From: Elusimicrobia bacterium GWA2_61_42
GTDB lineage: Bacteria; Elusimicrobiota; Elusimicrobia; Elusimicrobiales; UBA9959
Assembly: GCA_001799615.1 (NCBI GenBank)
Contig: MGTU01000025.1
Location: 1 to 64,000, forward strand
Length of the DNA: 64,000 bases
Direction: 5' to 3'
This document shows positions 1 through 64,000 of the stretch, piece after piece. Numbering within the stretch: the first letter of the stretch is position 1; every line of letters starts with the position of its first letter. The position numbers and the translations under genes were made by a program. The notes beneath the pieces were generated by a model. That model was not told the origin of the DNA. It saw only the letters and a list, made by a program, of their open reading frames with translations, and ran no database searches.

Positions 1-494
1 AAGGCCTGATGACCACCATCCACGCCTACACCAACGACCAGAAGATCCACGACATGGCCCACAGCGACCTGCGCCGCGCCCGCGCCGCCTGCGTCAGCAT
101 GATCCCCACCTCCACCGGCGCCGCCAAGGCCATAGCCCTGGTGATGCCCGAGCTGAAGGGGAAACTGGACGGCTTCGCCATCCGCGTGCCTACGCCCAAC
201 GTCTCCGTGGTGGACCTGACCGTGACGCTGGCCAAGCCGGCCACCGCCGAAGAGATCAACGCCGCCATCAAGAAGGCCGCCGAAGGCCCGATGAAAGGCA
301 TCATGGAATACGTGGACGAGCCCCTCGTTTCCGTGGACTTTAACCATTCCCCGCTGAGCTCCAGCGTGGACGCCCTGAGCACCAAGGTGATCGGCGGCAA
401 TATGGCGAAAGTGCTGGCCTGGTACGACAACGAGTGGGGTTATTCCAACCGCGTGGTGGACCTGGCCCTGCTGATGATAAAGAAAGGCCTGTGA
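1..494 (+). CDS. gap: Glyceraldehyde-3-phosphate dehydrogenase, C-terminal part
   Basis: The gene is cut by the left window edge; the frame is open from base 3 and ends with TGA at 492-494. GAPDH converts glyceraldehyde-3-phosphate, NAD(P)+ and phosphate to 1,3-bisphosphoglycerate in cytosolic glycolysis. The visible part starts in the [11 protein letters not shown] segment, which carries the catalytic-site histidine. It continues through the [20 protein letters not shown] phosphate-binding region and ends with the family hallmark [13 protein letters not shown]. The catalytic cysteine and the Rossmann domain lie upstream of the window. It heads an operon with a cyclic-DPG-synthetase-like gene, pgk and secG. 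Confidence 0.97.
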
Positions 495-509
495 TTTAGC
501 CTGGGGGTC

Positions 510-532
510 GGGTCCGCGCGCTGCGCGGACCC
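510..532 (+). other. Intercistronic hairpin after gap
   Basis: A perfect 10-bp inverted repeat (510-519 with 523-532, arms GGGTCCGCGC and GCGCGGACCC) leaves a 3-nt GCT loop between gap and the next gene. No T-run follows, so it is unlikely to terminate fully. An mRNA-processing or stability hairpin that uncouples gap from downstream expression is the simplest reading. Confidence 0.6.
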
Positions 533-573
533 TAAGACGCCCGGCGTGTTTGTGTTACGATAGGAGAGCAACA

Positions 574-1884
574 ATGGCTAAGAAAAGAGTGCTGATCATG
601 GGAGCCGCCGGCCGCGACTTCCATAACTTCAACGTGTTTTACCGCGACAACAAGGACGTGGAAGTGGTGGCTTTCACCGCTTACCAGATCCCCAACATAG
701 CGGGCCGCAAGTATCCCAAAGAGCTTGCCGGCAAACAGTACCCGAACGGCATAAAGATATACGAGGAGAAAGAGCTGCCCGAGCTGATCAAGAAGCTTAA
801 GGTGGACGAAGTGGAATTCGCCTACTCCGACGTGTCTTTCCAGACCATCATGAGCAAGGCCTCCCTGGTGCTCGCCTGCGGCGCGGACTTCAAGCTGCTC
901 TCCGGCGAACATACCTATATAAAGTCCCGCAAACCCGTGATCTCCGTCTGCGCCGTGCGCACCGGCTGCGGCAAGAGCCAGACCACGCGCTACATAGCGG
1001 ACATCCTCAAGGGCCTGGGCCTGAAAGTAGTGGCCATACGCCACCCCATGCCTTACGGCGACCTGGTCAAGCAGACCTGGCAGCGCTACGAGACCCTGGA
1101 AGACCTGAAGACCCACAAGTGCACCATCGAAGAGATGGAAGAGTACGAGCCGCACATAGCCGCCGGGCACATCATTTACTCCGGCGTGGATTACGGCGAG
1201 ATCCTCAAGCGCGCCGAGAAGGAAGCGGACGTCATCCTGTGGGACGGCGGCAATAACGACATGTCCTTCTACAAGCCCGACCTCCAGATCGTCGTTACCG
1301 ACCCGCTCAGGGCCGGCAACGAAGCCAGCTACCACCCCGGCGCCGTGAACCTGCGCATGGCCGACGTGATCGTAATCAACAAGGTTGATACCGCGTCCGC
1401 CGCCCAGGTGAAACTGGTGAAGGAAAACATCAAGAAGATGAACCCCAAGGCCATCCTCATAGAGGCCGAAAGCCCCGTCACCATCGACGGGATAGTGAAG
1501 GGGAAAAAGGTGCTGGTAGTCGAGGACGGCCCCACGCTGACCCACGGCGAAATGAACTTCGGCGCCGGCCACGTGGCCGCCAGGAAGTTCAAGGCCGCGA
1601 AGATCGTGGATCCCCGCCCTTACGCGATCGGCACCATCAAGAAGGTGTACGAGAACTTCAGCCAGATCACCGACATCCTGCCCGCCATGGGTTATGGCGA
1701 CGCCCAGATGGCGGAACTGAAGAAGACCATCAACGCGATCCCCGCGGACGTGGTCATCGTCGGCACGCCTATCGACCTGGCGAAGCACCTGAACTTCAAC
1801 AAGCCGTCGGTGCGCGTAACGTACCGGCTGAAAGAGCGCAAGCCCGCCCTGAAAGCGATAGTGCAGAAGCTGCTTAGGAAATAA
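574..1884 (+). CDS. Cyclic 2,3-diphosphoglycerate synthetase-like GTPase/ATPase
   Basis: A 436-residue protein of the COG2403-type family, whose archaeal members make cyclic 2,3-diphosphoglycerate from 2,3-DPG. It has an N-terminal Rossmann-like segment (KKRVLIMGAAGRDFHNFN). A P-loop follows at residues 130-135 (TGCGKS), then DGGNND and a NKVD guanine-type motif near 270. The ATG at 574 was chosen because AGGAG lies 8-12 nt upstream; an in-frame TTG at 550 has no such site. It sits between gap and pgk, so its substrate is plausibly a bisphosphoglycerate. The function of bacterial members is not established, and a non-cDPG P-loop kinase role cannot be excluded. Confidence 0.75.
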   Translation: MAKKRVLIMGAAGRDFHNFNVFYRDNKDVEVVAFTAYQIPNIAGRKYPKELAGKQYPNGIKIYEEKELPELIKKLKVDEVEFAYSDVSFQTIMSKASLVLACGADFKLLSGEHTYIKSRKPVISVCAVRTGCGKSQTTRYIADILKGLGLKVVAIRHPMPYGDLVKQTWQRYETLEDLKTHKCTIEEMEEYEPHIAAGHIIYSGVDYGEILKRAEKEADVILWDGGNNDMSFYKPDLQIVVTDPLRAGNEASYHPGAVNLRMADVIVINKVDTASAAQVKLVKENIKKMNPKAILIEAESPVTIDGIVKGKKVLVVEDGPTLTHGEMNFGAGHVAARKFKAAKIVDPRPYAIGTIKKVYENFSQITDILPAMGYGDAQMAELKKTINAIPADVVIVGTPIDLAKHLNFNKPSVRVTYRLKERKPALKAIVQKLLRK

Positions 1885-1890
1885 CAGTGA

Positions 1891-1924
1891 CCGCGCCGGG
1901 CCGCTTGACGCGGCCCGGCCGCGG
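1891..1924 (+). other. Intercistronic hairpin before pgk
   Basis: A 14-15-bp GC-only stem with one bulge (1891-1904 with 1910-1924) and a TTGAC-type loop fills the gap before pgk. It lacks a T-run. It resembles the hairpin after gap and probably shapes mRNA processing or decay within the glycolytic operon. Confidence 0.55.
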
Positions 1925-1945
1925 TATCAATTTGAGAGGTTTAAT

Positions 1946-3163
1946 ATGACCACGGAAAACAAGACCGTTCTGAGACTGGCCAAAGTGCAGGATTCGCGCC
2001 TGGTGGATAAGAACGTGGTGGTCCGGGTGGACTACAACGTGCCCCTGAAGGACGGCGTGATAGCGGACGATACCCGCATCCGCGAGACGCTGAAGACCGT
2101 TAAACTGCTGCTGGACGGCAACTGCAGGGTGGTGCTGATGGCCCACCTGGGCCGCCCCAAAGGCAAGCCGGAACCTAAATACAGCCTTAAGCCCGTGGCG
2201 GCCCATCTGGAGAAGCTGGCCGGGGTGAAAGTGCACTTCGCGCCGGACTGCGTGGGGCCCGAGGCGGATAAAGTAGTGGCGGCGGCCAAGAAGGGCGAGA
2301 TAGTCCTGCTTGAGAACCTGCGCTACCACGCCGAGGAAGAGAAGAACGACGAGGCTTTCGCCAAGCTGCTGGCCAAACACGGCGAGTTTTTTGTGCAGGA
2401 GGCCTTCGGCGCCCTGCACCGCGCGCACGCCAGCACCGCGGCCATCGCCAAGCACCTGCCCGGGGCCATAGGCTTCCTGGTGCAGAAAGAGCTGGAGTAC
2501 CTGGACCGCGCCATGGTGAACCCGGTGCGGCCTTTCCTGGCCATCATCGGCGGGGCCAAGGTGGCGGACAAACTGTCCGTGCTCTACAGCCTTATCGAGA
2601 AAGTGGACACCCTGATAATCGGCGGCGGCATGGCTTACACCTTCCTGGCCGCGCAGAATACCAATATCGGCAATTCTTTGCTTGAGGCGGACAAGGTGGA
2701 AGAGGCCAAGAACATCATCCTGAAGGCCCACCGCAACAACGTGGAGATGCTGCTGCCGGCTGACCACCGCATTGTGCAGGAGATAAAGCCCGACGCCAAA
2801 GTGGAGATCACCCAGGCGATGGCCGTGCCGGACGGCTGGACCGGCGTGGACATAGGGCCCCGCACGGAGCTGCTGTTCGCCGACAAGATCAAGGCGTCCA
2901 AGACCATCTTCTGGAACGGTCCCGTGGGCATCTTTGAAACGCCCGCTTTCGCCAGCGGCAGCATAACCGTGGCCAACGCCATGGCGCAAGCCACGCGCAA
3001 CGGCGCCACCACCATCCTGGGCGGCGGCGACACCCTGAGCGTGCTCAAGACCGCCAAGGTGAAGGGCGAAAATATTTCACACTGCTCGACCGGCGGCGGC
3101 GCCAGCCTTGAGTTCGTGGAAGGGAAGCAGCTGCCGGGGCTGGTGGCTTTGTCGCAGAAATAA
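1946..3163 (+). CDS. pgk: Phosphoglycerate kinase
   Basis: Transfers phosphate from 1,3-bisphosphoglycerate to ADP in cytosolic glycolysis. At 405 residues it has the usual bacterial length. Family motifs in order are VRVDYNVPL, MAHLGRPKGK, LLENLRYH, HRAHAST, IIGGAKVADKL, IIGGGMAYTFL, FWNGPVGIFE and GGGDTLSVL. The segment preceding HRAHAS reads QEAFGAL where NDAFGTA is more usual, a mild deviation. GAGAGG lies about 9 nt before the ATG. It directly follows the cDPG-synthetase-like gene and precedes secG. Confidence 0.98.
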   Translation: MTTENKTVLRLAKVQDSRLVDKNVVVRVDYNVPLKDGVIADDTRIRETLKTVKLLLDGNCRVVLMAHLGRPKGKPEPKYSLKPVAAHLEKLAGVKVHFAPDCVGPEADKVVAAAKKGEIVLLENLRYHAEEEKNDEAFAKLLAKHGEFFVQEAFGALHRAHASTAAIAKHLPGAIGFLVQKELEYLDRAMVNPVRPFLAIIGGAKVADKLSVLYSLIEKVDTLIIGGGMAYTFLAAQNTNIGNSLLEADKVEEAKNIILKAHRNNVEMLLPADHRIVQEIKPDAKVEITQAMAVPDGWTGVDIGPRTELLFADKIKASKTIFWNGPVGIFETPAFASGSITVANAMAQATRNGATTILGGGDTLSVLKTAKVKGENISHCSTGGGASLEFVEGKQLPGLVALSQK

Positions 3164-3182
3164 ATCGGAGGAGAACTTAATA

Positions 3183-3557
3183 ATGTACAACCTTATCGTT
3201 ATATTCCACGTGGTGCTGGCGCTGGTGATCATAGTTTCCATCGTCGTGTTTCAGACCAGCAAGGGCTCGGCGCTGAGCATGTTCGGCGGCGGCGGCGACT
3301 CGCTGTTCAACGCGGCCAGCGGCACTTCCTTCATAAAGAAGTTCACCGCCGGCTGCGCGGCGCTGTTCGCCGTGACTTCGCTGCTGCTGACCATCTTCGG
3401 CAACAGCCAGCGCTTCAGCTCGGTGGTGCAGCAGTACCCGCTGCAGCAGCAGGCCGCCCCCGCGGCGCCCGGCGCGCCCACCCAGGGCGAAGCGTCCGCC
3501 CAGGCCGGAGCCCCGGCCCCCGCGGCCCCGGCGAAAGCCGCCCCGGTTAAGAAGTAA
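3183..3557 (+). CDS. secG: Preprotein translocase subunit SecG
   Basis: SecG assists the SecYE channel in the inner membrane. The 124-residue product has two transmembrane segments (about residues 3-22 and 55-74). Between them is the typical cytoplasmic stretch with QTSKGSALSMFGGGG, and a low-complexity Ala/Pro/Gln tail follows that is likely disordered. The start at 3183 has GGAGGAG upstream at the expected spacing. An earlier in-frame start at 3108 would overlap pgk and lacks support. The pgk-secG order is common in bacteria. Confidence 0.95.
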   Translation: MYNLIVIFHVVLALVIIVSIVVFQTSKGSALSMFGGGGDSLFNAASGTSFIKKFTAGCAALFAVTSLLLTIFGNSQRFSSVVQQYPLQQQAAPAAPGAPTQGEASAQAGAPAPAAPAKAAPVKK

Positions 3558-3571
3558 ACAAGGCCAGGTCA

Positions 3572-3608
3572 AAAAAGAAAAGCCCCGCGCTCGCGGGGCT
3601 TTTTCTTT
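3572..3608 (+). terminator. Rho-independent terminator of the gap-pgk-secG operon
   Basis: A GC-rich stem (3581-3589 with 3592-3600, AGCCCCGCG / CGCGGGGCT) with a 2-nt loop is followed by TTTTCTTT and preceded by an A-rich tract, so it can act on both strands. Confidence 0.9.
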
Positions 3609-3618
3609 GCCTTGGGGC

Positions 3619-3676
3619 GTAAAAATGGGGACAGGCTACTTTTTTAAGAAAAAAAGTAGCCTGTCCCCATTTTTAC
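3619..3676. repeat. REP-like palindrome, copy 1
   Basis: Two 27-nt arms (3619-3645 and 3650-3676) are near-perfect reverse complements around a 4-nt loop. The core is GGGGACAGGCTACTTTTTT. The same core recurs at 17344-17399. Both copies lie between convergent genes, and the right arm supplies the TAA stop of the minus-strand neighbour. Such palindromes resemble REP elements mobilised by REP-associated (IS200-like) tyrosine transposases, though none is encoded in this window. The T-runs would also make it a bidirectional terminator. Confidence 0.85.
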
Positions 3677-5193
3677 TTCATTACTTTGTTTTCGAAGGTG
3701 TTGATGATGTCCAGCAGGTTCTCGGGGGTTTTGGCCGAGAACAGGCGCTTGCGGAGCGTCAGGTTGGAGATAAGGCCTGACAACTGGGCCAGGATATTGA
3801 GCTGCAGGGTGGGTTCGTTGAAAGGCGTGAGGATGAGGAACATGATCCTGACCGGCTGGGAGTCCGGGGAGGGGAAATAGATGCCCTCCTTGCTTTTGCC
3901 GATGGCCAGCAGCGGCCGCGACAGCGAGGCCAGGCGGGCGTGGGGGAAGGCGGTCTGGTGCCCCAGCGCCGTGGAGAAGTTGGTCTCGCGCTTGGTGATG
4001 GCCTTTACGGCTTCGTCCATGTCGAAGGTGGGGGAGGCCGTGTGCAGCTTGGACAGAAGTTCCTTTATGGCGTTGAAGCGGTCAGGTTCCTTAAGTTCCA
4101 GCTCGCAGGCGTGGCGTACCAGCAGGCGGCTGAGCAGCAGCTTGGGCGGCTGTTCGAATTCGTCGCGTATTTCCCCGGTGAGTTCTTCAACGATGTCTTC
4201 CATGGTAAGCAGGCCGGTGACCTCTCCTTTAACGCTTTTTACCAGCGCCAGCTGTATGCGCTTCTCCTGGAAATCCCTGAGCGCGCGCTCTATGGAGATC
4301 TCCTCCGAAATTTCCAGGAGGGGCCGCTTTATGGCGGCCAGCTCGGGCTGGGCGGCCGCTTTGCGGGCGATGAAGCAGGCGGCCATGTCTTTGAAATGAG
4401 CGTAGCCGTCTATGACGCCGTCGGCCCGCGTAAGGGGGTAGCGGGAGTACTGCTTCTCCCGGATGACCTTAAGGTTGTCCTCCCAGGGCAGCGCCGTGTT
4501 GATGAAGCTGATGGCGCTGCGGGGGGTCATGACTTCTTTTACCCGCGTCTTGCCGAAGTCGAAGAGGTGTTCGAACATCATCAGGCGCCCGAGCGAGATC
4601 TTGCCGTGCTCCTGGGACTGCCCCAGGATCATGCGCAGTTCCTCGTCGGAGTGCACCGTGTCCTCCTGGTTGGCCTTGATGTGCAGCGCGCGCAGCACCA
4701 GGTTGGCGCTTTCGTTGAGCAGCCACATGGGCACGAAGAAGACGGTGTGGAAGAACTTGAAGGGGGCGGCTATCCACAAGGCGGACTTCTCCGGCATGCG
4801 GATGGCCATGTTCTTGGGCACCAGTTCTCCCAGTACCACGTGAAAGGCGGTTATTATGGCGAAGGCCACCGCGATGGCCGCGGTGTGGGTGGCCGCCGGG
4901 GTGAGCGCGGCGCCGAAAAAGGCGAAGGCGGCGGTGATGATATGCGCCAGGGCGGGTTCGCCCACCCAGCCAAGGCCGATGCTGGCGATGGTGATGCCCA
5001 ACTGCGCCGTGGAAAGATAGGCCTCCAGGTCCGCTACCGCGTCCTTGGCTATTTTCGCGCGTTTAACGCCCTTGGCGGCCAGTTCTTCGAGGCGGGTAAA
5101 GCGCACTTTTACTACGGCGAATTCCGACAGCACGAAGAAAGCGTTGAGCAGCAGGAAGAACAGCGCCGCCAGGAGGTAAAGTATTTCCGTCAT
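3673..5193 (-). CDS. CNNM/CorC-family CBS membrane protein fused to a PTS EIIA domain
   Basis: A 506-residue inner-membrane protein. Residues 1-190 form a DUF21 (CNNM) domain with several membrane segments (starts MTEILYLLAALFFLLLNAFF). Residues about 215-335 are a CBS pair containing VMTPRSAI and LLTMEDIVEELTGEI. DUF21-CBS proteins are linked to Mg2+/Co2+ export. The usual C-terminal CorC/HlyC domain is missing. In its place, residues about 355-506 look like a type-2 PTS EIIA (fructose/PtsN class) with a candidate phosphohistidine at H418 in TAFPHARL. This suggests transport controlled by PTS phosphorylation, which is inference. It converges on secG. Confidence 0.85.
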   Translation of the reverse strand: MTEILYLLAALFFLLLNAFFVLSEFAVVKVRFTRLEELAAKGVKRAKIAKDAVADLEAYLSTAQLGITIASIGLGWVGEPALAHIITAAFAFFGAALTPAATHTAAIAVAFAIITAFHVVLGELVPKNMAIRMPEKSALWIAAPFKFFHTVFFVPMWLLNESANLVLRALHIKANQEDTVHSDEELRMILGQSQEHGKISLGRLMMFEHLFDFGKTRVKEVMTPRSAISFINTALPWEDNLKVIREKQYSRYPLTRADGVIDGYAHFKDMAACFIARKAAAQPELAAIKRPLLEISEEISIERALRDFQEKRIQLALVKSVKGEVTGLLTMEDIVEELTGEIRDEFEQPPKLLLSRLLVRHACELELKEPDRFNAIKELLSKLHTASPTFDMDEAVKAITKRETNFSTALGHQTAFPHARLASLSRPLLAIGKSKEGIYFPSPDSQPVRIMFLILTPFNEPTLQLNILAQLSGLISNLTLRKRLFSAKTPENLLDIINTFENKVMK

Positions 5194-5308
5194 TTCCCAT
5201 ATTTTACATTTTCTGTTTTGAATTTGGTAAAATATACAAAGTTCTTTATACGCGGTTTTTGCGGCTTTACCGAGGGGGAAGAACCCGGGGCCGGCAAAAT
5301 GGATCTAT

Positions 5309-5390
5309 GCTCGGGTGGTGGAACTGGTAGACACGCACGTTTGAGGGGCGTGTGCCTAACGGCGTGGGGGTTCGATTCCCCCCCCGAGCA
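5309..5390 (+). tRNA. tRNA-Leu (anticodon GAG)
   Basis: The 7-bp acceptor stem GCTCGGG/CCCGAGC, a T arm with GGGGG-TTCGATT-CCCCC, a long variable arm (TGCCTAACGGCGTG) and the anticodon loop TTGAGGG identify a class II tRNA-Leu reading CUC/CUU. The discriminator is A at 5390, and CCA is not encoded. Confidence 0.95.
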
Positions 5391-5411
5391 AATTTTTTTG
5401 AGACCACAAGA

Positions 5412-5437
5412 GTGGGGGGAAACCCCCGCTTTTTTTA
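5412..5437 (+). terminator. Terminator of tRNA-Leu
   Basis: The hairpin GTGGGGG / CCCCCGC (5412-5418 with 5423-5429) is followed by seven T residues, 22 nt after the tRNA. Confidence 0.85.
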
Positions 5438-5449
5438 TATCCTATACGT

Positions 5450-6670
5450 ATGCTAGCCAAATATTTCAAACCTTCCTTGTTGAAGAAGATCGCCGCCGGC
5501 GCCGGCACGCCGGTCTATGTTTATTCCAAGGCGGTTTTCCTTAAACAGATACGGGCTTACAAGAAGGCTTTCCGCGCTACGGCCCCGCTGTTCTGCTACG
5601 CCATGAAGGCCAACTCCAGCGCGGGGCTGTGCGCCCTGGCCGCGGCCGAGGGGTTCGGCGCCGACGTGGTAAGCGGCGGGGAGCTTTACCGGGCGCTGCG
5701 GGCGGGTTTCGAGCCCGGCAAGATAATTTTTTCGGGCGTGGGCAAAACCCCCGAGGAACTGGAGTACGCGCTGAAGGCCGGCGTGCTGTTCATAAACGCG
5801 GAGTCCTTCGAGGAAGTGCTGGAACTGGAGCGCGCGGCGGCCAGGCTGAAGACGCGCGCGCCTTTCTCCCTGCGCATAAACCCCGACGTGGACCCCCACA
5901 CCCATAAGTTCATCGCCACCGGCAAGCTGGGCACCAAGTTCGGCGTTTCTTTCGAGGAAGCCCAGAAGATCTATATGTACGCCGCCGAGTCCGCGTACTT
6001 GAAGCCCGTGGGCGCGCAGTTCCATATCGGTTCCCAGGTGCATACGGCCGCGCCCTACGCCCAGGCCGCGGGGCGCCTGGCCGCCTTCATCCTGAAGCTG
6101 GCCAGCCGCGGCGTCAACCTTAAATACGCGGACGTGGGCGGCGGGTGGGGCGTGAAAGAAGGCGCCGAGATGGCCGACCTGGCGCCGCTGGCGCGCGCGG
6201 TGGAAGGCGTGTTCGAGGGGACCGGCCTTAAGCTGGTGCTGGAACCCGGGCGCTCCATAGCGGCCCCCGCGGGCATACTGCTTACCCGGGTGATCTACCG
6301 CAAGCGCGGCGGGCATAAGAATTTTATAGTGGTGGACGCGGCCATGAACGACCTGGTGCGGCCGGCCCTTTACGGCGCCAAGCACCCCGTGGCGCTGATA
6401 GGCCCGGGCAGCGGCCCCGAGGCGGTGTACGACATCGTGGGCCCCGTCTGCGAAAGCGGCGATTTCCTGGCGGAAGACGCGCGCCTGCGCGAGCCCGCGG
6501 CCGGCCAGCTTATAGCCATCTATTCAGCCGGCGCCTACGGCTTCTCCATGAGCTCACAGTACAACTCCAGGCCCCGCGCCGCCGAGGCCCTTATTACCGG
6601 CGCCGCCGCCTGGCGCCTCATCCGCCGCCGCGAAACCTACAAAGACCTCACCGCCCCCGAAATCCCCTGA
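5450..6670 (+). CDS. lysA: Diaminopimelate decarboxylase
   Basis: Converts meso-diaminopimelate to L-lysine with PLP, the last step of lysine synthesis in the cytosol. The 406-residue length is normal. The PLP lysine is K53 in CYAMKANS. Other fold-III markers are FHIGSQ, DVGGGWG, LEPGRSI, the substrate-side CESGDFL and the C-terminal AGAYGFSMSSQYNSRPR. No Shine-Dalgarno sequence precedes the ATG; the sequence TATCCT lies 6 nt before it, so a leaderless transcript is possible, although the tRNA terminator directly abuts this site. The gene ends at its own terminator. Confidence 0.97.
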   Translation: MLAKYFKPSLLKKIAAGAGTPVYVYSKAVFLKQIRAYKKAFRATAPLFCYAMKANSSAGLCALAAAEGFGADVVSGGELYRALRAGFEPGKIIFSGVGKTPEELEYALKAGVLFINAESFEEVLELERAAARLKTRAPFSLRINPDVDPHTHKFIATGKLGTKFGVSFEEAQKIYMYAAESAYLKPVGAQFHIGSQVHTAAPYAQAAGRLAAFILKLASRGVNLKYADVGGGWGVKEGAEMADLAPLARAVEGVFEGTGLKLVLEPGRSIAAPAGILLTRVIYRKRGGHKNFIVVDAAMNDLVRPALYGAKHPVALIGPGSGPEAVYDIVGPVCESGDFLAEDARLREPAAGQLIAIYSAGAYGFSMSSQYNSRPRAAEALITGAAAWRLIRRRETYKDLTAPEIP

Positions 6671-6694
6671 TCCGGAGGTTGAACCTCCAAACGC

Positions 6695-6721
6695 AAAAAA
6701 CGCCCGAAAACGGGCGTTTTT
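6695..6721. terminator. Bidirectional terminator between lysA and the amidase gene
   Basis: The stem AAACGCCCG / CGGGCGTTT with an AAAA loop has A-rich and T-rich flanks, and serves convergent genes. A second 15-bp imperfect stem (about 6739-6773) overlaps the amidase stop codon. Confidence 0.85.
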
Positions 6722-6753
6722 GCTTAAAATAGGTCTTTTCGAGGCTTCGCCTC

Positions 6754-7905
6754 CTATTGAGGCGAGGCCTCGATAGAGAGGAGGTAGGTTTTGAGGCGGG
6801 TGAGGGATTGCTGTTGGGCGGGGGTCAGGGGGGGGGCGTCGGACAGGTTGACCGGGAGAGGGGCGGGCTGGGGGGTGAAGATAAGGTCCCGGAGTTCGGC
6901 TTTCCTGGCGTAGAGGTCGTCGCCGGGGCAGTCGCTGTTGCCGATGTCGCGGTGCGCGTAGAAGCTGCTGACGTTAACGGCGTAGGTGTCCTTGAGGTAG
7001 CGGCCTATGGTGACGAAAGAACCGGCCGAGGCCGGGGTGACGGGGTTGGACACGGGCGGGTGGTAATTGCCCATGATGGAGATGCCTATGTTGCCGGTAT
7101 TGCGGCTGAGCACGTGGGCGCCCTCCACCCTGATGGGGCGGCCTTCATAAATATTGCCGAAAGGGTCAACCATGAAGTGATAGCCGATATCTATCCACTT
7201 CTTGGCGTTCTGGTGGTAGTCCTGCACGAACTGTATTTCGGAGATGGCGGCTTCGGGGGTTTTGGGGTAATTCCCCTGGGTATGGTGCAGGGTGAAATAA
7301 AAAGGCTGGTGCAGCGTGTAGCTGGACTTGGGGAGTTCCGCTTTCCATTCCGCGCGGCGGATCATTTTAAAAGGGGCGCTGTAGGGCAGGGAAAGAGAGG
7401 GGTCCGGGATATAAGGCTTTTCCGCCGGCGGCGGCGGGGCTTCCCTGGAGAGGCTCTCCACCGTCATTTCCGCCTCGTAGAAACTGAGCTTCGCGCCGTC
7501 AGCGGCGCCGAGGTTAACGACGCGGAGCTTGAAAGGCTGGCGGGTAAGCGGCACGGAGAACCTGGCCCAGAAACGGCCGTTGGAGAAACGGCGCGAGGAG
7601 GACGGGGCGTAAACCGAAGCGGCGGAGAAAAAAGAACGGCCTTTTACGGCGATTTCCACGCGCAGGGCCGGGTCGCTCATTTCGCCCTGCAGCAGGACGG
7701 TATCGTACTCCGCCGCGGGCGTTAAGCTGTAAGGGGTTTCAAAGCCGACGACGCCCAGCTTCTGGCCGGCGGTAAGGGCGGCCTCTATCGGGTAAGGCAG
7801 GCCGCCGAAAACGGCGTTATCTTCAGAACCGGTCTTAAGCCCGGCGTGAGAGAAAGAGGGGGCCAGCAGCAGGGTGAAAAGGGCGAGGCGCAGAGTTGCT
7901 GTCAT
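6754..7905 (-). CDS. Secreted N-acetylmuramoyl-L-alanine amidase (PGRP/amidase_2 type)
   Basis: A 383-residue exported protein that probably cleaves the lactyl-amide bond of peptidoglycan or recognises muropeptides. It has a signal peptide (MTATLRLALFTLLLAPSFSHA), then a beta-rich region of about 150 residues with a Pro-rich linker. The PGRP-type domain follows with YFTLHHTQGN, GYHFMVDPFGNIYEGRP, NIGISIMGNY and FYAHRDIGNSDCPGDDLY. The first HH, the AHRD histidine and the CPG cysteine match the zinc-ligand pattern, so it is likely catalytic. The N-terminal half is not recognised. A -10-like TATACT sits 6 nt before the ATG with no ribosome binding site. Confidence 0.9.
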   Translation of the reverse strand: MTATLRLALFTLLLAPSFSHAGLKTGSEDNAVFGGLPYPIEAALTAGQKLGVVGFETPYSLTPAAEYDTVLLQGEMSDPALRVEIAVKGRSFFSAASVYAPSSSRRFSNGRFWARFSVPLTRQPFKLRVVNLGAADGAKLSFYEAEMTVESLSREAPPPPAEKPYIPDPSLSLPYSAPFKMIRRAEWKAELPKSSYTLHQPFYFTLHHTQGNYPKTPEAAISEIQFVQDYHQNAKKWIDIGYHFMVDPFGNIYEGRPIRVEGAHVLSRNTGNIGISIMGNYHPPVSNPVTPASAGSFVTIGRYLKDTYAVNVSSFYAHRDIGNSDCPGDDLYARKAELRDLIFTPQPAPLPVNLSDAPPLTPAQQQSLTRLKTYLLSIEASPQ

Positions 7906-7911
7906 AGAGAT

Positions 7912-7917
7912 AGTATA
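7912..7917 (-). promoter_or_regulatory. -10 element of a probable leaderless transcript (amidase)
   Basis: TATACT is followed by 6 nt (ATCTCT) and then the ATG at 7905. No Shine-Dalgarno sequence is present. Confidence 0.6.
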
Positions 7918-7953
7918 ACTTACAATTTAACCGCGCGATAAGGGCTTAAAGGC

Positions 7954-8709
7954 CTATTTATCGATGGGCCCTTCGGCCGGTTTCTTTATGTAGAGCAGGG
8001 CCGAGGCCAGCACCGTGCGGAAATCCATAAGGGCGGTCCTAAGACCCTGGGTTCCGTCCAGGAAACCGAACTTGAGGATATAGGCGGAGAAGAACCGGGT
8101 GAAGGGGCGCAGCAGTACGGACAGGCGGCTGCGGCCTTTGAGGGCGTAGGAGCGGGTGAGGATCTCCGTGTAGAAGGCCAGTTTGCGGCGCTGGTCTTCT
8201 TCGTCCGAATACGGGTAGTGGAGCAGGGGCTCTTTGAGGCGCCCCACCGGGCCGTCGACCTCAAGGCGCTCGTGTACGGGCAGCGGCAGGAAACGGGCGC
8301 AGCCGCGTTTAAAAAGCCGCAGCTGCGTGTCGGGGTATTTGCCGCCGTGCCTGAGCCAGCGGCCGAAATAAAAATTCCGGCGGGGCATTTGGGCGGCGAC
8401 GAAACCCGGCGCGGCGATAAAGCGCCGGATCTCCGCTTTCAGGGAGGAAGTGATCTCCTCGTCGGCGTCCAGGATGAGGATCCAGTCCGAGGCGGCCTGG
8501 TCCACGGCGAACTGCTTGTTGACGTAGACGGCCCGGCTGTTGGGGCGGGAGAATAATTTTACGGGGAAATCCCTGGCGGCCAGGACCGTGCCGTCGGTGG
8601 AACCGCAGTCCACAAAAACTATCTCGTCCGCCCAGGCGGCGCTGCGCAGCGAGCGGGAAAGGTTCTTCTCCTCGTTGTTGGCTATCATGGCGATGGAAAG
8701 CGTGGGCAT
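7954..8709 (-). CDS. Family 2 glycosyltransferase, WaaE/KdtX-like (copy A)
   Basis: A 251-residue GT-A fold enzyme that likely adds a sugar to the LPS core or a related surface glycan at the inner face of the membrane. Visible motifs are SIAMIANNEE, VFVDCGSTDGT, the metal-binding ILDADEE, FYFGRWLRHGGKYPD and LPVHERLEVDG. All are typical of the WaaE/KdtX beta-1,4-glucosyltransferase subgroup. It is the last gene of a five-gene minus-strand operon, 14 nt after the preceding gene. A closely similar paralogue is encoded at 10906-11667, so the operon arose in part by duplication. The exact sugar cannot be read from the sequence. Confidence 0.88.
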   Translation of the reverse strand: MPTLSIAMIANNEEKNLSRSLRSAAWADEIVFVDCGSTDGTVLAARDFPVKLFSRPNSRAVYVNKQFAVDQAASDWILILDADEEITSSLKAEIRRFIAAPGFVAAQMPRRNFYFGRWLRHGGKYPDTQLRLFKRGCARFLPLPVHERLEVDGPVGRLKEPLLHYPYSDEEDQRRKLAFYTEILTRSYALKGRSRLSVLLRPFTRFFSAYILKFGFLDGTQGLRTALMDFRTVLASALLYIKKPAEGPIDK

Positions 8710-8723
8710 AGGTTAACCGCGAG

Positions 8724-9776
8724 TCAGGCGGAAGGCGCGGCGGCCTGTTCGAAGACGGCGCAGGTGGCGGCGGCGAAAGCGGCGGGGCTGAAATCCCTGC
8801 GGGCCCGGGCGCGGTTCTCTTCGCCCAGGGCAGCCAGCCCCGCGGGGTCGGCCAGCAGCGCGGCCAGTTTGTCGGCCAGGGCCTGGAAATCGCCGGGGGG
8901 GACCAGCCAGGGCGCGGCGACGTATTCCGGCAGGCTGCCGACGGCGGAAGCTACCAGGGGTTTGCCGGCCGCCAGCCATTCCAGGGCCGCGCGCGACACC
9001 GCCTCGCTGCCCAGGGACGCGATCACGCCCAGGTCGCAGGAGCTCATGAACCCGAAGGGACCGTCCACCTTGCCGTGGAAAAAAACTTTCTTCTCTATGC
9101 CCAACTCCGCGGCGGTGCTGCGGAGTTCTTCGTATTTTATATTGGCTTCGTAACCGGCGATATGGAATTCCGCGTTCGCCCCGGCGCGCAGCAGCACCGC
9201 GGCGGCTTCCAGGAAGCAGACATGGCCTTTTACCAGGTCCAGGCGGCCCAGCAGGCCCACGCGGTAAGGCTGGCGCGGGGCGCGGGGCGGCAGGGCCGGC
9301 GGGTTGATCCCCTGGCGTATCAGCGCAAGTTTGGCCTTGTCCAGGCCGGCTTTGAGGTAGAGGTCTTCGATGCAGGCGGAAGCGACGATGGTGCGCGCCA
9401 CGGCGGAGAAAGTGAAGCCCGCGGAAGGTTTTTTGGCGTCGGCTTTTACGCGCACGATGGGCAGGCCCAGCAGGTAAGCCAGGGTCTGCGCGCGGCCGGT
9501 CTGGGCCGCCACTACGTCTATTTTTTCATCGCGGATGGCGGAGCGCAGGCGCAGCAGGGCAAGCGGCAGGCGGTGATAGTCTTTGCGGCCGGGGATGGAA
9601 AAATGGGTGAAGCCTTCTTTTACGGCGAAGTCCGCGGCGGCGCTGCCGGCGGGGCAGGCGAAGGTAACGGCGTGGCCGCCGGCGCGCAGCGCCAGGGCCT
9701 GGTCGAAAGCGTAAGCGGCCAGGCCGCTATTCCAGGGGATGTCTATTACGCTTAAAATTTTCAATCGCTGTTTCAT
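8724..9776 (-). CDS. Family 4 glycosyltransferase (copy A)
   Basis: A 350-residue GT-B glycosyltransferase. The N-terminal acceptor domain starts RLKILSVIDIPWNSGLAAYAFDQ. The C-terminal nucleotide-sugar domain has YRVGLLGRLDLVKGH, FHIAGYE and a C-terminal E-x7-E-like motif in SEAVSRAALEWLAAGKPLVAS. The start overlaps the end of the upstream glycosyltransferase gene by 50 nt, implying translational coupling. It probably extends the same surface glycan as its neighbours; donor and acceptor are unknown. Confidence 0.88.
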   Translation of the reverse strand: MKQRLKILSVIDIPWNSGLAAYAFDQALALRAGGHAVTFACPAGSAAADFAVKEGFTHFSIPGRKDYHRLPLALLRLRSAIRDEKIDVVAAQTGRAQTLAYLLGLPIVRVKADAKKPSAGFTFSAVARTIVASACIEDLYLKAGLDKAKLALIRQGINPPALPPRAPRQPYRVGLLGRLDLVKGHVCFLEAAAVLLRAGANAEFHIAGYEANIKYEELRSTAAELGIEKKVFFHGKVDGPFGFMSSCDLGVIASLGSEAVSRAALEWLAAGKPLVASAVGSLPEYVAAPWLVPPGDFQALADKLAALLADPAGLAALGEENRARARRDFSPAAFAAATCAVFEQAAAPSA

Positions 9777-10887
9777 AACATTTAAGGGTCAGGGCCGCCA
9801 TGCGCGGGGAGGAGAAATCCTCGCGGCGGCGGTGCGCTTCGCCCGCCAGGCGCTCGCGCAGTTCATTATCCGCTATCAGCCTGAGCTGGGCGGCGGCCAG
9901 GGCGCCGTGGTCGCGCGGCGCCACCGTCAGGCCGTTGGCGCCGTTCTCTATCACGTCGCCGATGCCGCCGGCGGTGGTGGCTACTATGGGCAGGCCGGCG
10001 TTCATGGCTTCCACCAGCACGCTGCCCATGCCTTCTTCCGCGGAGGAAAGCACGAACATATCCAGCGCGGCCAGGATCTTGTAAGGGTCGCTGCGGTAGC
10101 CGATAAGTTTAAAACGGTCCTGGATCTTGAGCATGCGGGCCAGGTGGGCGGTTTTCTCGGCCAGCGGGCCTTCCCCGGCGATAAGGAAGAAGGTTTCGGG
10201 GGCGTCCTTGAGCACCAGCGCGGCGGCGCGGACCATGTTCTCGGGGTCTTTGTGCGGGACCAGGGCGATCAGCGAACCGGCCCAGAAAGCTTCGGCGGGG
10301 ATATCGAGTTCGGCGGCCAGGGCCTGGCGGGCCGCCGCGCGGTAGGCGGGGAACTCGCCGGGCTTCCAGGGGGTTTCGTCCAGGTCGATGGTGCTGTTGA
10401 CCACCGCCACTTTTTCCTCGGGCACGTCGGCTTTAAGAAGTATTTCCTTTACCGCGTCGGAGATGGCTATGACGCTGTGGGCTTTGGCGTACTTGAAGCG
10501 GGCGGTAAAAGCGCCGGGGATGAAGTCCACGCGGCGGTGGGCGACGCGCACGCAGTCGAGGCCGGCGGAGGCCAGCCAGGAGATGGCGGCGGTGTGGGAG
10601 GTGTGGGAATGCAGCACCGGCGGGGAGCCGGCGGCGGCGCCGAGGTTCTTTACCGCCCGGCGCAGCAGCAGGGCGGAAACGGGGTCCCATTCGAAAAAGT
10701 AGGGCAGGGTAAGCACGGGGAAGCCCTTGCGCTCCGCGGCTTTATGCAGCGGGGAGCCGGCGCGGCAGACCACGGTATTGGCGTGGCCCAGGCGCGAAAG
10801 TTCCTTGGCAAGGTACAGCAGCTGGCGCTGGCCGCCGCGCAGCTCTTTGCCGTCGTCGAGGTGGAATACGGTGAGGCGGTTTTCCAT
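9727..10887 (-). CDS. Family 4 glycosyltransferase (copy B)
   Basis: A GT-B enzyme of about 386 residues. Markers are DDGKELRGGQRQLLYLAKEL near the N-terminus (a glycine-rich acceptor-side loop), SLIALVPHKDPENMVRAA, FLIAGEGPL and an E-x7-E motif in EEGMGSVLVEAMNAGLPIVA. The ATG at 10887 was preferred over an in-frame TTG at 10905; neither has a strong ribosome binding site. It lies third in the glycan operon, 18 nt after the second gene, and overlaps the next gene by 50 nt. Confidence 0.87.
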   Translation of the reverse strand: MENRLTVFHLDDGKELRGGQRQLLYLAKELSRLGHANTVVCRAGSPLHKAAERKGFPVLTLPYFFEWDPVSALLLRRAVKNLGAAAGSPPVLHSHTSHTAAISWLASAGLDCVRVAHRRVDFIPGAFTARFKYAKAHSVIAISDAVKEILLKADVPEEKVAVVNSTIDLDETPWKPGEFPAYRAAARQALAAELDIPAEAFWAGSLIALVPHKDPENMVRAAALVLKDAPETFFLIAGEGPLAEKTAHLARMLKIQDRFKLIGYRSDPYKILAALDMFVLSSAEEGMGSVLVEAMNAGLPIVATTAGGIGDVIENGANGLTVAPRDHGALAAAQLRLIADNELRERLAGEAHRRREDFSSPRMAALTLKCYETAIENFKRNRHPLE

Positions 10888-10905
10888 AAAGGGATATTCT
10901 AACAA

Positions 10906-11667
10906 TTAGAGGGACGGCTTGGCGTGCCCCGGGAAGTCCAGGAAATATTTTACCCCGGCGTCCGTCACGATGCAGAAATCCATCAGGGCCGTCTTCAGCC
11001 CGGGCCCGCCGTCGAGAAAGCCCAGCTTCAGGAAGTAGCCGGAGAGGAAGCGGACAAAGGGGCGCAGCAGCGCTGAAAACCGGGTTTTGCCTTTGAGCCC
11101 GTAAGAGAGGACCAGCATCTCCCTGTAGAAAAGCCTTTTTCTTTCCATGTCCTCCGAAGAGGCGCAGTGGTAATGGTCGAGGGGGGACTTCAGGGCGGAG
11201 ACCAGGCCGTCGACTTCCAGCCGTTCGTGCACGGGGAGGGGGGCGAACCGGGCCGCCCCGCGCCTGAAAAGCCTGAGCTGCGCGTCGGGGTACTTGCCGC
11301 CGTGCCGCAGCCAGCGGCCGAAATAGTAGTTGCGGCGCGGCAGTTTGAACGCCGCGCAGCCGGCCGGGGCGGCGACCGAGGCTTTGATCTCCTCGCGCAG
11401 CTCGGGGGAGATCTCCTCGTCGGCGTCCAGGATGAAGATCCAGTCCGAGGTGGCCTGGTCCGCGGCGAACTGCTTGTTGACGTAGACGGCCAGGCTGTTG
11501 GGGCGGGTAAAGACTTTGGCGCCGGAATTCCGGGCCAGTTCGCCGGTGCGGTCGGAAGAGCCGCAGTCCACCACTACCAGTTCGTCGGCCCAGGCCGCGC
11601 TTTTCAGGGCAAGGGGGAGCTTGGCTTGTTCGTTGTGGGCTATGATGGCTACGGTGACGGTCGGCAT
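10906..11667 (-). CDS. Family 2 glycosyltransferase, WaaE/KdtX-like (copy B)
   Basis: A 253-residue paralogue of the protein at 7954-8709. The two share AAWADE, the VDCGS segment, RPNS-AVYVNKQFA-DQA-SDWI, ILDADEEI, YFGRWLRHGGKYPD-QLRLF-RG-ARF-PLPVHERLEVDG and LGFLDG/FGFLDG near the C-terminus. It probably adds a sugar to LPS core or a similar glycolipid. It follows the methyltransferase gene by 16 nt. The two copies bracket two GT4 genes, which suggests block duplication or recruitment. Confidence 0.88.
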   Translation of the reverse strand: MPTVTVAIIAHNEQAKLPLALKSAAWADELVVVDCGSSDRTGELARNSGAKVFTRPNSLAVYVNKQFAADQATSDWIFILDADEEISPELREEIKASVAAPAGCAAFKLPRRNYYFGRWLRHGGKYPDAQLRLFRRGAARFAPLPVHERLEVDGLVSALKSPLDHYHCASSEDMERKRLFYREMLVLSYGLKGKTRFSALLRPFVRFLSGYFLKLGFLDGGPGLKTALMDFCIVTDAGVKYFLDFPGHAKPSL

Positions 11668-11683
11668 GGCGTGGACGGCGGCG

Positions 11684-12439
11684 CTACTGCTTGCGCGCCG
11701 AAAAGATAAGGTTCTCCCCGAAGAGCAGGGGGAGGGAAAAAAGGCTGGCGCGGATCTCGCGGTTCCTTGCGCGCTGGGCCTGGTCTTTCTCCCTGCGGAA
11801 GGCGATGAACGTGTAGAGCCACATCCAGGGGATATAGACGGCGTAAAGAAAACTTACGGGCTTGATCCAGCTGTACGAGCAGCTTTCCAGGCGGAAGCCG
11901 GTGGTGTGCAGCGCGTAGCGGATCTCGGGGAAGGTGGAGAGGCCTATGTGGTGCAGCGGGTGGCGCGCCGACTCGTTGAGAGGGACGGGGTCTTTATGGA
12001 AGAAGCCGCTGCCGAAGAAGCGCATGCGGGAGCGCAGGGAAACGATGTTGGGCGTGGTAAGCACCAGGCGGCCGCCGGGTTTAAGGACGCGGTGGAATTC
12101 CCTTAAGAGGTGAAAGCCGTTCTCCAGGTGCTCGAAGCCCTCCAGGGAAAATACGGCGTCGAAATCGGCCGTCGGCCAGGGGAGGGACTGCTCCAGGTCG
12201 GCGAACTGGAACTCTATGCCGGGCAGGCCTTTGGCGGAAGGTTCCACGTCGGCGCCGCAGACGGCGTAGCCTTTGGCGGCCAGTTCTATGGCAAAGGCGC
12301 CGGCGCCGCAGGGGGCGTCCAGCAGGCGGGCGCCGGGCTTCAGGCCCAGGCCGGTCATGAAATTAAGGACTGAGCGCTGTATGATGGAAAGCCTGGGTTT
12401 TCCGCCGGCGGGTTTTTGAACGGGAAGGGCGTCGGCCAT
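11684..12439 (-). CDS. Class I SAM-dependent methyltransferase
   Basis: A 251-residue protein with motif I at LLDAPCGAGAFAIELA, an acidic post-I strand (VCGADVEP), LEGFEHLENG and HRVLKPGGRLVLTTPN. This places it in the methyltransferase-11/UbiE-like group. A hydrophobic stretch near residues 200-215 (FLYAVYIPWMWLYTFIA) may be a membrane-association helix. It heads the glycan operon with GGAG upstream of the ATG and TATAGT/TATAAT-like hexamers before that. A role in methylating a glycan or lipid-linked sugar is inferred from context. Confidence 0.85.
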   Translation of the reverse strand: MADALPVQKPAGGKPRLSIIQRSVLNFMTGLGLKPGARLLDAPCGAGAFAIELAAKGYAVCGADVEPSAKGLPGIEFQFADLEQSLPWPTADFDAVFSLEGFEHLENGFHLLREFHRVLKPGGRLVLTTPNIVSLRSRMRFFGSGFFHKDPVPLNESARHPLHHIGLSTFPEIRYALHTTGFRLESCSYSWIKPVSFLYAVYIPWMWLYTFIAFRREKDQAQRARNREIRASLFSLPLLFGENLIFSARKQ

Positions 12440-12523
12440 TTTATCGGGTCTCCAACTGCGGTAATTTATAGAACTATACTAATTTATTATATAGGGGGAA
12501 AAGACGGGGGGGAAGTGGGTAGC

Positions 12524-12597
12524 CGGCAGGGATCGGTCACAACTCCCTGGCTTGAGGGTAACTTTTGTCGGCAGGGATCGGTCACAACTCCCTGGCT
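12524..12597. repeat. Two 29-bp direct repeats
   Basis: Identical 29-bp units at 12524-12552 and 12569-12597 begin CGGCAGGGATCGG and end ACTCCCTGGCT, separated by 16 bp. Each contains a small hairpin (AGGG...CCCT). They share the octamer-plus CAGGGATCG with the adjacent tRNA-Ala T arm. Confidence 0.85.
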
Positions 12598-12717
12598 CGC
12601 CGTCGCTCGCCAGGGGTCGCGACCCCGCCTCCCTGCTGCGGCCTGGTGGCCTCGCAGGTCCGGCTTTCGATCCCTGGCGCAGGCCATGATTATGGCCTGC
12701 TTCACGACCACCAAATC

Positions 12718-12742
12718 AAAAAGCCCCTTGCGGGGCTTTTTT
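12718..12742 (-). terminator. Terminator of tRNA-Ala
   Basis: The hairpin AAAAAGCCCC / CGGGGCTTTTTT with a TTG loop sits 7 nt beyond the encoded CCA. A- and T-runs on both sides make it bidirectional. Confidence 0.85.
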
Positions 12743-12748
12743 GAAATT

Positions 12749-12824
12749 TGGTGGACGTGACAGGGATCGAACCTGCGACCTCCTCCATGCCATGGAGGCG
12801 CTCTCCCAACTGAGCTACACGCCC
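12749..12824 (-). tRNA. tRNA-Ala (anticodon GGC)
   Basis: Read on the minus strand, the acceptor stem is GGGCGTG/CACGTCC with the alanine identity pair G3-U70. The D arm is GCTC...GAGC, the anticodon arm CCTCC-ATGGCAT-GGAGG and the T arm GCAGG-TTCGATC-CCTGT. The discriminator A is followed by an encoded CCA (12751-12749). Confidence 0.96.
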
Positions 12825-12859
12825 GAATATGAAACGCTGACCTGACTGACTGTGAAACT

Positions 12860-12888
12860 ATTATATCGAAATGCGGGGGGAAGTTCAA
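12860..12888 (-). promoter_or_regulatory. Sigma-70-type promoter of tRNA-Ala
   Basis: On the minus strand TTGAAC (12888-12883), a 17-bp spacer and TATAAT (12865-12860) precede the tRNA by 35 nt. This is close to the full consensus. Confidence 0.8.
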
Positions 12889-13007
12889 GTGGAAAGTGGA
12901 AAGGCCGCGCGGCGCCGCCGGAAAGACGCGGCAGGGCGGTTTTTCACAAGCTAATAATTTAATAGAATTAAGGCAGACGCGGATAATGCCGTACGTGTGG
13001 AGAAAAA

Positions 13008-15554
13008 ATGAAAATCAAATCTTTTAACGTTATTCCCAACCTGCCGGACAGCCTCAAGGCGCTGGAGGAACTTTCCACCAACATGTGGTTCACCTGGAAC
13101 TGGGACGCCATAATGATGTTCGTGGGCATCAACGAAGAGCTCTGGCACCGCTCCCACCGCAACCCCAAATGGATACTGGGCACCCTGGCCCCCGAACGCC
13201 TGGACGAACTGAGCAAGGACAATAATTTCCTGGGCAAACTGGCCGAGATAAAGCAGAAATTCGAGAGCTACATAGCCTACAAGGACACCTGGTTCGCCAA
13301 GAACCGGCAGGACCAGGACAAGGACATGCAGGTAGCGTACTTCTCCATGGAGTACGGCATAGGCGAGGGCCTGCCCATCTACTCCGGCGGCCTGGGCATG
13401 CTGTCCGGCGACCATCTTAAATCTTCTTCCGACCTGGGTATGCCCGTGGTGGGCGTGGGCCTTCTTTATAAGAAAGGCTACGTGCAGCAGGTGCTGAACC
13501 GCGACAACTGGCAGGTGGAGCGCTACCCCGAGAACGACTGGTACAACATGCCGGTGCAGATAGTTAAGGACGGCTCCGGCCGCCCGCTGCGCGTGGAAGT
13601 GGACCTGGCCGGCGAAAAGGTGCAGATAGGCATCTGGAAGGTGCCGGTGGGCCGCACTTCGCTGGTGCTGCTGGATACCAATCTCCCCGAGAACTCTCCC
13701 GCCGCCCGGACCATAACCGAACAGCTTTACGGCGGAGACCGGGAAAACCGCATCCGCCAGGAGATCGTGCTGGGCATAGGCGGCGCCCGGGCCCTGGAGG
13801 CCATGGGCATCAGCCCGACGGTGTTCCACGTGAACGAGGGGCACAGCGCCTTCCTGCTGTTCGAGCGCATGCGCCAGCTGATGAAGAACCGCGGGCTGTC
13901 GTTCGCCGAGGCGCGCGAGGTGGTCTGGTCCTCCTCCGTGTTCACCACGCATACCCCCGTGATGGCCGGCAACGAGTATTTCGATTTCGACATGGTCAAG
14001 AAATACCTGGAGAGCTACTCCCGCGAGCTGGGGCTGACCTTCCCCGAGTTCCTCGAGATCGGCAAGGAAGAGGCTTCCTCCATGGGCTTCTGCATGACGG
14101 TAGCGGCCATGCGGCTCTGCGCTTTCCTGAACGGCGTAAGCCTTCTGCACCGCGACGTTTCCCGCGACATGTGGCACAAGATGTGGCCGCAGCTGCCCCG
14201 CTACGAGATCCCGATAGAGGGCATCACCAACGGCGTGCATACCTGCTCCTGGATAAGCCACGAGCATCACCAGCTTTACAGCAAGGCGCTGGCCGGCGGC
14301 CAGAACAACGTGCCGGACTCCTGCGACTGGGGCAAAGTGACCGAGATCGACGACAAGGAATTCTGGGACACGCACATGGTGCGCAAGGTGAAACTGGTGA
14401 AACTGGTGCGCGACCGCCTGAAGCGCCAGCACCAGCGCCTGGGCGCGGACAGGACCATCCTGAAAGAGACGGAGACCGTGCTTAACCCCGAGTACCTGAC
14501 CATAGGTTTCGCGCGGCGCTTCGCCACCTACAAGCGCGCCACCCTCTTCATGCGCGACCTCGAGCGGCTGCTGGAGCTGGTGACCGACGAGAAAATGCCG
14601 GTGCAGTTCGTGTTCGCCGGCAAGGCCCACCAGGCCGACACCCACGGCAAGGAGTACATCAAGGCCGTGGCCAAGCTGTCCATGGACAAGCGCTTCAAGA
14701 ACCGCATCATCTTCGTGGAAGACTACAACATGAACGTGGCCCGCTACATGGTGCAGGGCGTGGACGTGTGGATGAACAACCCCATCCGCCCGCTGGAAGC
14801 CTCGGGCACCAGCGGCATGAAGGCCGTGATCAACGGCGTGATGAACCTCTCCGTGCTGGACGGCTGGTGGGAGGAGGGCTACTCCCCCGACGTGGGCTGG
14901 GCCATAGGCGGCACCGAGGCCTACAACAGCGACGAGGAACGCGATTACGTGGAAGCGGAATCCATCTACAATATCATCAAGAAGGTGGTGGCGCCGCTTT
15001 ATTACGACCGGGACGCCGCCGGCCTGCCGCGCGGCTGGCTGAAGATGATGAAGGCCTGCGTGCAGAAGCTGGTGCCGCACTTCAACACCAACCGCATGCT
15101 GCGCGAGTATTACGAGAAGTTCTATACCACGGCGCACCGCTCTTCCAAAAAATTCGCCGACAATTCCCGCGTGGCCGAGCTGGCGCGCTGGCGCAAAAAG
15201 CTGGAGGAGAACTGGCCCCGCGTGAAAGTGGTGACGGACCAGTTCAAGCCGGAGATGGAAGTGCACGCCGGGGCCAAGATCCCGGTGAGCGCCATCGTCT
15301 GGCTGGGGGACCTGCAGCCGGAGGACGTGGACGTGCAGCTGTACGTCGGCACGGCGGGGGGCGAGGCGCTGTTCAAGAGCGGGCGCGCCGTGTCCATGAC
15401 GCACGACGCGCGCATGGGCGACGCCTACGTCTACAAGGGCGAGATCCCCTGCTACAAGAGCGGCCGGCACGACTTCGCGGTGCGCGTGATGGGCAGGCAC
15501 CCGGACGCGGTGAACCCGCTGATGCCGCTGTTCATCAAGTGGAGCGAGGAGTAA
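13008..15554 (+). CDS. glgP: Alpha-glucan (glycogen/maltodextrin) phosphorylase, GT35
   Basis: Releases glucose-1-phosphate from the non-reducing ends of alpha-1,4-glucans with PLP. The 848-residue protein begins with a DUF3417-like domain (MWFTWNWDAIMMF...NEELW). The phosphorylase core follows with YFSMEYGIGEGLPIYSGGLG, VFHVNEGHSAF, TTHTPVMAGNEYF, GITNGVHTCSW, YKRATLF and FAGKAHQAD. The PLP-lysine segment is ASGTSGMKAVING. GGAG lies 8 nt before the ATG. Long open frames on the opposite strand are shadows of GC-rich codon bias. It works with the GH57 branching enzyme and DUF4912 protein encoded at 46-49 kb. Confidence 0.95.
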   Translation: MKIKSFNVIPNLPDSLKALEELSTNMWFTWNWDAIMMFVGINEELWHRSHRNPKWILGTLAPERLDELSKDNNFLGKLAEIKQKFESYIAYKDTWFAKNRQDQDKDMQVAYFSMEYGIGEGLPIYSGGLGMLSGDHLKSSSDLGMPVVGVGLLYKKGYVQQVLNRDNWQVERYPENDWYNMPVQIVKDGSGRPLRVEVDLAGEKVQIGIWKVPVGRTSLVLLDTNLPENSPAARTITEQLYGGDRENRIRQEIVLGIGGARALEAMGISPTVFHVNEGHSAFLLFERMRQLMKNRGLSFAEAREVVWSSSVFTTHTPVMAGNEYFDFDMVKKYLESYSRELGLTFPEFLEIGKEEASSMGFCMTVAAMRLCAFLNGVSLLHRDVSRDMWHKMWPQLPRYEIPIEGITNGVHTCSWISHEHHQLYSKALAGGQNNVPDSCDWGKVTEIDDKEFWDTHMVRKVKLVKLVRDRLKRQHQRLGADRTILKETETVLNPEYLTIGFARRFATYKRATLFMRDLERLLELVTDEKMPVQFVFAGKAHQADTHGKEYIKAVAKLSMDKRFKNRIIFVEDYNMNVARYMVQGVDVWMNNPIRPLEASGTSGMKAVINGVMNLSVLDGWWEEGYSPDVGWAIGGTEAYNSDEERDYVEAESIYNIIKKVVAPLYYDRDAAGLPRGWLKMMKACVQKLVPHFNTNRMLREYYEKFYTTAHRSSKKFADNSRVAELARWRKKLEENWPRVKVVTDQFKPEMEVHAGAKIPVSAIVWLGDLQPEDVDVQLYVGTAGGEALFKSGRAVSMTHDARMGDAYVYKGEIPCYKSGRHDFAVRVMGRHPDAVNPLMPLFIKWSEE

Positions 15555-15579
15555 GGCGGAACTTTTAAGGCGCCGGGTG

Positions 15580-15607
15580 TTGTGCGGCGCTTTAAAATAT
15601 ATATAAT
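15580..15607 (+). promoter_or_regulatory. Promoter of the cold-shock gene
   Basis: TTGTGC (15580-15585), a 16-bp spacer and TATAAT (15602-15607) give a predicted start near 15614. That leaves a leader of about 57 nt ending in AGAGAGG before the csp ATG. Leaders of csp mRNAs often act as thermosensitive structures. Confidence 0.7.
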
Positions 15608-15670
15608 AGTTTTAACGGCCGGAAACGACCCTGTAGCATCAGTAAAAAAATTAGAGAGGTAAATAAGCAA

Positions 15671-15883
15671 ATGGCAAAAGGTAAAGTAAAGTGGTTTAAC
15701 GACAAGAAAGGCTTCGGTTTCATCATCCCTGAAGACGGTTCCAAAGACCTCTTCGTGCATCACTCTTCAATAACCGGTGAAGGGTTCAAGACCCTGGCTG
15801 AAAACCAGGAAGTTGAATTCGAGACCGAGAACACCGACAAGGGCCCCAAGGCCGTCAACGTGAAGAAAGTCGCGGGCAAATAA
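15671..15883 (+). CDS. Cold-shock domain protein (CspA family)
   Basis: A 70-residue single OB-fold nucleic-acid chaperone. The RNP1 and RNP2 motifs are KGFGFI and DLFVHHSSI, preceded by KVKWFNDKK. The conserved tail [10 protein letters not shown] matches bacterial Csp proteins. It is monocistronic, with its own promoter and a terminator 21 nt after the stop. Its codon use is less GC-biased than that of its neighbours, as expected for a highly expressed small gene. Confidence 0.96.
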
Positions 15884-15904
15884 GTCGACTCTCTTAAAAC
15901 AACG

Positions 15905-15935
15905 CCGGCCCCGTTTAAGCGGGGCCGGTTTTTTT
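15905..15935 (+). terminator. Terminator of the cold-shock gene
   Basis: The perfect 9-bp stem CCGGCCCCG / CGGGGCCGG with a 6-nt loop is followed by seven T residues. Confidence 0.92.
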
Positions 15936-15952
15936 GCGGGTGAACTGCGGAG

Positions 15953-16951
15953 CTAGTAGTACTGGAACTCGCGCTTGGTGATCTCGGGGGCGTACTGGGT
16001 GTCGGCCATGCGGTTGCCGTTGTAAACTATCTCGCGGGTTTTCCGCTCCAGCGTCCAGTTGCCTTTGGGGTCGTACTTGTAGGCGTAGGTATATTCGAAT
16101 TTGGGCTCGGCGGCGTCGGCGTCGTAGGCCAGTTCCTTCTGGGGACGGCCTTTTTCGTCACAATAGACCTCGGCCCGGGTCACGGGCTGCTCGCCGGAGT
16201 CGTAGGCGGAGCGGACTTCCCGGCGCAGCGTGCCGTCCTCGCGCAGCTCGTAGACGGTCTTTTTGCGGAGTTCGTTGTTGGCGCCGTATTCGGCGTGCGC
16301 CCTGGAGCTGGTGGCCTTGTCCCAGGTGAAGGTTTCGCGCCTGAGCTGCCTGCCGTCGAAGTCGTTGACGGTGAGTTCCACGAGGTTATTGGCTTTGTCG
16401 TAGGAGAACAGGGCGGCCGATTCCAGGTTCATCGCCGGGTCGAAGGCCAGCTCCTCGGTGACGAAGCCGCGCGGGTTGTAAAGGCGGAAGACCTGGCGCA
16501 CGGGCTTGCGCGCGCTTTCCCGGCCGCCGGCGGGGGAGGCGTCGTAAACGAGCACGGCCCCGAAATCCTTCTTCTTGTTGCGCCGGCAGAAGTCGTCCAG
16601 CGCGGAGCGGGCCTCCTCGCTGAAAGTGGAGGTCAGCTTTTCCTCGGACTTGAGGGTGTCGCAGAGGGCGCGGGCCTCCTCTTTTTCCTTGTAGACGAAC
16701 GTGTGCTTGAGCACCAGGTTCTTGCCGTCGTATTCGGCTTCCTCCGTCTTCATGCCGTAGAGGTCGCAGGAGACGGCGGCCACGCTCTTAGGCGTGCCTT
16801 CCAGCCAGACCTTGCCGCGCCGCAGCGGCTGCATGCGGGAGATCTTCAGCGACCGGGTTTTCGGCTTTAGCTCGGGGCACCTGAGGTCGGTCTGCGCGGC
16901 CGCCGGGGCGGACAGGCAGAACAAAAGCGCTAAAAAAGCTGTAGGTTTCAT
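15953..16951 (-). CDS. Secreted protein with YD/RHS-like strand repeats, function unknown
   Basis: A 332-residue protein with a signal peptide (MKPTAFLALLFCLSAPAAAQ). The second half carries repeated Tyr/Asp-rich strands such as FRLYNPRGFVTEELAF, FSYDKANNLVELTVNDFDGR and YAYKYDPKGNWTLERKT. They recall YD repeats of RHS-like proteins. Several cysteines (about residues 25, 62, 97, 121 and 267) could form disulphides. It is divergent from the DUF3467 gene; TATAAT on the minus strand lies about 20-25 nt before the ATG, followed by AAGGAG. A periplasmic or surface structural role is possible, but no specific function is recognised. Confidence 0.75.
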   Translation of the reverse strand: MKPTAFLALLFCLSAPAAAQTDLRCPELKPKTRSLKISRMQPLRRGKVWLEGTPKSVAAVSCDLYGMKTEEAEYDGKNLVLKHTFVYKEKEEARALCDTLKSEEKLTSTFSEEARSALDDFCRRNKKKDFGAVLVYDASPAGGRESARKPVRQVFRLYNPRGFVTEELAFDPAMNLESAALFSYDKANNLVELTVNDFDGRQLRRETFTWDKATSSRAHAEYGANNELRKKTVYELREDGTLRREVRSAYDSGEQPVTRAEVYCDEKGRPQKELAYDADAAEPKFEYTYAYKYDPKGNWTLERKTREIVYNGNRMADTQYAPEITKREFQYY

Positions 16952-17023
16952 TTTTTGGCTCCTTAAAATATATTATACTTTTAAAGCCGCGCCAGTTTAC
17001 CGGCGCGAATCCAAGGAGGCCTT

Positions 17024-17326
17024 ATGGCTGAGAACAAACCCGACCCCGCTAAACCCATGCAGCTGGAAGTGCAGATGGACGAGGTGACCGCGCAGGGCAC
17101 TTACGCCAACCTGGCCGGCGTGACCCACAGCGAAACCGAATTTATACTGGATTTTCTTTTCCTGCAGCCCAACCAGCCCAAGGCCAAGCTGCGCTCGCGC
17201 GTGATCTCGAGCCCCGTGCATACCAAGCGCCTGCTGGCGGCCCTGGTGGAGAACGTGAAGCGCTATGAAGAGCGCTTCGGCGTGATCCCCGAGCGCGCGG
17301 TGAACCTGACCCAGGGCCACAGCTGA
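17024..17326 (+). CDS. DUF3467 family protein
   Basis: A 100-residue cytosolic protein matching the DUF3467 pattern: GTYANLAGVTHSETEFILDF, FLQPNQPKAKLRSRVISSP, HTKRLLAALVENVKRYEERFG. The family is widespread and uncharacterised. AAGGAGG lies about 8 nt before the ATG. The gene is monocistronic and ends just before the second REP-like palindrome. Confidence 0.88.
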   Translation: MAENKPDPAKPMQLEVQMDEVTAQGTYANLAGVTHSETEFILDFLFLQPNQPKAKLRSRVISSPVHTKRLLAALVENVKRYEERFGVIPERAVNLTQGHS

Positions 17327-17343
17327 GCCCCCGCCCGCCGAAA

Positions 17344-17399
17344 TAAAAAACGGGGACAGGCTACTTTTTTCCAAAAAAAGTAGCCTGTCCCCGTTTTTA
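17344..17399. repeat. REP-like palindrome, copy 2
   Basis: Arms at 17344-17370 and 17373-17399 surround a 2-nt loop and share the core GGGGACAGGCTACTTTTTT with the copy at 3619-3676. As in copy 1, the right arm contains the TAA stop of the convergent minus-strand gene. It also looks able to terminate transcription in both directions. Confidence 0.87.
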
Positions 17400-18725
17400 G
17401 GTGTGGCCCTGCAGGAGGAAGGTCTGTTTTTCCACGGGGAGGTGGCATTCCAGGGCGAAGCCCTTGGCGGCCGCCCGGGCCTTGGCGTCGGCCAGCATCT
17501 TGTCCAGTTCCTCGTCGGAATAGTCCGCGTGGGCGTGGAACAGCACCAGGTCGCGCGCCTGGGCTTTTTCGGCGGCGAAGTCCACCACCACGGAAAGGCC
17601 GGAGTGGCCCTCGTGTTTGCGGGTTTCGTAATCCTTGTCGGTGTAGACGGCGTCGTGCATGAGGAGGTCCGAGCCGCGCACGAACCCGCCCAGCTTTTCG
17701 TCGTAGTCCTGGAAGGCGGTGGCGTCGCCCCAGATCTCGCTGTCGGGGGCGTAGGTGATCCGTTTGCCCAGCATGTCCAGCATGTAGATCATGGTGCTGG
17801 TGGGGTGGTTGGCGTACATGGAGGAAAGCTTCACGCCGGGGAACAGTTCGTAGTTGTCCTCGAGGATCTCGTAAATGTCGATCTTGGCCTTGGGGGGCTG
17901 CTTGGTAAGGGAGAAAGAGCTGTAGAAGGTGGACTGGGCCACTTCCTTGAGGCTTTTTTCCGGGTCGTTGGCGCCGATAAGGTGGATGGAGAAGTTGGCG
18001 TCGTAGAGGGGGGCGAACCTGCCGAGGCCCAGGATGTGGTCCAGGTGGAAGTGGGTCAGGCAGACCCAGATGTCCTTGTAGTAGCGCTTCCTGGCGACTA
18101 TTTCCTTGCCCAGCTCCACTATGCCGGTGCCGGCGTCCATCACAAAAAGGTGGTCCTTGGTCTCCACGGAAACGCAGGAGGTCTGGCGGCCGTAGCGGGA
18201 CGCGCTGTTGGGCATGACGTGGGGCAGGCCGCGGGCGCCCCAGACGGTGACGCGGATCTGGCCGGCGTCCAGGTCGCTGGCCTGCACGGCTTCGCCCTCG
18301 TGGATGATGGCCGGGGCCACGGGGGCCGCGGGGGCGGGGGAAGCGTCGGCGGAGCCGCCGTCCAGGATGCTCTTTACCGTGGAGGAGAAAGTCTCGACGT
18401 TGTAGGGTTTCTGCAGGAAGAAGTCCGCCCCGAACTGGAAAGCGCGCTGCTTCTCCACCTGGTAGGATTTCCCGGAGACCACGATGATCTTCATGTGCTT
18501 GAGGGCGGGGTCCGACTTGATCGCCTTGCAGATATCCATGCCGGTGATGCCGGGCATCATGATGTCGGTCACGACCAGGCGGGGCATCTCGGCCTTGATG
18601 GTCGGAATGGCCTGCATGGAATCCTGGACAAGGGTTACGGTATAGCCGGCGTCCGTGAGCAGGTCGCGGGACAGCTCGCCCACCATGGGGTCGTCGTCTA
18701 CAATTACTATGTCGGGGTTTGCCAT
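17397..18725 (-). CDS. Response-regulator receiver domain fused to an MBL-fold hydrolase
   Basis: A 442-residue protein. Residues 1-125 are a receiver domain (acidic pocket VDDDP, phospho-acceptor D54 in VVTDIMMPG, K106 in LQKPY). An Ala/Pro linker follows. The rest is a metallo-beta-lactamase fold of the Lactamase_B_2/PhnP-like type, with RYGRQTSCVSV, THFHLDHILGL, a histidine in YANHPTSTM, MHDAVYTD, KHEGHSG and LFHAHAD. It is probably a phosphorylation-controlled hydrolase; the substrate is unknown and could be a phosphodiester. GGAG lies 11 nt before the ATG. The promoter region is shared with divergent rsmD. Confidence 0.88.
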   Translation of the reverse strand: MANPDIVIVDDDPMVGELSRDLLTDAGYTVTLVQDSMQAIPTIKAEMPRLVVTDIMMPGITGMDICKAIKSDPALKHMKIIVVSGKSYQVEKQRAFQFGADFFLQKPYNVETFSSTVKSILDGGSADASPAPAAPVAPAIIHEGEAVQASDLDAGQIRVTVWGARGLPHVMPNSASRYGRQTSCVSVETKDHLFVMDAGTGIVELGKEIVARKRYYKDIWVCLTHFHLDHILGLGRFAPLYDANFSIHLIGANDPEKSLKEVAQSTFYSSFSLTKQPPKAKIDIYEILEDNYELFPGVKLSSMYANHPTSTMIYMLDMLGKRITYAPDSEIWGDATAFQDYDEKLGGFVRGSDLLMHDAVYTDKDYETRKHEGHSGLSVVVDFAAEKAQARDLVLFHAHADYSDEELDKMLADAKARAAAKGFALECHLPVEKQTFLLQGHT

Positions 18726-18819
18726 GTTTTTTATTCTCCGCCTGACCGAACGCGGTATTTACTATAATTATATTATAAATTTTCCTCCATTAAGGAATTG
18801 TTGCGGCAAAATTACATTT

Positions 18820-19404
18820 ATGATGAGAATAATAGCGGGAACGCATGGCGGCCGGAAGATATTTTCCATACCGAAGGATAAATTCGTAAAGCCGATCTCC
18901 GGCCGGATACGCCAATCCTTGTTCGATATGCTGCGCCCTTATATCACCGGCGCGGTCTTCCTGGACCTGTACGCGGGTACGGGCGCCGTGGGGCTGGAGG
19001 CGCTGTCCCGCGGGGCGTCCAAGGCGGTTTTCGTCGAAAAGGACGGGCAGTGCATGAAGGTGATAGAGAAGAACATCCTGGCGCTGGGCTTCACCGAGAA
19101 GGCCAAGGCGCTGAAGGCGGACGTGCTCAGCGGCCTGAAGTGGCTGGAACATTTCTCCGACTACAAGGGCTACGACATAGTTTTCATGGGCCCGCCTTAC
19201 CGCACCGAGGACAACCTGCCGCTCTTCTACAGCCAGGAGACGCTGAACCTGCTGGCGGAGGCGAAGATAGTCAATCCGAAGGCCACCATAGTGGTGCAGC
19301 ACCACAAGAAAGAGCCGGCGCTGGCCCCGCCGGGGTTCGAGCACGTGCGCCAGGAAAAATACGGCGACACCAGCGTGGATTTCTTCCGCCCGCTCAAAGA
19401 GTAG
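18820..19404 (+). CDS. rsmD: 16S rRNA (guanine966-N2)-methyltransferase RsmD-like
   Basis: A 194-residue SAM methyltransferase with the RsmD signatures MRIIAGTHGGRKI, SGRIRQSLFDML, FLDLYAGTGAVGLEALSRGA, FVEKD and a C-terminal KYGDTSVDFF. The catalytic motif IV, normally (D/N/S)PPY, reads GPPY with G124 in FMGPPYRT. This is unusual, and activity should not be assumed. Two adjacent ATGs (18820 and 18823) are possible starts. The ribosome binding site is poor (AAGGA about 25 nt upstream). It is followed 27 nt later by a nuclease gene. Confidence 0.9.
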   Translation: MMRIIAGTHGGRKIFSIPKDKFVKPISGRIRQSLFDMLRPYITGAVFLDLYAGTGAVGLEALSRGASKAVFVEKDGQCMKVIEKNILALGFTEKAKALKADVLSGLKWLEHFSDYKGYDIVFMGPPYRTEDNLPLFYSQETLNLLAEAKIVNPKATIVVQHHKKEPALAPPGFEHVRQEKYGDTSVDFFRPLKE

Positions 19405-19431
19405 CGCGCGCCCGCCCCCGGCGCTAATTAA

Positions 19432-20160
19432 ATGATATTCGATCCCTTCGAACTGAACTACAGCAAGATCAAGGCCTACCTGGACTGCCCGTTCCTGTAC
19501 AGGTTCATCTACGTCGAGCGCAAGTTCGCCCCGCAGTCCCCGTTCTCCTCGCTGGGGCTCAGCGTGCACCGCGCGCTGGCCAGCTTCCACGCCCGCCCGG
19601 GGGACCTGGGCGACCTGCTGGCGTATTACGAGGACGCCTGGCTGCACCAGGGCTACGGCACGCCGCAGGAGAGCATGGAGTTCTACAACCGCGGCGCGCT
19701 GGTGCTGGAGAACTGGTGGTTCCACTTCCAGCAGAACCCGGCGCAGGTGATGTATTCCGAAAAACACTTCGAATTCCCCTTCGAGAAATGGCGCGTGAAG
19801 GGCACCATAGACCGTGTGGACCGCATGCCCGGCGGGCTGGTGGAGCTGATAGACTACAAGATGGGCTTCGAGGACAAGAACAACTGGGACGTGGCGGGCA
19901 GCCTGCAGCTCTCCATTTACGCGCTGGGCCTGGCCCGCGCCCTTAAGCTGAAGGTGGGGGCGATAGCCTATTTCATACTGACCGGGCCCCAGAAGATCTC
20001 CATCCCTTACGATCCCGCGCCCGAGGAGAAGACCCTGGCCCTGATCCGGGACACGGCGGAAAAAATGGTGGCCCTGGACCTGTCGCGCAAGGGCAAATGC
20101 GAGCGCTGCGCCATAAGGAAGCTCTGCCCTGAATCCACGGCGAAAGAAAACCCGGCCTGA
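19432..20160 (+). CDS. RecB/Cas4-like PD-(D/E)XK nuclease with a probable Fe-S cluster
   Basis: A 242-residue stand-alone nuclease-like protein. The fold markers are an N-terminal SKIKAYLDCPFLYRF, LGLSVHRAL, KGTIDRVDRM and the catalytic VELIDYKMG (D-x-K core). QLSIYALGLARAL matches the QxxxY motif. The C-terminus has KCERCAIRKLCP; with the cysteine in DCPF this makes the four-cysteine pattern seen in AddB and Cas4 nucleases that hold a [4Fe-4S] cluster. No CRISPR array or Cas genes are present, so a DNA-repair role is more likely. It is co-directional with rsmD and ends at a terminator. Confidence 0.85.
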   Translation: MIFDPFELNYSKIKAYLDCPFLYRFIYVERKFAPQSPFSSLGLSVHRALASFHARPGDLGDLLAYYEDAWLHQGYGTPQESMEFYNRGALVLENWWFHFQQNPAQVMYSEKHFEFPFEKWRVKGTIDRVDRMPGGLVELIDYKMGFEDKNNWDVAGSLQLSIYALGLARALKLKVGAIAYFILTGPQKISIPYDPAPEEKTLALIRDTAEKMVALDLSRKGKCERCAIRKLCPESTAKENPA

Positions 20161-20183
20161 CGCGCACTGGCGCGCGCCAAAAG

Positions 20184-20217
20184 GAAAACCCGGAAGGCTC
20201 CGGGTTTTCTTTTTTTT
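20184..20217. terminator. Bidirectional terminator after the nuclease gene
   Basis: The perfect 10-bp stem GAAAACCCGG / CCGGGTTTTC with a 6-nt loop is followed by an eight-T run; it separates convergent genes. Confidence 0.92.
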
Positions 20218-20232
20218 ACTCCCTGCGCCGGG

Positions 20233-21309
20233 CTAGGGCTGCGGGATATGCGGCAGGTTCTTGGTCTCGCGGTAGATCTGCAGGAAAACTATGACGCAGG
20301 CGATGAGCAGCGGGCCCAGGAGGATGCCTATGGGCCCGTACACCTGCAGCCCGCCGAAGATGCCGAGGAACAGCAGGAAAACGGGCAGCTTGGCGCCCTT
20401 GCCTATCAGGATGGGGCGCAGGAAATTGTCCGTGAGCCCGACGGCCACGGCGCCCCAGACCAGCAGGAAAAGGCCGGTCCTGGGCCCTTCCAGGAAGTAC
20501 ATGCCCACGCTGAGCGGCAGCCAGACCAGGCTGGTGCCGACGAAGGGGATAAGCGCGGCGAAGGCGGTGAGCATGCCGAACAGCGCGGGGGATTTAACGC
20601 CCGCCAGCCAATAGCCGAAGGTCCCGATAAAGCCCTGGATCATGGCGGTAAGCAGCAGGCCGCGCACCACCGCCATGGTGGTGGTGTACAGCTGGTGCGC
20701 CACCCGGTGCTTGTACTCCTGGTCCATGGGGAGAATGTCGATAAGCCAGGTGAGGAACCGCTCACCGTCGCGGAACAGCATGAACAGCGCGAAGATCATG
20801 ACGCCGAAGTTCACGATGAAAAGGAAGATGTTCTTGAGCAGCCCGGCCCCGGAGCGGGTGATCTTCTCCTGCAGGATCTTGATGTTGCCGGTCATCACGG
20901 CGCCTACGTCGAGGTCTATGTAGTTCTTTATGCGCTCCGGCAGCTGCAGGTCGAACTCGCGCTGGGAGATGGTGGTGAGCCACTGGTTGGTGCGGGGGTA
21001 GAGCTCGCGCGACTCGGTGAGCAGCAGCCAGCCGAAGATCAGCATGGGCAGCGCCAGGGTGAGCAGGGCCGTAAGCGTGGAGATGGCGGCCGTGATGGTC
21101 CGGTTGGGAATGAACTTTTTGCGCAGCCAGACGTTCACGGGGAAAAAGATAAGGGCGAAAGTGGCGGAAACAAGGATGGCGCCCGTGAAAGGGGAGAGGA
21201 TGTGCAGCAGCTGGTAAAGCAGGAAGAGCAGGATGCCGAAGAAAAAAAAGATGAAAAGCTGGGCTTTGTCGAACTTGAGCAGCTTTTGCGGGGGCGGGAT
21301 GGAAGTCAT
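20233..21309 (-). CDS. AI-2E family membrane transporter (PerM/YdiK type)
   Basis: A 358-residue polytopic inner-membrane protein of the AI-2 exporter superfamily. It has early paired TM segments, a soluble central region about residues 110-180 (PERIKNYIDLD...), and family signatures MLFRDGERFLTWL, GFIGTFGYWLAGV, ALIPFVGTSLVWLP and DNFLRPILIGKGAKLPVFLLFLGI. The substrate is uncertain: members carry AI-2, Na+/H+ or are unknown. The ATG at 21309 is favoured over upstream in-frame starts because the hydrophobic domain starts soon after it. TATAAT lies 7 nt upstream with no ribosome binding site. Confidence 0.88.
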   Translation of the reverse strand: MTSIPPPQKLLKFDKAQLFIFFFFGILLFLLYQLLHILSPFTGAILVSATFALIFFPVNVWLRKKFIPNRTITAAISTLTALLTLALPMLIFGWLLLTESRELYPRTNQWLTTISQREFDLQLPERIKNYIDLDVGAVMTGNIKILQEKITRSGAGLLKNIFLFIVNFGVMIFALFMLFRDGERFLTWLIDILPMDQEYKHRVAHQLYTTTMAVVRGLLLTAMIQGFIGTFGYWLAGVKSPALFGMLTAFAALIPFVGTSLVWLPLSVGMYFLEGPRTGLFLLVWGAVAVGLTDNFLRPILIGKGAKLPVFLLFLGIFGGLQVYGPIGILLGPLLIACVIVFLQIYRETKNLPHIPQP

Positions 21310-21316
21310 GTAGGGA

Positions 21317-21322
21317 ATTATA
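21317..21322 (-). promoter_or_regulatory. -10 element of a probable leaderless transcript (AI-2E transporter)
   Basis: A perfect TATAAT is followed by 7 nt (TCCCTAC) and then the ATG at 21309. A weak TTGTAG lies 19 nt further upstream. Confidence 0.7.
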
Positions 21323-21387
21323 CAATACCTGCGCCCGGGGACTACAAACGGGCGCGCCGGCCGGGGCGGGGGGCGGCCGAAAAATGA

Positions 21388-21393
21388 TATATT
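21388..21393 (+). promoter_or_regulatory. -10 element of a probable leaderless transcript (histidine kinase)
   Basis: TATATT is followed by 7 nt (TACCCCA) and then the ATG at 21401; no Shine-Dalgarno sequence is visible. Confidence 0.6.
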
Positions 21394-21400
21394 TACCCCA

Positions 21401-22690
21401 ATGAGCCTGCGCAACCGCCTTAAAGCCCTGGACCGCGGCGAGGTCACCAACTTTTCCCGTAATTCCTACGAGATAGTTTTTTCCATCTTCATGGTCACGC
21501 TGGCCTATTTCTTCCGGAACAGCTCGCAGATAGTCTACCCGCAGATCCTGTATTTCTTCCTGCTGCTGATGGGCACCAACCTGGTGTTCAACTACCTGCT
21601 GCGCAGCCGCGCGTCGGTGAATCTCTGGCTGGTAGACCTTATCCTGCTGGCGAATTTCTGGATAATAACCGGCGTGCTGTATTACTCGGGCGGCGGCGGG
21701 TCCTATTTCTGGGTGCTGTACCTGCTGCCGGTCTTCGCCGCCTCCCTGATGGCCAGCTTCAAGGACGCTTTCGGGATGGTCTTTCTCTGCGCGCTGGCCA
21801 TAATAACGATGTCCTGGCCGCTGGGCGGGGGCGAACTGGGCCTTATCCTCGGCCTGGTCATAAAAATGGGGGTGCTTGTTTTCTCGGCCGGGGTGGTTTA
21901 CAACACCGCCCAGTCCAAGAAAAGGGCGGAAGCCGGCCTGGCCTTCAAGCGCGAACAGGTGACGCTGCTGGAGAGGGAAGTGACGGAAAAAGAAATGGAG
22001 ATAGTGAAGACGGCTTCCAGCGGCGAAGTCGGCACCCTGGTAAGCGGGGTCATGCACGACCTGGGCAACGCCGTGACCGTAATAATGCTGAGCGCGCAGA
22101 TAGCCGCCGAGGACGAGAAACCGGACAAGAAGGACCTGGAAAGGGTCCTGAAAGGGGCCAGGTACGCCAAAGGCCTTATCTCCGCCGCGCTGAGCATCGT
22201 GCGGGGCCAGGACTACGCCTTCGAACCGGTGCAGCTGCGCGAGCCCGCCGAGAGCGCGGTGCTGCTGACCGAGTATTCGGCCCGGAAGAAGGGGATCGCG
22301 GTGGAGATAGATATCCCGGCAGACCTGCCGCCGGTACGCGCCAGCCGCGCGCACCTGGAACGGGTCCTTATAAACACGGTTTCCAATTCTTTGTCTTTCG
22401 TGCCCGTAGGCGGCAAGGTAAAAATAAGCGCCCGCGCCGCCGAAGGCGGGGTAGCGCTGGAGATCTCCGACGACGGCCCCGGTTTTTCGGAGAAGATGCT
22501 GAAGGACGAGGTTAAGGCTTTTGACACGACCCGCAAGGAAAAAGGCGGCACCGGGCTGGGGCTTTACGTGTGCAAGAAAATCGTGCGCCAGCACGGCGGC
22601 ACCATGGTCAGGGAGAACCTCCCGGGCGGCGGCGCCGCGATAAGGATCTTTCTGCCGGCCGGCGGCCCGGCGGAGAACGCCGGGAAGTGA
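21401..22690 (+). CDS. Membrane-bound sensor histidine kinase
   Basis: A 429-residue kinase. About five transmembrane helices (residues 25-165) include a glycine-rich loop, YYSGGGGSYFWVLYLLPVFA, similar in place to the GG-x-x-(N/S)PF loop of RegB-type redox sensors. A coiled-coil follows (about 172-205). The phospho-acceptor is H219 in GVMHDLGNAVT, with N-box NTVSNSLS and G boxes DDGPGF and GGTGLGLY. No response regulator is adjacent; the closest receiver domain is the REC-MBL fusion 3 kb upstream. The sensor domain resembles that of the kinase at 37277-38563. Confidence 0.88.
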   Translation: MSLRNRLKALDRGEVTNFSRNSYEIVFSIFMVTLAYFFRNSSQIVYPQILYFFLLLMGTNLVFNYLLRSRASVNLWLVDLILLANFWIITGVLYYSGGGGSYFWVLYLLPVFAASLMASFKDAFGMVFLCALAIITMSWPLGGGELGLILGLVIKMGVLVFSAGVVYNTAQSKKRAEAGLAFKREQVTLLEREVTEKEMEIVKTASSGEVGTLVSGVMHDLGNAVTVIMLSAQIAAEDEKPDKKDLERVLKGARYAKGLISAALSIVRGQDYAFEPVQLREPAESAVLLTEYSARKKGIAVEIDIPADLPPVRASRAHLERVLINTVSNSLSFVPVGGKVKISARAAEGGVALEISDDGPGFSEKMLKDEVKAFDTTRKEKGGTGLGLYVCKKIVRQHGGTMVRENLPGGGAAIRIFLPAGGPAENAGK

Positions 22691-22694
22691 GCGG

Positions 22695-23474
22695 CTAGTT
22701 CCAGAACATCCAGAAGATAGCGGTACCGAGCAGCGCCCTGTAGATTATGAACGGGGTGAGCGTACGCTTTTTAAGCCAGGCCATGAGGAAGCCGATGACG
22801 GCCAGCCCGGCCAGGAAAGAAGCCGCCAGCCCGACGGCGAAAGCCGCGTCGAGATGTTCGGGGGAGAGCTTGCGGGCCTCGAGCAGGCCGGCGCCGAAGA
22901 TGATGGGCGTGCCCAGCAGGAACGACAGTCGCGCCGCCGAGGCGCGGTTATAGCCGAGGAAAAGCGCCGCCATGATGGTCATGCCCGAGCGCGAGGCGCC
23001 CGGCAGCAGCGCGACGGACTGCGCCAGGCCGATGAGCAGCGCGTCTTTGAGGGAGAAAGCCGTTTCGTCGAGTTCCTGGCGCGGGCGCCGGTCGGCCAGC
23101 CAGAGGAAGACGGAGAAAAAAACCAGGTTGAAGGCTATCCAGAGCGGGTTCCTGAAAGCCGTTTCGGCCAGGTCGTTAAGGAGCAGCCCCGCCACTCCGG
23201 CGGGCACGGAGCCGGCCGCCAGCAGCCAAAGCACGCGGCCTTCCTTTTGCGCGGGCCCGAGGGCCGCGTCCGAGAATATTTTAACCCAGTCCTTCCAGAA
23301 ATAGGCCAGCACCGCCAGCAGCGTGCCGAGGTGCAGCATCACGTCGTAGGCCAGGCCCTGGTAGGGCCAGCCGAAGAGCCTGGGTGCCAGCGCCAGGTGC
23401 GCCGAGCTGGAGATGGGGAGGAACTCTCCCGCGCCCTGCAGCACGCCCAGTACGGCCGCCTGGAATTCAGTCAT
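22695..23474 (-). CDS. uppP: Undecaprenyl-diphosphatase (BacA/UppP)
   Basis: Recycles the lipid carrier undecaprenyl diphosphate for peptidoglycan and glycan export, and underlies bacitracin resistance. A 259-residue membrane protein with both signature loops: LQGAGEFLPISSSAHL near the N-terminus and LLPGASRSGMTI in the middle, and eight or so hydrophobic segments. The ATG overlaps the end of the SpoIID gene by 8 nt. Last gene of an envelope operon. Confidence 0.96.
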   Translation of the reverse strand: MTEFQAAVLGVLQGAGEFLPISSSAHLALAPRLFGWPYQGLAYDVMLHLGTLLAVLAYFWKDWVKIFSDAALGPAQKEGRVLWLLAAGSVPAGVAGLLLNDLAETAFRNPLWIAFNLVFFSVFLWLADRRPRQELDETAFSLKDALLIGLAQSVALLPGASRSGMTIMAALFLGYNRASAARLSFLLGTPIIFGAGLLEARKLSPEHLDAAFAVGLAASFLAGLAVIGFLMAWLKKRTLTPFIIYRALLGTAIFWMFWN

Positions 23475-24609
23475 AACCTAACTCCGTGCCGGGATAGTAA
23501 TGTCTCAGGATGTCCCGGTATTTAAAACCTTTGCGCGCCATGCCTTCGGCGCCCCACTGGCACATGCCCACGCCGTGCCCGTTGCCTACCCCGTCGAGCA
23601 TCACGTAATCCTTGCCCGACAGGATCTTGAAAAAAGAACTCCTGACGGCCTGCCAGCCGGCGCGGCGCCCTATGCCGTGGTAAAAATCGGTGGCCGAGAC
23701 CTTGACGCGCCGCCGCTGCGTGTAGATCTCAAGCTGGTGGGCGCGGCCCGAGGGGCCCCAGGCGCTGATGCGCAGGCCGCCGGCCTGCTCGTCGGGCAGG
23801 ATCCAGCCGGCCTGGCGGGCCAGGCGGGTGAGGCCGGTGTAGTAGAGCTTGGTCTTCCAGCCGAAGCGGGGGGCTATCGAGCAGTAGGGCTTGCCGGGGA
23901 GGCCGTCGCGCACCGAAATGAGGTAGGGTTTGTGCTCGTAAGGCCAGACGTAGGTCATGTCCTCGGTGCGGCCGCCGCAGATGGAGTGGTAGAAGGTGGA
24001 GGCGGGCTGGCCTTTGTAAAGGAGGAACTCGCCGCGGGTGGCGGCGGAAGCGTCCCTGGCTTTGGGGCTGATGGCGCCCAGGCCCGAGTAAAGCTGGCAG
24101 TGGGTGGAGTCGCAGAGGTTGTAGCCTTCTCCCAAATGGTTCTTGAGGTGCTTTACTATATAGGTGCGCGCGGCTACCGCCTGGGCTTTATAGGCTTCGG
24201 GATGGGAAAGGTCTCCCGCCTCGCCGGTGACGACGCCGGCGATATAGGCCTCGAGCGGCACGGAGTTGATGATCTTGAGGCGGTTCTTGGCGATGGAGAA
24301 AACCAGGTCCCCGGTATAGCGGCGGCGCGGCAGGCCGGGCCCCGAAAGCCACAGGCCGCCATGGGAGTAAATTTTAAGCGTTTTGGCCGGGCCGGCCTTG
24401 AGCGCCCCGTCCAGGAACAGGCTGGCCCCTTTGGCGGTTATCCTGGCGTGCCCCTTCAGCAGGCGGTCGCCGCAGAAGACCCCGCCGTTGTCAGCTTCCA
24501 GGTTGACCGAGGAGATCCTGTGCAGCGAGAAGAGGCGGATGTCGACCGGCCTGTCCCTGGCGCCGGCCGGCGCGGCGGCCAGCAACAGTAGGAGGGCGAA
24601 AAATTTCAA
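23467..24609 (-). CDS. SpoIID/LytB-domain protein, secreted
   Basis: A 380-residue exported protein. The SpoIID domain, a lytic transglycosylase acting on denuded glycan strands in its founding member, spans about residues 75-370. Markers are VPLEAYIAGVVTGEA, AYKAQAVAARTY, STHCQLYSG, STFYHSICGGRTED, GHGVGMCQWGAEGMA and ILRHYYPGTEL. The chosen start is a TTG (24609) overlapping the preceding stop codon as TTGA, with AAGGA about 9 nt upstream. It gives a clean signal peptide (KFFALLLLLAAAPAGA). An adjacent TTG (24612) is equally possible. No sporulation genes are present, so it is probably a cell-wall remodelling enzyme. Confidence 0.88.
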   Translation of the reverse strand: MKFFALLLLLAAAPAGARDRPVDIRLFSLHRISSVNLEADNGGVFCGDRLLKGHARITAKGASLFLDGALKAGPAKTLKIYSHGGLWLSGPGLPRRRYTGDLVFSIAKNRLKIINSVPLEAYIAGVVTGEAGDLSHPEAYKAQAVAARTYIVKHLKNHLGEGYNLCDSTHCQLYSGLGAISPKARDASAATRGEFLLYKGQPASTFYHSICGGRTEDMTYVWPYEHKPYLISVRDGLPGKPYCSIAPRFGWKTKLYYTGLTRLARQAGWILPDEQAGGLRISAWGPSGRAHQLEIYTQRRRVKVSATDFYHGIGRRAGWQAVRSSFFKILSGKDYVMLDGVGNGHGVGMCQWGAEGMARKGFKYRDILRHYYPGTELGYD

Positions 24610-25082
24610 CAAGTCTTTTCCTTGGGCGCCGGGGGGGCGTAAAGTTCCAGCAGCTTGTGCCTGGCGGCGTTCAGGGAAATGCGGACGAATCCGGCGGGGG
24701 AAAGGTCCAGCGGGCCGGAACCGAGATAGAAGCCGGCCGCCGCGCCCAGCAGCGGCTGGTGGCCGACCAGCAGTACCGAACGGCCCGCGGCCGACTCCGC
24801 CAGGTCGAGGACGGCCTGGAGGGGGCCTTCGCACAGAGCGGCGCTCGCCTGTATGCGGGCCGCGGGAAAGACGGCGGCGGCTATGCGGGCCGTGCGGTCC
24901 GCGCGCAGGAAAGGGCTGTGAATTATCAGGTCTGGGGCGAAGCCGCCGGCCAGCAGGCGCTCGGCGGCCTGGCGGACCTCGGCTTCCCCGAGCGGGGAGA
25001 GGGGGCGTTCCGCGTCGTGGGCGACGCCGGCTTCGCGGGCGGAAAGGGAATGGCCGTGGCGCAGGAATACAAGTTCAGGCAT
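24606..25082 (-). CDS. SixA-like phosphohistidine phosphatase
   Basis: A 158-residue histidine-phosphatase-superfamily protein. The catalytic RHG box is VFLRHGHS, followed by the SPLGEAEVRQAAERL helix, HSPFLRADRTA and the second catalytic histidine in LLVGHQPLL. SixA proteins dephosphorylate phosphohistidines in phosphorelays or PTS proteins; this link is family knowledge. First gene of an operon with the SpoIID gene and uppP. TAAAAT lies 6 nt before the ATG with no ribosome binding site. Confidence 0.88.
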   Translation of the reverse strand: MPELVFLRHGHSLSAREAGVAHDAERPLSPLGEAEVRQAAERLLAGGFAPDLIIHSPFLRADRTARIAAAVFPAARIQASAALCEGPLQAVLDLAESAAGRSVLLVGHQPLLGAAAGFYLGSGPLDLSPAGFVRISLNAARHKLLELYAPPAPKEKTC

Positions 25083-25088
25083 GGTTAT

Positions 25089-25094
25089 ATTTTA
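25089..25094 (-). promoter_or_regulatory. -10 element of a probable leaderless transcript (SixA operon)
   Basis: TAAAAT, then ATAACC, then the ATG at 25082; no ribosome binding site. Confidence 0.5.
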
Positions 25095-25143
25095 CAATTT
25101 TGCGGGGGAGAATGCTCCACCGGCCGCGGCGCGCGGGGCGGCG

Positions 25144-25250
25144 TATTAATTCTTCTAATCCCGCCGTGACCGGAGCGGCGCCGGCCGGGCGGCGGCCTTT
25201 ATAGGGAGGACGCGCGCGGCGGGCGGGCGCGGGTATTAGATAGTCTAATA
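25144..25250. promoter_or_regulatory. Paired operator-like palindromes upstream of the hydrogenase operon
   Basis: A perfect 7-bp inverted repeat TATTAGA-tag-TCTAATA lies at 25234-25250. A degenerate relative at 25144-25160 shares the same spacing (TATTA-N6-TCTAAT). They are 90 bp apart centre to centre in otherwise extremely GC-rich DNA. A TATAAT hexamer at 25314-25319 is the likely hydrogenase promoter -10, so both sites lie upstream of it, as for an activator or looping repressor. Confidence 0.55.
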
Positions 25251-25361
25251 GCCGGCCGCGGCCCGGACCCGGGAGCGGCGGGACAAGGGCAAAGTGAAGG
25301 TAGGTAAATTAAATATAATATACAGGCAGCACGCGTTAACGAAAAAACGGAGGTCACCAGG

Positions 25362-26396
25362 GTGAATTACCACATACTAAAAAAAACTGAACTGGACGGG
25401 TTCGTAAAAAAGCTCGCCAAGACCATGAAAGTTTGCGCCCCAGTAGCGAAAGGGCACAATAACTTCGCTTTCGAAGAAGTTACTTCCGCCGGCGAAATAG
25501 CCCTGAGCTATATCCCGACGATACTCCCGCCCAAGAAATACTTCATGCCTCCCCGCGAGAAAATGCTGGATTTCGACATTTCCGAGGGCAAACCGAAGGA
25601 CACCGCCAGCTTTGACTCCGAAAAAATAGCCCTTTTCGGCGTGCATACCTGCGACCTGGCCGGCATCCAGTGCCTGAACATGGTGTTCTCCGAAAAGCCG
25701 CGCGATTATAACTATATCCTGCGCAAAGAGAACGTCTTCATCATAGGCCTGGAGTGCAACGGCTATTGCGACACCCACGCCAGCTGCGCGCTGGTGGGCA
25801 ATCATTACCCGAACGGCGGCTATGACCTGTTCTTCACCGACCTGGGCGAGAAGTTCATCATCCACGTCGGCACCCAGAAGGGCGAGGAGCTGGTGGAGGG
25901 CATGGGGCTGGAGAAGGCCTCTCCCGCCGACCTCTCCGCGCTGGACAAGGTGCGCGAGGGCAAGAAGAAGACTTTCCAGAACGAGATAGGCGTGGACCCG
26001 AAGAGCCTGCCGGCGATCTTCGCCAAGGGCGTAGACAGCAAGGTGTGGACCGACCTGGGCGCCAAGTGCGTCAGCTGCGGCAACTGCACCAACGTCTGCC
26101 CCACCTGCTACTGCTTCGACATGGCCGATACCATCAACCTGGACCTGAAGACCGGGTCGCGCAACCGCACCTGGGATTCCTGCCAGTTCGAGACTTTCGC
26201 CACGGTGGCCGGCGGGGAGAACTTCCGCGAGGAGCGCGGCGCGCGCCAGCGCCACCGCTTCTACCGCAAGTTCAAGTACCCGCTGGACAAGTTCTACCGC
26301 GCTTTCTGCACCGGCTGCGGCCGCTGCACCCGCACCTGCATGGCCAAGATAAACCTGAAGGACACCCTGAGGGCCCTGGCCGCCGAGAGCAAATAA
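25362..26396 (+). CDS. hydB: Group 3b [NiFe] hydrogenase, beta (Fe-S) subunit
   Basis: A 344-residue electron-transfer subunit of a cytosolic NAD(P)-linked hydrogenase/sulfhydrogenase. Two ferredoxin-like [4Fe-4S] motifs lie near residues 236-247 (CVSCGNCTNVCPTC) and 315-325 (CTGCGRCTRTC). Other conserved cysteines are at FGVHTCDLAGI and LECNGYCDTHASC. It starts with GTG; GGAGGT is 12 nt upstream, and no ATG is better placed. The order beta-gamma-delta-alpha matches the Pyrococcus sulfhydrogenase operon (hydBGDA). Confidence 0.93.
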   Translation: MNYHILKKTELDGFVKKLAKTMKVCAPVAKGHNNFAFEEVTSAGEIALSYIPTILPPKKYFMPPREKMLDFDISEGKPKDTASFDSEKIALFGVHTCDLAGIQCLNMVFSEKPRDYNYILRKENVFIIGLECNGYCDTHASCALVGNHYPNGGYDLFFTDLGEKFIIHVGTQKGEELVEGMGLEKASPADLSALDKVREGKKKTFQNEIGVDPKSLPAIFAKGVDSKVWTDLGAKCVSCGNCTNVCPTCYCFDMADTINLDLKTGSRNRTWDSCQFETFATVAGGENFREERGARQRHRFYRKFKYPLDKFYRAFCTGCGRCTRTCMAKINLKDTLRALAAESK

Positions 26397-26405
26397 GGGA
26401 GATTT

Positions 26406-27242
26406 ATGACCGAGGAAATAAAGAATTCCAACTGGAAACTCCGCAAAGGACAGATCATCGCCGCCAAGCAGATGACGGCCACCGAAAAGTGGTTCGACAT
26501 CAAGCTCGAGGACGGCGATCTCGACCACGAGCCCGGGCAGTTCGTGCAGGTGGAGCTGTACGGCATAGGCGAGGCGCCTATCTCCGTCTGCTCCAGCCCG
26601 ACGAAGCGCGGCTCTTTCGAACTGACCGTGCGCGCCGCCGGCCGCCTGACCAAGCACATGCACTCCATGGGCGTGGGCGACTGGCTGGGCATCCGCGGGC
26701 CGTTCGGCAAGCCGTTCCCCGTGAAGCTGATGACCGGCAACGACCTGCTGTTCGTGGCGGGCGGGCTGGGCATAGCGCCGCTGCGCTCGCTGATAAATTA
26801 CGTGATAGACAACCGCCGCGAGTTCGGCAAAGTGGATATCCTGCTGGGCTGCAAAACGCCCACGGACATGCTGTTCGGCGACGAGATCAAGACCTGGGAA
26901 AAGCGCCTGGACGTCAACTTCTCCTGCACGGTGGACCGCACGGCCCCCGACTGGAAAGGCAACGTCGGCCTGATCACCAGCCTGATCCCCGGCGTGACCA
27001 TCAACCCGGAGAAGACCTTCGGCGTGGTGGTGGGGCCCCCGATCATGTACAAGTTCGTCATAGCCGAACTCCTTAAGAAGAACCTGCCGGAGCGCCAGAT
27101 CATCCTGTCGCTGGAGCGGCACATGAAATGCGGCATGGGGAAATGCGGCCACTGCCAGATCGACCACCCCAAGAATTACTATTGCTGCAAAGACGGCCCC
27201 ACCTTCACCTACGAAGAGGTGAAGGAATCGAAGAAACTTTAA
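26406..27242 (+). CDS. hydG: Group 3b [NiFe] hydrogenase, gamma (FAD/NAD(P)) subunit
   Basis: A 278-residue flavoprotein of the ferredoxin-NADP reductase fold that passes electrons between NAD(P)H and the Fe-S subunits. The FAD site is PGQFVQVELYG and APISVCSSP. The nucleotide site is FVAGGLGIAPLRSLI. The C-terminal [2Fe-2S] cysteines are in MKCGMGKCGHCQ and YYCCKDGP. It follows the beta subunit by 9 nt, with GGGAG as ribosome binding site. Confidence 0.93.
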   Translation: MTEEIKNSNWKLRKGQIIAAKQMTATEKWFDIKLEDGDLDHEPGQFVQVELYGIGEAPISVCSSPTKRGSFELTVRAAGRLTKHMHSMGVGDWLGIRGPFGKPFPVKLMTGNDLLFVAGGLGIAPLRSLINYVIDNRREFGKVDILLGCKTPTDMLFGDEIKTWEKRLDVNFSCTVDRTAPDWKGNVGLITSLIPGVTINPEKTFGVVVGPPIMYKFVIAELLKKNLPERQIILSLERHMKCGMGKCGHCQIDHPKNYYCCKDGPTFTYEEVKESKKL

Positions 27243-27257
27243 TACGGAGAAACAACG

Positions 27258-28028
27258 ATGAAAACAGAGAAACAACCCGTAAAGACCGCCGCGAAGCCCA
27301 AGGTGGCTTTCTTTGACTTCGCGTGCTGCGAAGGCTGCCAGCTGCAGATCACCAACTTCGGCGAGCTGCTGCTCGACGTGCTGGGCGCCGTGGACGTGGT
27401 GGAGTTCCGCGAGGCCATCAGCGAGAAATGGGACGGAGACTACGACGTGGTCTTCATAGAGGGCTCCATAGGCGATCACCACGCCGAGGAACGCCTCAAG
27501 AAGATCCGCGCCCGCGCCAAGGTGCTCATCGCCTACGGTTCCTGCGCCACCACCGGCGGCGTGAACGGCATGAAGAACTCCTTCGAGCTCGACGAGATCC
27601 GCCAGAGCGTGTACGGCAAGGACTATAAGCTGTTCGACAGCACGCCCACCAAGCGCGTGGACCAGGTGGTCAAGGTGGACTACTACATCAACGGCTGCCC
27701 GATCTATATCCCCGAACTGGTGGAGGTGCTCAAGTGCGCGCTGCGCGGCCTGCCCTACAGCGTGCCGGACAACCCGGTGTGCGCCGAGTGCAAGCTCAAC
27801 GAGAACGTCTGCATGTACGAGCGGGGACTCGCCTGCCTGGGCCCCTGGACCAAGGCCGGCTGCAATTCCTGGTGCGTCAACAACGGCAACATCTGCTACG
27901 GCTGCCGCGGCGAGGTGACGAACCCCGCCAAGAACGCCAACGACGTGATCGGCAAATATAACCTCAAGCCCGAGCTTATCAAAGCTAAGTTCGACATGTA
28001 CAACAAGTGCAAGGAAGGTGTGAAATAA
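27258..28028 (+). CDS. hydD: Group 3b [NiFe] hydrogenase, delta (small) subunit
   Basis: A 256-residue small subunit carrying the Fe-S relay next to the NiFe site. The proximal-cluster ligands lie in FACCEGCQLQIT and AYGSCATTGG, with further cysteines in INGCPIYIPE. A C-terminal cysteine-rich block (CAECKLNENVC, ACLGPWTKAGCNSWC, CYGCRG) provides them for the distal clusters. No Tat signal is present, so the enzyme is cytosolic, as expected for group 3. Its TAA stop overlaps the large-subunit ATG by one base. Confidence 0.94.
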   Translation: MKTEKQPVKTAAKPKVAFFDFACCEGCQLQITNFGELLLDVLGAVDVVEFREAISEKWDGDYDVVFIEGSIGDHHAEERLKKIRARAKVLIAYGSCATTGGVNGMKNSFELDEIRQSVYGKDYKLFDSTPTKRVDQVVKVDYYINGCPIYIPELVEVLKCALRGLPYSVPDNPVCAECKLNENVCMYERGLACLGPWTKAGCNSWCVNNGNICYGCRGEVTNPAKNANDVIGKYNLKPELIKAKFDMYNKCKEGVK

Positions 28029-29359
28029 TGGCTACCGCTAACAAAGATCTCGATATTAAAGTCGAATACGTCACCCGCGTGGAAGGCCACGGCAACATCG
28101 TGGTCAACGTGAAGAACGGCAAGATAGAGAAGTGCGAGTTCCACGTGGTGGAGACGCCCCGCCTGTTCGAGGGTATGCTGCGCGGCCGCAGCATCTTCGA
28201 GGCGCAGCACATCACCAGCCGCATCTGCGGCATCTGCTCCTGCGGCCACTCGCTGGCGTCCGTGAAGGCCGCCGAGGACGCCCTCGGCGTGGTGCCGACC
28301 GAGCAGACCGTGAAGCTGCGCAAGCTCCTGCTCGATTACGAGTTCCTCGACAGCCACATCCTGCACGTGTACCTGCTGGCCGCCCCCGACGTGCTGGGCG
28401 TGCCCTCCTTCATCCCGCTCATCGCCTCGCACAACGCTACCGTGCGCCAGGTGCTGCGCCTGAAGAAGGCCGTCAACGACTGCTGCGACATCCTGGTCGG
28501 CCGCCACATCCACCCGATCACCATGATAGCCGGCGGCTGGACCAAGCTGCCCTCGAAGAAGGAGATCGACACGCAGATAAAGCTGCTCGAGGGCATGGCC
28601 GCCGACCTGGGCGAGGTGCTCAAGCTCGCCGCGACTTTGAAGTTCCCGGACTTCCACCGCAAGACCGAGTACGTGGCCCTGGTCTCCGACGACGGCGAAT
28701 ACCCGCTGCTCAACGGCGACATCGGCTCCACCGAAGGCAAGCGCGTGAGCTACAAGGACTACAAGAAGTCCACCAACGAGTATATCGACCCGCGCTCGTC
28801 CGCTAAATGGACCAAGTGGAGCGGCGAGAGCGTCTTCGTGGGCGCGCTGGCCCGCTTCAACCTGAACGCCGATAAACTGCACCCCGAGGCCAAGGCGCTC
28901 GCCAAGGCGCTGAACTTCAAACCGGTCTGCGACAACCCGTTCATGAACACCGTGGCGCAGGTGGTGGAGATAGTGCACTGCTACCACCACGCCCTCGACA
29001 TCCTCAAGGACCTTAAGAAGAACGGCCTGGACTACAGCCAGCAGCTTACCGTGGGCGTCAACGAGAAGGGCGCCGTGCCGGTGCGCGCCGGAGACGGCGT
29101 GGGCTCGGTGGAGGTGCCGCGCGGCATCCTGCACCATAACTACGTGACGGACAACGCCGGCATGATCAAGCAGGCCAACTGCATCATCCCGACCAACCAG
29201 AACGTCAGCAATATAGAGTACGACTTCGCGAAGCTGCTGCCCGAGATCCTCACCGAGTCCAAGGACAGCATCCGCCTGAAACTCGAGATGCTCGTGCGGG
29301 CTTACGACCCGTGCATCTCCTGCTCCGCGCATTACCTCGATGTCACCTTCGTGGAATAA
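28028..29359 (+). CDS. hydA: Group 3b [NiFe] hydrogenase, alpha (large, catalytic) subunit
   Basis: A 443-residue catalytic subunit that oxidises or evolves H2. Nickel ligands are in the L1 motif RICGIC (C67, C70) and the L2 motif DPCISC (C429, C432). L2 is followed by SAH and an 8-residue tail (YLDVTFVE), which the maturation protease should remove after H435. An N-terminal RVEGHG motif is typical. The four-subunit gene order and lack of a signal peptide point to group 3b. The downstream protease gene begins inside its last codons. Confidence 0.95.
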   Translation: MATANKDLDIKVEYVTRVEGHGNIVVNVKNGKIEKCEFHVVETPRLFEGMLRGRSIFEAQHITSRICGICSCGHSLASVKAAEDALGVVPTEQTVKLRKLLLDYEFLDSHILHVYLLAAPDVLGVPSFIPLIASHNATVRQVLRLKKAVNDCCDILVGRHIHPITMIAGGWTKLPSKKEIDTQIKLLEGMAADLGEVLKLAATLKFPDFHRKTEYVALVSDDGEYPLLNGDIGSTEGKRVSYKDYKKSTNEYIDPRSSAKWTKWSGESVFVGALARFNLNADKLHPEAKALAKALNFKPVCDNPFMNTVAQVVEIVHCYHHALDILKDLKKNGLDYSQQLTVGVNEKGAVPVRAGDGVGSVEVPRGILHHNYVTDNAGMIKQANCIIPTNQNVSNIEYDFAKLLPEILTESKDSIRLKLEMLVRAYDPCISCSAHYLDVTFVE

Positions 29360-29828
29360 AGAAGTCCTCGCCGCGCTGGCCCCCAGGGGCCGGACGCTGG
29401 TGATAACGCTGGGCAGTACGTTAAGGGCCGACGATGGCGTCGGCCCTTACGTTTGCGCCCATGTGAAGTTCACGCGCCCGGACCTGCGGCTGATAGACGC
29501 CGGCACCACCCCGGAGAATATAGCGCAGACCGCCATCGACTGGAAGCCCGACAAGGTCATCCTCATCGACGCGGCCCACTTCCAGGGCGCGGCGGGGGAG
29601 CTGCGCGTGATCCCGCTGGAGGCTATCAACCAGCATACCGTGCTCTCCACGCACAGTTTCCCGCTGTCCGTGACGTTCTCCATCGTCAAGGAAGACACCG
29701 GCGCCGAGCTGGTGGTGGTGGGCGTGCAGGTGAAATCCCTGGAGCACCAGGAAGGCCTTTCACCCGAAGCGCAGGAAAGCGCTTCAAAACTGGCCGAGTA
29801 TTTTAATAATATAGATAAAGCCGCTTAA
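29340..29828 (+). CDS. Hydrogenase maturation endopeptidase
   Basis: A 162-residue HycI/HyaD-like protease that trims the C-terminus of the large subunit after nickel insertion. The core GSTLRADDGVGPYV matches the family's GN-x-L-x-x-DDG-x-G motif, with Ser in place of Asn. The nickel-sensing acidic residues would be in ADDG and ILIDAAHF. The start at 29340 overlaps the large-subunit gene by 20 nt; no later start fits the family N-terminus. Confidence 0.9.
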   Translation: MSPSWNKEVLAALAPRGRTLVITLGSTLRADDGVGPYVCAHVKFTRPDLRLIDAGTTPENIAQTAIDWKPDKVILIDAAHFQGAAGELRVIPLEAINQHTVLSTHSFPLSVTFSIVKEDTGAELVVVGVQVKSLEHQEGLSPEAQESASKLAEYFNNIDKAA

Positions 29829-29852
29829 GACGAGAGCTTCAGAGGAAAACCA

Positions 29853-31343
29853 ATGTCGATCTTCCAGGTTAAATCCGTTGACGAGATAATGGCCGAGTCG
29901 CACGAGCGCGGCCACAAGCTCCCCAGGGTCCTGGGCTCATTCGACGTGACCATGATAGGCATCGGGGCCATCATCGGCGCCGGCATCTTCGCCATGCTGG
30001 GCGAGGCCGCGGTCAAAGGCGGGGCCGGCCCTTCCCTTATAATCTCGATAGTGCTTACGGCCATAGCCTGCGGTTTCGCCGCGCTGTGCTACGCCGAGCT
30101 GGCCGCCATGGTGCCCATCTCGGGCAGCGCCTATACCTACGCCTACGCCACCATGGGCGAACTGGTGGCCTGGATAATAGGCTGGGACCTGATCCTCGAG
30201 TACGCCATCGGCAACGTGGCCGTGGCCATCAGCTGGTCGGGCTATTTCAACGATTTTCTGAAGAGCGTCTTCGGTTTCAGCGTGCCGCTGTGGCTGAGAA
30301 TGGATTACCACACTTTCCTCAAGTCGGGCGCCGATATCGCCTCGGTGCCGCATGTTTTAGGCGTTCCCGTCGTCTGCAACCTGCTGGCGGTTTCGGTGGT
30401 GGCGCTGCTGACCTGGGTACTGGTGCTGGGGATCAAGGAAAGCACCCGGTTCAATTCCGTGATGGTAGGGGTAAAGCTGCTGGTGCTCGCTATCTTTATC
30501 GGCGTGGGGATATATTATTTCGATCCCAAAAACTGGACCCCGTTCGCTCCCGGCGGCTGGAAGGGCATACAGGTGGGCGCGGCGTATATCTTTTTCGCCT
30601 ATATAGGCTTCGACGCGGTCTCCACCGTGGCCGAGGAGACCCGCGACCCGCAGAAGAACATGCCTATCGGCATCATCGGCTCGCTGATCATCTGCACCAT
30701 TATCTACGTGCTGGTGACCGTGGCGCTGACGGGCATGATGCCTTTTACGGAAATGAAGGACAAGATCGCCGAGCCGCTGGTGGCCGGGCTGCAGTATAAC
30801 CACGCGGCCCAGTGGCTGGTGGGCCTGGTCTCGCTGGGCGCCGTGGTGGCCACTACGGCCGTGCTGCTGGTCTTCCAGATGGGGCAGCCGAGGATCTTCT
30901 TCTCCATGAGCCGCGACGGGCTGCTGCCGGCTTATTTCGCCAGGGTGCACCCGAAATATAACACCCCGCACGTTACGACGATCTGGACCGGTATTTTTGT
31001 GGCCGCTTTCGCGTCTTTCTTCAGCCTGGATACCATGGCGGAGCTGTGCAATATCGGCACGCTGTTCGCCTTTGTGGTCGTGTGCGCCGGGGTGATAATC
31101 CTGCGCGTGAAAGACCCGCTCCGCCCCAGGCCCTTTAAAGCACCCGGCGGCTACGCTACGCCCGTGCTGGGCATCCTCTTCTGCCTGTTTTTGATGCTGG
31201 GGCTGGGTTTTATGACCTGGGTGAGGTTCTTCGGCTGGCTGGCCGTGGGCCTGGTGATCTATTTCTTCTACGGCTATAAGAATTCGCGCCTGCGCACCGG
31301 AGACCTGGTGCTTAAGGCGGACGGGACGGCGCGGAAAAAGTAG
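29853..31343 (+). CDS. APC-superfamily amino-acid permease (cationic amino-acid type)
   Basis: A 496-residue inner-membrane transporter with about 12 TM helices. The APC signature GIGAIIGAGIFAMLG is in TM1. Other CAT-like features are ISGSAYTYAYATMGELVAWIIGWDLILEY, FFAYIGFDAVSTVAEETRDPQKNMP and FSMSRDGLLP. It is likely an amino-acid/proton symporter or antiporter; the substrate is unknown. The gene lies 24 nt behind the hydrogenase protease gene and may be read through from that operon, without an obvious functional link. Confidence 0.9.
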   Translation: MSIFQVKSVDEIMAESHERGHKLPRVLGSFDVTMIGIGAIIGAGIFAMLGEAAVKGGAGPSLIISIVLTAIACGFAALCYAELAAMVPISGSAYTYAYATMGELVAWIIGWDLILEYAIGNVAVAISWSGYFNDFLKSVFGFSVPLWLRMDYHTFLKSGADIASVPHVLGVPVVCNLLAVSVVALLTWVLVLGIKESTRFNSVMVGVKLLVLAIFIGVGIYYFDPKNWTPFAPGGWKGIQVGAAYIFFAYIGFDAVSTVAEETRDPQKNMPIGIIGSLIICTIIYVLVTVALTGMMPFTEMKDKIAEPLVAGLQYNHAAQWLVGLVSLGAVVATTAVLLVFQMGQPRIFFSMSRDGLLPAYFARVHPKYNTPHVTTIWTGIFVAAFASFFSLDTMAELCNIGTLFAFVVVCAGVIILRVKDPLRPRPFKAPGGYATPVLGILFCLFLMLGLGFMTWVRFFGWLAVGLVIYFFYGYKNSRLRTGDLVLKADGTARKK

Positions 31344-31376
31344 AACTTCAGCTTTGGCCTATATTAAGGAGACAAT

Positions 31377-31664
31377 ATGCTCGATAAAATGAAGCAGCTT
31401 TGGGAAATGAAGCGCAAGATGGACGAGATAAAGAAGGAACTGGACGGCCTGGTGCTGGAGAGCGAGGACAACCTGGTGAAGGTCGCCATCACCGGCTCGC
31501 AGGAAGTAAAGGCCGTCACCATAAAGATAGACCTGGCCGGCGCCGATAAGGCCAAGCTGGAGGCCTCCCTGACGGAGACCGTTAACCGCGCCGTGCGCGA
31601 GAGCCAGAAGTCCGCGGCCCAGAAGATGAGCGCGCTGGGCGGCATTCCCGGCCTGGGGATGTAA
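31377..31664 (+). CDS. YbaB/EbfC family nucleoid-associated protein
   Basis: A 95-residue DNA-binding dimer protein. The N-terminal coiled coil is MLDKMKQLWEMKRKMDEIKKEL. The core is VKVAITGSQEVKAVTIKIDL, and the tail is rich in Gly/Met (LGGIPGLGM), as in the family. The usual neighbours dnaX and recR are absent. It has AAGGAG 8 nt before the ATG and a terminator 30 nt after the stop. Confidence 0.93.
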   Translation: MLDKMKQLWEMKRKMDEIKKELDGLVLESEDNLVKVAITGSQEVKAVTIKIDLAGADKAKLEASLTETVNRAVRESQKSAAQKMSALGGIPGLGM

Positions 31665-31693
31665 GCCATAAGAAACAAAAGAGCGGAGCAAAT

Positions 31694-31723
31694 AAAAAAC
31701 CCGGACAGCCGTCCGGGTTTTTT
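31694..31723. terminator. Bidirectional terminator after ybaB
   Basis: The stem AAAAAACCCGGAC / GTCCGGGTTTTTT with loop AGCC is flanked by A- and T-runs and separates convergent genes. Confidence 0.93.
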
Positions 31724-31745
31724 ATTGGGGCGCCGGGGCCGCGGT

Positions 31746-32471
31746 TCAGTTCATGCCGGAATACTTGAGCTGGTAAGAGGTGAGCCTTATGGCTTCCTGG
31801 CGGTCCTCGGAAATTATCTGTTCGTAGACCAGGCCTACGCCGGGGGCGTAATAGCGCTCGGCCGCGCCGGAGTCGCCGCCGCCCAGCTTGGTGGTGATCT
31901 TCAGGCAGCCGTCGAAGGTGCCCGCGGGCACCGCGGCTTTGGCGTTAAGGGCGGCCACCCTGTTGCGGTCGGACCCTTCGTTCCAGACCTGGTTGTAGGC
32001 GAGGGGGAAGGGGATCTCGAGGCGGGGGCCCGAGAGGGGGGAATCGGAGGAGCGGATGCCGGCGGGGCCCGCGGTCACGACGAAGTTGGAGACCCGGGGT
32101 TTGGACCTGGCGGCGAAGATGATCATGTTGACCTTGACGCTGCGCTCGGCCTGGGAGTATTCCAGGTATTCCACGCGGACGGTCTTTACGCCGGTGAACT
32201 CGCTGGAGGTATATTCGTACTCGTACACGGCGCGCTGGTTGAGGGGCAGGTAGTCGGCGGCGGGGGTGTCGGAGGCCCTGTTGTCGCCCGAGATGCTGAC
32301 GGGGGGCGGGACGGTGAAGGGGGGCATGGTCTGCGAGGCCTTGAGGAAGGCTTCGGCCAGGGCGCTGTCGGTGCGGGCGAGGACGTTCTCAAGGGGGCCG
32401 GTCTGGGCGGCGGCGCACAGGGGGGCGAGGGTAAGGGATAGAAATAAGACCGAGTTTGCGAACTTTTTCAT
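31746..32471 (-). CDS. Secreted protein of unknown function
   Basis: A 241-residue protein with a signal peptide (MKKFANSVLFLSLTLAPLCAAAQ). The mature part is beta-rich, with strands such as RAVYEYEYTSSEFTG, VRVEYLEYSQAERSVKV and YAPGVGLVYEQII. It resembles periplasmic or lipoprotein-like domains in which a threonine-rich strand pattern precedes a GVGLV segment. No family is named with confidence. GGAGG lies 10 nt before the ATG. Upstream is an unusually long leader with a near-consensus promoter at 32666-32695. Confidence 0.75.
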   Translation of the reverse strand: MKKFANSVLFLSLTLAPLCAAAQTGPLENVLARTDSALAEAFLKASQTMPPFTVPPPVSISGDNRASDTPAADYLPLNQRAVYEYEYTSSEFTGVKTVRVEYLEYSQAERSVKVNMIIFAARSKPRVSNFVVTAGPAGIRSSDSPLSGPRLEIPFPLAYNQVWNEGSDRNRVAALNAKAAVPAGTFDGCLKITTKLGGGDSGAAERYYAPGVGLVYEQIISEDRQEAIRLTSYQLKYSGMN

Positions 32472-32659
32472 AGCAACAAGCCTCCGAAATATAATTTTCT
32501 GTTATATTTCCGATACTTTGTGCTAAGTTCCAATTTGGAGGGGGAAACTTAACGCGCTCGCCTGTTTTGGAGAGACATCACCGCTCGGGTAGTCTTTGGG
32601 CTTTTGGGATACCGTCGCGGCTTGTAGTACGGAACTGTCGGAACTGCTTCTCCCGACCT
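32472..32659 (-). ncRNA. Long structured leader or independent small RNA
   Basis: The transcript predicted from the promoter at 32666-32695 would run about 190 nt before the secreted-protein ATG without a coding frame. Visible structure includes GTCGG/CCGAC near its 5' end and a duplicated CAGTTCCG. There is a TTAAGTT / AACTTAG-type stem, and a perfect 9-bp hairpin GAAATATAA / TTATATTTC (32486-32510) directly before the GGAGG ribosome binding site. It matches no riboswitch, 6S, SRP or tmRNA pattern I recognise. It could be a regulatory leader or a free small RNA. Confidence 0.45.
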
Positions 32660-32665
32660 ACAAAT

Positions 32666-32695
32666 ACAATAGCAAATATCCGCAGCCCTTGTCAA
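32666..32695 (-). promoter_or_regulatory. Near-consensus sigma-70 promoter
   Basis: On the minus strand a perfect TTGACA (32695-32690), an 18-bp spacer and TATTGT (32671-32666) drive leftward transcription from about 32659. Confidence 0.75.
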
Positions 32696-32744
32696 CGTTA
32701 TTCTGACGTTTAAGACTTTTGGGGTTTATAGCTTTGGGTTAAGA

Positions 32745-33214
32745 GCCGCAAGATGTGAAGTCGGGGTGGGCAGGGGGACCGGAACGCAAAACGCGTTCGG
32801 CCACACCGTGGCCTCACTCGGTATTCGCCTGCCGGGCTATGCAACCGGCAGGCAAGAAAGTGGAGCTACGCTCCACGCAACACGGTTTTGCTAACCCGGT
32901 CCCCCTGCCCACCCCTCCGTAGTAGTGGACGCTGGAACAGTTTCCTATGCTTTATGATTATGGCTTCGTGCTTGCGATAAACCGGAGGGGTGGCGTCAAA
33001 TAGCAGGAGGGGTGACGCGCGGACCGGCTTTCCGGGCCAGCCGCGTAAGGTGAACGGCAGGTTTACATCTCGCCAGCCTAGCAGGGGATGGGTGGAGCGG
33101 CTGGACCGGGAAGGCGGTTCGCACGGCAGGACCCCGAACTTGCAACGGCGCCACCCGACTGGACGTTTTGCGTTCCGGTCCCCCTGGCCGCCCTCGACTT
33201 CACATCCTTGCGGC
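32745..33214. mobile_element. MITE-like or structured-RNA element with ~48-bp terminal inverted repeats
   Basis: The left end (32745-32793) and right end (33164-33214) are inverted copies that differ by about two single-base indels and two mismatches. Inside, 32763-32782 pairs perfectly with 32896-32915. This outer stem extends through GCAAAAC / GGTTTTGC and encloses three hairpins: GGCCACACCGTGGCC, a 9-bp stem GCCTGCCGG / CCGGCAGGC (32828-32854) and GTGGAG / CTCCAC (about 32860-32876). A second stem pairs 32909-32919 with 32983-32993. No transposase or credible protein is encoded. It sits between the hydrogenase region and hypA. Confidence 0.7.
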
Positions 33215-33236
33215 ACGATACTCAAAGGTGATTTTG

Positions 33237-33242
33237 TATAAT
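33237..33242 (+). promoter_or_regulatory. -10 element of a probable leaderless transcript (hypA operon)
   Basis: A perfect TATAAT is followed by 6 nt (TGACTT) and the hypA ATG at 33249. It lies 22 bp beyond the right end of the inverted-repeat element. No ribosome binding site is present. Confidence 0.7.
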
Positions 33243-33248
33243 TGACTT

Positions 33249-33653
33249 ATGCATGAATGGGCTTTGGCGGAATCTGTTATTAAATCGGCGGTGGAACACG
33301 CGGGGACCGAGAAGCTGAAGAAGCTTAAGGAGACCGGCGTGGTTTTCGGCGAGCTGCAGGCGATAGACAAGGAGATCTTCGTCTTCGCGCTGGAGGAGCT
33401 GCGCCGGCAGTTCCCGGCCGCGGCGGCCTGCAAGTTCAAGATCATCCTGGAACCCGCGACTTTCCGCTGCAAGGCCTGTACGCATGAATTCCCGCTCAAA
33501 GGCCTGCGCAAGACCAAGGACGAGGCCGAGTTCATCCACTTCGTGCCGGAGATGGCGCACACTTTCCTGAAATGCCCCAAATGCAAAAGCCCCGACTTCG
33601 AAATAGCCAAGGGGCGCGGCGTGCATATCAGCTATATCAAGGGCGACCGATGA
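33249..33653 (+). CDS. hypA: Hydrogenase nickel-incorporation protein HypA (archaeal-like)
   Basis: A 134-residue nickel chaperone. The N-terminal MHEW gives the nickel ligands (H2, E3). The zinc site is made by FRCKAC and LKCPKC. The insert between the two CxxC pairs and the segment IHFVPEMAHTFLKCPKC...DFEIAKGRGVHI closely recall, from memory, the longer HypA of Thermococcales rather than the ~115-residue bacterial form. It overlaps the next gene by 4 nt (ATGA). It should serve the group 3b hydrogenase encoded 4 kb upstream. Confidence 0.93.
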   Translation: MHEWALAESVIKSAVEHAGTEKLKKLKETGVVFGELQAIDKEIFVFALEELRRQFPAAAACKFKIILEPATFRCKACTHEFPLKGLRKTKDEAEFIHFVPEMAHTFLKCPKCKSPDFEIAKGRGVHISYIKGDR

Positions 33654-34354
33654 CCAATATCGACCCCCGGCCTTGCGTAATAGAGGAAAGACTTAAGAAC
33701 ATTAAGAGGGTAATAGCCGTGACCGGCTGGAAGGGCGGCATCGGCAAGAGCGTCACCGCCTGCACGCTGGCGCTGCTGCTGGCCAGAAAGGGCTACAAGA
33801 CCGGCCTGTTCGACCTGGATTTCGCGGGAGCTTCCGATCACCTGATCCTGGGCGCCAATGGCCTTTTCCCGAAAGAGGAGAAGGGGCTGGAGCCGCCGGT
33901 GCACGAGGGCGTGAAGTTCATGTCCGTGGTGTTTTTTTCCGAGAACAAGGCCGTGCCGCTGCGCGGGGCCAACGTTTCCGACGCCATCATAGAGCTGCTG
34001 GCCATCACGCAGTGGGGGGAACTGGATTTCCTGGTGCTGGACATGCCGCCGGGCATCAACGACGCCGCGCTGGACGTGATGCGCTTCGCCCGCAAGGCCG
34101 AGGTGCTGGCCGTGACCACGCCGTCGGTGCTGGCGCACGACGTGCTGGCCCGGTCGCTGGACCTTTATAAAAAGCTGAAAGTGCCGGTGCTGGGCGTGAT
34201 AGAGAATATGTCAGCGGGCGGCAGAAAGCCCAAAGGCGCCTTGGCCGTGATAAGGACGGACCGCGGGCTTGAGAAAGCCCTTGGCCGCCCGGTCTCGCTG
34301 TTGAAGACCCGTTTTGCGGCCGACCTGGGCCGCGCCGTATCCGGATTGTTCTGA
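33650..34354 (+). CDS. Mrp/MinD-family P-loop ATPase, probable functional HypB
   Basis: A 234-residue ATPase with the deviant Walker A motif KGGIGKS (residues 28-34, signature lysine K28), switch-like FDLDFAGASDH, LVLDMPPGINDA and VIENMSAGG. These place it in the Mrp/MinD group. It lacks the GTPase signature and His-rich region of classical bacterial HypB. In Thermococcales a Mrp/MinD-type HypB works with HypA for nickel insertion. The overlapping hypA (ATGA) suggests the same role here. Alternative: an Fe-S cluster carrier of the Mrp/NBP35 type, although the usual C-terminal CPxC is absent. Confidence 0.85.
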   Translation: MTNIDPRPCVIEERLKNIKRVIAVTGWKGGIGKSVTACTLALLLARKGYKTGLFDLDFAGASDHLILGANGLFPKEEKGLEPPVHEGVKFMSVVFFSENKAVPLRGANVSDAIIELLAITQWGELDFLVLDMPPGINDAALDVMRFARKAEVLAVTTPSVLAHDVLARSLDLYKKLKVPVLGVIENMSAGGRKPKGALAVIRTDRGLEKALGRPVSLLKTRFAADLGRAVSGLF

Positions 34355-34431
34355 CAACATGCACAACAGCAACGCCGCCGCCGGGGGCTTCGCCGAATCT
34401 TGATCCGTAAAATTAAGCAGGGGGGTAAACA

Positions 34432-35928
34432 ATGCGGCTAATGATGATAGTTCCAAATTACCATTGTGGGGGCATGGAAGCGGTGCAGGGGCCCTTGATG
34501 AATATCGGTCCGCTATTCGCCGCCTCCGCGGCGCTGAAGGCGGGCCACCAGGTGACCTTCCTGGATTGCACTGCGGAAGACCTCTCGATCGAGGACTGTC
34601 TGGACCGCATCGGCCGCGAGAGCCCGGACGTCATCGGGGTCGCCGCGCGCACCCACCTGGTGAACGAGGCGCTGCGGATAGTGCGCCACGCCCGTAGCCG
34701 TTTCCCCAAAGTCCGCACCCTTCTGGGGGGTATCCACGCCACATTCATGTTCCGGGAAATGCTGGGGGAATGCCCTGAAGCTGACTTTGTGATAACGGGC
34801 GAAGCGGAGGTGGCGACCGGGCAATTGCTGGACGCCTTAACGAAAGGGGCCCCTCTTAACGGCGTACCGGGGCTGATCTGGCGCGATGGCGCCGAACTTC
34901 GGGTAAATCCTCCGGGCGGCCCGCTGAAGGACCTGGACCAGCACCGCCCCGCGTACGAACTAATCCCGAATTGGGACCTCTACCGCAACCATATAAACGG
35001 CGAGCGTTCCGCCGTCGTGCAATTTTCGCGCGGCTGTGTGCAGAAATGCCGCTATTGTTCCCAATGGAAGTTCTGGGATACCTGGCGTGCCTGCTCCCCG
35101 GAAGTGTTCGCTGACGAGATTGCGCTGCTGTACCATGAGCACGGTGTCCGCTACTTCCTTATGGCCGACGAATCTCCCCAGGCGGAAGCGGAGGTATGGA
35201 GCCGGCTGCTGGACGCTTTGATCTCCAAGGGGCTAAAGGACGCCGTGTTCGGGACCTGTGCGCGCGCGAAAGATATCCTGCGCGACCGCGAACTGCTGGC
35301 GCGCTACGCGCAGGCGGGCTTCAGGCTTATGCTGCTGGGGGCTGAGTTTACGGCCAATAAAACGCTGAAGACAGTCAATAAGGAGCAGCGGCTGGAGGAC
35401 ACCGCGCTGGCGGTGAAGCTGATACAGGACGCGGGGATGATAGCGATGGTGGACATCATGCTGGGCTGGAACAATCGCGAGGACGAGGTGGTTCAAACGC
35501 TGGAGAACCTGGGCGGGCTGTCAGCCGACTACGTCTGTTTCTTTTGGACCACGCCTTACCCGTGGACCGATTCCTATAAGGAACTGATGGCGGAGTTCGG
35601 CACGGCGCCGGCCTACGACAACTGGAACTTCATGACCTTCTTCGGTAAGGGCGTCGACCAGAAGAGGGCCGAAAGGGAACTGGTTAAATTCTATGTCCGT
35701 TACCATTTCTCGCCTTCCAGGTTCTTTAAGGGCTGGTTCTCCGGCCCTCTCCCGCGCCGGAAACTCTACCGCCAGATGTTCTGGCTTGGGGTGCGCAGAT
35801 CACTGGTGCAACTCTATCCGTGGCTGTCGGCGCTCCTCGCCCCGAAGAACAGCCGAGTGAAAGCGATGCACTACTGCGATCCGCGCCACCGCTGGCTGGC
35901 CGGCTCAAATATGGCCGGGGAGAGCTGA
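34432..35928 (+). CDS. B12-binding-domain radical SAM enzyme, BchE-like
   Basis: A 498-residue protein. Residues 1-150 form a cobalamin-binding-like Rossmann domain (GHQVTFLDCTAEDLS, VIGVAARTHL, LLGGIHATFM). The radical SAM core has CX3CX2C at C202, C206 and C209, within SRGCVQKCRYCSQWKFWDTW. That surround resembles BchE, the anaerobic Mg-protoporphyrin ester cyclase. The C-terminal ~120 residues are rich in aromatic and basic residues. No chlorophyll genes are visible, so the product is unknown. AGGGGGG lies about 9 nt before the ATG. The gene is monocistronic with its own terminator. Confidence 0.85.
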   Translation: MRLMMIVPNYHCGGMEAVQGPLMNIGPLFAASAALKAGHQVTFLDCTAEDLSIEDCLDRIGRESPDVIGVAARTHLVNEALRIVRHARSRFPKVRTLLGGIHATFMFREMLGECPEADFVITGEAEVATGQLLDALTKGAPLNGVPGLIWRDGAELRVNPPGGPLKDLDQHRPAYELIPNWDLYRNHINGERSAVVQFSRGCVQKCRYCSQWKFWDTWRACSPEVFADEIALLYHEHGVRYFLMADESPQAEAEVWSRLLDALISKGLKDAVFGTCARAKDILRDRELLARYAQAGFRLMLLGAEFTANKTLKTVNKEQRLEDTALAVKLIQDAGMIAMVDIMLGWNNREDEVVQTLENLGGLSADYVCFFWTTPYPWTDSYKELMAEFGTAPAYDNWNFMTFFGKGVDQKRAERELVKFYVRYHFSPSRFFKGWFSGPLPRRKLYRQMFWLGVRRSLVQLYPWLSALLAPKNSRVKAMHYCDPRHRWLAGSNMAGES

Positions 35929-35945
35929 GCCGTGCCTGACGCGGT

Positions 35946-35972
35946 AAAAAAGCCGGATCCCCCGGCTTTTTT
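35946..35972 (+). terminator. Terminator of the radical SAM gene
   Basis: The stem AAAAAAGCCGG / CCGGCTTTTTT with a 5-nt ATCCC loop begins 17 nt after the stop. Confidence 0.9.
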
Positions 35973-36050
35973 GCCGGCGGCCTTCCGCCACTAATCTTCC
36001 CTGTTTTTTAAAAACTTGCTATTATCTGTCCTTGGGGAGCTAAAGTCAAC

Positions 36051-36371
36051 ATGCCGGTCTACCTGATAACCTACTCCATACTCTTCTGGGTTCCCGCCCT
36101 TCTTTTCGTCCTTTTCCTGCTTAAGACTTTCGACGTCAGCCTGCGCCGGTCCTTCTGGGCGACCTCCGGAGCGATGGCCGTGGTGCTCGTGGGGATGGAG
36201 TACCTGTTCCTTAAGTTCGACGTGTGGTTCTTTTCGGAGAAGATAGACCCCCTGGTGGGCCTTTGGATCGGGAGCGCGCCGGTGGAGGAATTCGTTTTCT
36301 GGTTCGGGGCCACACCGTTCTGTCTGGCCGTTTACCTGGGTTACTGCAAGCTATTGAAAAAAAATGCCTAA
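36051..36371 (+). CDS. Lycopene-cyclase-domain membrane protein (CrtYc-like)
   Basis: A 106-residue protein with three TM helices and the family motif in IGSAPVEEFVFWFGATPF (P-x-E-E before the last helix). The heterodimeric lycopene cyclases of actinobacteria and the fungal/archaeal fused forms have this architecture. It overlaps the following gene by 8 nt. A weak promoter (TATTAT, 36020-36025) and GGGGAG precede it. The substrate may be a carotenoid, but no phytoene synthase or desaturase is in the window. Confidence 0.75.
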   Translation: MPVYLITYSILFWVPALLFVLFLLKTFDVSLRRSFWATSGAMAVVLVGMEYLFLKFDVWFFSEKIDPLVGLWIGSAPVEEFVFWFGATPFCLAVYLGYCKLLKKNA

Positions 36372-36753
36372 CATCGACGAACTGCTGACCGAAGAGGACA
36401 GGAAGAAGAAGAACGCGACAGCCCAAAGAAGATGGCCGGCCACCGTCATTCTTGCTGTACCGTTCATACTGCTGCTGGTTCCCCTTTATAAAGCCGCCAA
36501 AGAGCGGGTGAACTGGAAAGCCGCCCTCTCGATGATAGCCACCTTCGAGGTAGTGATGTTCTGCGCCGAATTCTTCTCCGTTTCCCGCGGTCACTGGGTC
36601 TGGAACCCTAACCGTACGCTTGGTGTCGCCATATTCGGCATCCCCATAGAAGAGCCTCTCCTGTATTATTGGTTCCCTCCGCTTTTCGTCGTGATCCTGA
36701 TGCACGCCATAGAGGGGTTCCTCGAACGGCGCAAGGCGGGAACGAGCAAATGA
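36364..36753 (+). CDS. Lycopene-cyclase-domain membrane protein (CrtYd-like)
   Basis: A 129-residue partner of the preceding protein, with a basic cytoplasmic start and three TM helices. Conserved blocks are FFSVSRGHWVWNPNRT and GIPIEEPLLYYWFPPLF, which match the second half of two-gene lycopene cyclases. The gene overlaps both neighbours (8 nt upstream, ATGA downstream), so the products are probably made in equal amounts as a complex. Confidence 0.75.
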   Translation: MPNIDELLTEEDRKKKNATAQRRWPATVILAVPFILLLVPLYKAAKERVNWKAALSMIATFEVVMFCAEFFSVSRGHWVWNPNRTLGVAIFGIPIEEPLLYYWFPPLFVVILMHAIEGFLERRKAGTSK

Positions 36754-37280
36754 AAATGATCCTGCTGGAGATAGTTCTTTTCGCGCAGATACCGCTCATT
36801 TGGTATCTTTTCAAGCGGTTAGCCAAAAGGAACGTGCTGGGGGAAATGATAGCCGGGGCCATGATAGGCGCCTTCAACGAATTCGCCACGGCGCCGCTCT
36901 GGGACTACCACCTCTGCATTAATATTTATAAGGACACCCCCCTGGCCGTGGTGCTCGGCTGGGGCGTGATGTTCACTCTGGTAACGTTCATCTCCGAGAA
37001 GCTGTACTGCGCTTTTCTTAAACTGCCCCGGATAACCCCGAAAGACAAACGGATCTTCGTCTTCGACGTTGCCTCTGCGGCCTTGGTGGCTTTCCCGTTG
37101 GAGACCCTGGGGCTGAAAGCCGGCATCTGGACTTACCGTTACGACCGGTTGGGCTGGGACTGGGGCAATGTCCCCTTTTTTAATATGCCTTACGAGGCGC
37201 TGGCCGGCTATATACTTTTTATGCTGGTGACGCCCACGTTCGTGCGCTATTGGGAAAGACCGTTCGAGGGGGGGGAATGA
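36750..37280 (+). CDS. Polytopic membrane protein, distant carotenoid-cyclase/CruF-like
   Basis: A 176-residue protein with about five TM helices. The block PLETLGLKAGIWTYRYDRLG and the following VPFFNMPYEALAGY resemble the E-x-x-G...G-x-Y-x-Y and P-x-(E/N) motifs of lycopene cyclase and CruF proteins. I cannot name a family with confidence. The start at 36750 is fixed by ATGA overlap with the preceding gene. It overlaps the kinase gene the same way. Confidence 0.6.
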   Translation: MKMILLEIVLFAQIPLIWYLFKRLAKRNVLGEMIAGAMIGAFNEFATAPLWDYHLCINIYKDTPLAVVLGWGVMFTLVTFISEKLYCAFLKLPRITPKDKRIFVFDVASAALVAFPLETLGLKAGIWTYRYDRLGWDWGNVPFFNMPYEALAGYILFMLVTPTFVRYWERPFEGGE

Positions 37281-38563
37281 GCGTGTTAGCGGATAAAGTG
37301 CTGATAACCGTGGACCCGCAGCTTTTCCGCAAGCAGGCCCTGCTTTCTTCCGGGGCGTGTTTCCTGGTTTCCCTGCTATATTTCGCCACAGATTTCCCCC
37401 GCGGTTGCGAGATCGGGGCAATGTCATTGGTCGCTTCCGTGCTTTATCTGCTGTTCTTCATTTTTTTTCGCCCGCTGTACAAAAGGGGACATACCCGCGT
37501 TGGAATGTTATTGAGCGGTGTGGCCATACTGACGCTGGCTTTCGTGGTCCACTTCAGCGGCGGGGTGACCTCGCCGTTCGTGTTCCTGTACTTCATCCTG
37601 CTCATCTCGGAAGCCGTGTACGGGCTTCAAAACCCGGTATCACTGCCGCTGGCCGTCCTTACCTATGGCTTTGTCTGCGCGGGGGAGGCCTTCAACTGGC
37701 TCACTCCCGCCAACTCCTGGGCCGTCGCCATTTACAGCAATAAAATAGTCACAGTTATACTGGGGACGATGACCGTAATTTTTATGTGGATCACCCGCTA
37801 TATAACCGGGCTGATAGTATTGAACCTGCGCGTAAGCCTTGATACGGAAAACGCGGAAAAACAAAGCCTGCTGGCTAAATTCACCGAGCTGAATTCCAGC
37901 GCCCAGATAGGTGTGCTCTCGCACAGGATCGTGCATGACCTGCGCGGCCCGATATCTTCCATTTCCGGGTATATCCAGTTAGAGATGCTGAAATCTAAAA
38001 CCCCCGAAGACCAAGGGATGCTTAAGGACCTTAATGATATCGTCACGGGCATGTCCGAATCCCTGAAAGGCATTACCCAGTTTGGCAGGGCCGCCTACGG
38101 ACCGCCCGAGAAAATAGTCCTTTCCGACCTGATGCGTATGATCATCGCCATCGTGTCTTTCTCGCCCCAGGCCCGCGGCGTGAAATTTATAAAACTATAT
38201 GAAGAGAACTTTCCGGCAGCCGTGTACGCTTCCAGGGCGGACCTGCAGCAGGTCTATTTCAATATCATCAAGAACGCGGTAGAGGCCGTCAAAGACAACG
38301 CGGGCGACCGGCGGATAGAGTTCTCTGTAAAGGTCCTGGATAAAGAAGCAGAGATTTCCATCACGGATAACGGCCCTGGCATGGCGGCGGAAGTTCTGAA
38401 GGGCCTTTTCCGCAGGGCCATGACCACCAAGAAGGACGGGACGGGGGTAGGGCTGCTGATCACACGTGACCTGTTGTTCCGCAACGACGGAGCCATAGAA
38501 TTCCACAATCTCCCGGCCGGGGGGCTTTGGGTGGTGACCAGGTTCCCGCTGGTGCGGTCTTAG
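37277..38563 (+). CDS. Membrane-bound sensor histidine kinase
   Basis: A 428-residue kinase with about six TM helices (residues 20-180), including HFSGGVTSPFVFLYFIL. That loop resembles the quinone-sensing GG-x-x-NPF segment of RegB-type kinases. The phospho-acceptor is H220 in RIVHDLRGPISS, the N-box is FNIIKNAVEAV, and the ATP lid has DNGPGM and GTGVGLLI. The start is set by ATGA overlap with the membrane protein before it. Its position inside an operon of cyclase-like proteins suggests that it senses the membrane or their product. No cognate regulator is adjacent. Confidence 0.88.
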   Translation: MSVLADKVLITVDPQLFRKQALLSSGACFLVSLLYFATDFPRGCEIGAMSLVASVLYLLFFIFFRPLYKRGHTRVGMLLSGVAILTLAFVVHFSGGVTSPFVFLYFILLISEAVYGLQNPVSLPLAVLTYGFVCAGEAFNWLTPANSWAVAIYSNKIVTVILGTMTVIFMWITRYITGLIVLNLRVSLDTENAEKQSLLAKFTELNSSAQIGVLSHRIVHDLRGPISSISGYIQLEMLKSKTPEDQGMLKDLNDIVTGMSESLKGITQFGRAAYGPPEKIVLSDLMRMIIAIVSFSPQARGVKFIKLYEENFPAAVYASRADLQQVYFNIIKNAVEAVKDNAGDRRIEFSVKVLDKEAEISITDNGPGMAAEVLKGLFRRAMTTKKDGTGVGLLITRDLLFRNDGAIEFHNLPAGGLWVVTRFPLVRS

Positions 38564-38658
38564 CGCCTGGGGCCGGGCGTATATAAAGTATAATCCTGTT
38601 AAGTCGTAAAATCCGGGGGTAGGATACCGGACATCCTGTCAGGCTTGTGAGGCACCCA

Positions 38659-39933
38659 ATGCGTAACACATCATTAGGGAACATGCGGTTGTCTTCTATT
38701 CCCGGAATTCTCTTTTCCGGGTTCTTTATTGTCGGGGCCATGGCGACAGGGGCCGCTGCCTCGGGTTATGAGTTCGACGGGGTGGGGGCGCGCTCGGTGG
38801 CGCGCGGCGGGGCAGTGATAGCGGACTCGCCCGACTGGACGGCCATCTACTGGAACCCCGCGAACCTGGCCGGGGCGCCCAGGCAGGCCAGCCTGGAGTT
38901 GCGCGGCGGCGGGATGACCAGCAAGGATGGGAACTCTTTCAATATCCCCGGAGTCGGAAATCCCTTCTCCAAGAAGACCAACAGTACCAATTTCATCTTC
39001 GGCGCCGCGGGAGCCGTGGTTCCGCTTAAGGACGGCTCCGCCCTGGGGTTCGGAATGTATACTCCCATAATGCAGGGTGCCCGCTTCAAGAATAACGCCG
39101 TGCCTCCCGTGGCTTTATTCAACAGCCTGGATTACAGGTCCCAGGTGGTGCTTGCTGTGGGCAATGTCTCATATTCCCGCAAGCTTTCCGATTCGCTCTC
39201 CGCTGGTGCGGGAGCGGACGTGTTGTACGTTGACCTTAATACCGAGGCTGTCAGCGATTTCGCCGTGAACCCCGTCAATTTCGCAGCTCCCGACGTGCAG
39301 ACGGTCAAGCTTAAGGGCTCGGGTTCCGGGCTTGAGGGGGTGGCCGGCCTGAAGTACGACTACTCTGAGACGCTCTCTTTCGGCGCCGTTTTCCGCACCG
39401 GCAGCGGCTTCCGCATCAATGGGGACGCCACCGGCCGTTCGCAGCTATTTCCCGACGAGAATACAAAGTTCCATACGCTCCTGAAGCATCCGCCCACCTC
39501 CGGGATAGGCGCCGCATGGCAGGCTAAGCGGAACCTCAAACTTACCTGCGATTTCGCCCAGGCCTGGTGGAAAGGTTTCAATAACGGGACCACCTACGAT
39601 ACGCCCGGCAATATGCTGGTTAATTCCGGTAACACCCTGGACTGGAAGAATTCATACAAGTTCCGGGCCGGGGCGCTGTGGGCCTATAATGGCAATACCG
39701 ACCTGATGCTCGGCTACGCTTTTGACACGCCGGCTATAGACAAGGACAGCGTGGATTTTTCCACGGCCATAGACGTCCCCATGCACCGGTTCTCCACCGC
39801 GGTTACCAAAAAATGGAGCGCGGTGGAAGCCACGCTGGGCGCCCTGTACGGCGGCGGTAAAAGAAAAGCCGGTGGAGTGGACTACTCCCTTTCCGGCTGG
39901 TACCTGATGAGCGAGCTTGGTTATAGGTTCTAG
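38659..39933 (+). CDS. FadL/TodX-type outer-membrane protein
   Basis: A protein of about 424 residues with a hydrophobic signal region (ILFSGFFIVGAMATGAAASG). The mature start is GYEFDGVGARSVARGGA and carries the FadL-family pattern ADSPDWTAIYWNPANLAG. Alternating amphipathic strands end in a C-terminal aromatic (LGYRF), as for beta-barrels. FadL proteins import hydrophobic molecules across the outer membrane. ATG 38659 is preferred for its GAGG site; GTG 38647 and ATG 38683 are alternatives. TATAAT occurs in the 95-nt gap before it. Confidence 0.85.
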   Translation: MRNTSLGNMRLSSIPGILFSGFFIVGAMATGAAASGYEFDGVGARSVARGGAVIADSPDWTAIYWNPANLAGAPRQASLELRGGGMTSKDGNSFNIPGVGNPFSKKTNSTNFIFGAAGAVVPLKDGSALGFGMYTPIMQGARFKNNAVPPVALFNSLDYRSQVVLAVGNVSYSRKLSDSLSAGAGADVLYVDLNTEAVSDFAVNPVNFAAPDVQTVKLKGSGSGLEGVAGLKYDYSETLSFGAVFRTGSGFRINGDATGRSQLFPDENTKFHTLLKHPPTSGIGAAWQAKRNLKLTCDFAQAWWKGFNNGTTYDTPGNMLVNSGNTLDWKNSYKFRAGALWAYNGNTDLMLGYAFDTPAIDKDSVDFSTAIDVPMHRFSTAVTKKWSAVEATLGALYGGGKRKAGGVDYSLSGWYLMSELGYRF

Positions 39934-39945
39934 GGAGCGAGGCGA

Positions 39946-40788
39946 ATGGTCACGGATATTACAACGGAAGAAAAACGCGTGGTGTGGATCATCGCCGCCG
40001 TCCTGGCGGGGGTAGTTCTGTTCTCCACCATGCTCCATCACCTGTTTCCCCGGGTCCTGGACGTGCCTTCCAATGCCGGCCTGAATTTCAGCGGCTACCG
40101 CGAGATGTTCCTCCTGGACCTTATCCCCATAGCCATGGGGGGGCTCTGTTTTTATCACGCCTACCGGACCACCGGCCTTTTTAAGGCCATAATGTTCCTC
40201 GGTGGGTCGTTCTTCTTTACGGGCCTGGCGGAGAACGTCTGGGTGCTGATGGGCAGGTACCACGCGTTCTCGTGGTTCTCCCACAACCTGGACGGCGTTA
40301 CCGGGACCTATTATTTTACCCGCGGTTTCTTTTGGTGGGGGGAAATGCCGATGGTGATCTGCCTCGGCTGGTTCTTCATAGCCTATTCCGTAGTGCATAT
40401 AGTCGGCGTGCTCCTCCCGGGGCGTTCCCCGCTCCTTAAGGCGGCGCTGGGCGGCGCCCTGGCCATGAGCTTCGACCTCTGGTTCGACCCAGTGCAGGTC
40501 AGTCCCGTATGGCGGTCCTGGGTATGGGTCTCCAACGAGACGCTGAAAGTTTTCTCGATCCCGCTTTCCAATTTCGCGGGCTGGTTCCTGTTCATCTTTA
40601 TTTTCGCCATCGCGTACGGCAGACTGCCGTGTCTGCTGGAAAAATGGGGCACCGGGAAGGGGACCCTGGTATTCTTTCTGACCCTTTTGCTGTATAAAGC
40701 GGCCATGCTCCTGCTGCTTATGACTTACGGGGCGGTGGCGATGAAGTACGTTTCCCCGCCGATAAATCTTACTCTCTGGGGGATATAG
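39946..40788 (+). CDS. CruF-like carotenoid-biosynthesis membrane protein (DUF422 type)
   Basis: A 280-residue protein with about seven TM helices. The blocks SFDLWFDPVQVSPVWRSWVW and FSIPLSNFAGWFLF match the DP...W-x-W...P-x-x-N-x-x-GW pattern of CruF/DUF422 carotenoid hydratases. It follows the FadL-like gene by 12 nt. With the cyclase-like genes upstream it suggests modification of a polyisoprenoid in the membrane; the substrate is not shown by the sequence. Confidence 0.75.
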   Translation: MVTDITTEEKRVVWIIAAVLAGVVLFSTMLHHLFPRVLDVPSNAGLNFSGYREMFLLDLIPIAMGGLCFYHAYRTTGLFKAIMFLGGSFFFTGLAENVWVLMGRYHAFSWFSHNLDGVTGTYYFTRGFFWWGEMPMVICLGWFFIAYSVVHIVGVLLPGRSPLLKAALGGALAMSFDLWFDPVQVSPVWRSWVWVSNETLKVFSIPLSNFAGWFLFIFIFAIAYGRLPCLLEKWGTGKGTLVFFLTLLLYKAAMLLLLMTYGAVAMKYVSPPINLTLWGI

Positions 40789-40790
40789 AC

Positions 40791-40991
40791 ATGCCTAAAA
40801 TGAGCGGCAAACTTCTAGAGAGCCTCCCCATCCTGGCGTTTCTCGGCTATGGGCTATTTTTCTGCCTTATCTGCGCTGTAATATCCGGGGACGCGCGCCT
40901 TTTAAGGATCTGGTTCGTCTCCAGTCCCGTTCTTGTGGCGGCGCTGCTCAGCCTGATAAAGATATACAGGCGCCCGGGTACCGGCGCCTGA
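40791..40991 (+). CDS. Small two-helix membrane protein
   Basis: A 66-residue protein with two TM segments (about residues 10-30 and 38-58) joined by SGDARLLRIW. It begins 2 nt after the CruF-like gene's stop and is probably the last gene of the operon. No family is recognised. Confidence 0.65.
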   Translation: MPKMSGKLLESLPILAFLGYGLFFCLICAVISGDARLLRIWFVSSPVLVAALLSLIKIYRRPGTGA

Positions 40992-41043
40992 ACGGTGACA
41001 TCGGATTATTTACTTAGCCTGCCTGTTATTGCATAATATAACT

Positions 41044-41160
41044 GTAGCCGCAGAAGGAACGGGGTGCAAATCCCCGGCTGCCCCGCAACGGTGATGCCGC
41101 AAGGCTAAGCCCGGTCTACTGCGAACCCCCTGCCCGTATGAGGGGGAGTCCGAGGGGAAA
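41044..41160 (+). promoter_or_regulatory. Cobalamin riboswitch
   Basis: Conserved blocks appear in order: GGGGTGCAAATCCCC, then the B12-box segment GGCTGCCCCGCAACGGTGA, then AAGCCCGGTCTACTGCG and a CCCCCTG/AGGGGG hairpin. A promoter (TTACTT at 41010-41015, 16 bp, CATAAT at 41032-41037) precedes it. It controls the downstream btuFCD operon through the terminator at 41164-41192. Confidence 0.93.
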
Positions 41161-41163
41161 TCC

Positions 41164-41192
41164 AAGCCCTTTCTCCCGGAAAGGGCTTTTTT
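41164..41192 (+). terminator. Riboswitch expression-platform terminator
   Basis: The 9-bp stem AAGCCCTTT / AAAGGGCTT is followed by a T-run that ends 3 nt before the btuF ATG. The 3' arm (AAAGGG) is also the only Shine-Dalgarno-like sequence for btuF, so the hairpin could block both transcription and translation. Confidence 0.85.
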
Positions 41193-41195
41193 ATT

Positions 41196-41993
41196 ATGAA
41201 TAAATATTCAGCCGCGCTTCCTCTCTGCCTCTGCCTGCTGGCCGCGCCCGTACAGGCCAAGCGCGCGGTGTCGCTTATGCCTTCCTATACCGAGATAATC
41301 TTCGAACTGGGCGCCGGCAAAGAGCTGGTGGGAATTTCAAATTTCTGCAACTGGCCGCCGGAGACGGCCGGGATAGAGAAGACCGGCGATTACCTGCGCC
41401 CTAATATCGAAAAGGTTTACTCCCTGAAGCCGGACGTGGTGTTCTCGGGGGCCTGGGCCTCCGCCTCTTCGGCGAAGCAGCTTTCCGGCATGGGCATAAA
41501 GGTGGTGCAGCTGCAGGAGGAGAAGAGCGCGGCGGATATTTTCTCCACCATACGGCTGATCGCGGCGGAACTGGGGCGCAAGGCGCGGGGAGCCGCCCTG
41601 GAGCGCGCCTTGAAAGCCATGCTGCCGGCCGTTCTGCCAAAGAGCCCGCTGAGGGTATACGTAGAGGCGGATACCGGCGGCTGGACCCCGGGGGGGAATT
41701 CCTTTCTTTCGGACGCCGTCAAGCTGGCCGGCGGTAAAAATATTTTCGCGGGCGAGAAACGGGGCTATTTCCAGGCCTCCTGGGAAGAAGTGCTGCTGCT
41801 GGACCCCGAAGCGGTGGTGCTGCTTTCCTGCACGGAGGAAGAGTTCCTCGCCCGGCCCATGGCTAAAACCCTTTCGGCCGTCAAGGCGGGCCGCGTGATC
41901 ACCGGACTGGACCGCGACGCTTTTTCCCGCCCCGGGCCGCGGCTTTTCGGCGAGATAAAGAAACTGGGCGTCCTGCTGTATGGGAAAAAATAA
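41196..41993 (+). CDS. btuF: Cobalamin ABC transporter, substrate-binding protein
   Basis: A 265-residue periplasmic protein with signal peptide (YSAALPLCLCLLAAPVQA). The helical-backbone binding-protein fold shows in RAVSLMPSYTEIIFELGAG, LVGISNFCNWPPE, LKPDVVFSG and DAVKLAGGKNIFA. It delivers corrinoid to the BtuCD permease. The riboswitch directly upstream supports B12 as substrate. It overlaps the permease gene by 14 nt. Confidence 0.92.
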   Translation: MNKYSAALPLCLCLLAAPVQAKRAVSLMPSYTEIIFELGAGKELVGISNFCNWPPETAGIEKTGDYLRPNIEKVYSLKPDVVFSGAWASASSAKQLSGMGIKVVQLQEEKSAADIFSTIRLIAAELGRKARGAALERALKAMLPAVLPKSPLRVYVEADTGGWTPGGNSFLSDAVKLAGGKNIFAGEKRGYFQASWEEVLLLDPEAVVLLSCTEEEFLARPMAKTLSAVKAGRVITGLDRDAFSRPGPRLFGEIKKLGVLLYGKK

Positions 41994-42915
41994 ATTCCTC
42001 CCGCTTTTCGCCGCGCTGGCCGCCGCCTGCCTGTTCTCCATGGCGGCCGGCCCCGCCGGACTGTCGCCCGAGGTGATGCTCAACCTGCGCCTGCCGCGCA
42101 CGCTGGCGGCCCTGGCCGTGGGCGCGGCCCTGGGCCTGGCCGGGGCGCTGTTCCAGGGCGTGCTGAAGAACCCGCTCTCCGACCCGTATATCCTGGGCAC
42201 TTCCTCCGGGGCCACCGTGGCCGCCGTTTTCTGTTTCCTGGCCGGCATAGAGCGCACCTCGCCGCTGTTCTTCCTGGCGGTTTTCGCGGGGGCCTTCGGG
42301 GCCACTTTCCTTTCCTACTGGCTGGCGCGCGCCGCCGGCCGCCTGTCGGACGCGGCGCTGGTGCTGGCCGGCGTGGCCGTAAGCGCCTTTCTCTCCGCCG
42401 TGGTGATGCTGACCCTCAGCGCCGCCCGCGAGCGCTCCCTTTCCCTGTTCTACTTCGTGCTGGGCGGACTTTACGCCGTGGAGCCGGGCGTGCTGCTGTT
42501 CTCGGGCGCGATAATCCTCGTCGCGGCGGCCTTCTCGGCCGCCCGCTGGCGCGCCCTGGACGCGATGTCGCTGGGCGCCGAGAAAGCCTACCACCTGGGG
42601 GCAGACCCGGAGCGGGAGCGGCTGGTGTTCTTCGCGCTGGCGTGCGCGGCCACCTCGGCCGCGGTGGCCATGGGCGGCACTATAGGTTTCGTGGGGCTGA
42701 TGACGCCGCATATCGTGCGGCTGATCAGCGGGCCTTCCGCCCGCTTCCTGGTGCCCGCCGCCGCGGTGGGCGGCGCGGCGCTGCTGACGGCGGCGGACGC
42801 GGCGGGGCGCTCGCTGTTCCCTCCGTCGGAGATACCGGCCGGCGTTATCATGGCGCTGGCGGGCGCGCCTTTCTTCATGTGGCTGCTCTGGAAAAATTCG
42901 CGGGGGAGGAACTGA
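41980..42915 (+). CDS. btuC: Cobalamin ABC transporter, permease
   Basis: A 311-residue FecCD/BtuC-family permease with about nine to ten TM helices. Family blocks are LRLPRTLAALAVGAALGLAG, LFQGVLKNPLSDPYILGTSSGA, GTIGFVGLMTPHIVRLI and a C-terminal EIPAGVIMALAGAPFFMWLL. It lies in the inner membrane as a dimer with two ATPases. Stop and start of the following gene overlap by one base (TGATG). Confidence 0.94.
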   Translation: MGKNKFLPLFAALAAACLFSMAAGPAGLSPEVMLNLRLPRTLAALAVGAALGLAGALFQGVLKNPLSDPYILGTSSGATVAAVFCFLAGIERTSPLFFLAVFAGAFGATFLSYWLARAAGRLSDAALVLAGVAVSAFLSAVVMLTLSAARERSLSLFYFVLGGLYAVEPGVLLFSGAIILVAAAFSAARWRALDAMSLGAEKAYHLGADPERERLVFFALACAATSAAVAMGGTIGFVGLMTPHIVRLISGPSARFLVPAAAVGGAALLTAADAAGRSLFPPSEIPAGVIMALAGAPFFMWLLWKNSRGRN

Positions 42916-43658
42916 TGCCGGCCCTTAAAGTGGCGGGGCTTACTTTCTCCTACGGAGCGGGGCCGCTCCTCCGGGACGTGGCTTTTGAGCTGCGACCGGG
43001 GGATTTCATGTGCGTGCTGGGCCCCAACGGTTCCGGCAAGTCCACGCTGTTAAAACTGCTGACCGGTTTTATAAAGGGCGGCGCGGGTTCGGTCTGCCTG
43101 GGCGGCGGTGACATCGGCTCCATTGACGCCCGGCGCCTGGCCCGGCTGGTGGCCTACGTGCCCAGCGAAACTACCACGCCTTATGATTTTTCCGCCAGGG
43201 AGCTGGTGCTGATGGGCCGTACGGCCCGCTCCGGTTTCTGGCGCGGCTATTCGGCGGCTGACGAAGAGGCGGCGGACAGGGCGCTGGCGGAGACCGGCAT
43301 AGCGCACCTGGCGGGCCGCTCGGTAAATTCGCTTTCCACCGGGGAGCGCCAGCTGGTCTTTATCGCCCAGGCGCTGGCGCAGGAGGCTAAGCTGCTGCTG
43401 CTGGACGAGCCGACTTCCCACCTGGACCTGAAGTACAAGGCCGCCGTGATGGGGCTGCTTGCCGCCCTGGCGGCGCGCAAACTGGCCGTGGCCGCGGTGC
43501 TGCACGAGCCGGCCCTGGCGCGGCTGGGCTGCAACAAGGCTTTGCTGCTGGGGCGGGAGGGGGCGTATTCCTTCGGTCCCGTTTCCGAGATGCTCCTGCC
43601 GGCCCGCCTGGCCGCCGTGTACGGCCTGCCCGAAAATTCCCCTCTGTTGCCCAAATAA
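42915..43658 (+). CDS. btuD: Cobalamin ABC transporter, ATPase
   Basis: A 247-residue FecE/BtuD-type ATPase. Walker A is GPNGSGKST, and the Q-loop region VAYVPSETTTP has a Ser where Gln is usual. The signature is NSLSTGERQ, Walker B is LLLLDEPTSHLD and the switch histidine is in AVLHEPA. It powers corrinoid import. A 9-bp hairpin (43659-43683) lacking a clear T-run follows. Confidence 0.92.
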   Translation: MPALKVAGLTFSYGAGPLLRDVAFELRPGDFMCVLGPNGSGKSTLLKLLTGFIKGGAGSVCLGGGDIGSIDARRLARLVAYVPSETTTPYDFSARELVLMGRTARSGFWRGYSAADEEAADRALAETGIAHLAGRSVNSLSTGERQLVFIAQALAQEAKLLLLDEPTSHLDLKYKAAVMGLLAALAARKLAVAAVLHEPALARLGCNKALLLGREGAYSFGPVSEMLLPARLAAVYGLPENSPLLPK

Positions 43659-43702
43659 GAACGCGCCCTTGCGGGGCGCGTTCTCAACGCTAAAACTAAT
43701 CC

Positions 43703-44662
43703 TTATTTTACCGCGGCGGCTTCTTTGAGCTGTTCGAGGGCGGCCGAGTCGGCGCTTTCGAAGGGGCGCTCTTCCATGTTGAATTTGGGCGCGTCCGTCA
43801 TGGTTATGCTGCCGAAGTCGGGCTGGCCGTTGACCAGCAGTTCCACGCCGCGCTTGGGGGCGGGGATGGTAAGCGACTGGGTGCCGGTGAGGGTGAAGAA
43901 GATCTGGGCGCCGGTGGCGCGGATGCGGTCCAGGGATTCTTTGTGGGGGTGGCCGTAGGTGTTATCCTGGCCCACGGAGATGATGGCCACGCGGGGCTGC
44001 ACGCGGGCGAGGAATTTGTCGGTGGAAGAGTAGCGCGAGCCGTGGTGGCCGATCTTAAGGTAAGTGGAGTTGAGCCCCGACTTGAAGATCTTGGCCATGG
44101 CGTTCTCTACCGAGGCTTCGGCGTCGCCCATGTTCAGGATGGCGTGGCCGTTGTAGTAGAAGCGCAGGACCATCGAGCAGTTGTTTATAACGTCGTTGTC
44201 CCGGCTGATCACGGGCTCAGTGCAGGAATTAAGCACCTTTATGGTCACATGCTTGTCCCAGTCCAGGTTGGCGCCGACTTCGGGGAAATGGGTGCGGCAG
44301 GAAGGTTCGGCGTTGGCCAGGTCGCGCAGGTTGTTGTCGCCTACCGCGTCCTTGTTCTCGGCTTTGGTATCGTAAAAATTCTTAACGTCGAAAGCGGCGA
44401 ATACCTTCTTGAGCCCGCGGTAGTGGTCGTTGTGCGGGTGGGTGAGCACCACGTGGTCTATCCTGGTGACGCCCTTGCCTTTGAGGAATTCGTAGATCGG
44501 CAGGCCGGACGGTCCGCCGTCGATAAGCACGTTGGAGCCGTTGGGGAGCTCTATGTAGGTGGCGTCGCCCTGCCCGACGTTGACGAAGTAGGCGTTGAGC
44601 TGGGCTTTCGCGGCTGAAACCGAAAAGAACACCAGGGCTAAGCTGGCGAGAATCTTTTTCAT
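43703..44662 (-). CDS. Secreted MBL-fold hydrolase, ComEC C-terminal-like
   Basis: A 319-residue protein with signal peptide (KKILASLALVFFSVSAAKA) and a metallo-beta-lactamase domain. The motifs are FVNVGQGDATYIELPNG, LIDGG, LTHPHNDHYRG, ILNMGDAE, LKIGHHGSRYSS and ISVGQDNTYGHPH. These match the nuclease-like domain of ComEC/Rec2 competence proteins, here without the membrane channel. It may degrade extracellular nucleic acid or another phosphodiester. The ATG at 44662 has GGAGA upstream; an earlier start at 44698 is unlikely. Confidence 0.87.
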   Translation of the reverse strand: MKKILASLALVFFSVSAAKAQLNAYFVNVGQGDATYIELPNGSNVLIDGGPSGLPIYEFLKGKGVTRIDHVVLTHPHNDHYRGLKKVFAAFDVKNFYDTKAENKDAVGDNNLRDLANAEPSCRTHFPEVGANLDWDKHVTIKVLNSCTEPVISRDNDVINNCSMVLRFYYNGHAILNMGDAEASVENAMAKIFKSGLNSTYLKIGHHGSRYSSTDKFLARVQPRVAIISVGQDNTYGHPHKESLDRIRATGAQIFFTLTGTQSLTIPAPKRGVELLVNGQPDFGSITMTDAPKFNMEERPFESADSAALEQLKEAAAVK

Positions 44663-44866
44663 GTTGTCTCCGTGCGCGGCGCGGTGCTTGGTATCCATGT
44701 CATATTGTAGTGTAAGCGCCGCCGCTTGACCAGCGTCAAAGGACCCCTTGGCGCATAGGTCCTTTGGCAGCGAAGGGCCTACGCCGGGACTGGGCCTTAA
44801 GGCCCAGCCTGTTTTGGGCCTTATAGCCCATGGAGGATCAAGGAATATATATAGTTAAATAAATAT

Positions 44867-46114
44867 ATGGCGAAAGTTTACTTCACGCTCTTCTTCTGCG
44901 CCTGCCTGGCCCTGCCGGTCGAGCTTTTTTCAGCCGGCCCCGGGTTCGAGGAGCTAAGCTCCGTTTCTTCCTCCGTTCTCCTTCATAATTTTTCCGTGGC
45001 CGTTTCTCCGGAAGAAGCGGTCCTGCCCGTGCCCCGCGTTCCGGCGCCGGTTTATCTGCGCGGCGATTTCACCCAGGTGCCGGACTACGCTTTTTCCGGC
45101 CTGAACGACCTTACGGTAAAACTGATAGACGCCGCGCTTTCAAGCGCGGATATAGCGATGTACAGCATTACCATGAAAGACGCGCCGGCCGCGCTGCTGC
45201 GGGCCGCGGGCAGGGGCGTGCGGGTGCGCGTGCTTCTGAACGAGGCGCATGTTTTCCCGAAGGCCGACAAGGAGATAAAGCGGCTGCTGGCCGCCGGGGG
45301 GGTGGAAGTGCGCACCCTGCGCGGCACCCGTTCCTACGGGGTGAACCACAACAAGATCGGCGTCTACGACGGCGCGGTGGCGACGCTGGGCTCCTATAAC
45401 TGGACCTTCGGGGCCACCTTCTTCAACTTCGAGAACCTGCTGGTGGCGCGCCATCCCGTCTACGTGCGGGGCTACGTGAACTATTTCGAATGGATGTGGA
45501 GCAAGGCGCGGCCCGCGGCCCAGGGGCCCTGCCCCGCCGAACTGCCCGAGGGCTATTACGGCGTGCCGCCGCAGGACCCGGCCCCGGCCCAGGAACTCAA
45601 CGGCCTGCCGGTGCCGGCCTATCTTTTTTCGCCGGGCTCCGACACCGAGAACCGCCTGGCGGCTATCATAGACGCGGCCCGGAGCACGGTGGACGCGGTA
45701 ACCTTCACTTTTTCCTCCAAGGCGCTCAGCGAGGCCCTGGTGCGCGCGCGGCGGCGCGGCGTAAAAGTGCGGTTCCTGATGGACGAGGCCATGGCGAAGG
45801 ATTCCTTCGCGGCCAAATATGTTTTCGACGGCGGGGTGGACTTCCGCGTAGGGCGGGGCGCCACCGGCACGGGCGCGCTGCATAATAAATTCGCCATCCT
45901 GGACGGCCGCCTGCTGGAGACCGGTTCGTTCAACTGGACCACCAACGCCAGCGCTAATTCCTTCGAGAATATGGTTTTCGTCAGCGACCCGGGCGCCGTT
46001 AAAGCCTACCAGGACAAGTATGACTGGTTCTATGCCGGCGCCGCCGTCCCGGCGGGAGATTTCTTCCAGCCCGAGCCCTTCGAGGCCGCGACCGCGGCCG
46101 TACCCGCCCCCTGA
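44867..46114 (+). CDS. Secreted phospholipase D-superfamily protein with two HKD motifs
   Basis: A 415-residue protein with a signal peptide (FTLFFCACLALPVELFSAG) and two PLD repeats. The catalytic motifs are HNKIGVYD (H161) and HNKFAILD (H339), each followed by GSYNW or GSFNW and a FEN block. It could be a nuclease or a phospholipase; the spacing and small domains are like Nuc-type bacterial PLDs joined in tandem. The upstream spacer holds a CTGGGCCTTAAGGCCCAG palindrome near 44795-44815 and no clear promoter. Confidence 0.88.
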   Translation: MAKVYFTLFFCACLALPVELFSAGPGFEELSSVSSSVLLHNFSVAVSPEEAVLPVPRVPAPVYLRGDFTQVPDYAFSGLNDLTVKLIDAALSSADIAMYSITMKDAPAALLRAAGRGVRVRVLLNEAHVFPKADKEIKRLLAAGGVEVRTLRGTRSYGVNHNKIGVYDGAVATLGSYNWTFGATFFNFENLLVARHPVYVRGYVNYFEWMWSKARPAAQGPCPAELPEGYYGVPPQDPAPAQELNGLPVPAYLFSPGSDTENRLAAIIDAARSTVDAVTFTFSSKALSEALVRARRRGVKVRFLMDEAMAKDSFAAKYVFDGGVDFRVGRGATGTGALHNKFAILDGRLLETGSFNWTTNASANSFENMVFVSDPGAVKAYQDKYDWFYAGAAVPAGDFFQPEPFEAATAAVPAP

Positions 46115-46220
46115 CGCCCCTGCGGCCTGAAAAGCGCTTGTTTTTCAATGGCTTTTTGCCATTTTCAGCTATTTAAAAATTTGCTAACATGTGAGTAGGG
46201 TGAGAGGGGGGATCGCCTAG

Positions 46221-46235
46221 CGTTATTCTATAACG
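46221..46235. promoter_or_regulatory. Operator-like palindrome before the DUF4912/GH57 operon
   Basis: A perfect inverted repeat CGTTAT-tct-ATAACG lies 56 nt before the ATG of the DUF4912 gene. The rest of 46115-46290 contains a small AATGGC/GCCATT hairpin (likely the end of the PLD transcript) and no gene. Confidence 0.4.
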
Positions 46236-46290
46236 AACCACGCGTCCCCGGTCTCCGTTAAAACCATTACAGGTCTCAAAGGGAGAAACG

Positions 46291-47148
46291 ATGACTTCGT
46301 CAGGGCAGATAAAAAAAGACAATACCGCTCCGGAGCCGGAGCACAAGGCGCTGCCTGAAGGTTACGGCACCACCGAGGCGGCCCTCCTGCCGCGCGATCC
46401 CAACTGGATGTTCATCTACTGGGAAATAACCGAAAATTCCAAAAAGAACATTTGCCGGTCCCATGGCGAGGACGTCTTTCAGAAAGGGCGCCAGGTCATA
46501 AGGGTCTATGACGTTACAGGCGGGGAAGCCGCCAAGTATTTCGACATCCCGGTCATGCTGGAAGCCAAGAGCTGGTACGTCAACGTGCAGGAAAGCGGCC
46601 GCGCTTACTGCTGCGAGGTGGGCCTGATCATGCCCGACGGCTCCTTCATCGGGCTGGTGAAAACCAATACGGTGAATCTGCCGGGAGGCCGCGTTTCCGA
46701 CGTGACCGATGAGAAGTGGATGGCGGTCTCGGGCGACTTCGACAGGCTGCTGCAGCTTTCGGGCGTGGAATACATAGGCAAAGGCTCCGGCGAAGTGGCC
46801 AAGTCCCTGGCGCAGCGCTGGGAGATGCTGCGCGCCGTGTTCTCCCGCGCCTCCTCGTGGGGCGTCAGCTCCATGTCCTCGCAGGCGCTGAACAAGCCTG
46901 AACTGGCCAAGAAATTCTGGCTGGTGGCCGACTGCGAACTCATCCTTTACGGGGCTACCGAGCCCGACGCCTTCGTGACCGTTTCCGGCCGCAAGGTGAA
47001 CCTGAACCCGGACGGCACCTTCTCCATGCGCTTCGCCCTGCCCGACGGCCTGGTGGACCTGCCGGTAAAGGCCCTCTCCAAGGACGAGACCGATTCCAGG
47101 GAGATCACGATAAAAGTCACCAGGGCTACAACCACCGATGGCAAATAA
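46291..47148 (+). CDS. DUF4912 protein
   Basis: A 285-residue cytosolic protein. The DUF4912 core starts with LLPRDPNWMFIYWEITENS and continues through VIRVYDVTG, YFDIPV, YVNVQESGRAYCCEVGL and a second beta-rich part (ELILYGATEPDAFVTVSGRKV). The family often occurs beside GH57 glycogen enzymes and is thought to bind glycans. Here it overlaps the GH57 gene by 11 nt, supporting joint action. AGGGAGA precedes the ATG. Confidence 0.85.
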   Translation: MTSSGQIKKDNTAPEPEHKALPEGYGTTEAALLPRDPNWMFIYWEITENSKKNICRSHGEDVFQKGRQVIRVYDVTGGEAAKYFDIPVMLEAKSWYVNVQESGRAYCCEVGLIMPDGSFIGLVKTNTVNLPGGRVSDVTDEKWMAVSGDFDRLLQLSGVEYIGKGSGEVAKSLAQRWEMLRAVFSRASSWGVSSMSSQALNKPELAKKFWLVADCELILYGATEPDAFVTVSGRKVNLNPDGTFSMRFALPDGLVDLPVKALSKDETDSREITIKVTRATTTDGK

Positions 47149-48757
47149 AGAAAAAGGCTACCTCGCTCTAGTTCTGCACGCCCACCTCCCGTTCATACGC
47201 CACCCGGAGTATGAAGACTTCCTGGAGGAGGACTGGTTCTTCGAGGCGATGTGCGAAACCTACATCCCGCTGCTGGACGTTTACGAACGGCTGACGGCGG
47301 AAGGCACGGATTTCCGCGTCACCATGTCCATTACCCCGCCGCTGTGCAACATGATGGCGGACGACCTGCTGCGCCAGCGCTTCCGCCGCTACTACAACCT
47401 GCGGCTGGAGCTGGCGGAGAAGGAAGTAGTGCGCAACCGCAACACCCAGTTCTACGACGTGGCCAAGATGTACGAGACCAAGTTCCGCCGCATCCGGGAA
47501 CTTTACGAGGACTATTACCACGGCAATATCCTGGCGGGCTTCAAGAAGTTCCAGGACATGGGCAAGCTGGAGATCATTACCTGCGGCGCCACGCACGGCT
47601 TTCTGCCGCTGACGGTGCGCAAGGAAGCGGTGCACGCCCAGATCAAGCTGGCCGCCGACGACTACCGCAGGCATTTCGGGCGCGGGCCGCGCGGCATCTG
47701 GCTGGCCGAATGCGCCTATAACCCCGGCGACGACGTTTTCCTGAAGGCGCAGGGCATCCGCTTTTTCTTCCTGGAGACCCACGGCATAATTTACGGCAGC
47801 CCGCGGCCCCGCTACGGCGTGTACGCCCCGGTGTACTGCCCCTCCGGCGTGGCCGCTTTCGGCCGCGACATGGAAAGCGCCCAGCAGGTGTGGAGCGCCG
47901 AGACCGGCTACCCGGGCGATTCCCGCTACCGCGAGTTCTACCGCGACCTGGGCTACGACCTGGAATACGATTACGTGAAGCCTTACCTGCACCACGACGG
48001 GGTGCGCCGCAACATCGGCATGAAGTACTGCAAGATCACCGGCAAGGTGCAGTTGAACGAGAAAGCCCCGTACAACCCCGCGGAGGCCAGGGAGATGGCC
48101 GCCAGCCACGCCGGGAACTTCATGTTCAACCGGGAGCGCCAGATAGAGCACCTCAACGGCTTCCTGGGCCGGAAGCCCGTGGTGGTCTCCATGTACGACG
48201 CCGAACTGTACGGCCACTGGTGGTACGAAGGCACCGATTTCCTGGAATTCCTTTTCAAAAAGATCTGCCACGACCAGAAAAGCATAAAGATGGTGACGCC
48301 CAGCGAGTACCTCGCCATCCACCCGGACAACCAGGTGGTGCAGCCGTCCATGTCCACCTGGGGCGACAAAGGCTATAACGAAGTGTGGCTCAACGGCACC
48401 AACGACTGGATGTACCGCCACCTGCACAAGCAGGCGGAGCGCATGGTGGAGATGGCCAACAAGTTCCCGAACGCCGACGGCCTCCTTAAACGCGCGCTGA
48501 ACCAGTGCGCGCGCGAGGTGGTGCTGGGCATGTCGTCCGACTGGGCCTTCCTGATGACGGTGGGCACGGCCAAGACCTATTCGACCAAGCGCTTCATCGC
48601 GCACACGCACCGCTTCAACGGCCTCTACGAGCAGATCATGGGCAACCGCCTCGAGGAGAATTTCCTCAAGGACATCGAGTGGCGCGACAACATCTTCCCC
48701 GAAGTGGACTACAGGGCGTTCTCCACGCAGGAGATGGAAAAAGCGGCCGGGAGCTGA
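47138..48757 (+). CDS. GH57 1,4-alpha-glucan branching enzyme
   Basis: A 539-residue glycoside hydrolase family 57 protein with a DUF1957-like C-terminal domain, the layout of Thermococcus and Thermus branching enzymes. The N-terminal LVLHAHLPFIRHPE is a family hallmark. The nucleophile is E191 in IWLAECAY and the acid/base D354 in MYDAELYGHWW. The C-terminal part includes WGDKGYNEVWLNG and SSDWAFLMTVGTA. It adds alpha-1,6 branches to glycogen. It pairs with the phosphorylase encoded at 13-15.5 kb. Confidence 0.92.
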   Translation: MANKEKGYLALVLHAHLPFIRHPEYEDFLEEDWFFEAMCETYIPLLDVYERLTAEGTDFRVTMSITPPLCNMMADDLLRQRFRRYYNLRLELAEKEVVRNRNTQFYDVAKMYETKFRRIRELYEDYYHGNILAGFKKFQDMGKLEIITCGATHGFLPLTVRKEAVHAQIKLAADDYRRHFGRGPRGIWLAECAYNPGDDVFLKAQGIRFFFLETHGIIYGSPRPRYGVYAPVYCPSGVAAFGRDMESAQQVWSAETGYPGDSRYREFYRDLGYDLEYDYVKPYLHHDGVRRNIGMKYCKITGKVQLNEKAPYNPAEAREMAASHAGNFMFNRERQIEHLNGFLGRKPVVVSMYDAELYGHWWYEGTDFLEFLFKKICHDQKSIKMVTPSEYLAIHPDNQVVQPSMSTWGDKGYNEVWLNGTNDWMYRHLHKQAERMVEMANKFPNADGLLKRALNQCAREVVLGMSSDWAFLMTVGTAKTYSTKRFIAHTHRFNGLYEQIMGNRLEENFLKDIEWRDNIFPEVDYRAFSTQEMEKAAGS

Positions 48758-48776
48758 ACCGCTCAGGCGTAAAAAA

Positions 48777-48806
48777 ACCGCGGCCCGGAAAGGCCGCGGT
48801 TTTTTT
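48777..48806. terminator. Bidirectional terminator between two GH57 genes
   Basis: The perfect stem ACCGCGGCC / GGCCGCGGT with a 6-nt loop has A- and T-runs and separates convergent genes. Confidence 0.93.
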
Positions 48807-48824
48807 ATCGCCAGGGGGCAAAGG

Positions 48825-51290
48825 TTACTTGCCGCTGGTCACTTCGCTCTGCATTTCTTCCAGCCTGCCGTTGAACCTTTCTATGATGATGCCCGAGAGG
48901 GAATACAGGTCCTTCAGGCGGGCGGCGGCTTCCCCGCGCAGCGGCCTGGCGGCTGCGGCGGCGAACAGGTCCATCAGGTAGTTCTGCAGGTGGAAATTCA
49001 GGTCATGGGCGCCCAGGTCGCGGGCCGCTTTCAGGAGGTTCAGGAGGACCCTGAGATTCTCCGGCGTAGGGGCGGCCAGCGCGGCGCCGCCCGTCTTCAT
49101 GGCCAGGGCCGCCGAAACTTCGGGAGAGGGGTCGAAGCCCGCCTCCAGGCCCGCCGCTTTCAGGCGCGCGGCCAGGGCGGCGAGTTTCTCTATATTTGGG
49201 CCGCCGCCGGCGCGGGCGGCCGAGAAGGCCAGTTCGGCGGCCTGCCGGGCGTAGCCGGAGGCCTGGGCGCGCAGCGGCGCCCAGGAAGCCAGCGCCCTGC
49301 CCGGCAGCCTTGCCAGCAGGTACAGGTAATCTTCCAGGATCTTCAGGATGGCGGCGGCGTGGCCGTGCCTGGCCGCGTCGGCCAGCAGCCACGCGTAGAG
49401 CGTGCGCTCTTCCCAGGAGAAATCTTCGAAGGTCACCCGTTCCGCTCCCGGCTCGGTTTGCAGGGCGGTCTGTATGTCCGCGGGCGAGCCCAGCGCGAAG
49501 ATCTCCTTGAAACGGGCGGCGCCGGCGCCGCCCGAAAAGAACATCAGCGGGAACTCTTCGTCCCGGCGCAGGTAGCAGAACGCCAGGGGGGAGGGCCCGT
49601 AAGGGCCGGGGGCCAGCACCGTGCCGCGCAGGCAGAGTACCCCGTCGCGGTTCAGGCGCTCTTCCTGGCGCACCGCGCCGTCTTCGCCGCCTTCGTCTCC
49701 CGACAGCAGCGCCTCCGCTATGATCAGGGCGGCCGCTTTCTGCCTGGCCAGCTGGTTCTCCGAAAGGATCCTGCCGTAAAGTTTAAGGGCGTTCTCCGCC
49801 TCCGGGTAGTTGGAGCGGGTCATTTCCAGGAGGGAGAGGAAGGCCCGGTCCGCGTTCTCGAAGCCGAGGTCGCGCATGGTCTCGGCGGCCTGGGCGGCGT
49901 AGCGCAGGTTCTGGACCGCCTCTATGCGCGAGACGTCCGAGAAGAACCAGCCGCAGCTGGTGAACATGAACATGGCGTGCTTCTGCAGTTCCAGCAGCTC
50001 CAGGGCCCGGTGGGTTTCCGCGCGGCCCAGCGGGTGGGACGCGTGCCTGGCGAAAAAAGCTTCGGCGGCCGCCGGAGTGCGGTCGAGCAGCAGGGAGGCG
50101 TAGTCGTTGCGGGCTTCCCAGGGGGCGCGGAAGAACTTGGCGCCTTCGGAGGCGTAGACGTCGGCGGCGGCGTCGCGCAGGCTGTTGAGCGCCGCCCTGA
50201 ACGGAAGGCGCCAGTTCATGCTGAAATCGTCCTCGCGGCCGCAGTCGCAGCCGCCCTTCCACCGGCGCACGCCGTGCGCGCAGCTCCAGGCGGTGCCCTC
50301 GCCGTCGGGGCCGGGTTTTATCCCGACTTCGTCCGCCGGGGGGTTGGCTTCCAGGTACTGGCCGAAATTCACCGTTTCTATGCCGCGCTTTTTAAGCTCG
50401 TGAAGAAAAGCGTGGGCCAGCGTCATGTCGCCGAACTTGTGGTGGTGGCCGAAGGTTTCGCCGTCCACGGCCATGCTGACCAGCTGGCGGCCGTGGTGGC
50501 CGTGCCGGTAACAGGCGTCCACGCGGTCGGCGAAGGCCGCCGAGTCCTTGGTAAGGCCCTCGAAAGCCGCGGCCTTCGACAGGGGCCCGTCGTAGAAAAA
50601 GACGGCGAGGCTGCGGTTCTTCGCGCGGGTGCCGTCAGGCAGGGTGTCGTGCCAGGAGTAAGGCCTGGTGGTGTCGAAATTGCCGGAGGAAACGTCCTCC
50701 CAGGCGTGAGAGTTGTGGGGCCTGACCTTTTCGGCCTGGTAGGGGGAAAGGATGACGTACTTCATGCCGAGGTCCACCAGCAGCCGGAGCGTATCGTCGG
50801 AAGCGGCGGTCTCGGGCAGCCACATGGCCTCGGGCTTGAAGCCGAAGCGGTGTTCGAAATCCTTTATGCCCCAGAGGGCCTGGGTGAGCTGGTCCTGGAA
50901 GGAAGCCAGGGGCATGATGAGGTGGTTGTACGCCTGGGCTATGGCGTTGGAGTGGCCGGTCTTCTCCCTGGAATCCCGGGCGGCCTTCACTATCCTGGCG
51001 TAGTAGAAGGGATAGTTCTTTTCCAGCCACGAGAACAGCGTGGGGCCGAAGTTAAAATTCAGGTGGAGGTAGTTGTTGGCCAGCTCCAGCACGCGGCCGG
51101 AGGAGTCGTTTACGCGGGCGCAGGCGTTGGGCAGGTAGCATTCCCGCGCTATGCGCGAGTTCCAGTCGTGGAAAGGCCAGGCGGAGGGCTGCGGGTCTAT
51201 TTTTCCGGTCCAGGGGTTTTCGCGGGGGGGCTGGTAAAAATGCGCGTGCAGCGCGAAAAATTTCTTATGAGAAGCGTGGTGCTTTTCCAT
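48825..51290 (-). CDS. GH57-family protein with DUF3536 domain
   Basis: An 821-residue cytosolic protein. The N-terminal GH57-type barrel shows FFALHAHFYQPPREN, MWLPETAASDD (candidate catalytic E) and VSMAVDGETFGHHHKFG. A DUF3536-like C-terminal region follows, with CGREDDFSMNWRLPFR, FTSCGWFFSDVSRIEA and long alpha-helices. Alpha-amylase or glucan-transferase activity is likely but unproven. The start at 51290 is chosen because the homologous N-terminus begins here; TATAAT lies 7 nt upstream. It is divergent from the TolB-like gene. Confidence 0.85.
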   Translation of the reverse strand: MEKHHASHKKFFALHAHFYQPPRENPWTGKIDPQPSAWPFHDWNSRIARECYLPNACARVNDSSGRVLELANNYLHLNFNFGPTLFSWLEKNYPFYYARIVKAARDSREKTGHSNAIAQAYNHLIMPLASFQDQLTQALWGIKDFEHRFGFKPEAMWLPETAASDDTLRLLVDLGMKYVILSPYQAEKVRPHNSHAWEDVSSGNFDTTRPYSWHDTLPDGTRAKNRSLAVFFYDGPLSKAAAFEGLTKDSAAFADRVDACYRHGHHGRQLVSMAVDGETFGHHHKFGDMTLAHAFLHELKKRGIETVNFGQYLEANPPADEVGIKPGPDGEGTAWSCAHGVRRWKGGCDCGREDDFSMNWRLPFRAALNSLRDAAADVYASEGAKFFRAPWEARNDYASLLLDRTPAAAEAFFARHASHPLGRAETHRALELLELQKHAMFMFTSCGWFFSDVSRIEAVQNLRYAAQAAETMRDLGFENADRAFLSLLEMTRSNYPEAENALKLYGRILSENQLARQKAAALIIAEALLSGDEGGEDGAVRQEERLNRDGVLCLRGTVLAPGPYGPSPLAFCYLRRDEEFPLMFFSGGAGAARFKEIFALGSPADIQTALQTEPGAERVTFEDFSWEERTLYAWLLADAARHGHAAAILKILEDYLYLLARLPGRALASWAPLRAQASGYARQAAELAFSAARAGGGPNIEKLAALAARLKAAGLEAGFDPSPEVSAALAMKTGGAALAAPTPENLRVLLNLLKAARDLGAHDLNFHLQNYLMDLFAAAAARPLRGEAAARLKDLYSLSGIIIERFNGRLEEMQSEVTSGK

Positions 51291-51297
51291 GCAGATA

Positions 51298-51303
51298 ATT
51301 ATA
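51298..51303 (-). promoter_or_regulatory. -10 element of a probable leaderless transcript (DUF3536 gene)
   Basis: A perfect TATAAT is followed by 7 nt (TATCTGC) and then the ATG at 51290. Confidence 0.7.
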
Positions 51304-51361
51304 GCAAAGCGAAAGGGGCGGAGAGACCGGGCGGACCGGCGGACGGCAATAACGGATTTGT

Positions 51362-51367
51362 TATAAT
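51362..51367 (+). promoter_or_regulatory. -10 element of a probable leaderless transcript (TolB-like gene)
   Basis: A perfect TATAAT is followed by 6 nt (TTAAAA) and then the ATG at 51374; divergent from the promoter at 51298-51303. Confidence 0.7.
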
Positions 51368-51373
51368 TTAAAA

Positions 51374-53023
51374 ATGAGCTCAAAAACCCTGTTTCTCTCC
51401 TCGGCTCTCCTGGCGGCGGCCTGCTTTCCGGCCTGCGCCCAGCCTCCCGCCGCGGAGGTAAGGACGGCGTCAGCCGCCAGTTCGCAGGACGCTTCCGGCT
51501 CTTCTTTAAAAGGTTTTTTCGCCAAAGGGGTGGACGCGGTGCTGAAGGTGCTGCGCCGCCCGGCTTCCAACGCTTCGGCCATGAAGGTGCTCTACCCGTT
51601 CGACCAGACTATCTTTCCTAAAGATATCCGCTCCCCCGAGTTCCGCTGGGAGGGCCCGGTGCCGCCCGGCGGCGCGTGGACCATCCGCGTTTCTTTCAAG
51701 AATAGCGGCTATACCGTTGGCGACTCCTCCGGAAAGCCGCGCTGGACCCCGTCCGCCGCCGTCTGGGACGACATCCGGGCCCGCTCGCTGGAGAACCCCG
51801 CCGTTTTCGAGGTGGCCGCGGCCCCGGATGGGAAACCCGGCAGCGCGGCCAGCGTCACGTTCACCACTTCCAGGGACCCCGTAGGCGCGCCTATCTTTTT
51901 CCGCGCAGTGCCCGGCGGGCCGGAGTTCCCGCTGGAGAAGGACTACGTGAAGGTGAAGTGGAAACTCGGCTGGGTCTCTTCCTACGCCCCGCCTATCGTA
52001 GTGATGCGCAACCAGACCACCTGCTTTAACTGCCACGCCGCTTCGGCCGACGGGAAGACCTTCGGCTTCGACTACAACTCCAGCGAAGAGGACATGTCCA
52101 GCTACCTGCTGTTCCGCGAGAAGGGCAAGACCGTGAATTTCCTGCCCAGGCACGTGATGGACTGGAACGACTACAAGCGCGGCAACAACGTGCATCCCTA
52201 CCAGGCTAACGCCTCGGCGATCTCCCCGGACGGCAAAGTGGTGGTGACCGCCGGCCGGGCGCTGAGCATGGTGGCCCCTAAAGCCAAAGATATCATCCAG
52301 TACGCCCTGCCCATGCGGGGGATCATCCTGTACCGCACCTTCGACGACCCGACGATCCGCGCCCTGCCCGGCGGCGACGACGAGAGTTTCGTCCATTACG
52401 CGAGTTCCTGGAGCCCGGACGGGAAGTATATTTATTACTTCGGCAGCCCCATCACGCCGCAGCTGGACCAGCTCGGCCGCGACAAACTGGCCGGGGTAAA
52501 GAAGGACGACAAGCGCCGCCTGGGCTGGCGGGACTTCGACAAGCTCTACCCCATCCGCTACGACGTTTACCGGATCCCGTTCGCCGGCGGCAAAGGCGGC
52601 CGGCCGGAAAAGATAGCGGGGGCTTCGGCCAACGGCCGGAGCAACTATTTCCCGCGGGCCTCGCCGGACGGCAAGTGGCTGGTTTACGCGCAGAGCGCCA
52701 ACGGCGCCACGCTGGTCCGCGAGGACAGCGACCTTTACATCGTGCCCGCCGCGGGCGGAACGGCGCGCAAGCTGCGCAGCAACGGGCCCCGCGCGGATTC
52801 CTGGCACAGCTGGTCGCCCAACGGGCGCTGGCTGGCCTTCGCGTCCAAGTCCTACGGGCAGCAGACGGATATAGTGCTTACGCACATAGACGCCGCCGGC
52901 GCGGATTCCCCGCCGATAGTGCTGACGCAGATGAGGGACGAAGGCGGGCTGGCCGCCAACCTGCCCGAGTTCTTCAACATCAAGCCGGGCCAGCTGGAAG
53001 AAATAATCCCGCGCCTGCGCTGA
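51374..53023 (+). CDS. Periplasmic TolB-like beta-propeller protein with one haem c motif
   Basis: A 549-residue exported protein (signal peptide TLFLSSALLAAACFPACA, perhaps a lipoprotein-like cysteine). The first third is an Ig-like/adhesive region (FDQTIFPKDIRSPEFRWEGPV). It is followed by CFNCH (C217, C220, H221), a single class I c-type haem-binding motif. The remainder holds PD40/WD40-like repeats with SPDGK, SWSPDGKYIYYF, RASPDGKWLVYAQ and SWSPNGRWLAFAS. An electron-transfer or sensor role is possible. No cytochrome maturation genes are in the window. Confidence 0.85.
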   Translation: MSSKTLFLSSALLAAACFPACAQPPAAEVRTASAASSQDASGSSLKGFFAKGVDAVLKVLRRPASNASAMKVLYPFDQTIFPKDIRSPEFRWEGPVPPGGAWTIRVSFKNSGYTVGDSSGKPRWTPSAAVWDDIRARSLENPAVFEVAAAPDGKPGSAASVTFTTSRDPVGAPIFFRAVPGGPEFPLEKDYVKVKWKLGWVSSYAPPIVVMRNQTTCFNCHAASADGKTFGFDYNSSEEDMSSYLLFREKGKTVNFLPRHVMDWNDYKRGNNVHPYQANASAISPDGKVVVTAGRALSMVAPKAKDIIQYALPMRGIILYRTFDDPTIRALPGGDDESFVHYASSWSPDGKYIYYFGSPITPQLDQLGRDKLAGVKKDDKRRLGWRDFDKLYPIRYDVYRIPFAGGKGGRPEKIAGASANGRSNYFPRASPDGKWLVYAQSANGATLVREDSDLYIVPAAGGTARKLRSNGPRADSWHSWSPNGRWLAFASKSYGQQTDIVLTHIDAAGADSPPIVLTQMRDEGGLAANLPEFFNIKPGQLEEIIPRLR

Positions 53024-53062
53024 ACGCAAGGTTTAAAATATTAATTCGAAAGGCTCTCCCGC

Positions 53063-54214
53063 TCAGAATGAGGGGAGGGCCGGCTCGTCGTTGGGGGTAA
53101 CGGCCAGGCCTTCGACTTCCACCAGCCAGCCCGGCCGGCAGACGGCGCCGCGCACCGCCGCCAGCGGCAGGTCCCGGAAATTGTTCGCCAAATAAGCCCC
53201 GACGCGCGGCAGGTCGGCCGGGTCGCGCAGGTAGACAATCAGGTGCGCCAGGTCGGCCATGCCTGCCTTGCCCGACTTCAAAAGAGCTTCGATATTCTCG
53301 AGGGCGCGCTCCAGCTGGCGCAGCGCGTCGCCCGGATGCAGGATGCCGCCGCCGGCGTCGATGCTGGCCGTGCCGGAAATAAAATGGTGCGCGCGGTCGG
53401 CGTAGGCGACGCGCGTGCCCCGCTCGAAAGTGACGTTGTAATCCTTGGTCGGGCAGAGCCGGTCGAACGCGTTCAGGTACGAGACCTGGCGCGGGTCGAG
53501 CCCGAGAACGGAGTAGGCGTCCAGCCCTACCAGGTCCAGCCGGCCGCCGCAGGCCCCTTCTATGCCGGTGCTGGCGATATAATGCGTGTCGGCGGTCAGC
53601 CCCTGCCGGGCGAACAGCTCCCGGCGGGCGTCCACCATCCCCTGGTAGAACACGTCCACGTTCTTCAGGTAGATCCACGTCCTGACGCAGTGCTTCTCCA
53701 GCGAGCCGCCCTGGCTTTCCAGCGCGCCTGTCAGCCCGGCGAAGACCGCCCGGGTCTGGGCCTCAGCGGAGGCCGCGCCGCCGCCGGCGCAGAGCCCGGC
53801 GCTCCAAAGGTGGCCCAGCCCGTTCTTTTCAATTAACACATGGTTGGGCGACAGGCGCCGCTTGCTCAGCGGGGCGCGCCCCTGCACGTGGTAGGCCAGT
53901 AAAGCGATCCTGCCGCCGGGCAGGGGAGGCTGCTGCACTATGGAGAGGGCCACCGGGTCGGCCGGGTCGGCCAGGGCGCTTTGGCGGACCAGGGCTTCCT
54001 GGTTCAGCACGTCGCTGAGAAAGACGCGGCGGAACACGGCGGAGCCGGGCGGCAGGCCGAGGGAGCTTTGGGCCGCGGCATAACGCTCTTCCACCGCTTT
54101 GAGCTGGTCTTCAAAGGCGCCGGACCCGGGAGCTTTTATAAAGAGGAAATGCTCTTTTTCCCCGTTGGCGCCGGAAAAAGTTTTACAGGTGGTTTCGCCG
54201 TTATTGAGGTTCAT
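53063..54214 (-). CDS. RidA/chorismatase-like two-domain protein
   Basis: A 383-residue protein. The C-terminal half has the YjgF/RidA fold (HFISGTASIDAGGGILHPGDALRQL, VYLRDPADLPRV, VRGAVCRPGWLVEVEG). The N-terminal half is a second related domain. This matches FkbO/Hyg5/XanB2-type chorismatases, in which HYIASTGIEG and similar blocks line the active site. It may hydrolyse chorismate or an imine; it lies in no shikimate-related cluster. No strong ribosome binding site precedes the ATG. Confidence 0.65.
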   Translation of the reverse strand: MNLNNGETTCKTFSGANGEKEHFLFIKAPGSGAFEDQLKAVEERYAAAQSSLGLPPGSAVFRRVFLSDVLNQEALVRQSALADPADPVALSIVQQPPLPGGRIALLAYHVQGRAPLSKRRLSPNHVLIEKNGLGHLWSAGLCAGGGAASAEAQTRAVFAGLTGALESQGGSLEKHCVRTWIYLKNVDVFYQGMVDARRELFARQGLTADTHYIASTGIEGACGGRLDLVGLDAYSVLGLDPRQVSYLNAFDRLCPTKDYNVTFERGTRVAYADRAHHFISGTASIDAGGGILHPGDALRQLERALENIEALLKSGKAGMADLAHLIVYLRDPADLPRVGAYLANNFRDLPLAAVRGAVCRPGWLVEVEGLAVTPNDEPALPSF

Positions 54215-54296
54215 CGTTGCGGGGCCGGAGCCGTCCGGCCGCTGACAGAATTCTATATAAAACGCGCGTGATAGTAAAACGGCACCGGCTGGCCGG

Positions 54297-55064
54297 TCAG
54301 CCCGGCCGCCTGGCGACCAGGAGCAGGCGCGAGAGGTCCGTGTCGCAGGCGTCGGGCCCGGCGAACTTGAGCGCGGCGAGCGGCCTGCTTTCGAGGAAGG
54401 CGGCCAGGAAGGGGTTTTTTACGGCGTTGAAGCAGGGCCCCGAGATCCTGCCCAGCAGCGCTCGGAAATTAGCCAGGCTGGAATGGGAGCGCGCGGCGCC
54501 CAGGGGGGAAAAGTCCAGGTTTTCCGGCTCCAGCAGAAAGCGCAGGGCGCCGTCCTCGGCTATGATATCGGCGCGAAAAAAAGTTTCCCTGTAGCCGGAG
54601 GCGGCGGCCGGGACGGGACCCGGGACCCCGGCCAGCCGGCTCAGCTTTTGAAAAAGCCCGGTTTTCAGGGCGGCGAGGGAGGGCGGCTGTACCGGCGCCT
54701 CGTAAGCGGCCGCGGTAAAGAATGAGACGGCCTCGAACGGCATGAACTTTACCGCGCCCGAGGCCTGTACGGCGAAGCCCCCGGCTTTAGGCTCCACTTT
54801 AACCGCGCTTAAGGCGGCCGGCAAGGGTTTCACGTCGAGCTCTGACACCAGGACGGTTTCAAACCCGGCGGCCGCGGCCGCCGCCGCCAGCTTGCGGGCC
54901 GCCTCCAGGGGCAGGCGGCGGCCGAAGAAGCCGGGCTGAGCGCGCAGCAGCCGCAGGGCGGAGTCCTGGTCGTGACCGCCCAGGCCGGACAGGAAAGCGG
55001 CCGGGCCCAGCGGCGAAGCCGCCGGGTCTTTGAGCGCTACGGCGAAACTGCCGGGGATGATCAC
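54297..55064 (-). CDS. Hypothetical protein, no family recognised
   Basis: A 255-residue protein starting with GTG that overlaps the preceding stop as GTGA. The first part (AVALKDPAASPLGPAAFLSGLGGHDQDSALRL) and FETVLVSELDVKPLP suggest alternating alpha/beta segments. An Ala/Pro-rich middle follows, then LLEPENLDFSPLGAARSHSSLANFRALL. There is no signal peptide or TM helix. It ends an operon with the MFS and cysteine desulfidase genes. Confidence 0.6.
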   Translation of the reverse strand: MIIPGSFAVALKDPAASPLGPAAFLSGLGGHDQDSALRLLRAQPGFFGRRLPLEAARKLAAAAAAAGFETVLVSELDVKPLPAALSAVKVEPKAGGFAVQASGAVKFMPFEAVSFFTAAAYEAPVQPPSLAALKTGLFQKLSRLAGVPGPVPAAASGYRETFFRADIIAEDGALRFLLEPENLDFSPLGAARSHSSLANFRALLGRISGPCFNAVKNPFLAAFLESRPLAALKFAGPDACDTDLSRLLLVARRPG

Positions 55065-56341
55065 TGTTTTTTGGAGGACATGATGTCCAGGATTATGCGG
55101 TCTACTTTGTCCATGCCCAGGCTGGAGATGCGGGCTATGTTCTTTATAGTCTCTTCGGCGGTGGCGCCGATAAAGCCTTCGGCCTCGGTAATGCCCTCGC
55201 CGTTGGAGGCCATCCAGGCGGCGCGGATGGCGGAGTCGGCCGAAGAGGCCACCTTGAGCGCGCAGCCGCTCTTGGCCCCGTCGCAAAGCATGCCGCCTAT
55301 GTCGCTGATGACGGTATTGACGGCCAGCGCCGCTTTTTTTGAATTCGCCCCGGCGCGCTGCCAGACCACCGCCACCGAAGCTCCGACGCCGGCGGCCACC
55401 GCGCAGCCGCAGATGGGCGCGAGTTCGCCGGTGAAAACCTTGATGTAGGAGTTTACCAGGTGGGAAAGGGCGATGCTGCGCAGGATCCGCTTCTCGGGCA
55501 CGCGGAAGGCCTTGCCCACCAGCCAGGGCACCAGCACGGCCACTACGCCCTGGTTGCCGGACTCGCCGCTGGACATCACCGGGATAGGGGAGCCGGCCAT
55601 GCGCGCGTCGGTGGCGGCCGCCGACTGCAGCTTGGCGCCGGACAGGATGTCGCGCTTGAGGTAGCCTTTTTTTATCAGGTCCTCCATATAGAAGCCGACC
55701 TTTTTAAGTTTAAGGCCTTCGCGCGCGGCGGCCAGGTTCATCACCACGCCTTTTTTAATATAGGCCAGGTCTTCGGCGCAGACGTGTTCCACTTCGCGGA
55801 AAAGGTCTTTGAACGTGGCTTTGCGCAGGGTTTCCTTGTAGGGCAGGCGGGTTTTCTTTCCGGAGCCGGACGCTTTTATTATAGTCCTGCCGTTATGGCG
55901 CAGCAGGCTTACCTGCTTGTGGCTGCCTTCCAGCACGCACAGCGCTTTTTCGGCCCCGGCGCTGACCTCGGCCGAGATATAGATGCCGCGCCGGGTATAA
56001 TCCACGGAGATAGCGGCGCGGCCGGAGCCGACGAGAGCCGAGGCTTCCTTAAGGCGCGCGGCAGGCAGGCCTTTGAACAGTTCCGCGCCCAGTTCCGGCT
56101 TGCGTGCCACCGCGCCTATGGCCGCGGCCAGCAGGTTGCCTTTCTTGCCCTTGGTGTTGGGGATGGCCACGGCCAGGCCGTTCTTGTAAGTGCCCGGGTC
56201 GGTCCTGACTTTCAGGGCCGTGGTGCGGCCTTTTAAAAGTTTCGCGGCGGTAGCGGCGGCGAAAGCCACGGCCACCGGCTCGGTGCAGCCCATGGCGGGG
56301 TAAACTTCGTGTTTGAGAACCTCTTTAAGCAGTTTTGACAT
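55061..56341 (-). CDS. L-cysteine desulfidase family protein (CyuA/UPF0597)
   Basis: A 426-residue protein of the serine-dehydratase-alpha family. The blocks EVYPAMGCTEPVAVAFA, GSPIPVMSSGESGNQGVVA, CGCAVAAGVGASVAV and GMLCDGAKSGCALKV give the three or four cysteines expected to hold a catalytic [4Fe-4S] cluster. It would split L-cysteine (or L-serine) to pyruvate, ammonia and sulfide. The gene starts 6 nt after the MFS gene, so the transporter may carry its substrate. Confidence 0.88.
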   Translation of the reverse strand: MSKLLKEVLKHEVYPAMGCTEPVAVAFAAATAAKLLKGRTTALKVRTDPGTYKNGLAVAIPNTKGKKGNLLAAAIGAVARKPELGAELFKGLPAARLKEASALVGSGRAAISVDYTRRGIYISAEVSAGAEKALCVLEGSHKQVSLLRHNGRTIIKASGSGKKTRLPYKETLRKATFKDLFREVEHVCAEDLAYIKKGVVMNLAAAREGLKLKKVGFYMEDLIKKGYLKRDILSGAKLQSAAATDARMAGSPIPVMSSGESGNQGVVAVLVPWLVGKAFRVPEKRILRSIALSHLVNSYIKVFTGELAPICGCAVAAGVGASVAVVWQRAGANSKKAALAVNTVISDIGGMLCDGAKSGCALKVASSADSAIRAAWMASNGEGITEAEGFIGATAEETIKNIARISSLGMDKVDRIILDIMSSKKQ

Positions 56342-56347
56342 AGGGCT

Positions 56348-57541
56348 TTAGAAAGCGAATCCTTTTTTGCGGGTCCAGATGAACAGGGCCGACATGGAAA
56401 TTAAAGCGCAGGAGGCGCCGACGACGAACGGCGCGGCCGGGGAAACCTTGTCCCACAGGAACCCGGCGAGAACGCTGGCGCCGAAAGTGAGGAAGCCCAG
56501 CGCGCCCTGGAAATAGCCCATGGCCGAGGCCCGGTTGTCGCCGGCGCTCAGATGCGAGACCACGGCTTTGGCTATGCCCTCGTTAAAAGCGCCGTAGAAC
56601 CCGTACAGGGCGAACAGCGCCCAGATCATCCACGGCCGGTCGGCCGCGGCGAAGCCCAGGTAAACGGCGGCGAAGACCAGGAAGCCGAAGGCCATGGTCT
56701 TTATTTTGCCCAGTTTGTCGGACAGCCAGCCGGCGGGGCTGGCCAGCAGCGCGTACACCAGGTTGTAGCCGGTATAGGCCAGGATCACGTGGGTAAGGCT
56801 GAAGCCCATGGTCTTGGCCTTCATTATTAAGAACACGTCGCTGGAATTGCCGATGGCGAACAAGGCGTACAGGACGGTAAAAGTCTTGAAGTCCGCGCTC
56901 ATAGGAGTGACGGCGGCGGCGGCACCCGGGGACTTCGGCGCCGCGGCGGCTTCTTTTACGAAATAAAGCAGCACGCCCACGCCGAGCAGCGCGGGGATGA
57001 ACGCCGCCATGAAAATAAAGCGGTAATCGGGCTTGCCGGCCGGCATGTAATGGATCAGGGCCAGGGCCGCCAGGGGGCCCAGCGCCGCGCCCAGCGTATC
57101 CATCGCCCGGTGAAAGCCGAAGGCTTTGCCCCAGTGCGCTTTGTCGACGGAGCCGGCGATGAGGGCGTCCCGGGCCGAAGTGCGCAGGCCCTTGCCCACG
57201 CGGTCTATGAACCGGGAGAACAGCACGAAATGCCAGGTGGCCGCCAGCGCCAGCACCGGCTTGGAGATCGCGGAAAGGGAGTAGCCCAGGACCACGAAAG
57301 GCTTGCGGCGGCCGGTCTTGTCGGAAAGGCGGCCGCCCAGTATCTTGACGAAGCTGGCCGTGGCCTCGGCCAGGCCTTCTATGAGGCCCACAACCTGCAT
57401 CGGCGCGCCCAGCACCGACGTAAGGAAGACGGGCACGATCGGGTAGAGCATCTCGCTGGAAATATCGGTGAGGCCGCTGACGACGCCCAGGAAGGTCACG
57501 TTGCGGGAGAGGCCGGACTTCATATCTTTGAAAAATCCCAT
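56348..57541 (-). CDS. MFS transporter
   Basis: A 397-residue, 12-TM major facilitator. Motif A-like ILGGRLSDKTGRRKPFVVLGY lies in the loop after TM2. A second copy LASPAGWLSDKLGKIKTM follows TM8, and the TM4 region has SRFIDRVGKGLRTSARDALI. The substrate cannot be read. AAGGA lies 10 nt before the ATG and TATAAT 20 nt before it. It precedes the cysteine desulfidase gene. Confidence 0.88.
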   Translation of the reverse strand: MGFFKDMKSGLSRNVTFLGVVSGLTDISSEMLYPIVPVFLTSVLGAPMQVVGLIEGLAEATASFVKILGGRLSDKTGRRKPFVVLGYSLSAISKPVLALAATWHFVLFSRFIDRVGKGLRTSARDALIAGSVDKAHWGKAFGFHRAMDTLGAALGPLAALALIHYMPAGKPDYRFIFMAAFIPALLGVGVLLYFVKEAAAAPKSPGAAAAVTPMSADFKTFTVLYALFAIGNSSDVFLIMKAKTMGFSLTHVILAYTGYNLVYALLASPAGWLSDKLGKIKTMAFGFLVFAAVYLGFAAADRPWMIWALFALYGFYGAFNEGIAKAVVSHLSAGDNRASAMGYFQGALGFLTFGASVLAGFLWDKVSPAAPFVVGASCALISMSALFIWTRKKGFAF

Positions 57542-57562
57542 AGTTGTTCGTCCTTGGTTAAA

Positions 57563-59527
57563 TTATAGGAATCTTACGAGCAGATTCAAAGCCGAGGCGA
57601 AGAGCAAAGCCGCGGCGAAGTTCATGGCGAAAACTTTCGACGCGTCCCCGGCGCCCAGCTCGCGCACGGTCACCATGAAGCCGCCCAGGCAGGGCAGGTA
57701 CAGGCTGAGGAAAACGCTGGCCACCACTAGGGAGCCCGGCGCCAGCTGGAAAGGCGTCAGCATGGCGATGGAGACGTCCTTGCGCAGGAAGCCCAGCGTC
57801 ATGACCGAGACGGTGTCGGCCGGCAGGCCCAGCAGGCCGGTGACGGCGGGCTTGAAGAACCCCGAGAGGGCCTGCAGCACTCCGCCCAGGTCCATCAGGC
57901 TGATGATCAGCACGCCCAGCACTATCATGGGTACGGCCTCGGTCAGGAAATCCTTGACGCGGAAATACAGTTTTTTGGCCAGCATGGGCCCGCAGGGCGT
58001 CTGGTAGGGGGGGACTTCCAGGAAAAGTTCCGGCGTCTCGCCCTTGAGCAGGCGGCTGAGCGCCAGCGAACTGGCGATGCCGGCCGCAGCTACGGCGGCG
58101 AAGACGGCAACGGTGTACTTCAGGGGATAAGGGGAGAGCAGGCTGAAGATCATGGCGGTCTGCGGCATGCACGGCGCGAGCCCCAGCGTCAGGGCCGTGG
58201 CGATCACGCGCTCGCGCCTGGTCTCCAGCACTCGCGCGGCCAGGATGGCCGGCACCTTGCAGCCCAGGCCCAGCATCAGCGGGATGGTGCCGTAGCCGTG
58301 CAGGCCCAGGCGGTGCATGGAGCTGTCCAGCATGATGGCCAGGCGCGGCAGGTAGCCGATATCTTCCAGCAGGCCCAGCGCGGCGTAAAAGGAAATGATA
58401 TAAGGCAGCACCGTCACGAACGGGATGTACAGGCCGGTGGTAAGCAGGGCGAAGGATTCCATGGGCGCCGGGGTGACGCCCAGGAGCAGGGTCTTGAGAA
58501 AACCGCCGTCGGCCAGGCCCGAAAGGGCGGAAGTCGCCAGCGGCATCCAGGCCAGGCGGAACAGCGGGTCCAGGACGTGGTTTATCAGCCCCTCGCCCAC
58601 GGCGCGGATGGCCAGGAAGACCGCGGCCATCACCGCGGCCGCGAAAGGCAGGCCGGTGGACGGGCGCGAGGTTATGTCCTCTATTTTTTCCAGCAGGGTG
58701 GGATGCTTGTGCGTTATCTTCTGACACTCGGCCGAGATGCGCCCTATCAGCTTCCACTTGTCGTCGGGACTGCCGGGCACCGGGGCCGGCGCGGGCAGGC
58801 GCCCGGCGTTGAAATCCTCCACGGCGGTCTTCAGCCCGGCCAGGCCTACGCCGGTAGTGGCCACAAAGGGGATGACTTTTACGCCCAGCCGCCGCTCCAG
58901 TTCCGGCGCGTCTATGTCCACGCCGCGCCTGCTGGCTATGTCCCACTTGTTGAGCAGGATCACCAGGGGCAGGCCGAGGGCGGCCAGCTCCAGCGTGTAA
59001 AAAAGATTGCGCTCCAGGTTGGTGGCGTCCACGACGTTCAGGATCAGGGCGGTGCCTTCTTCTCCCAGGATGCGGCCGGCCACTTCCTCCGCTTTGTTGG
59101 TGGCCTCGTGGCTGTAGGCGCCGGGCACGTCCACTATCGAGAACCTTTCGCCGGCGAGAATGGTCCAGCCGGAGGTGTAGCCGACGGTGGTGCCGGGGTA
59201 ATTAGAGGAGATCACTTCCAGGCCGGTCAGGCGGGAGAAGACCACGCTTTTGCCCACGTTGGGATTGCCGGCCAGCAGGATCTTCCTGGCGCGCACTTTT
59301 ACGGTGACGGCGGAGGCCATGCCGCGCCCGATGGCCAGCCTGGTGCCCAGTACCTCCAGCAGTACCGGGCCGCCGGACTTTTCGGGAGAGCGCTTGATCA
59401 CCTGGCGCCCGGAGAAGATGCCCATGGCTTTCAGCCTGGCCTGCAGCGCGCCGCCGCTTACTTCCAGGACGTAGCCGGCTTCTCCCTCGCGCATGGAAAG
59501 CAGGGTGAGGACGGGGGACTGTTTCAT
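57563..59527 (-). CDS. feoB: FeoA-FeoB fusion, ferrous iron transporter
   Basis: A 654-residue protein. Residues 1-75 are a FeoA-type SH3 domain (LLSMREGEAGYVLEV...LKAMGIFSGRQVI). A FeoB G domain follows with GNPNVGKSVVFSRLTG, VDVPGAYS, NKWD and the G2 loop NYPGTTVGY. The C-terminal permease contains two Gate motifs (GYLPRLAIMLD, FLSLYLPCLGGFM) and SLLSPYPLKYTV. It imports Fe2+ across the inner membrane. FeoA and FeoB are usually separate. Its ATG overlaps the DtxR-like gene's stop by 4 nt. Confidence 0.95.
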   Translation of the reverse strand: MKQSPVLTLLSMREGEAGYVLEVSGGALQARLKAMGIFSGRQVIKRSPEKSGGPVLLEVLGTRLAIGRGMASAVTVKVRARKILLAGNPNVGKSVVFSRLTGLEVISSNYPGTTVGYTSGWTILAGERFSIVDVPGAYSHEATNKAEEVAGRILGEEGTALILNVVDATNLERNLFYTLELAALGLPLVILLNKWDIASRRGVDIDAPELERRLGVKVIPFVATTGVGLAGLKTAVEDFNAGRLPAPAPVPGSPDDKWKLIGRISAECQKITHKHPTLLEKIEDITSRPSTGLPFAAAVMAAVFLAIRAVGEGLINHVLDPLFRLAWMPLATSALSGLADGGFLKTLLLGVTPAPMESFALLTTGLYIPFVTVLPYIISFYAALGLLEDIGYLPRLAIMLDSSMHRLGLHGYGTIPLMLGLGCKVPAILAARVLETRRERVIATALTLGLAPCMPQTAMIFSLLSPYPLKYTVAVFAAVAAAGIASSLALSRLLKGETPELFLEVPPYQTPCGPMLAKKLYFRVKDFLTEAVPMIVLGVLIISLMDLGGVLQALSGFFKPAVTGLLGLPADTVSVMTLGFLRKDVSIAMLTPFQLAPGSLVVASVFLSLYLPCLGGFMVTVRELGAGDASKVFAMNFAAALLFASALNLLVRFL

Positions 59528-59961
59528 TTGCGGGCCCCCTTGAGGACCGCGCCGCGGGCCGAGGCCAGCAGGCGGGCGCGGGCCGGGGCTTTCAGGAAAA
59601 CGGCCAGGCCTTCCACGCGCCGCAAAGCTTCCGGGCTGAGGGCGTGCTCCGCCCTGCAGGCGTCGCGTTCGGCCTGGGGCCCGGGCATGGCAAGGATGGA
59701 AGTGAAAAAGTCCTTGAGCAGAGAGTGGCGGCCGGCTATTTCGGCCCCGGCCTTGAGGCCGCGGGGGGACATGCGGACGCTGCCGTAACGTTCGTGTTCG
59801 AGCAGGCCGCGCGCGGCCAGGGCCTTGATGGCGGCGTTGACGGAAGGCTTGGAAACTTTAAGCCGGGCGCCGACGAGGCCGGCGCGGGTAAAGCCGCCGG
59901 CGCCGCTCAGGACGTAGACGGCTTCGAGGTAGTCTTCAAGGCTGGTGGAAAGTTCGCGCAT
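59524..59961 (-). CDS. DtxR/MntR-family metal-dependent repressor
   Basis: A 145-residue regulator. The N-terminal winged helix has LEDYLEAVYVL and VGARLKVSKPSVNAAIKALAARGLLEHERYGSVRMS. The dimerisation and metal domain includes GRHSLLKDFFTSIL, ERDACRAEHALSPEALRRVEG. The histidine/cysteine/glutamate positions match metal ligands of the family. No SH3 domain is present, as in MntR-like members. It probably represses its own operon with feoAB in response to Fe2+ or Mn2+. GGAAGG precedes the ATG. Confidence 0.9.
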   Translation of the reverse strand: MRELSTSLEDYLEAVYVLSGAGGFTRAGLVGARLKVSKPSVNAAIKALAARGLLEHERYGSVRMSPRGLKAGAEIAGRHSLLKDFFTSILAMPGPQAERDACRAEHALSPEALRRVEGLAVFLKAPARARLLASARGAVLKGARK

Positions 59962-59972
59962 GGGCCTTCCTG

Positions 59973-59999
59973 TTAAATGTTAGTCTAGCCTAACTTTAA
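59973..59999. promoter_or_regulatory. DtxR-type operator
   Basis: A 27-bp near-palindrome is built of TTAAA, GTTAG and their complements CTAAC, TTTAA around CTAG. It resembles the iron-box pattern TTAGG-N-TAGCCTAA. It lies 11 nt before the ATG of the regulator gene, overlapping the expected promoter, so autorepression with feoAB is likely. Confidence 0.75.
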
Positions 60000-60026
60000 C
60001 AAAAAAGGACCCCGGGGCGCAAGGGC

Positions 60027-60929
60027 TCAGGCGGCCGGCCTGTTCCGGCCCAGCGGTTCCGAGAGGTTCAGCAGCACGGCGCTCAGGTCTTTGTCGCCGT
60101 AGCCGCTGGCGGCCGCCCTGGACATCAGGGCTTCGGCGGCGGCGGTAACCGGCAGCTCTATCTTCCTGGCGGCCGCCTCGGCCAGCATGAAGCGCGCGTC
60201 CTTGAGCATGTGCTTGAGGGGAAAGGCGGGGGAGAAGTCCATTTTGAGGATATTCTCCTTTTTAAGCCCGAAGTAGCCGCAGTTCAGCGCGGGGTTCGCC
60301 GCCAGCGTTTCGAAGATCAGCGCCGGGTCGAGGCCCTGCGCGGACGCCAGCACGGCCGCTTCCGCCAGCGCCGTGGTCAGCTGCGCCACTATCAGGTTGA
60401 CGCAGAGCTTGAGGGCGGTGCCGGCCGGGGCGGGCCCGGCGTACACTACCGCGCGGCTCATGGCCTTCAGGACCGGGCCGTTCTTTTCAACGGCGGTTTT
60501 CTCTCCGCCGGCGAGTATCACGAGCTGGCCGCTTTCGGCGGCCGGTTTGGAGCCGGAGACGGGGCAGTCCAAAAAGCTGACGCCGGCGGTATAGCATTTC
60601 TTCGCCAGGGCGGCCGTGTAGGCCGGCGAGAGGGTGCTCATGTTGATGAGCGTGTTGCCGCCGGAGAAGGCGGAGAGGACCCCTTCCGGCCCTTCCATCA
60701 CGGCGTCCATGGCGGTCGTGTCGGAGACCATGATGATCACGGTGTCGGCGGCCTTGGCCAGCGCCCTGGGCGTGGCGGCCACGTCGCAGCCCAGGTCGGC
60801 GAACTCCATGGTCCGCTGCCTGGTGCGGTTGTAGACGGTGACCTGGAAGCCGGCCTTTACCAGGTTCATGGCCATGGCCCGGCCCATGATGCCGAGCCCT
60901 ACGAAACCTATCCTGGGGGGAACGCTCAT
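60027..60929 (-). CDS. Beta-hydroxyacid dehydrogenase family protein (HIBADH/GLYR-like)
   Basis: A 300-residue NAD(P)-dependent dehydrogenase. It has an N-terminal dinucleotide motif GFVGLGIMGRAMAMNL, the substrate-binding block DCPVSGSKPAAESGQL and the catalytic lysine in GTALKLCVNLIVAQ. The NRTRQR segment after strand two suggests NADP+ preference. Candidate activities are glyoxylate/succinic semialdehyde reductase or 3-hydroxyisobutyrate dehydrogenase. Its ATG overlaps the pseudouridine synthase stop (ATGA). Confidence 0.88.
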   Translation of the reverse strand: MSVPPRIGFVGLGIMGRAMAMNLVKAGFQVTVYNRTRQRTMEFADLGCDVAATPRALAKAADTVIIMVSDTTAMDAVMEGPEGVLSAFSGGNTLINMSTLSPAYTAALAKKCYTAGVSFLDCPVSGSKPAAESGQLVILAGGEKTAVEKNGPVLKAMSRAVVYAGPAPAGTALKLCVNLIVAQLTTALAEAAVLASAQGLDPALIFETLAANPALNCGYFGLKKENILKMDFSPAFPLKHMLKDARFMLAEAAARKIELPVTAAAEALMSRAAASGYGDKDLSAVLLNLSEPLGRNRPAA

Positions 60930-61492
60930 GTTATACCTCGCAGTTTTGATATTTCAGACGCCGTAAGTTCGCGCCAGCGGCCGGGCTCCAGCCCTTCCGT
61001 GGTCAGCGGCCCTATGGCGCGGCGCAGCAGGCGCAGCACGGGGAAGCCTACGGAGGCCAGCATGCGCCTTACCTGGCGGTTGCGGCCTTCTTTGAGCACC
61101 AGCTCGGCCCAGGAAGTGGGCACGGTCTTGCGGAACCGCACGGGCGGCACCCGGGGCGGCAGGCCGGGGTCGGGCAGGATCCGCGCGCCGCAGGGCCGGG
61201 TGGGACCGTCGTTCAGGACCACCCCGGCCCGCAGGGCGGCCAGGGCCGCTTCCGTTATCCCGCGCTCTACCTGGGCCCAGTAAGTCTTGGCCGTCTTATG
61301 GCGCGGGTCCGCTATGCGGGCCTGCAGGGAGCCGTCCGAGGTGAGCAGCAGCAGTCCCTCGCTGTCATGGTCGAGCCGGCCAGCGGGATAGACGCCTTTG
61401 GGCAGGGAAAAATCCGCCAGCGAGGCGTGGCCGTGCTCGGGCGTGAACTGCGAGAGGACCCCGTAGGGCTTATTGAAGATAATAGTAGGCAT
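60926..61492 (-). CDS. RluE-like 23S rRNA pseudouridine synthase
   Basis: A 188-residue RsuA/RluE-family enzyme without an S4 domain. The catalytic aspartate is in AGRLDHDSEGLLLLT. FNKPYGVLSQF opens the fold, KTYWAQVERG and LKEGRNRQVRRMLASVGFPVLRL close it. It modifies a uridine in rRNA. The ATG at 61492 is favoured over an adjacent TTG. It is the first gene of a two-gene operon. Confidence 0.9.
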   Translation of the reverse strand: MPTIIFNKPYGVLSQFTPEHGHASLADFSLPKGVYPAGRLDHDSEGLLLLTSDGSLQARIADPRHKTAKTYWAQVERGITEAALAALRAGVVLNDGPTRPCGARILPDPGLPPRVPPVRFRKTVPTSWAELVLKEGRNRQVRRMLASVGFPVLRLLRRAIGPLTTEGLEPGRWRELTASEISKLRGIT

Positions 61493-61534
61493 CAAGCGTC
61501 AGCCGCGGCCTCCCCGAAGGCCGGTCCTATATGT

Positions 61535-61540
61535 TATTAT
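61535..61540 (+). promoter_or_regulatory. -10 element of a probable leaderless transcript (RNase D)
   Basis: TATTAT is followed by 7 nt (ATTTTAC) and then the ATG at 61548; no ribosome binding site. Confidence 0.55.
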
Positions 61541-61547
61541 ATTTTAC

Positions 61548-62690
61548 ATGAGTTATACCTTCATCGACACCCAGAAAGAGTTCGACGAGCTGGCCGCCAA
61601 GCTGGCCAAACATAAATATCTCTGCATAGACACCGAATCCAACAGCCTTTACGTCTATAAAGAAAAGTTCTGCCTGATGCAGCTTTCCAGCGAGCATATC
61701 AACGCCGTCGTCGATACCCTGGCCGTGGACATAAAATCCATCCTGCCGGTTTTCGCCGACCCGGCGGTGGAAAAGATCTTCCATTCCGCGGATTCCGACA
61801 TCCGGGTCTTCAAAGCTGCCATGGGCTGCACTTTCGTTAATATCTTCGACGTGATGGTGGCCGCCAAGTACCTGGGCATCATCAAGTGCGGCCTGGACAA
61901 CATGGTGAAGGAATTTTTCAAAGTGGAGCTGAATAAGAAATTCCAGAAGGCCGACTGGGGCCGCAGGCCCCTCTCCAAAGAAATGCTGGATTACGCCAGC
62001 GGCGACACCGTCTATCTTAAAAGAATGCGCGACCTGATGGCCGCGGAGCTGGAGAAGAAAGGGCGCCTGGAAGAAGTGAAGGGGCAGTTCGCCCAGATCT
62101 GCAAGATAGAGCCCACTCCCATGCGCTTCGACGAGAGCGGCTTCCTTACGCTCAAAGGCGCCCGGCAGCTCAACGGCAGGGGGCTGGCGGTGCTGCGCGA
62201 ACTTTACCTGGCGCGGGAAGTGGCCGCCATCAAACGCAATTCTCCTCCTTTCAAAGTGATCAGCGAAGACCTGATGCTGCGCCTGTCGGTGGCCCCCAGG
62301 GAGGGCCTGCATAACCTGTCCATTTTCAAGGGCGTGAGCGGCTACGTGCTGGCTAACCACGGGGGCTGGATCCGCGAAGCTATCCAGAAGGGCCTTAAGG
62401 CTCCCGAGTACAACGTGCCTCACCGGGAGATCTCCCGGGAAAAGCGCGCCTACTTCGAGTCCATCAAGACCCGCTTCAAGAACCTCAAACTCTGGCGCAA
62501 GGAAACCGCCGTGCGGCGCAACATGCTGCCCGAGGCTATCATGGGCAACGACGTGCTGGAGCGGGTGGCTTTCTCCCTGCCGAGAAGCATGGAAGACCTG
62601 CACGCGGTGCGCGGGCTGGGAGCGGAAAAGGTGTCGCTTTACGGCGCGGAACTGCTGGAGTTCATCAAGAAGCACCACGCGGGGAAGTAA
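61548..62690 (+). CDS. rnd: Ribonuclease D
   Basis: A 380-residue 3'-5' exoribonuclease for tRNA maturation and RNA decay. The DEDDy residues fall in CIDTESNSLYVY, HSADSDIRVFKAA and YASGDTVYLKRM. A linker and a HRDC-like domain follow (LARE...LMLRLSVAPREGLHNL and RGLGAEKVSLYGAELLEFI). The start at 61548 is favoured because the preceding in-frame residues from 61473 do not match the family. Confidence 0.92.
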   Translation: MSYTFIDTQKEFDELAAKLAKHKYLCIDTESNSLYVYKEKFCLMQLSSEHINAVVDTLAVDIKSILPVFADPAVEKIFHSADSDIRVFKAAMGCTFVNIFDVMVAAKYLGIIKCGLDNMVKEFFKVELNKKFQKADWGRRPLSKEMLDYASGDTVYLKRMRDLMAAELEKKGRLEEVKGQFAQICKIEPTPMRFDESGFLTLKGARQLNGRGLAVLRELYLAREVAAIKRNSPPFKVISEDLMLRLSVAPREGLHNLSIFKGVSGYVLANHGGWIREAIQKGLKAPEYNVPHREISREKRAYFESIKTRFKNLKLWRKETAVRRNMLPEAIMGNDVLERVAFSLPRSMEDLHAVRGLGAEKVSLYGAELLEFIKKHHAGK

Positions 62691-62713
62691 AGCGCGGCGC
62701 CGGCGGCTGTCCG

Positions 62714-64000
62714 CTAATGGAAGAGTTTTCTGGCCAGGTCGGCCCTGTTGATCTCGCGCAGGGCTTTCAGGATGAGGGGTTTGTTTTCCGGTTTGTAGTA
62801 CTGTAGGAGCGCCCGCTGCATGCGGCGCTCCGTTTCTTTTTTGGGGACGTAGACGGGTTCCAGCGTAAAAGGGTCCAGGCCGGTGAAATAGATGGAGGTG
62901 GCCAGTTCCATGGGAGCGGGCAGAAAATCGTTTATCTGCTGGGGGCGGATGTTCCTTTCCTTCAGGAAGACCGCCAGGTCCGCCATGTCGGCCAGCGTGG
63001 AACCGGGGTGGGCCGAGATGAAGTAAAGCACCAGGTACTGCTCTTTGCCGGCTTTTTTGGATTCCGCCAGGAATTTATCAGCGAATTCCTTGAACACTTC
63101 CACCGACGGCTTTTTCATCACCGACAGCACTTTGGGGGAGATATGCTCCGGGGCCACTTTCAGCTGGCCCCCGGTGTGGAAGCGCGCGATCTCCGAAATA
63201 TACTCGCCGCAGCGCAGCGCCAGGTCCATCCTGATGCCGCTGGCCACGAAAGCTTTTTTCAGGCCCTTTATGGCCCTTATGCGGCGCATCAGCGCCAGCA
63301 GGGGCTTGTGGTCGGTGTCGAGGTTGGGGCAGATGACGGGGTGCACGCAGGAGATCTTGCGGCAGGCTTGGCAGACGGCCAGGTCGCGCCCGCGCATCTC
63401 GTACATGTTGGCCGACGGCGCGCCCAGGTCCGAGATATTGCCGGGGTGGCGCGGGGTTTTAAGCAGTTCCTCCGCCTCCCTTTCGACGGAGGCGGGGCTG
63501 CGGCTCTGGATGAAGCGGCCCTGGTGCAGGGTCAGCGAGCAGAAAGAGCAGCCGCCGAAGCAGCCGCGGTGGATGACGATGGAGTCCTTGATCATCTCCA
63601 GCGCCGGGATGGGCTCTTTGTAAGAGGGGTGGGCGCGCTTGGTGAAAGGCAGGCCGTAAACGGCGTCCATCTCTTCGGTGGTAAGCGGCAGGGCGGGGGG
63701 ATTCTGGACTACGGCGCGGCCTTCGCTTTTCTGCACGAGGGGTTTGGCGTTATAGGGGTTGGATTCCTCGTAAATTATGCGCGTGGCCGCGGAGAACTTC
63801 ACCCTGTCCCCGGCGACTTCTCCCGCGGACGGGAGCTCCAGGGCTCCGGGGAGCGGCAGCGCGGCCGTCTCTTTGGCGCCCAGCGGGTAGGCGGTGCCGC
63901 GTATGTCCCTCAGGGCCGGAATTTTTTCCCCGGCTTTGAGGCGGGCGGCTATTTCCCTGATCTGGCGCTCGCCCATGCCGTACACCAGCAGGTCCGCTTT
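62714..64000 (-). CDS. YgiQ family radical SAM protein, truncated by the window end
   Basis: At least 428 residues are visible; the N-terminus lies beyond base 64000 (reading enters as KADLLVYGMGERQI). The radical SAM motif is CFGGCSFCSL (CX3CX2C) within IVIHRGCFGGCSFC. KVAPEHISPKVLSVMKKPS and the DUF3362-like QQINDFLPAPMELATSIYFTGLDP complete the family pattern. A cysteine-rich insert (CQACRKISCVHPVICPN) may hold another cluster. The function of YgiQ is unknown. Confidence 0.93.
   Translation of the reverse strand, partial: KADLLVYGMGERQIREIAARLKAGEKIPALRDIRGTAYPLGAKETAALPLPGALELPSAGEVAGDRVKFSAATRIIYEESNPYNAKPLVQKSEGRAVVQNPPALPLTTEEMDAVYGLPFTKRAHPSYKEPIPALEMIKDSIVIHRGCFGGCSFCSLTLHQGRFIQSRSPASVEREAEELLKTPRHPGNISDLGAPSANMYEMRGRDLAVCQACRKISCVHPVICPNLDTDHKPLLALMRRIRAIKGLKKAFVASGIRMDLALRCGEYISEIARFHTGGQLKVAPEHISPKVLSVMKKPSVEVFKEFADKFLAESKKAGKEQYLVLYFISAHPGSTLADMADLAVFLKERNIRPQQINDFLPAPMELATSIYFTGLDPFTLEPVYVPKKETERRMQRALLQYYKPENKPLILKALREINRADLARKLFH

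Follow-up and report, generated by a model that had tools for sequence, protein, structure and literature searches.

The described systems nearest to the elements reported here are MITEs, REP-type palindromes, transposase-less cassettes and integron cassettes, each of which shares some features with them. MITEs such as ERIC, Correia/NEMIS, RUP and Nezha have in common with our elements that they are short, non-coding, intergenic and multicopy, with terminal inverted repeats and folding potential. REPs, BIMEs and REPINs, which go with RAYT, share the intergenic palindromes and the inverted dimers. Mobile insertion cassettes and TIMEs are derived from IS elements or Tn3, lack a transposase and carry inverted ends around passenger genes; cargo-less miniatures exist, and in both kinds the ends can be matched to those of a known IS or a Tn3 transposon. 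Integron gene cassettes with their attC sites resemble our elements in having folded sites conserved in structure and single small AT-rich ORFs. No dedicated transposase has been reported for CGTC-tagged REPs, each of which has one stem of 8-9 bp, closed by a loop of 4-5 nt, and an unpaired CGTC tag (Di Nocera et al., 2013; PMC3733652); Elusimicrobiota are not mentioned in that work. Mitochondrial repetitive or double-hairpin elements are presented, in the available part of the source, as potentially mobile hairpins whose mechanism is not established, and flanking duplications are reported there to be lacking for those of Allomyces (PMC2800124). Elusimicrobiota are mostly uncultivated, and none of the papers found on Elusimicrobi* and palindromic intergenic repeats appears, by title and abstract, to deal with the repeats presented below.

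We analyzed a stretch of 64,000 nucleotides (hereafter the window) from the free-living Elusimicrobia bacterium GWA2_61_42, in which a sequence-only reading had singled out positions 32745-33214 as one 470-bp unit with inverted ends of 48-51 bp and about four differences between them. Alignment bears out the ends: 32745-32793 (49 nt) and the reverse complement of 33164-33214 (51 nt) are identical in 47 of 51 columns, the differences being two mismatches and two single-base gaps. The inverted similarity continues outward to 32732 and 33227 at 86%, and the natural limits, at about 32732-33228, are wider than the bounds first proposed. The longest perfect inverted repeat within the 470 bp is 23 nt, compared with a maximum of 11 in 60 dinucleotide shuffles, and the folding z-scores of the region are -11.7 (DNA) and -11.5 (RNA); not one of 100 shuffles was as stable. 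The element is intergenic, with a divergent gene for a 241-aa protein (31746-32471, minus strand) on one side and hypA (33249, plus strand) on the other. It comprises the following parts.

32732-33228, no strand assigned: whole element of 497 bp, bounded by the terminal-repeat HMM pair at 32732 and 33228
32732-32766, plus strand: left terminal inverted repeat, CTTTGGGTTAAGAGCCGCAAGATGTGAAGTCGGGG, matching 33164-33227 inversely at 86%
32763-32915, plus strand: head of module A, with complementary arms (32763-32782 and 32896-32915, 20/20) around a branched core; the genome has homologs at about 40 further places
32799-32813, plus strand: core hairpin 1, GGCCAC-ACC-GTGGCC, from the alignment of 101 non-redundant copies
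32827-32853, plus strand: core hairpin 2, GCCTGCCGG-GCTATGCAA-CCGGCAGGC, with 9-bp arms, from the same alignment
32854-32880, plus strand: extra small hairpin, AAGAAA-GTGGAGC-TAC-GCTCCAC, recognized by comparing core lengths among copies
32916-32984, no strand assigned: linker between the two heads, its ends complementary (CTCCG.../...CGGAG); homologous linker in L025, L029, L044 and L045
32985-33153, plus strand: module B, a separate dispersed repeat with copies lacking module A at L018, L022, L024 and L032
33164-33193, minus strand: truncated inverted head that keeps the 5' arm and the first 13 nt of the A core, fused there to module B; inverse match to 32764-32793 at 93%
33194-33228, minus strand: right terminal inverted repeat, from the terminal-repeat HMM

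The long stem that had been proposed for the left half is a perfect pairing of 20 bp, and the three further hairpins described within it can all be seen in the sequence, at 32799-32813, 32827-32853 and 32860-32876, the last being the stem-loop GTGGAGC-TAC-GCTCCAC. The HMM of module A matches the window at 32781-32896. Among the 101 non-redundant copies, the stem base pairs of hairpin 1 covary and its ACC loop is almost constant; the stem of hairpin 2 likewise covaries, and the center of its loop, CTTATGCAAG-like, is conserved. The extra small hairpin is missing in most copies and sits elsewhere in some (L015, L040), and most copies have a core of 93-98 nt, whereas that of the window has 116 nt and the longest 129. 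As a separate observation, a hairpin of about 25 bp beginning CAAGAAAGTG occupies varied positions within heads (L015, L040, L100 and 32854-32880 in the window) and may itself be a still smaller mobile hairpin.

The terminal repeat, about 35 bp long with the pattern (CTTTGGGTTAA)xGGCCGCxxGAxGxxxAGTCGGGG, encloses the whole element, and its consensus was found at the ends of 15 elements of the family. Complete relatives follow one order of parts: terminal repeat, head, linker of about 75 bp, inverted head and inverted terminal repeat. The heads are branched, about 150 bp long, and also occur singly in intergenic DNA. Besides A there is a related type D, with the same two inner hairpins and other stem boxes, and a quite different type C. 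A second type of terminal repeat (GGGTGTCGCCA(A)TGCAAGTTCGGGG-like) was noted beside some A heads in genome G015 (L091, L096, L098), its end resembling the right end of module B.

Against this plan, the window copy is a degenerate member of the family, with module B in place of most of the right head. Among the ten cargo-less two-ended elements delimited by terminal-repeat HMM hits, nine measure 389-429 bp and that of the window measures 497 bp, because module B fills the place of the right head and leaves only 13 nt of its core. In relatives the place taken by module B is held by an inverted A, C or D head, and the inverted heads are complete at L026, L038 and L025. What had been taken for one 470-bp unit therefore includes, at 32985-33153, a dispersed repeat of its own. 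The two exclusive folds suggested earlier can indeed be drawn, the left arm pairing either with 32896-32915 or with 33175-33193, but the arrangement is not evidently a switch: the alternative arises because truncation of the right inverted head after 13 core nucleotides has cost its 5' arm its partner.

A search for copies, which the sequence-only reading had proposed, shows that the element is not a single occurrence. The window's genome (2.95 Mb, 34 contigs) yielded 84 blast matches at about 40 places, a census built from searches and retrieved stretches, and its exact cores are balanced between the strands (21 forward, 23 reverse). The exact core pattern is present in 28 of the 32 sampled species of the genus and in five further genomes of the same family, and absent from the other sampled Elusimicrobiota (341 genomes overall); the reversed pattern, used as a control, gave zero matches. 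The repeat is multicopy, non-coding and intergenic, with no copy flagged within a predicted gene. The matches listed among GTDB contigs were Elusimicrobia MAGs or MAGs titled just 'bacterium', and no copy was found in IMG/VR, phage records or plasmid records. The repeats are lineage-specific to one family of Elusimicrobiales.

Orthologous sites, which are 80-90% identical among the available genomes and do not allow single insertions to be read base by base, differ in both the presence and the content of elements. Upstream of hypA, the ortholog in G015 (L058) has no element, and other relatives carry different heads (L060, L062, L066 and, independently, L080 and L081). Empty orthologous sites likewise exist for L039, L040 and L043. 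At the L050 site, an outer stem common to three species holds A in G000, module C in G015 and a bare hairpin, GGGGCCGCCGGGGTAATACCCCGGCGGCCCC, in G003. The interior is of another subtype at L033/L100/L113, L043/L085 and L036/L107 and is inverted at L028/L118, with the arms altered in a compensating manner at these sites, and L045 reads A-linker-C versus C-linker-A in its ortholog L091.

Stem arms diverge between copies and remain self-complementary inside each of the 149 copies: the mean stem score is 12.3, compared with 5.15 +/- 0.14 SD (maximum 5.47) when arms are permuted among copies. For 37 same-genome pairs of copies with cores at least 98% identical, outer-arm identity has a median of 0.41, the level of unrelated pairs. 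Near-identical cores in unrelated arms imply that spread or conversion of the core does not depend on the arms. The head interior is exchanged between copies, the arms staying in place, and such module exchange could proceed without a dedicated enzyme, as ordinary gene conversion.

Strict insertion into the tips of pre-existing hairpins was considered in view of the identical cores in unrelated stems and of the bare hairpins L108 (at the L050 site) and L097 (at the L036 site). It was rejected: in some relatives the site is without a hairpin (L039, L043), and deletion could just as well have produced the bare ones. At L046 (1145-1937), a module C unit that includes a probable acetyltransferase-like ORF is flanked on both sides by a partial duplication (about 25-30 bp) of a terminator-like hairpin region; this flanking repeat could be a long duplication produced by insertion.

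Some elements carry genes. Single ORFs lie between inverted heads in G016 at L015, L052, L053, L054, L261 and L268, with two in L055, and one ORF lies between paired terminal repeats in G015 (L089). In the window's genome, on contig C22, inverted A heads surround an AT-rich ORF of 103 aa whose match to HNH endonucleases stays below threshold (L036, 2089-2725), at a site downstream of a proton-pyrophosphatase gene. The GC content of the cargo is 39-44%, compared with 57-61% for the loci in which it resides. None of the nine cargo ORFs tested reached a Pfam gathering score or gave a PADLOC match, and the one cargo protein tested in all 32 genomes was found in its own only (1/32). Cargo differs at four orthologous sites. 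L052 (150-aa ORF) corresponds to cargo-less L035, and L268 (188-aa ORF) to cargo-less L269; the first cassette of L055 (89-aa ORF) has cargo-less counterparts at L019 and L219; and L053 carries a 196-aa ORF where L036 has the HNH-like ORF and L221 an ORF6N-domain gene with a second ORF. These differences are compatible both with capture by a dedicated enzyme and with homologous recombination through the heads. The elements would represent an unrecognized entry route for AT-rich genes without assigned function. Furthermore, orthologous sites present a natural series of bare hairpin, single head, two-headed element and element with gene, and with such a series the spread of transposase-less palindromes, including CGTC REPs and mitochondrial hairpins, which has long been an open question, becomes testable.

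In an intact element, a branched head (A, C or D) thus lies just inside each of the two inverted terminal repeats, and the heads are separated either by a linker of about 75 bp or by a single AT-rich gene. The family is real and abundant, and it is unusual in its shape-conserved stems, its in-place module exchange and its foreign-gene cassettes. We consider it probable that its members are non-autonomous, hairpin-ended mobile DNA elements and cassettes that are served by a trans-acting enzyme and swap modules via shared heads. The elements would have inserted and spread as DNA, and the enzyme acting in trans would recognize their folded ends, as single strand or cruciform. Ectopic recombination or gene conversion through shared heads would then exchange modules at resident sites, and entire gene cassettes as well. 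We favor, as a hypothesis, a role of the heads as recombination ends. A bolder proposal, of which we are doubtful, is a distinct gene-cassette system in which branched DNA hairpins serve as shape-recognized recombination ends, single foreign genes being captured between two inverted heads and exchanged at resident sites with neither an integron integrase nor a classical transposon.

The MITE-like nature suggested by the sequence-only reading agrees with the copies, the inverted ends, the size class, the empty site and the missing transposase, but the target-site duplications that it expected did not rise above chance: in 15 elements the mean longest direct repeat was 4.87 nt, versus 4.89 nt after permutation. 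As had been noted, no transposase is encoded inside; the elements contain just small cargo ORFs, mostly without Pfam families. Pairing of ends in five genomes revealed no autonomous copy of greater length with a transposase, nor was any transposase or integrase found in association with the elements. The elements differ from MITEs in that no target-site duplication (15 elements) or parental transposase (five genomes scanned) was found, and also in their branched nested heads, whose arms vary freely yet stay self-complementary, in the exchange of modules in place and in their cargo versions. From mobile insertion cassettes and TIMEs they differ in that no parental transposon was found, phage and plasmid records giving no match, and in that their ends are long hairpin heads. 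Mitochondrial double-hairpin elements are much smaller. They are also organellar and, in the available part of their description, without described cargo genes (PMC2800124), in contrast to the cargo versions seen here.

The lack of duplications, combined with recognition of folded ends, would suit an HUH-type enzyme or recombination of folded single strands. It also suits the view that these are old, now immobile intergenic repeats whose similarity is due solely to gene conversion and to replication-driven correction of palindromes, as do the failure of our searches to find an enzyme, the identical cores in unrelated arms and the persisting complementarity of the arms. However, the element-free sites in relatives and the species-specific cargo require past insertion or cassette replacement, and we consider this view unlikely.

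Mobilization of the kind seen in REP/REPIN-type palindromes, by RAYT (HUH, Y1) transposases, would agree with the intergenic palindromes, the frequent inverted dimers and the absence of target-site duplication, and Y1 transposases occur in 27 of the 32 genomes. Yet none of 20 Y1 loci examined has module A, B, C or D or a terminal repeat nearby, and the head-bearing genomes G015 and G003, both incomplete, have no Y1 match. Moreover, the heads are branched structures of about 150 bp rather than single hairpins of 20-40 bp, and they have no GTAG tag. We regard mobilization by RAYT as improbable. Part of the head copies carry conserved motifs, GYCA and CGTC, at the base of the stem. CGTC stands at a fixed right-arm position in 49 of 149 head copies, where it lies inside the stem (median 16 pairs in 20); in contrast to CGTC REPs, the heads are thus branched, at about 150 bp, and hold CGTC within a long stem rather than as an unpaired tag.

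The sequence-only reading had offered a large structured noncoding RNA as its other possibility, and a cis-regulatory 3' or 5' UTR element would be of the same kind. Folding is very stable, the position is intergenic and often right behind a stop codon, and the covariation looked for in the proposed stems is abundant. The pairs themselves tell against RNA. Consensus structure cells of the 101 non-redundant copies comprise 3279 Watson-Crick pairs, 34 G.T and 77 A.C, so that G.T makes up 1.0% and A.C about 2%, whereas 23 of 343 pairs (6.7%) are G.T in the tRNA stems of these loci, a one-sided control in that the tRNA finder selects for pairing, which leaves the low G.T level of the heads unaffected. 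An RNA evolving via wobble intermediates is expected to show more G.T than A.C, and the heads show the reverse. A transcript of the opposite strand, which would fit the excess of A.C over G.T, is improbable, the A.C cells also amounting to only 2%. Relative to neighboring genes, 18 heads are co-directional with both, 16 are opposed to both, and 8 and 3 are mixed. Given the near-exclusive Watson-Crick pairing and the lack of a strong orientation bias, our findings point to a DNA structure rather than an RNA: what the stems conserve is complementarity, not sequence, at the DNA level. The interior inverted at L028/L118 also speaks against RNA, and Rfam at gathering and relaxed thresholds gave nothing relevant for the element, in keeping with the earlier remark that it matched no recognized RNA class. 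An RNA function is accordingly very improbable. A fixed-strand 3'-UTR function, considered separately, was ruled out by the orientation counts. Least probable of all are integron-like cassettes, with the heads as attC-like folded sites for a tyrosine recombinase and the AT-rich ORFs as cassettes, since, for all the conservation of structure rather than sequence and the single small foreign ORFs without assigned function that differ at the same site, no integron integrase exceeds the curated TIGR02249 cut-off in any of the 32 genomes (0/32) and the heads are dispersed over many contigs as facing inverted pairs, not as direct head-to-tail arrays.

Two other features of the window were also recorded. 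Upstream of the 241-aa gene, a leader of about 165 nt (32472-32640, minus strand) is conserved in three other species with a few compensatory changes; it has no Rfam match and is possibly an undescribed cis-regulatory RNA. Farther along, at 41006-41140 on the plus strand, lies a cobalamin riboswitch (Rfam RF00174, 34.7 bits).
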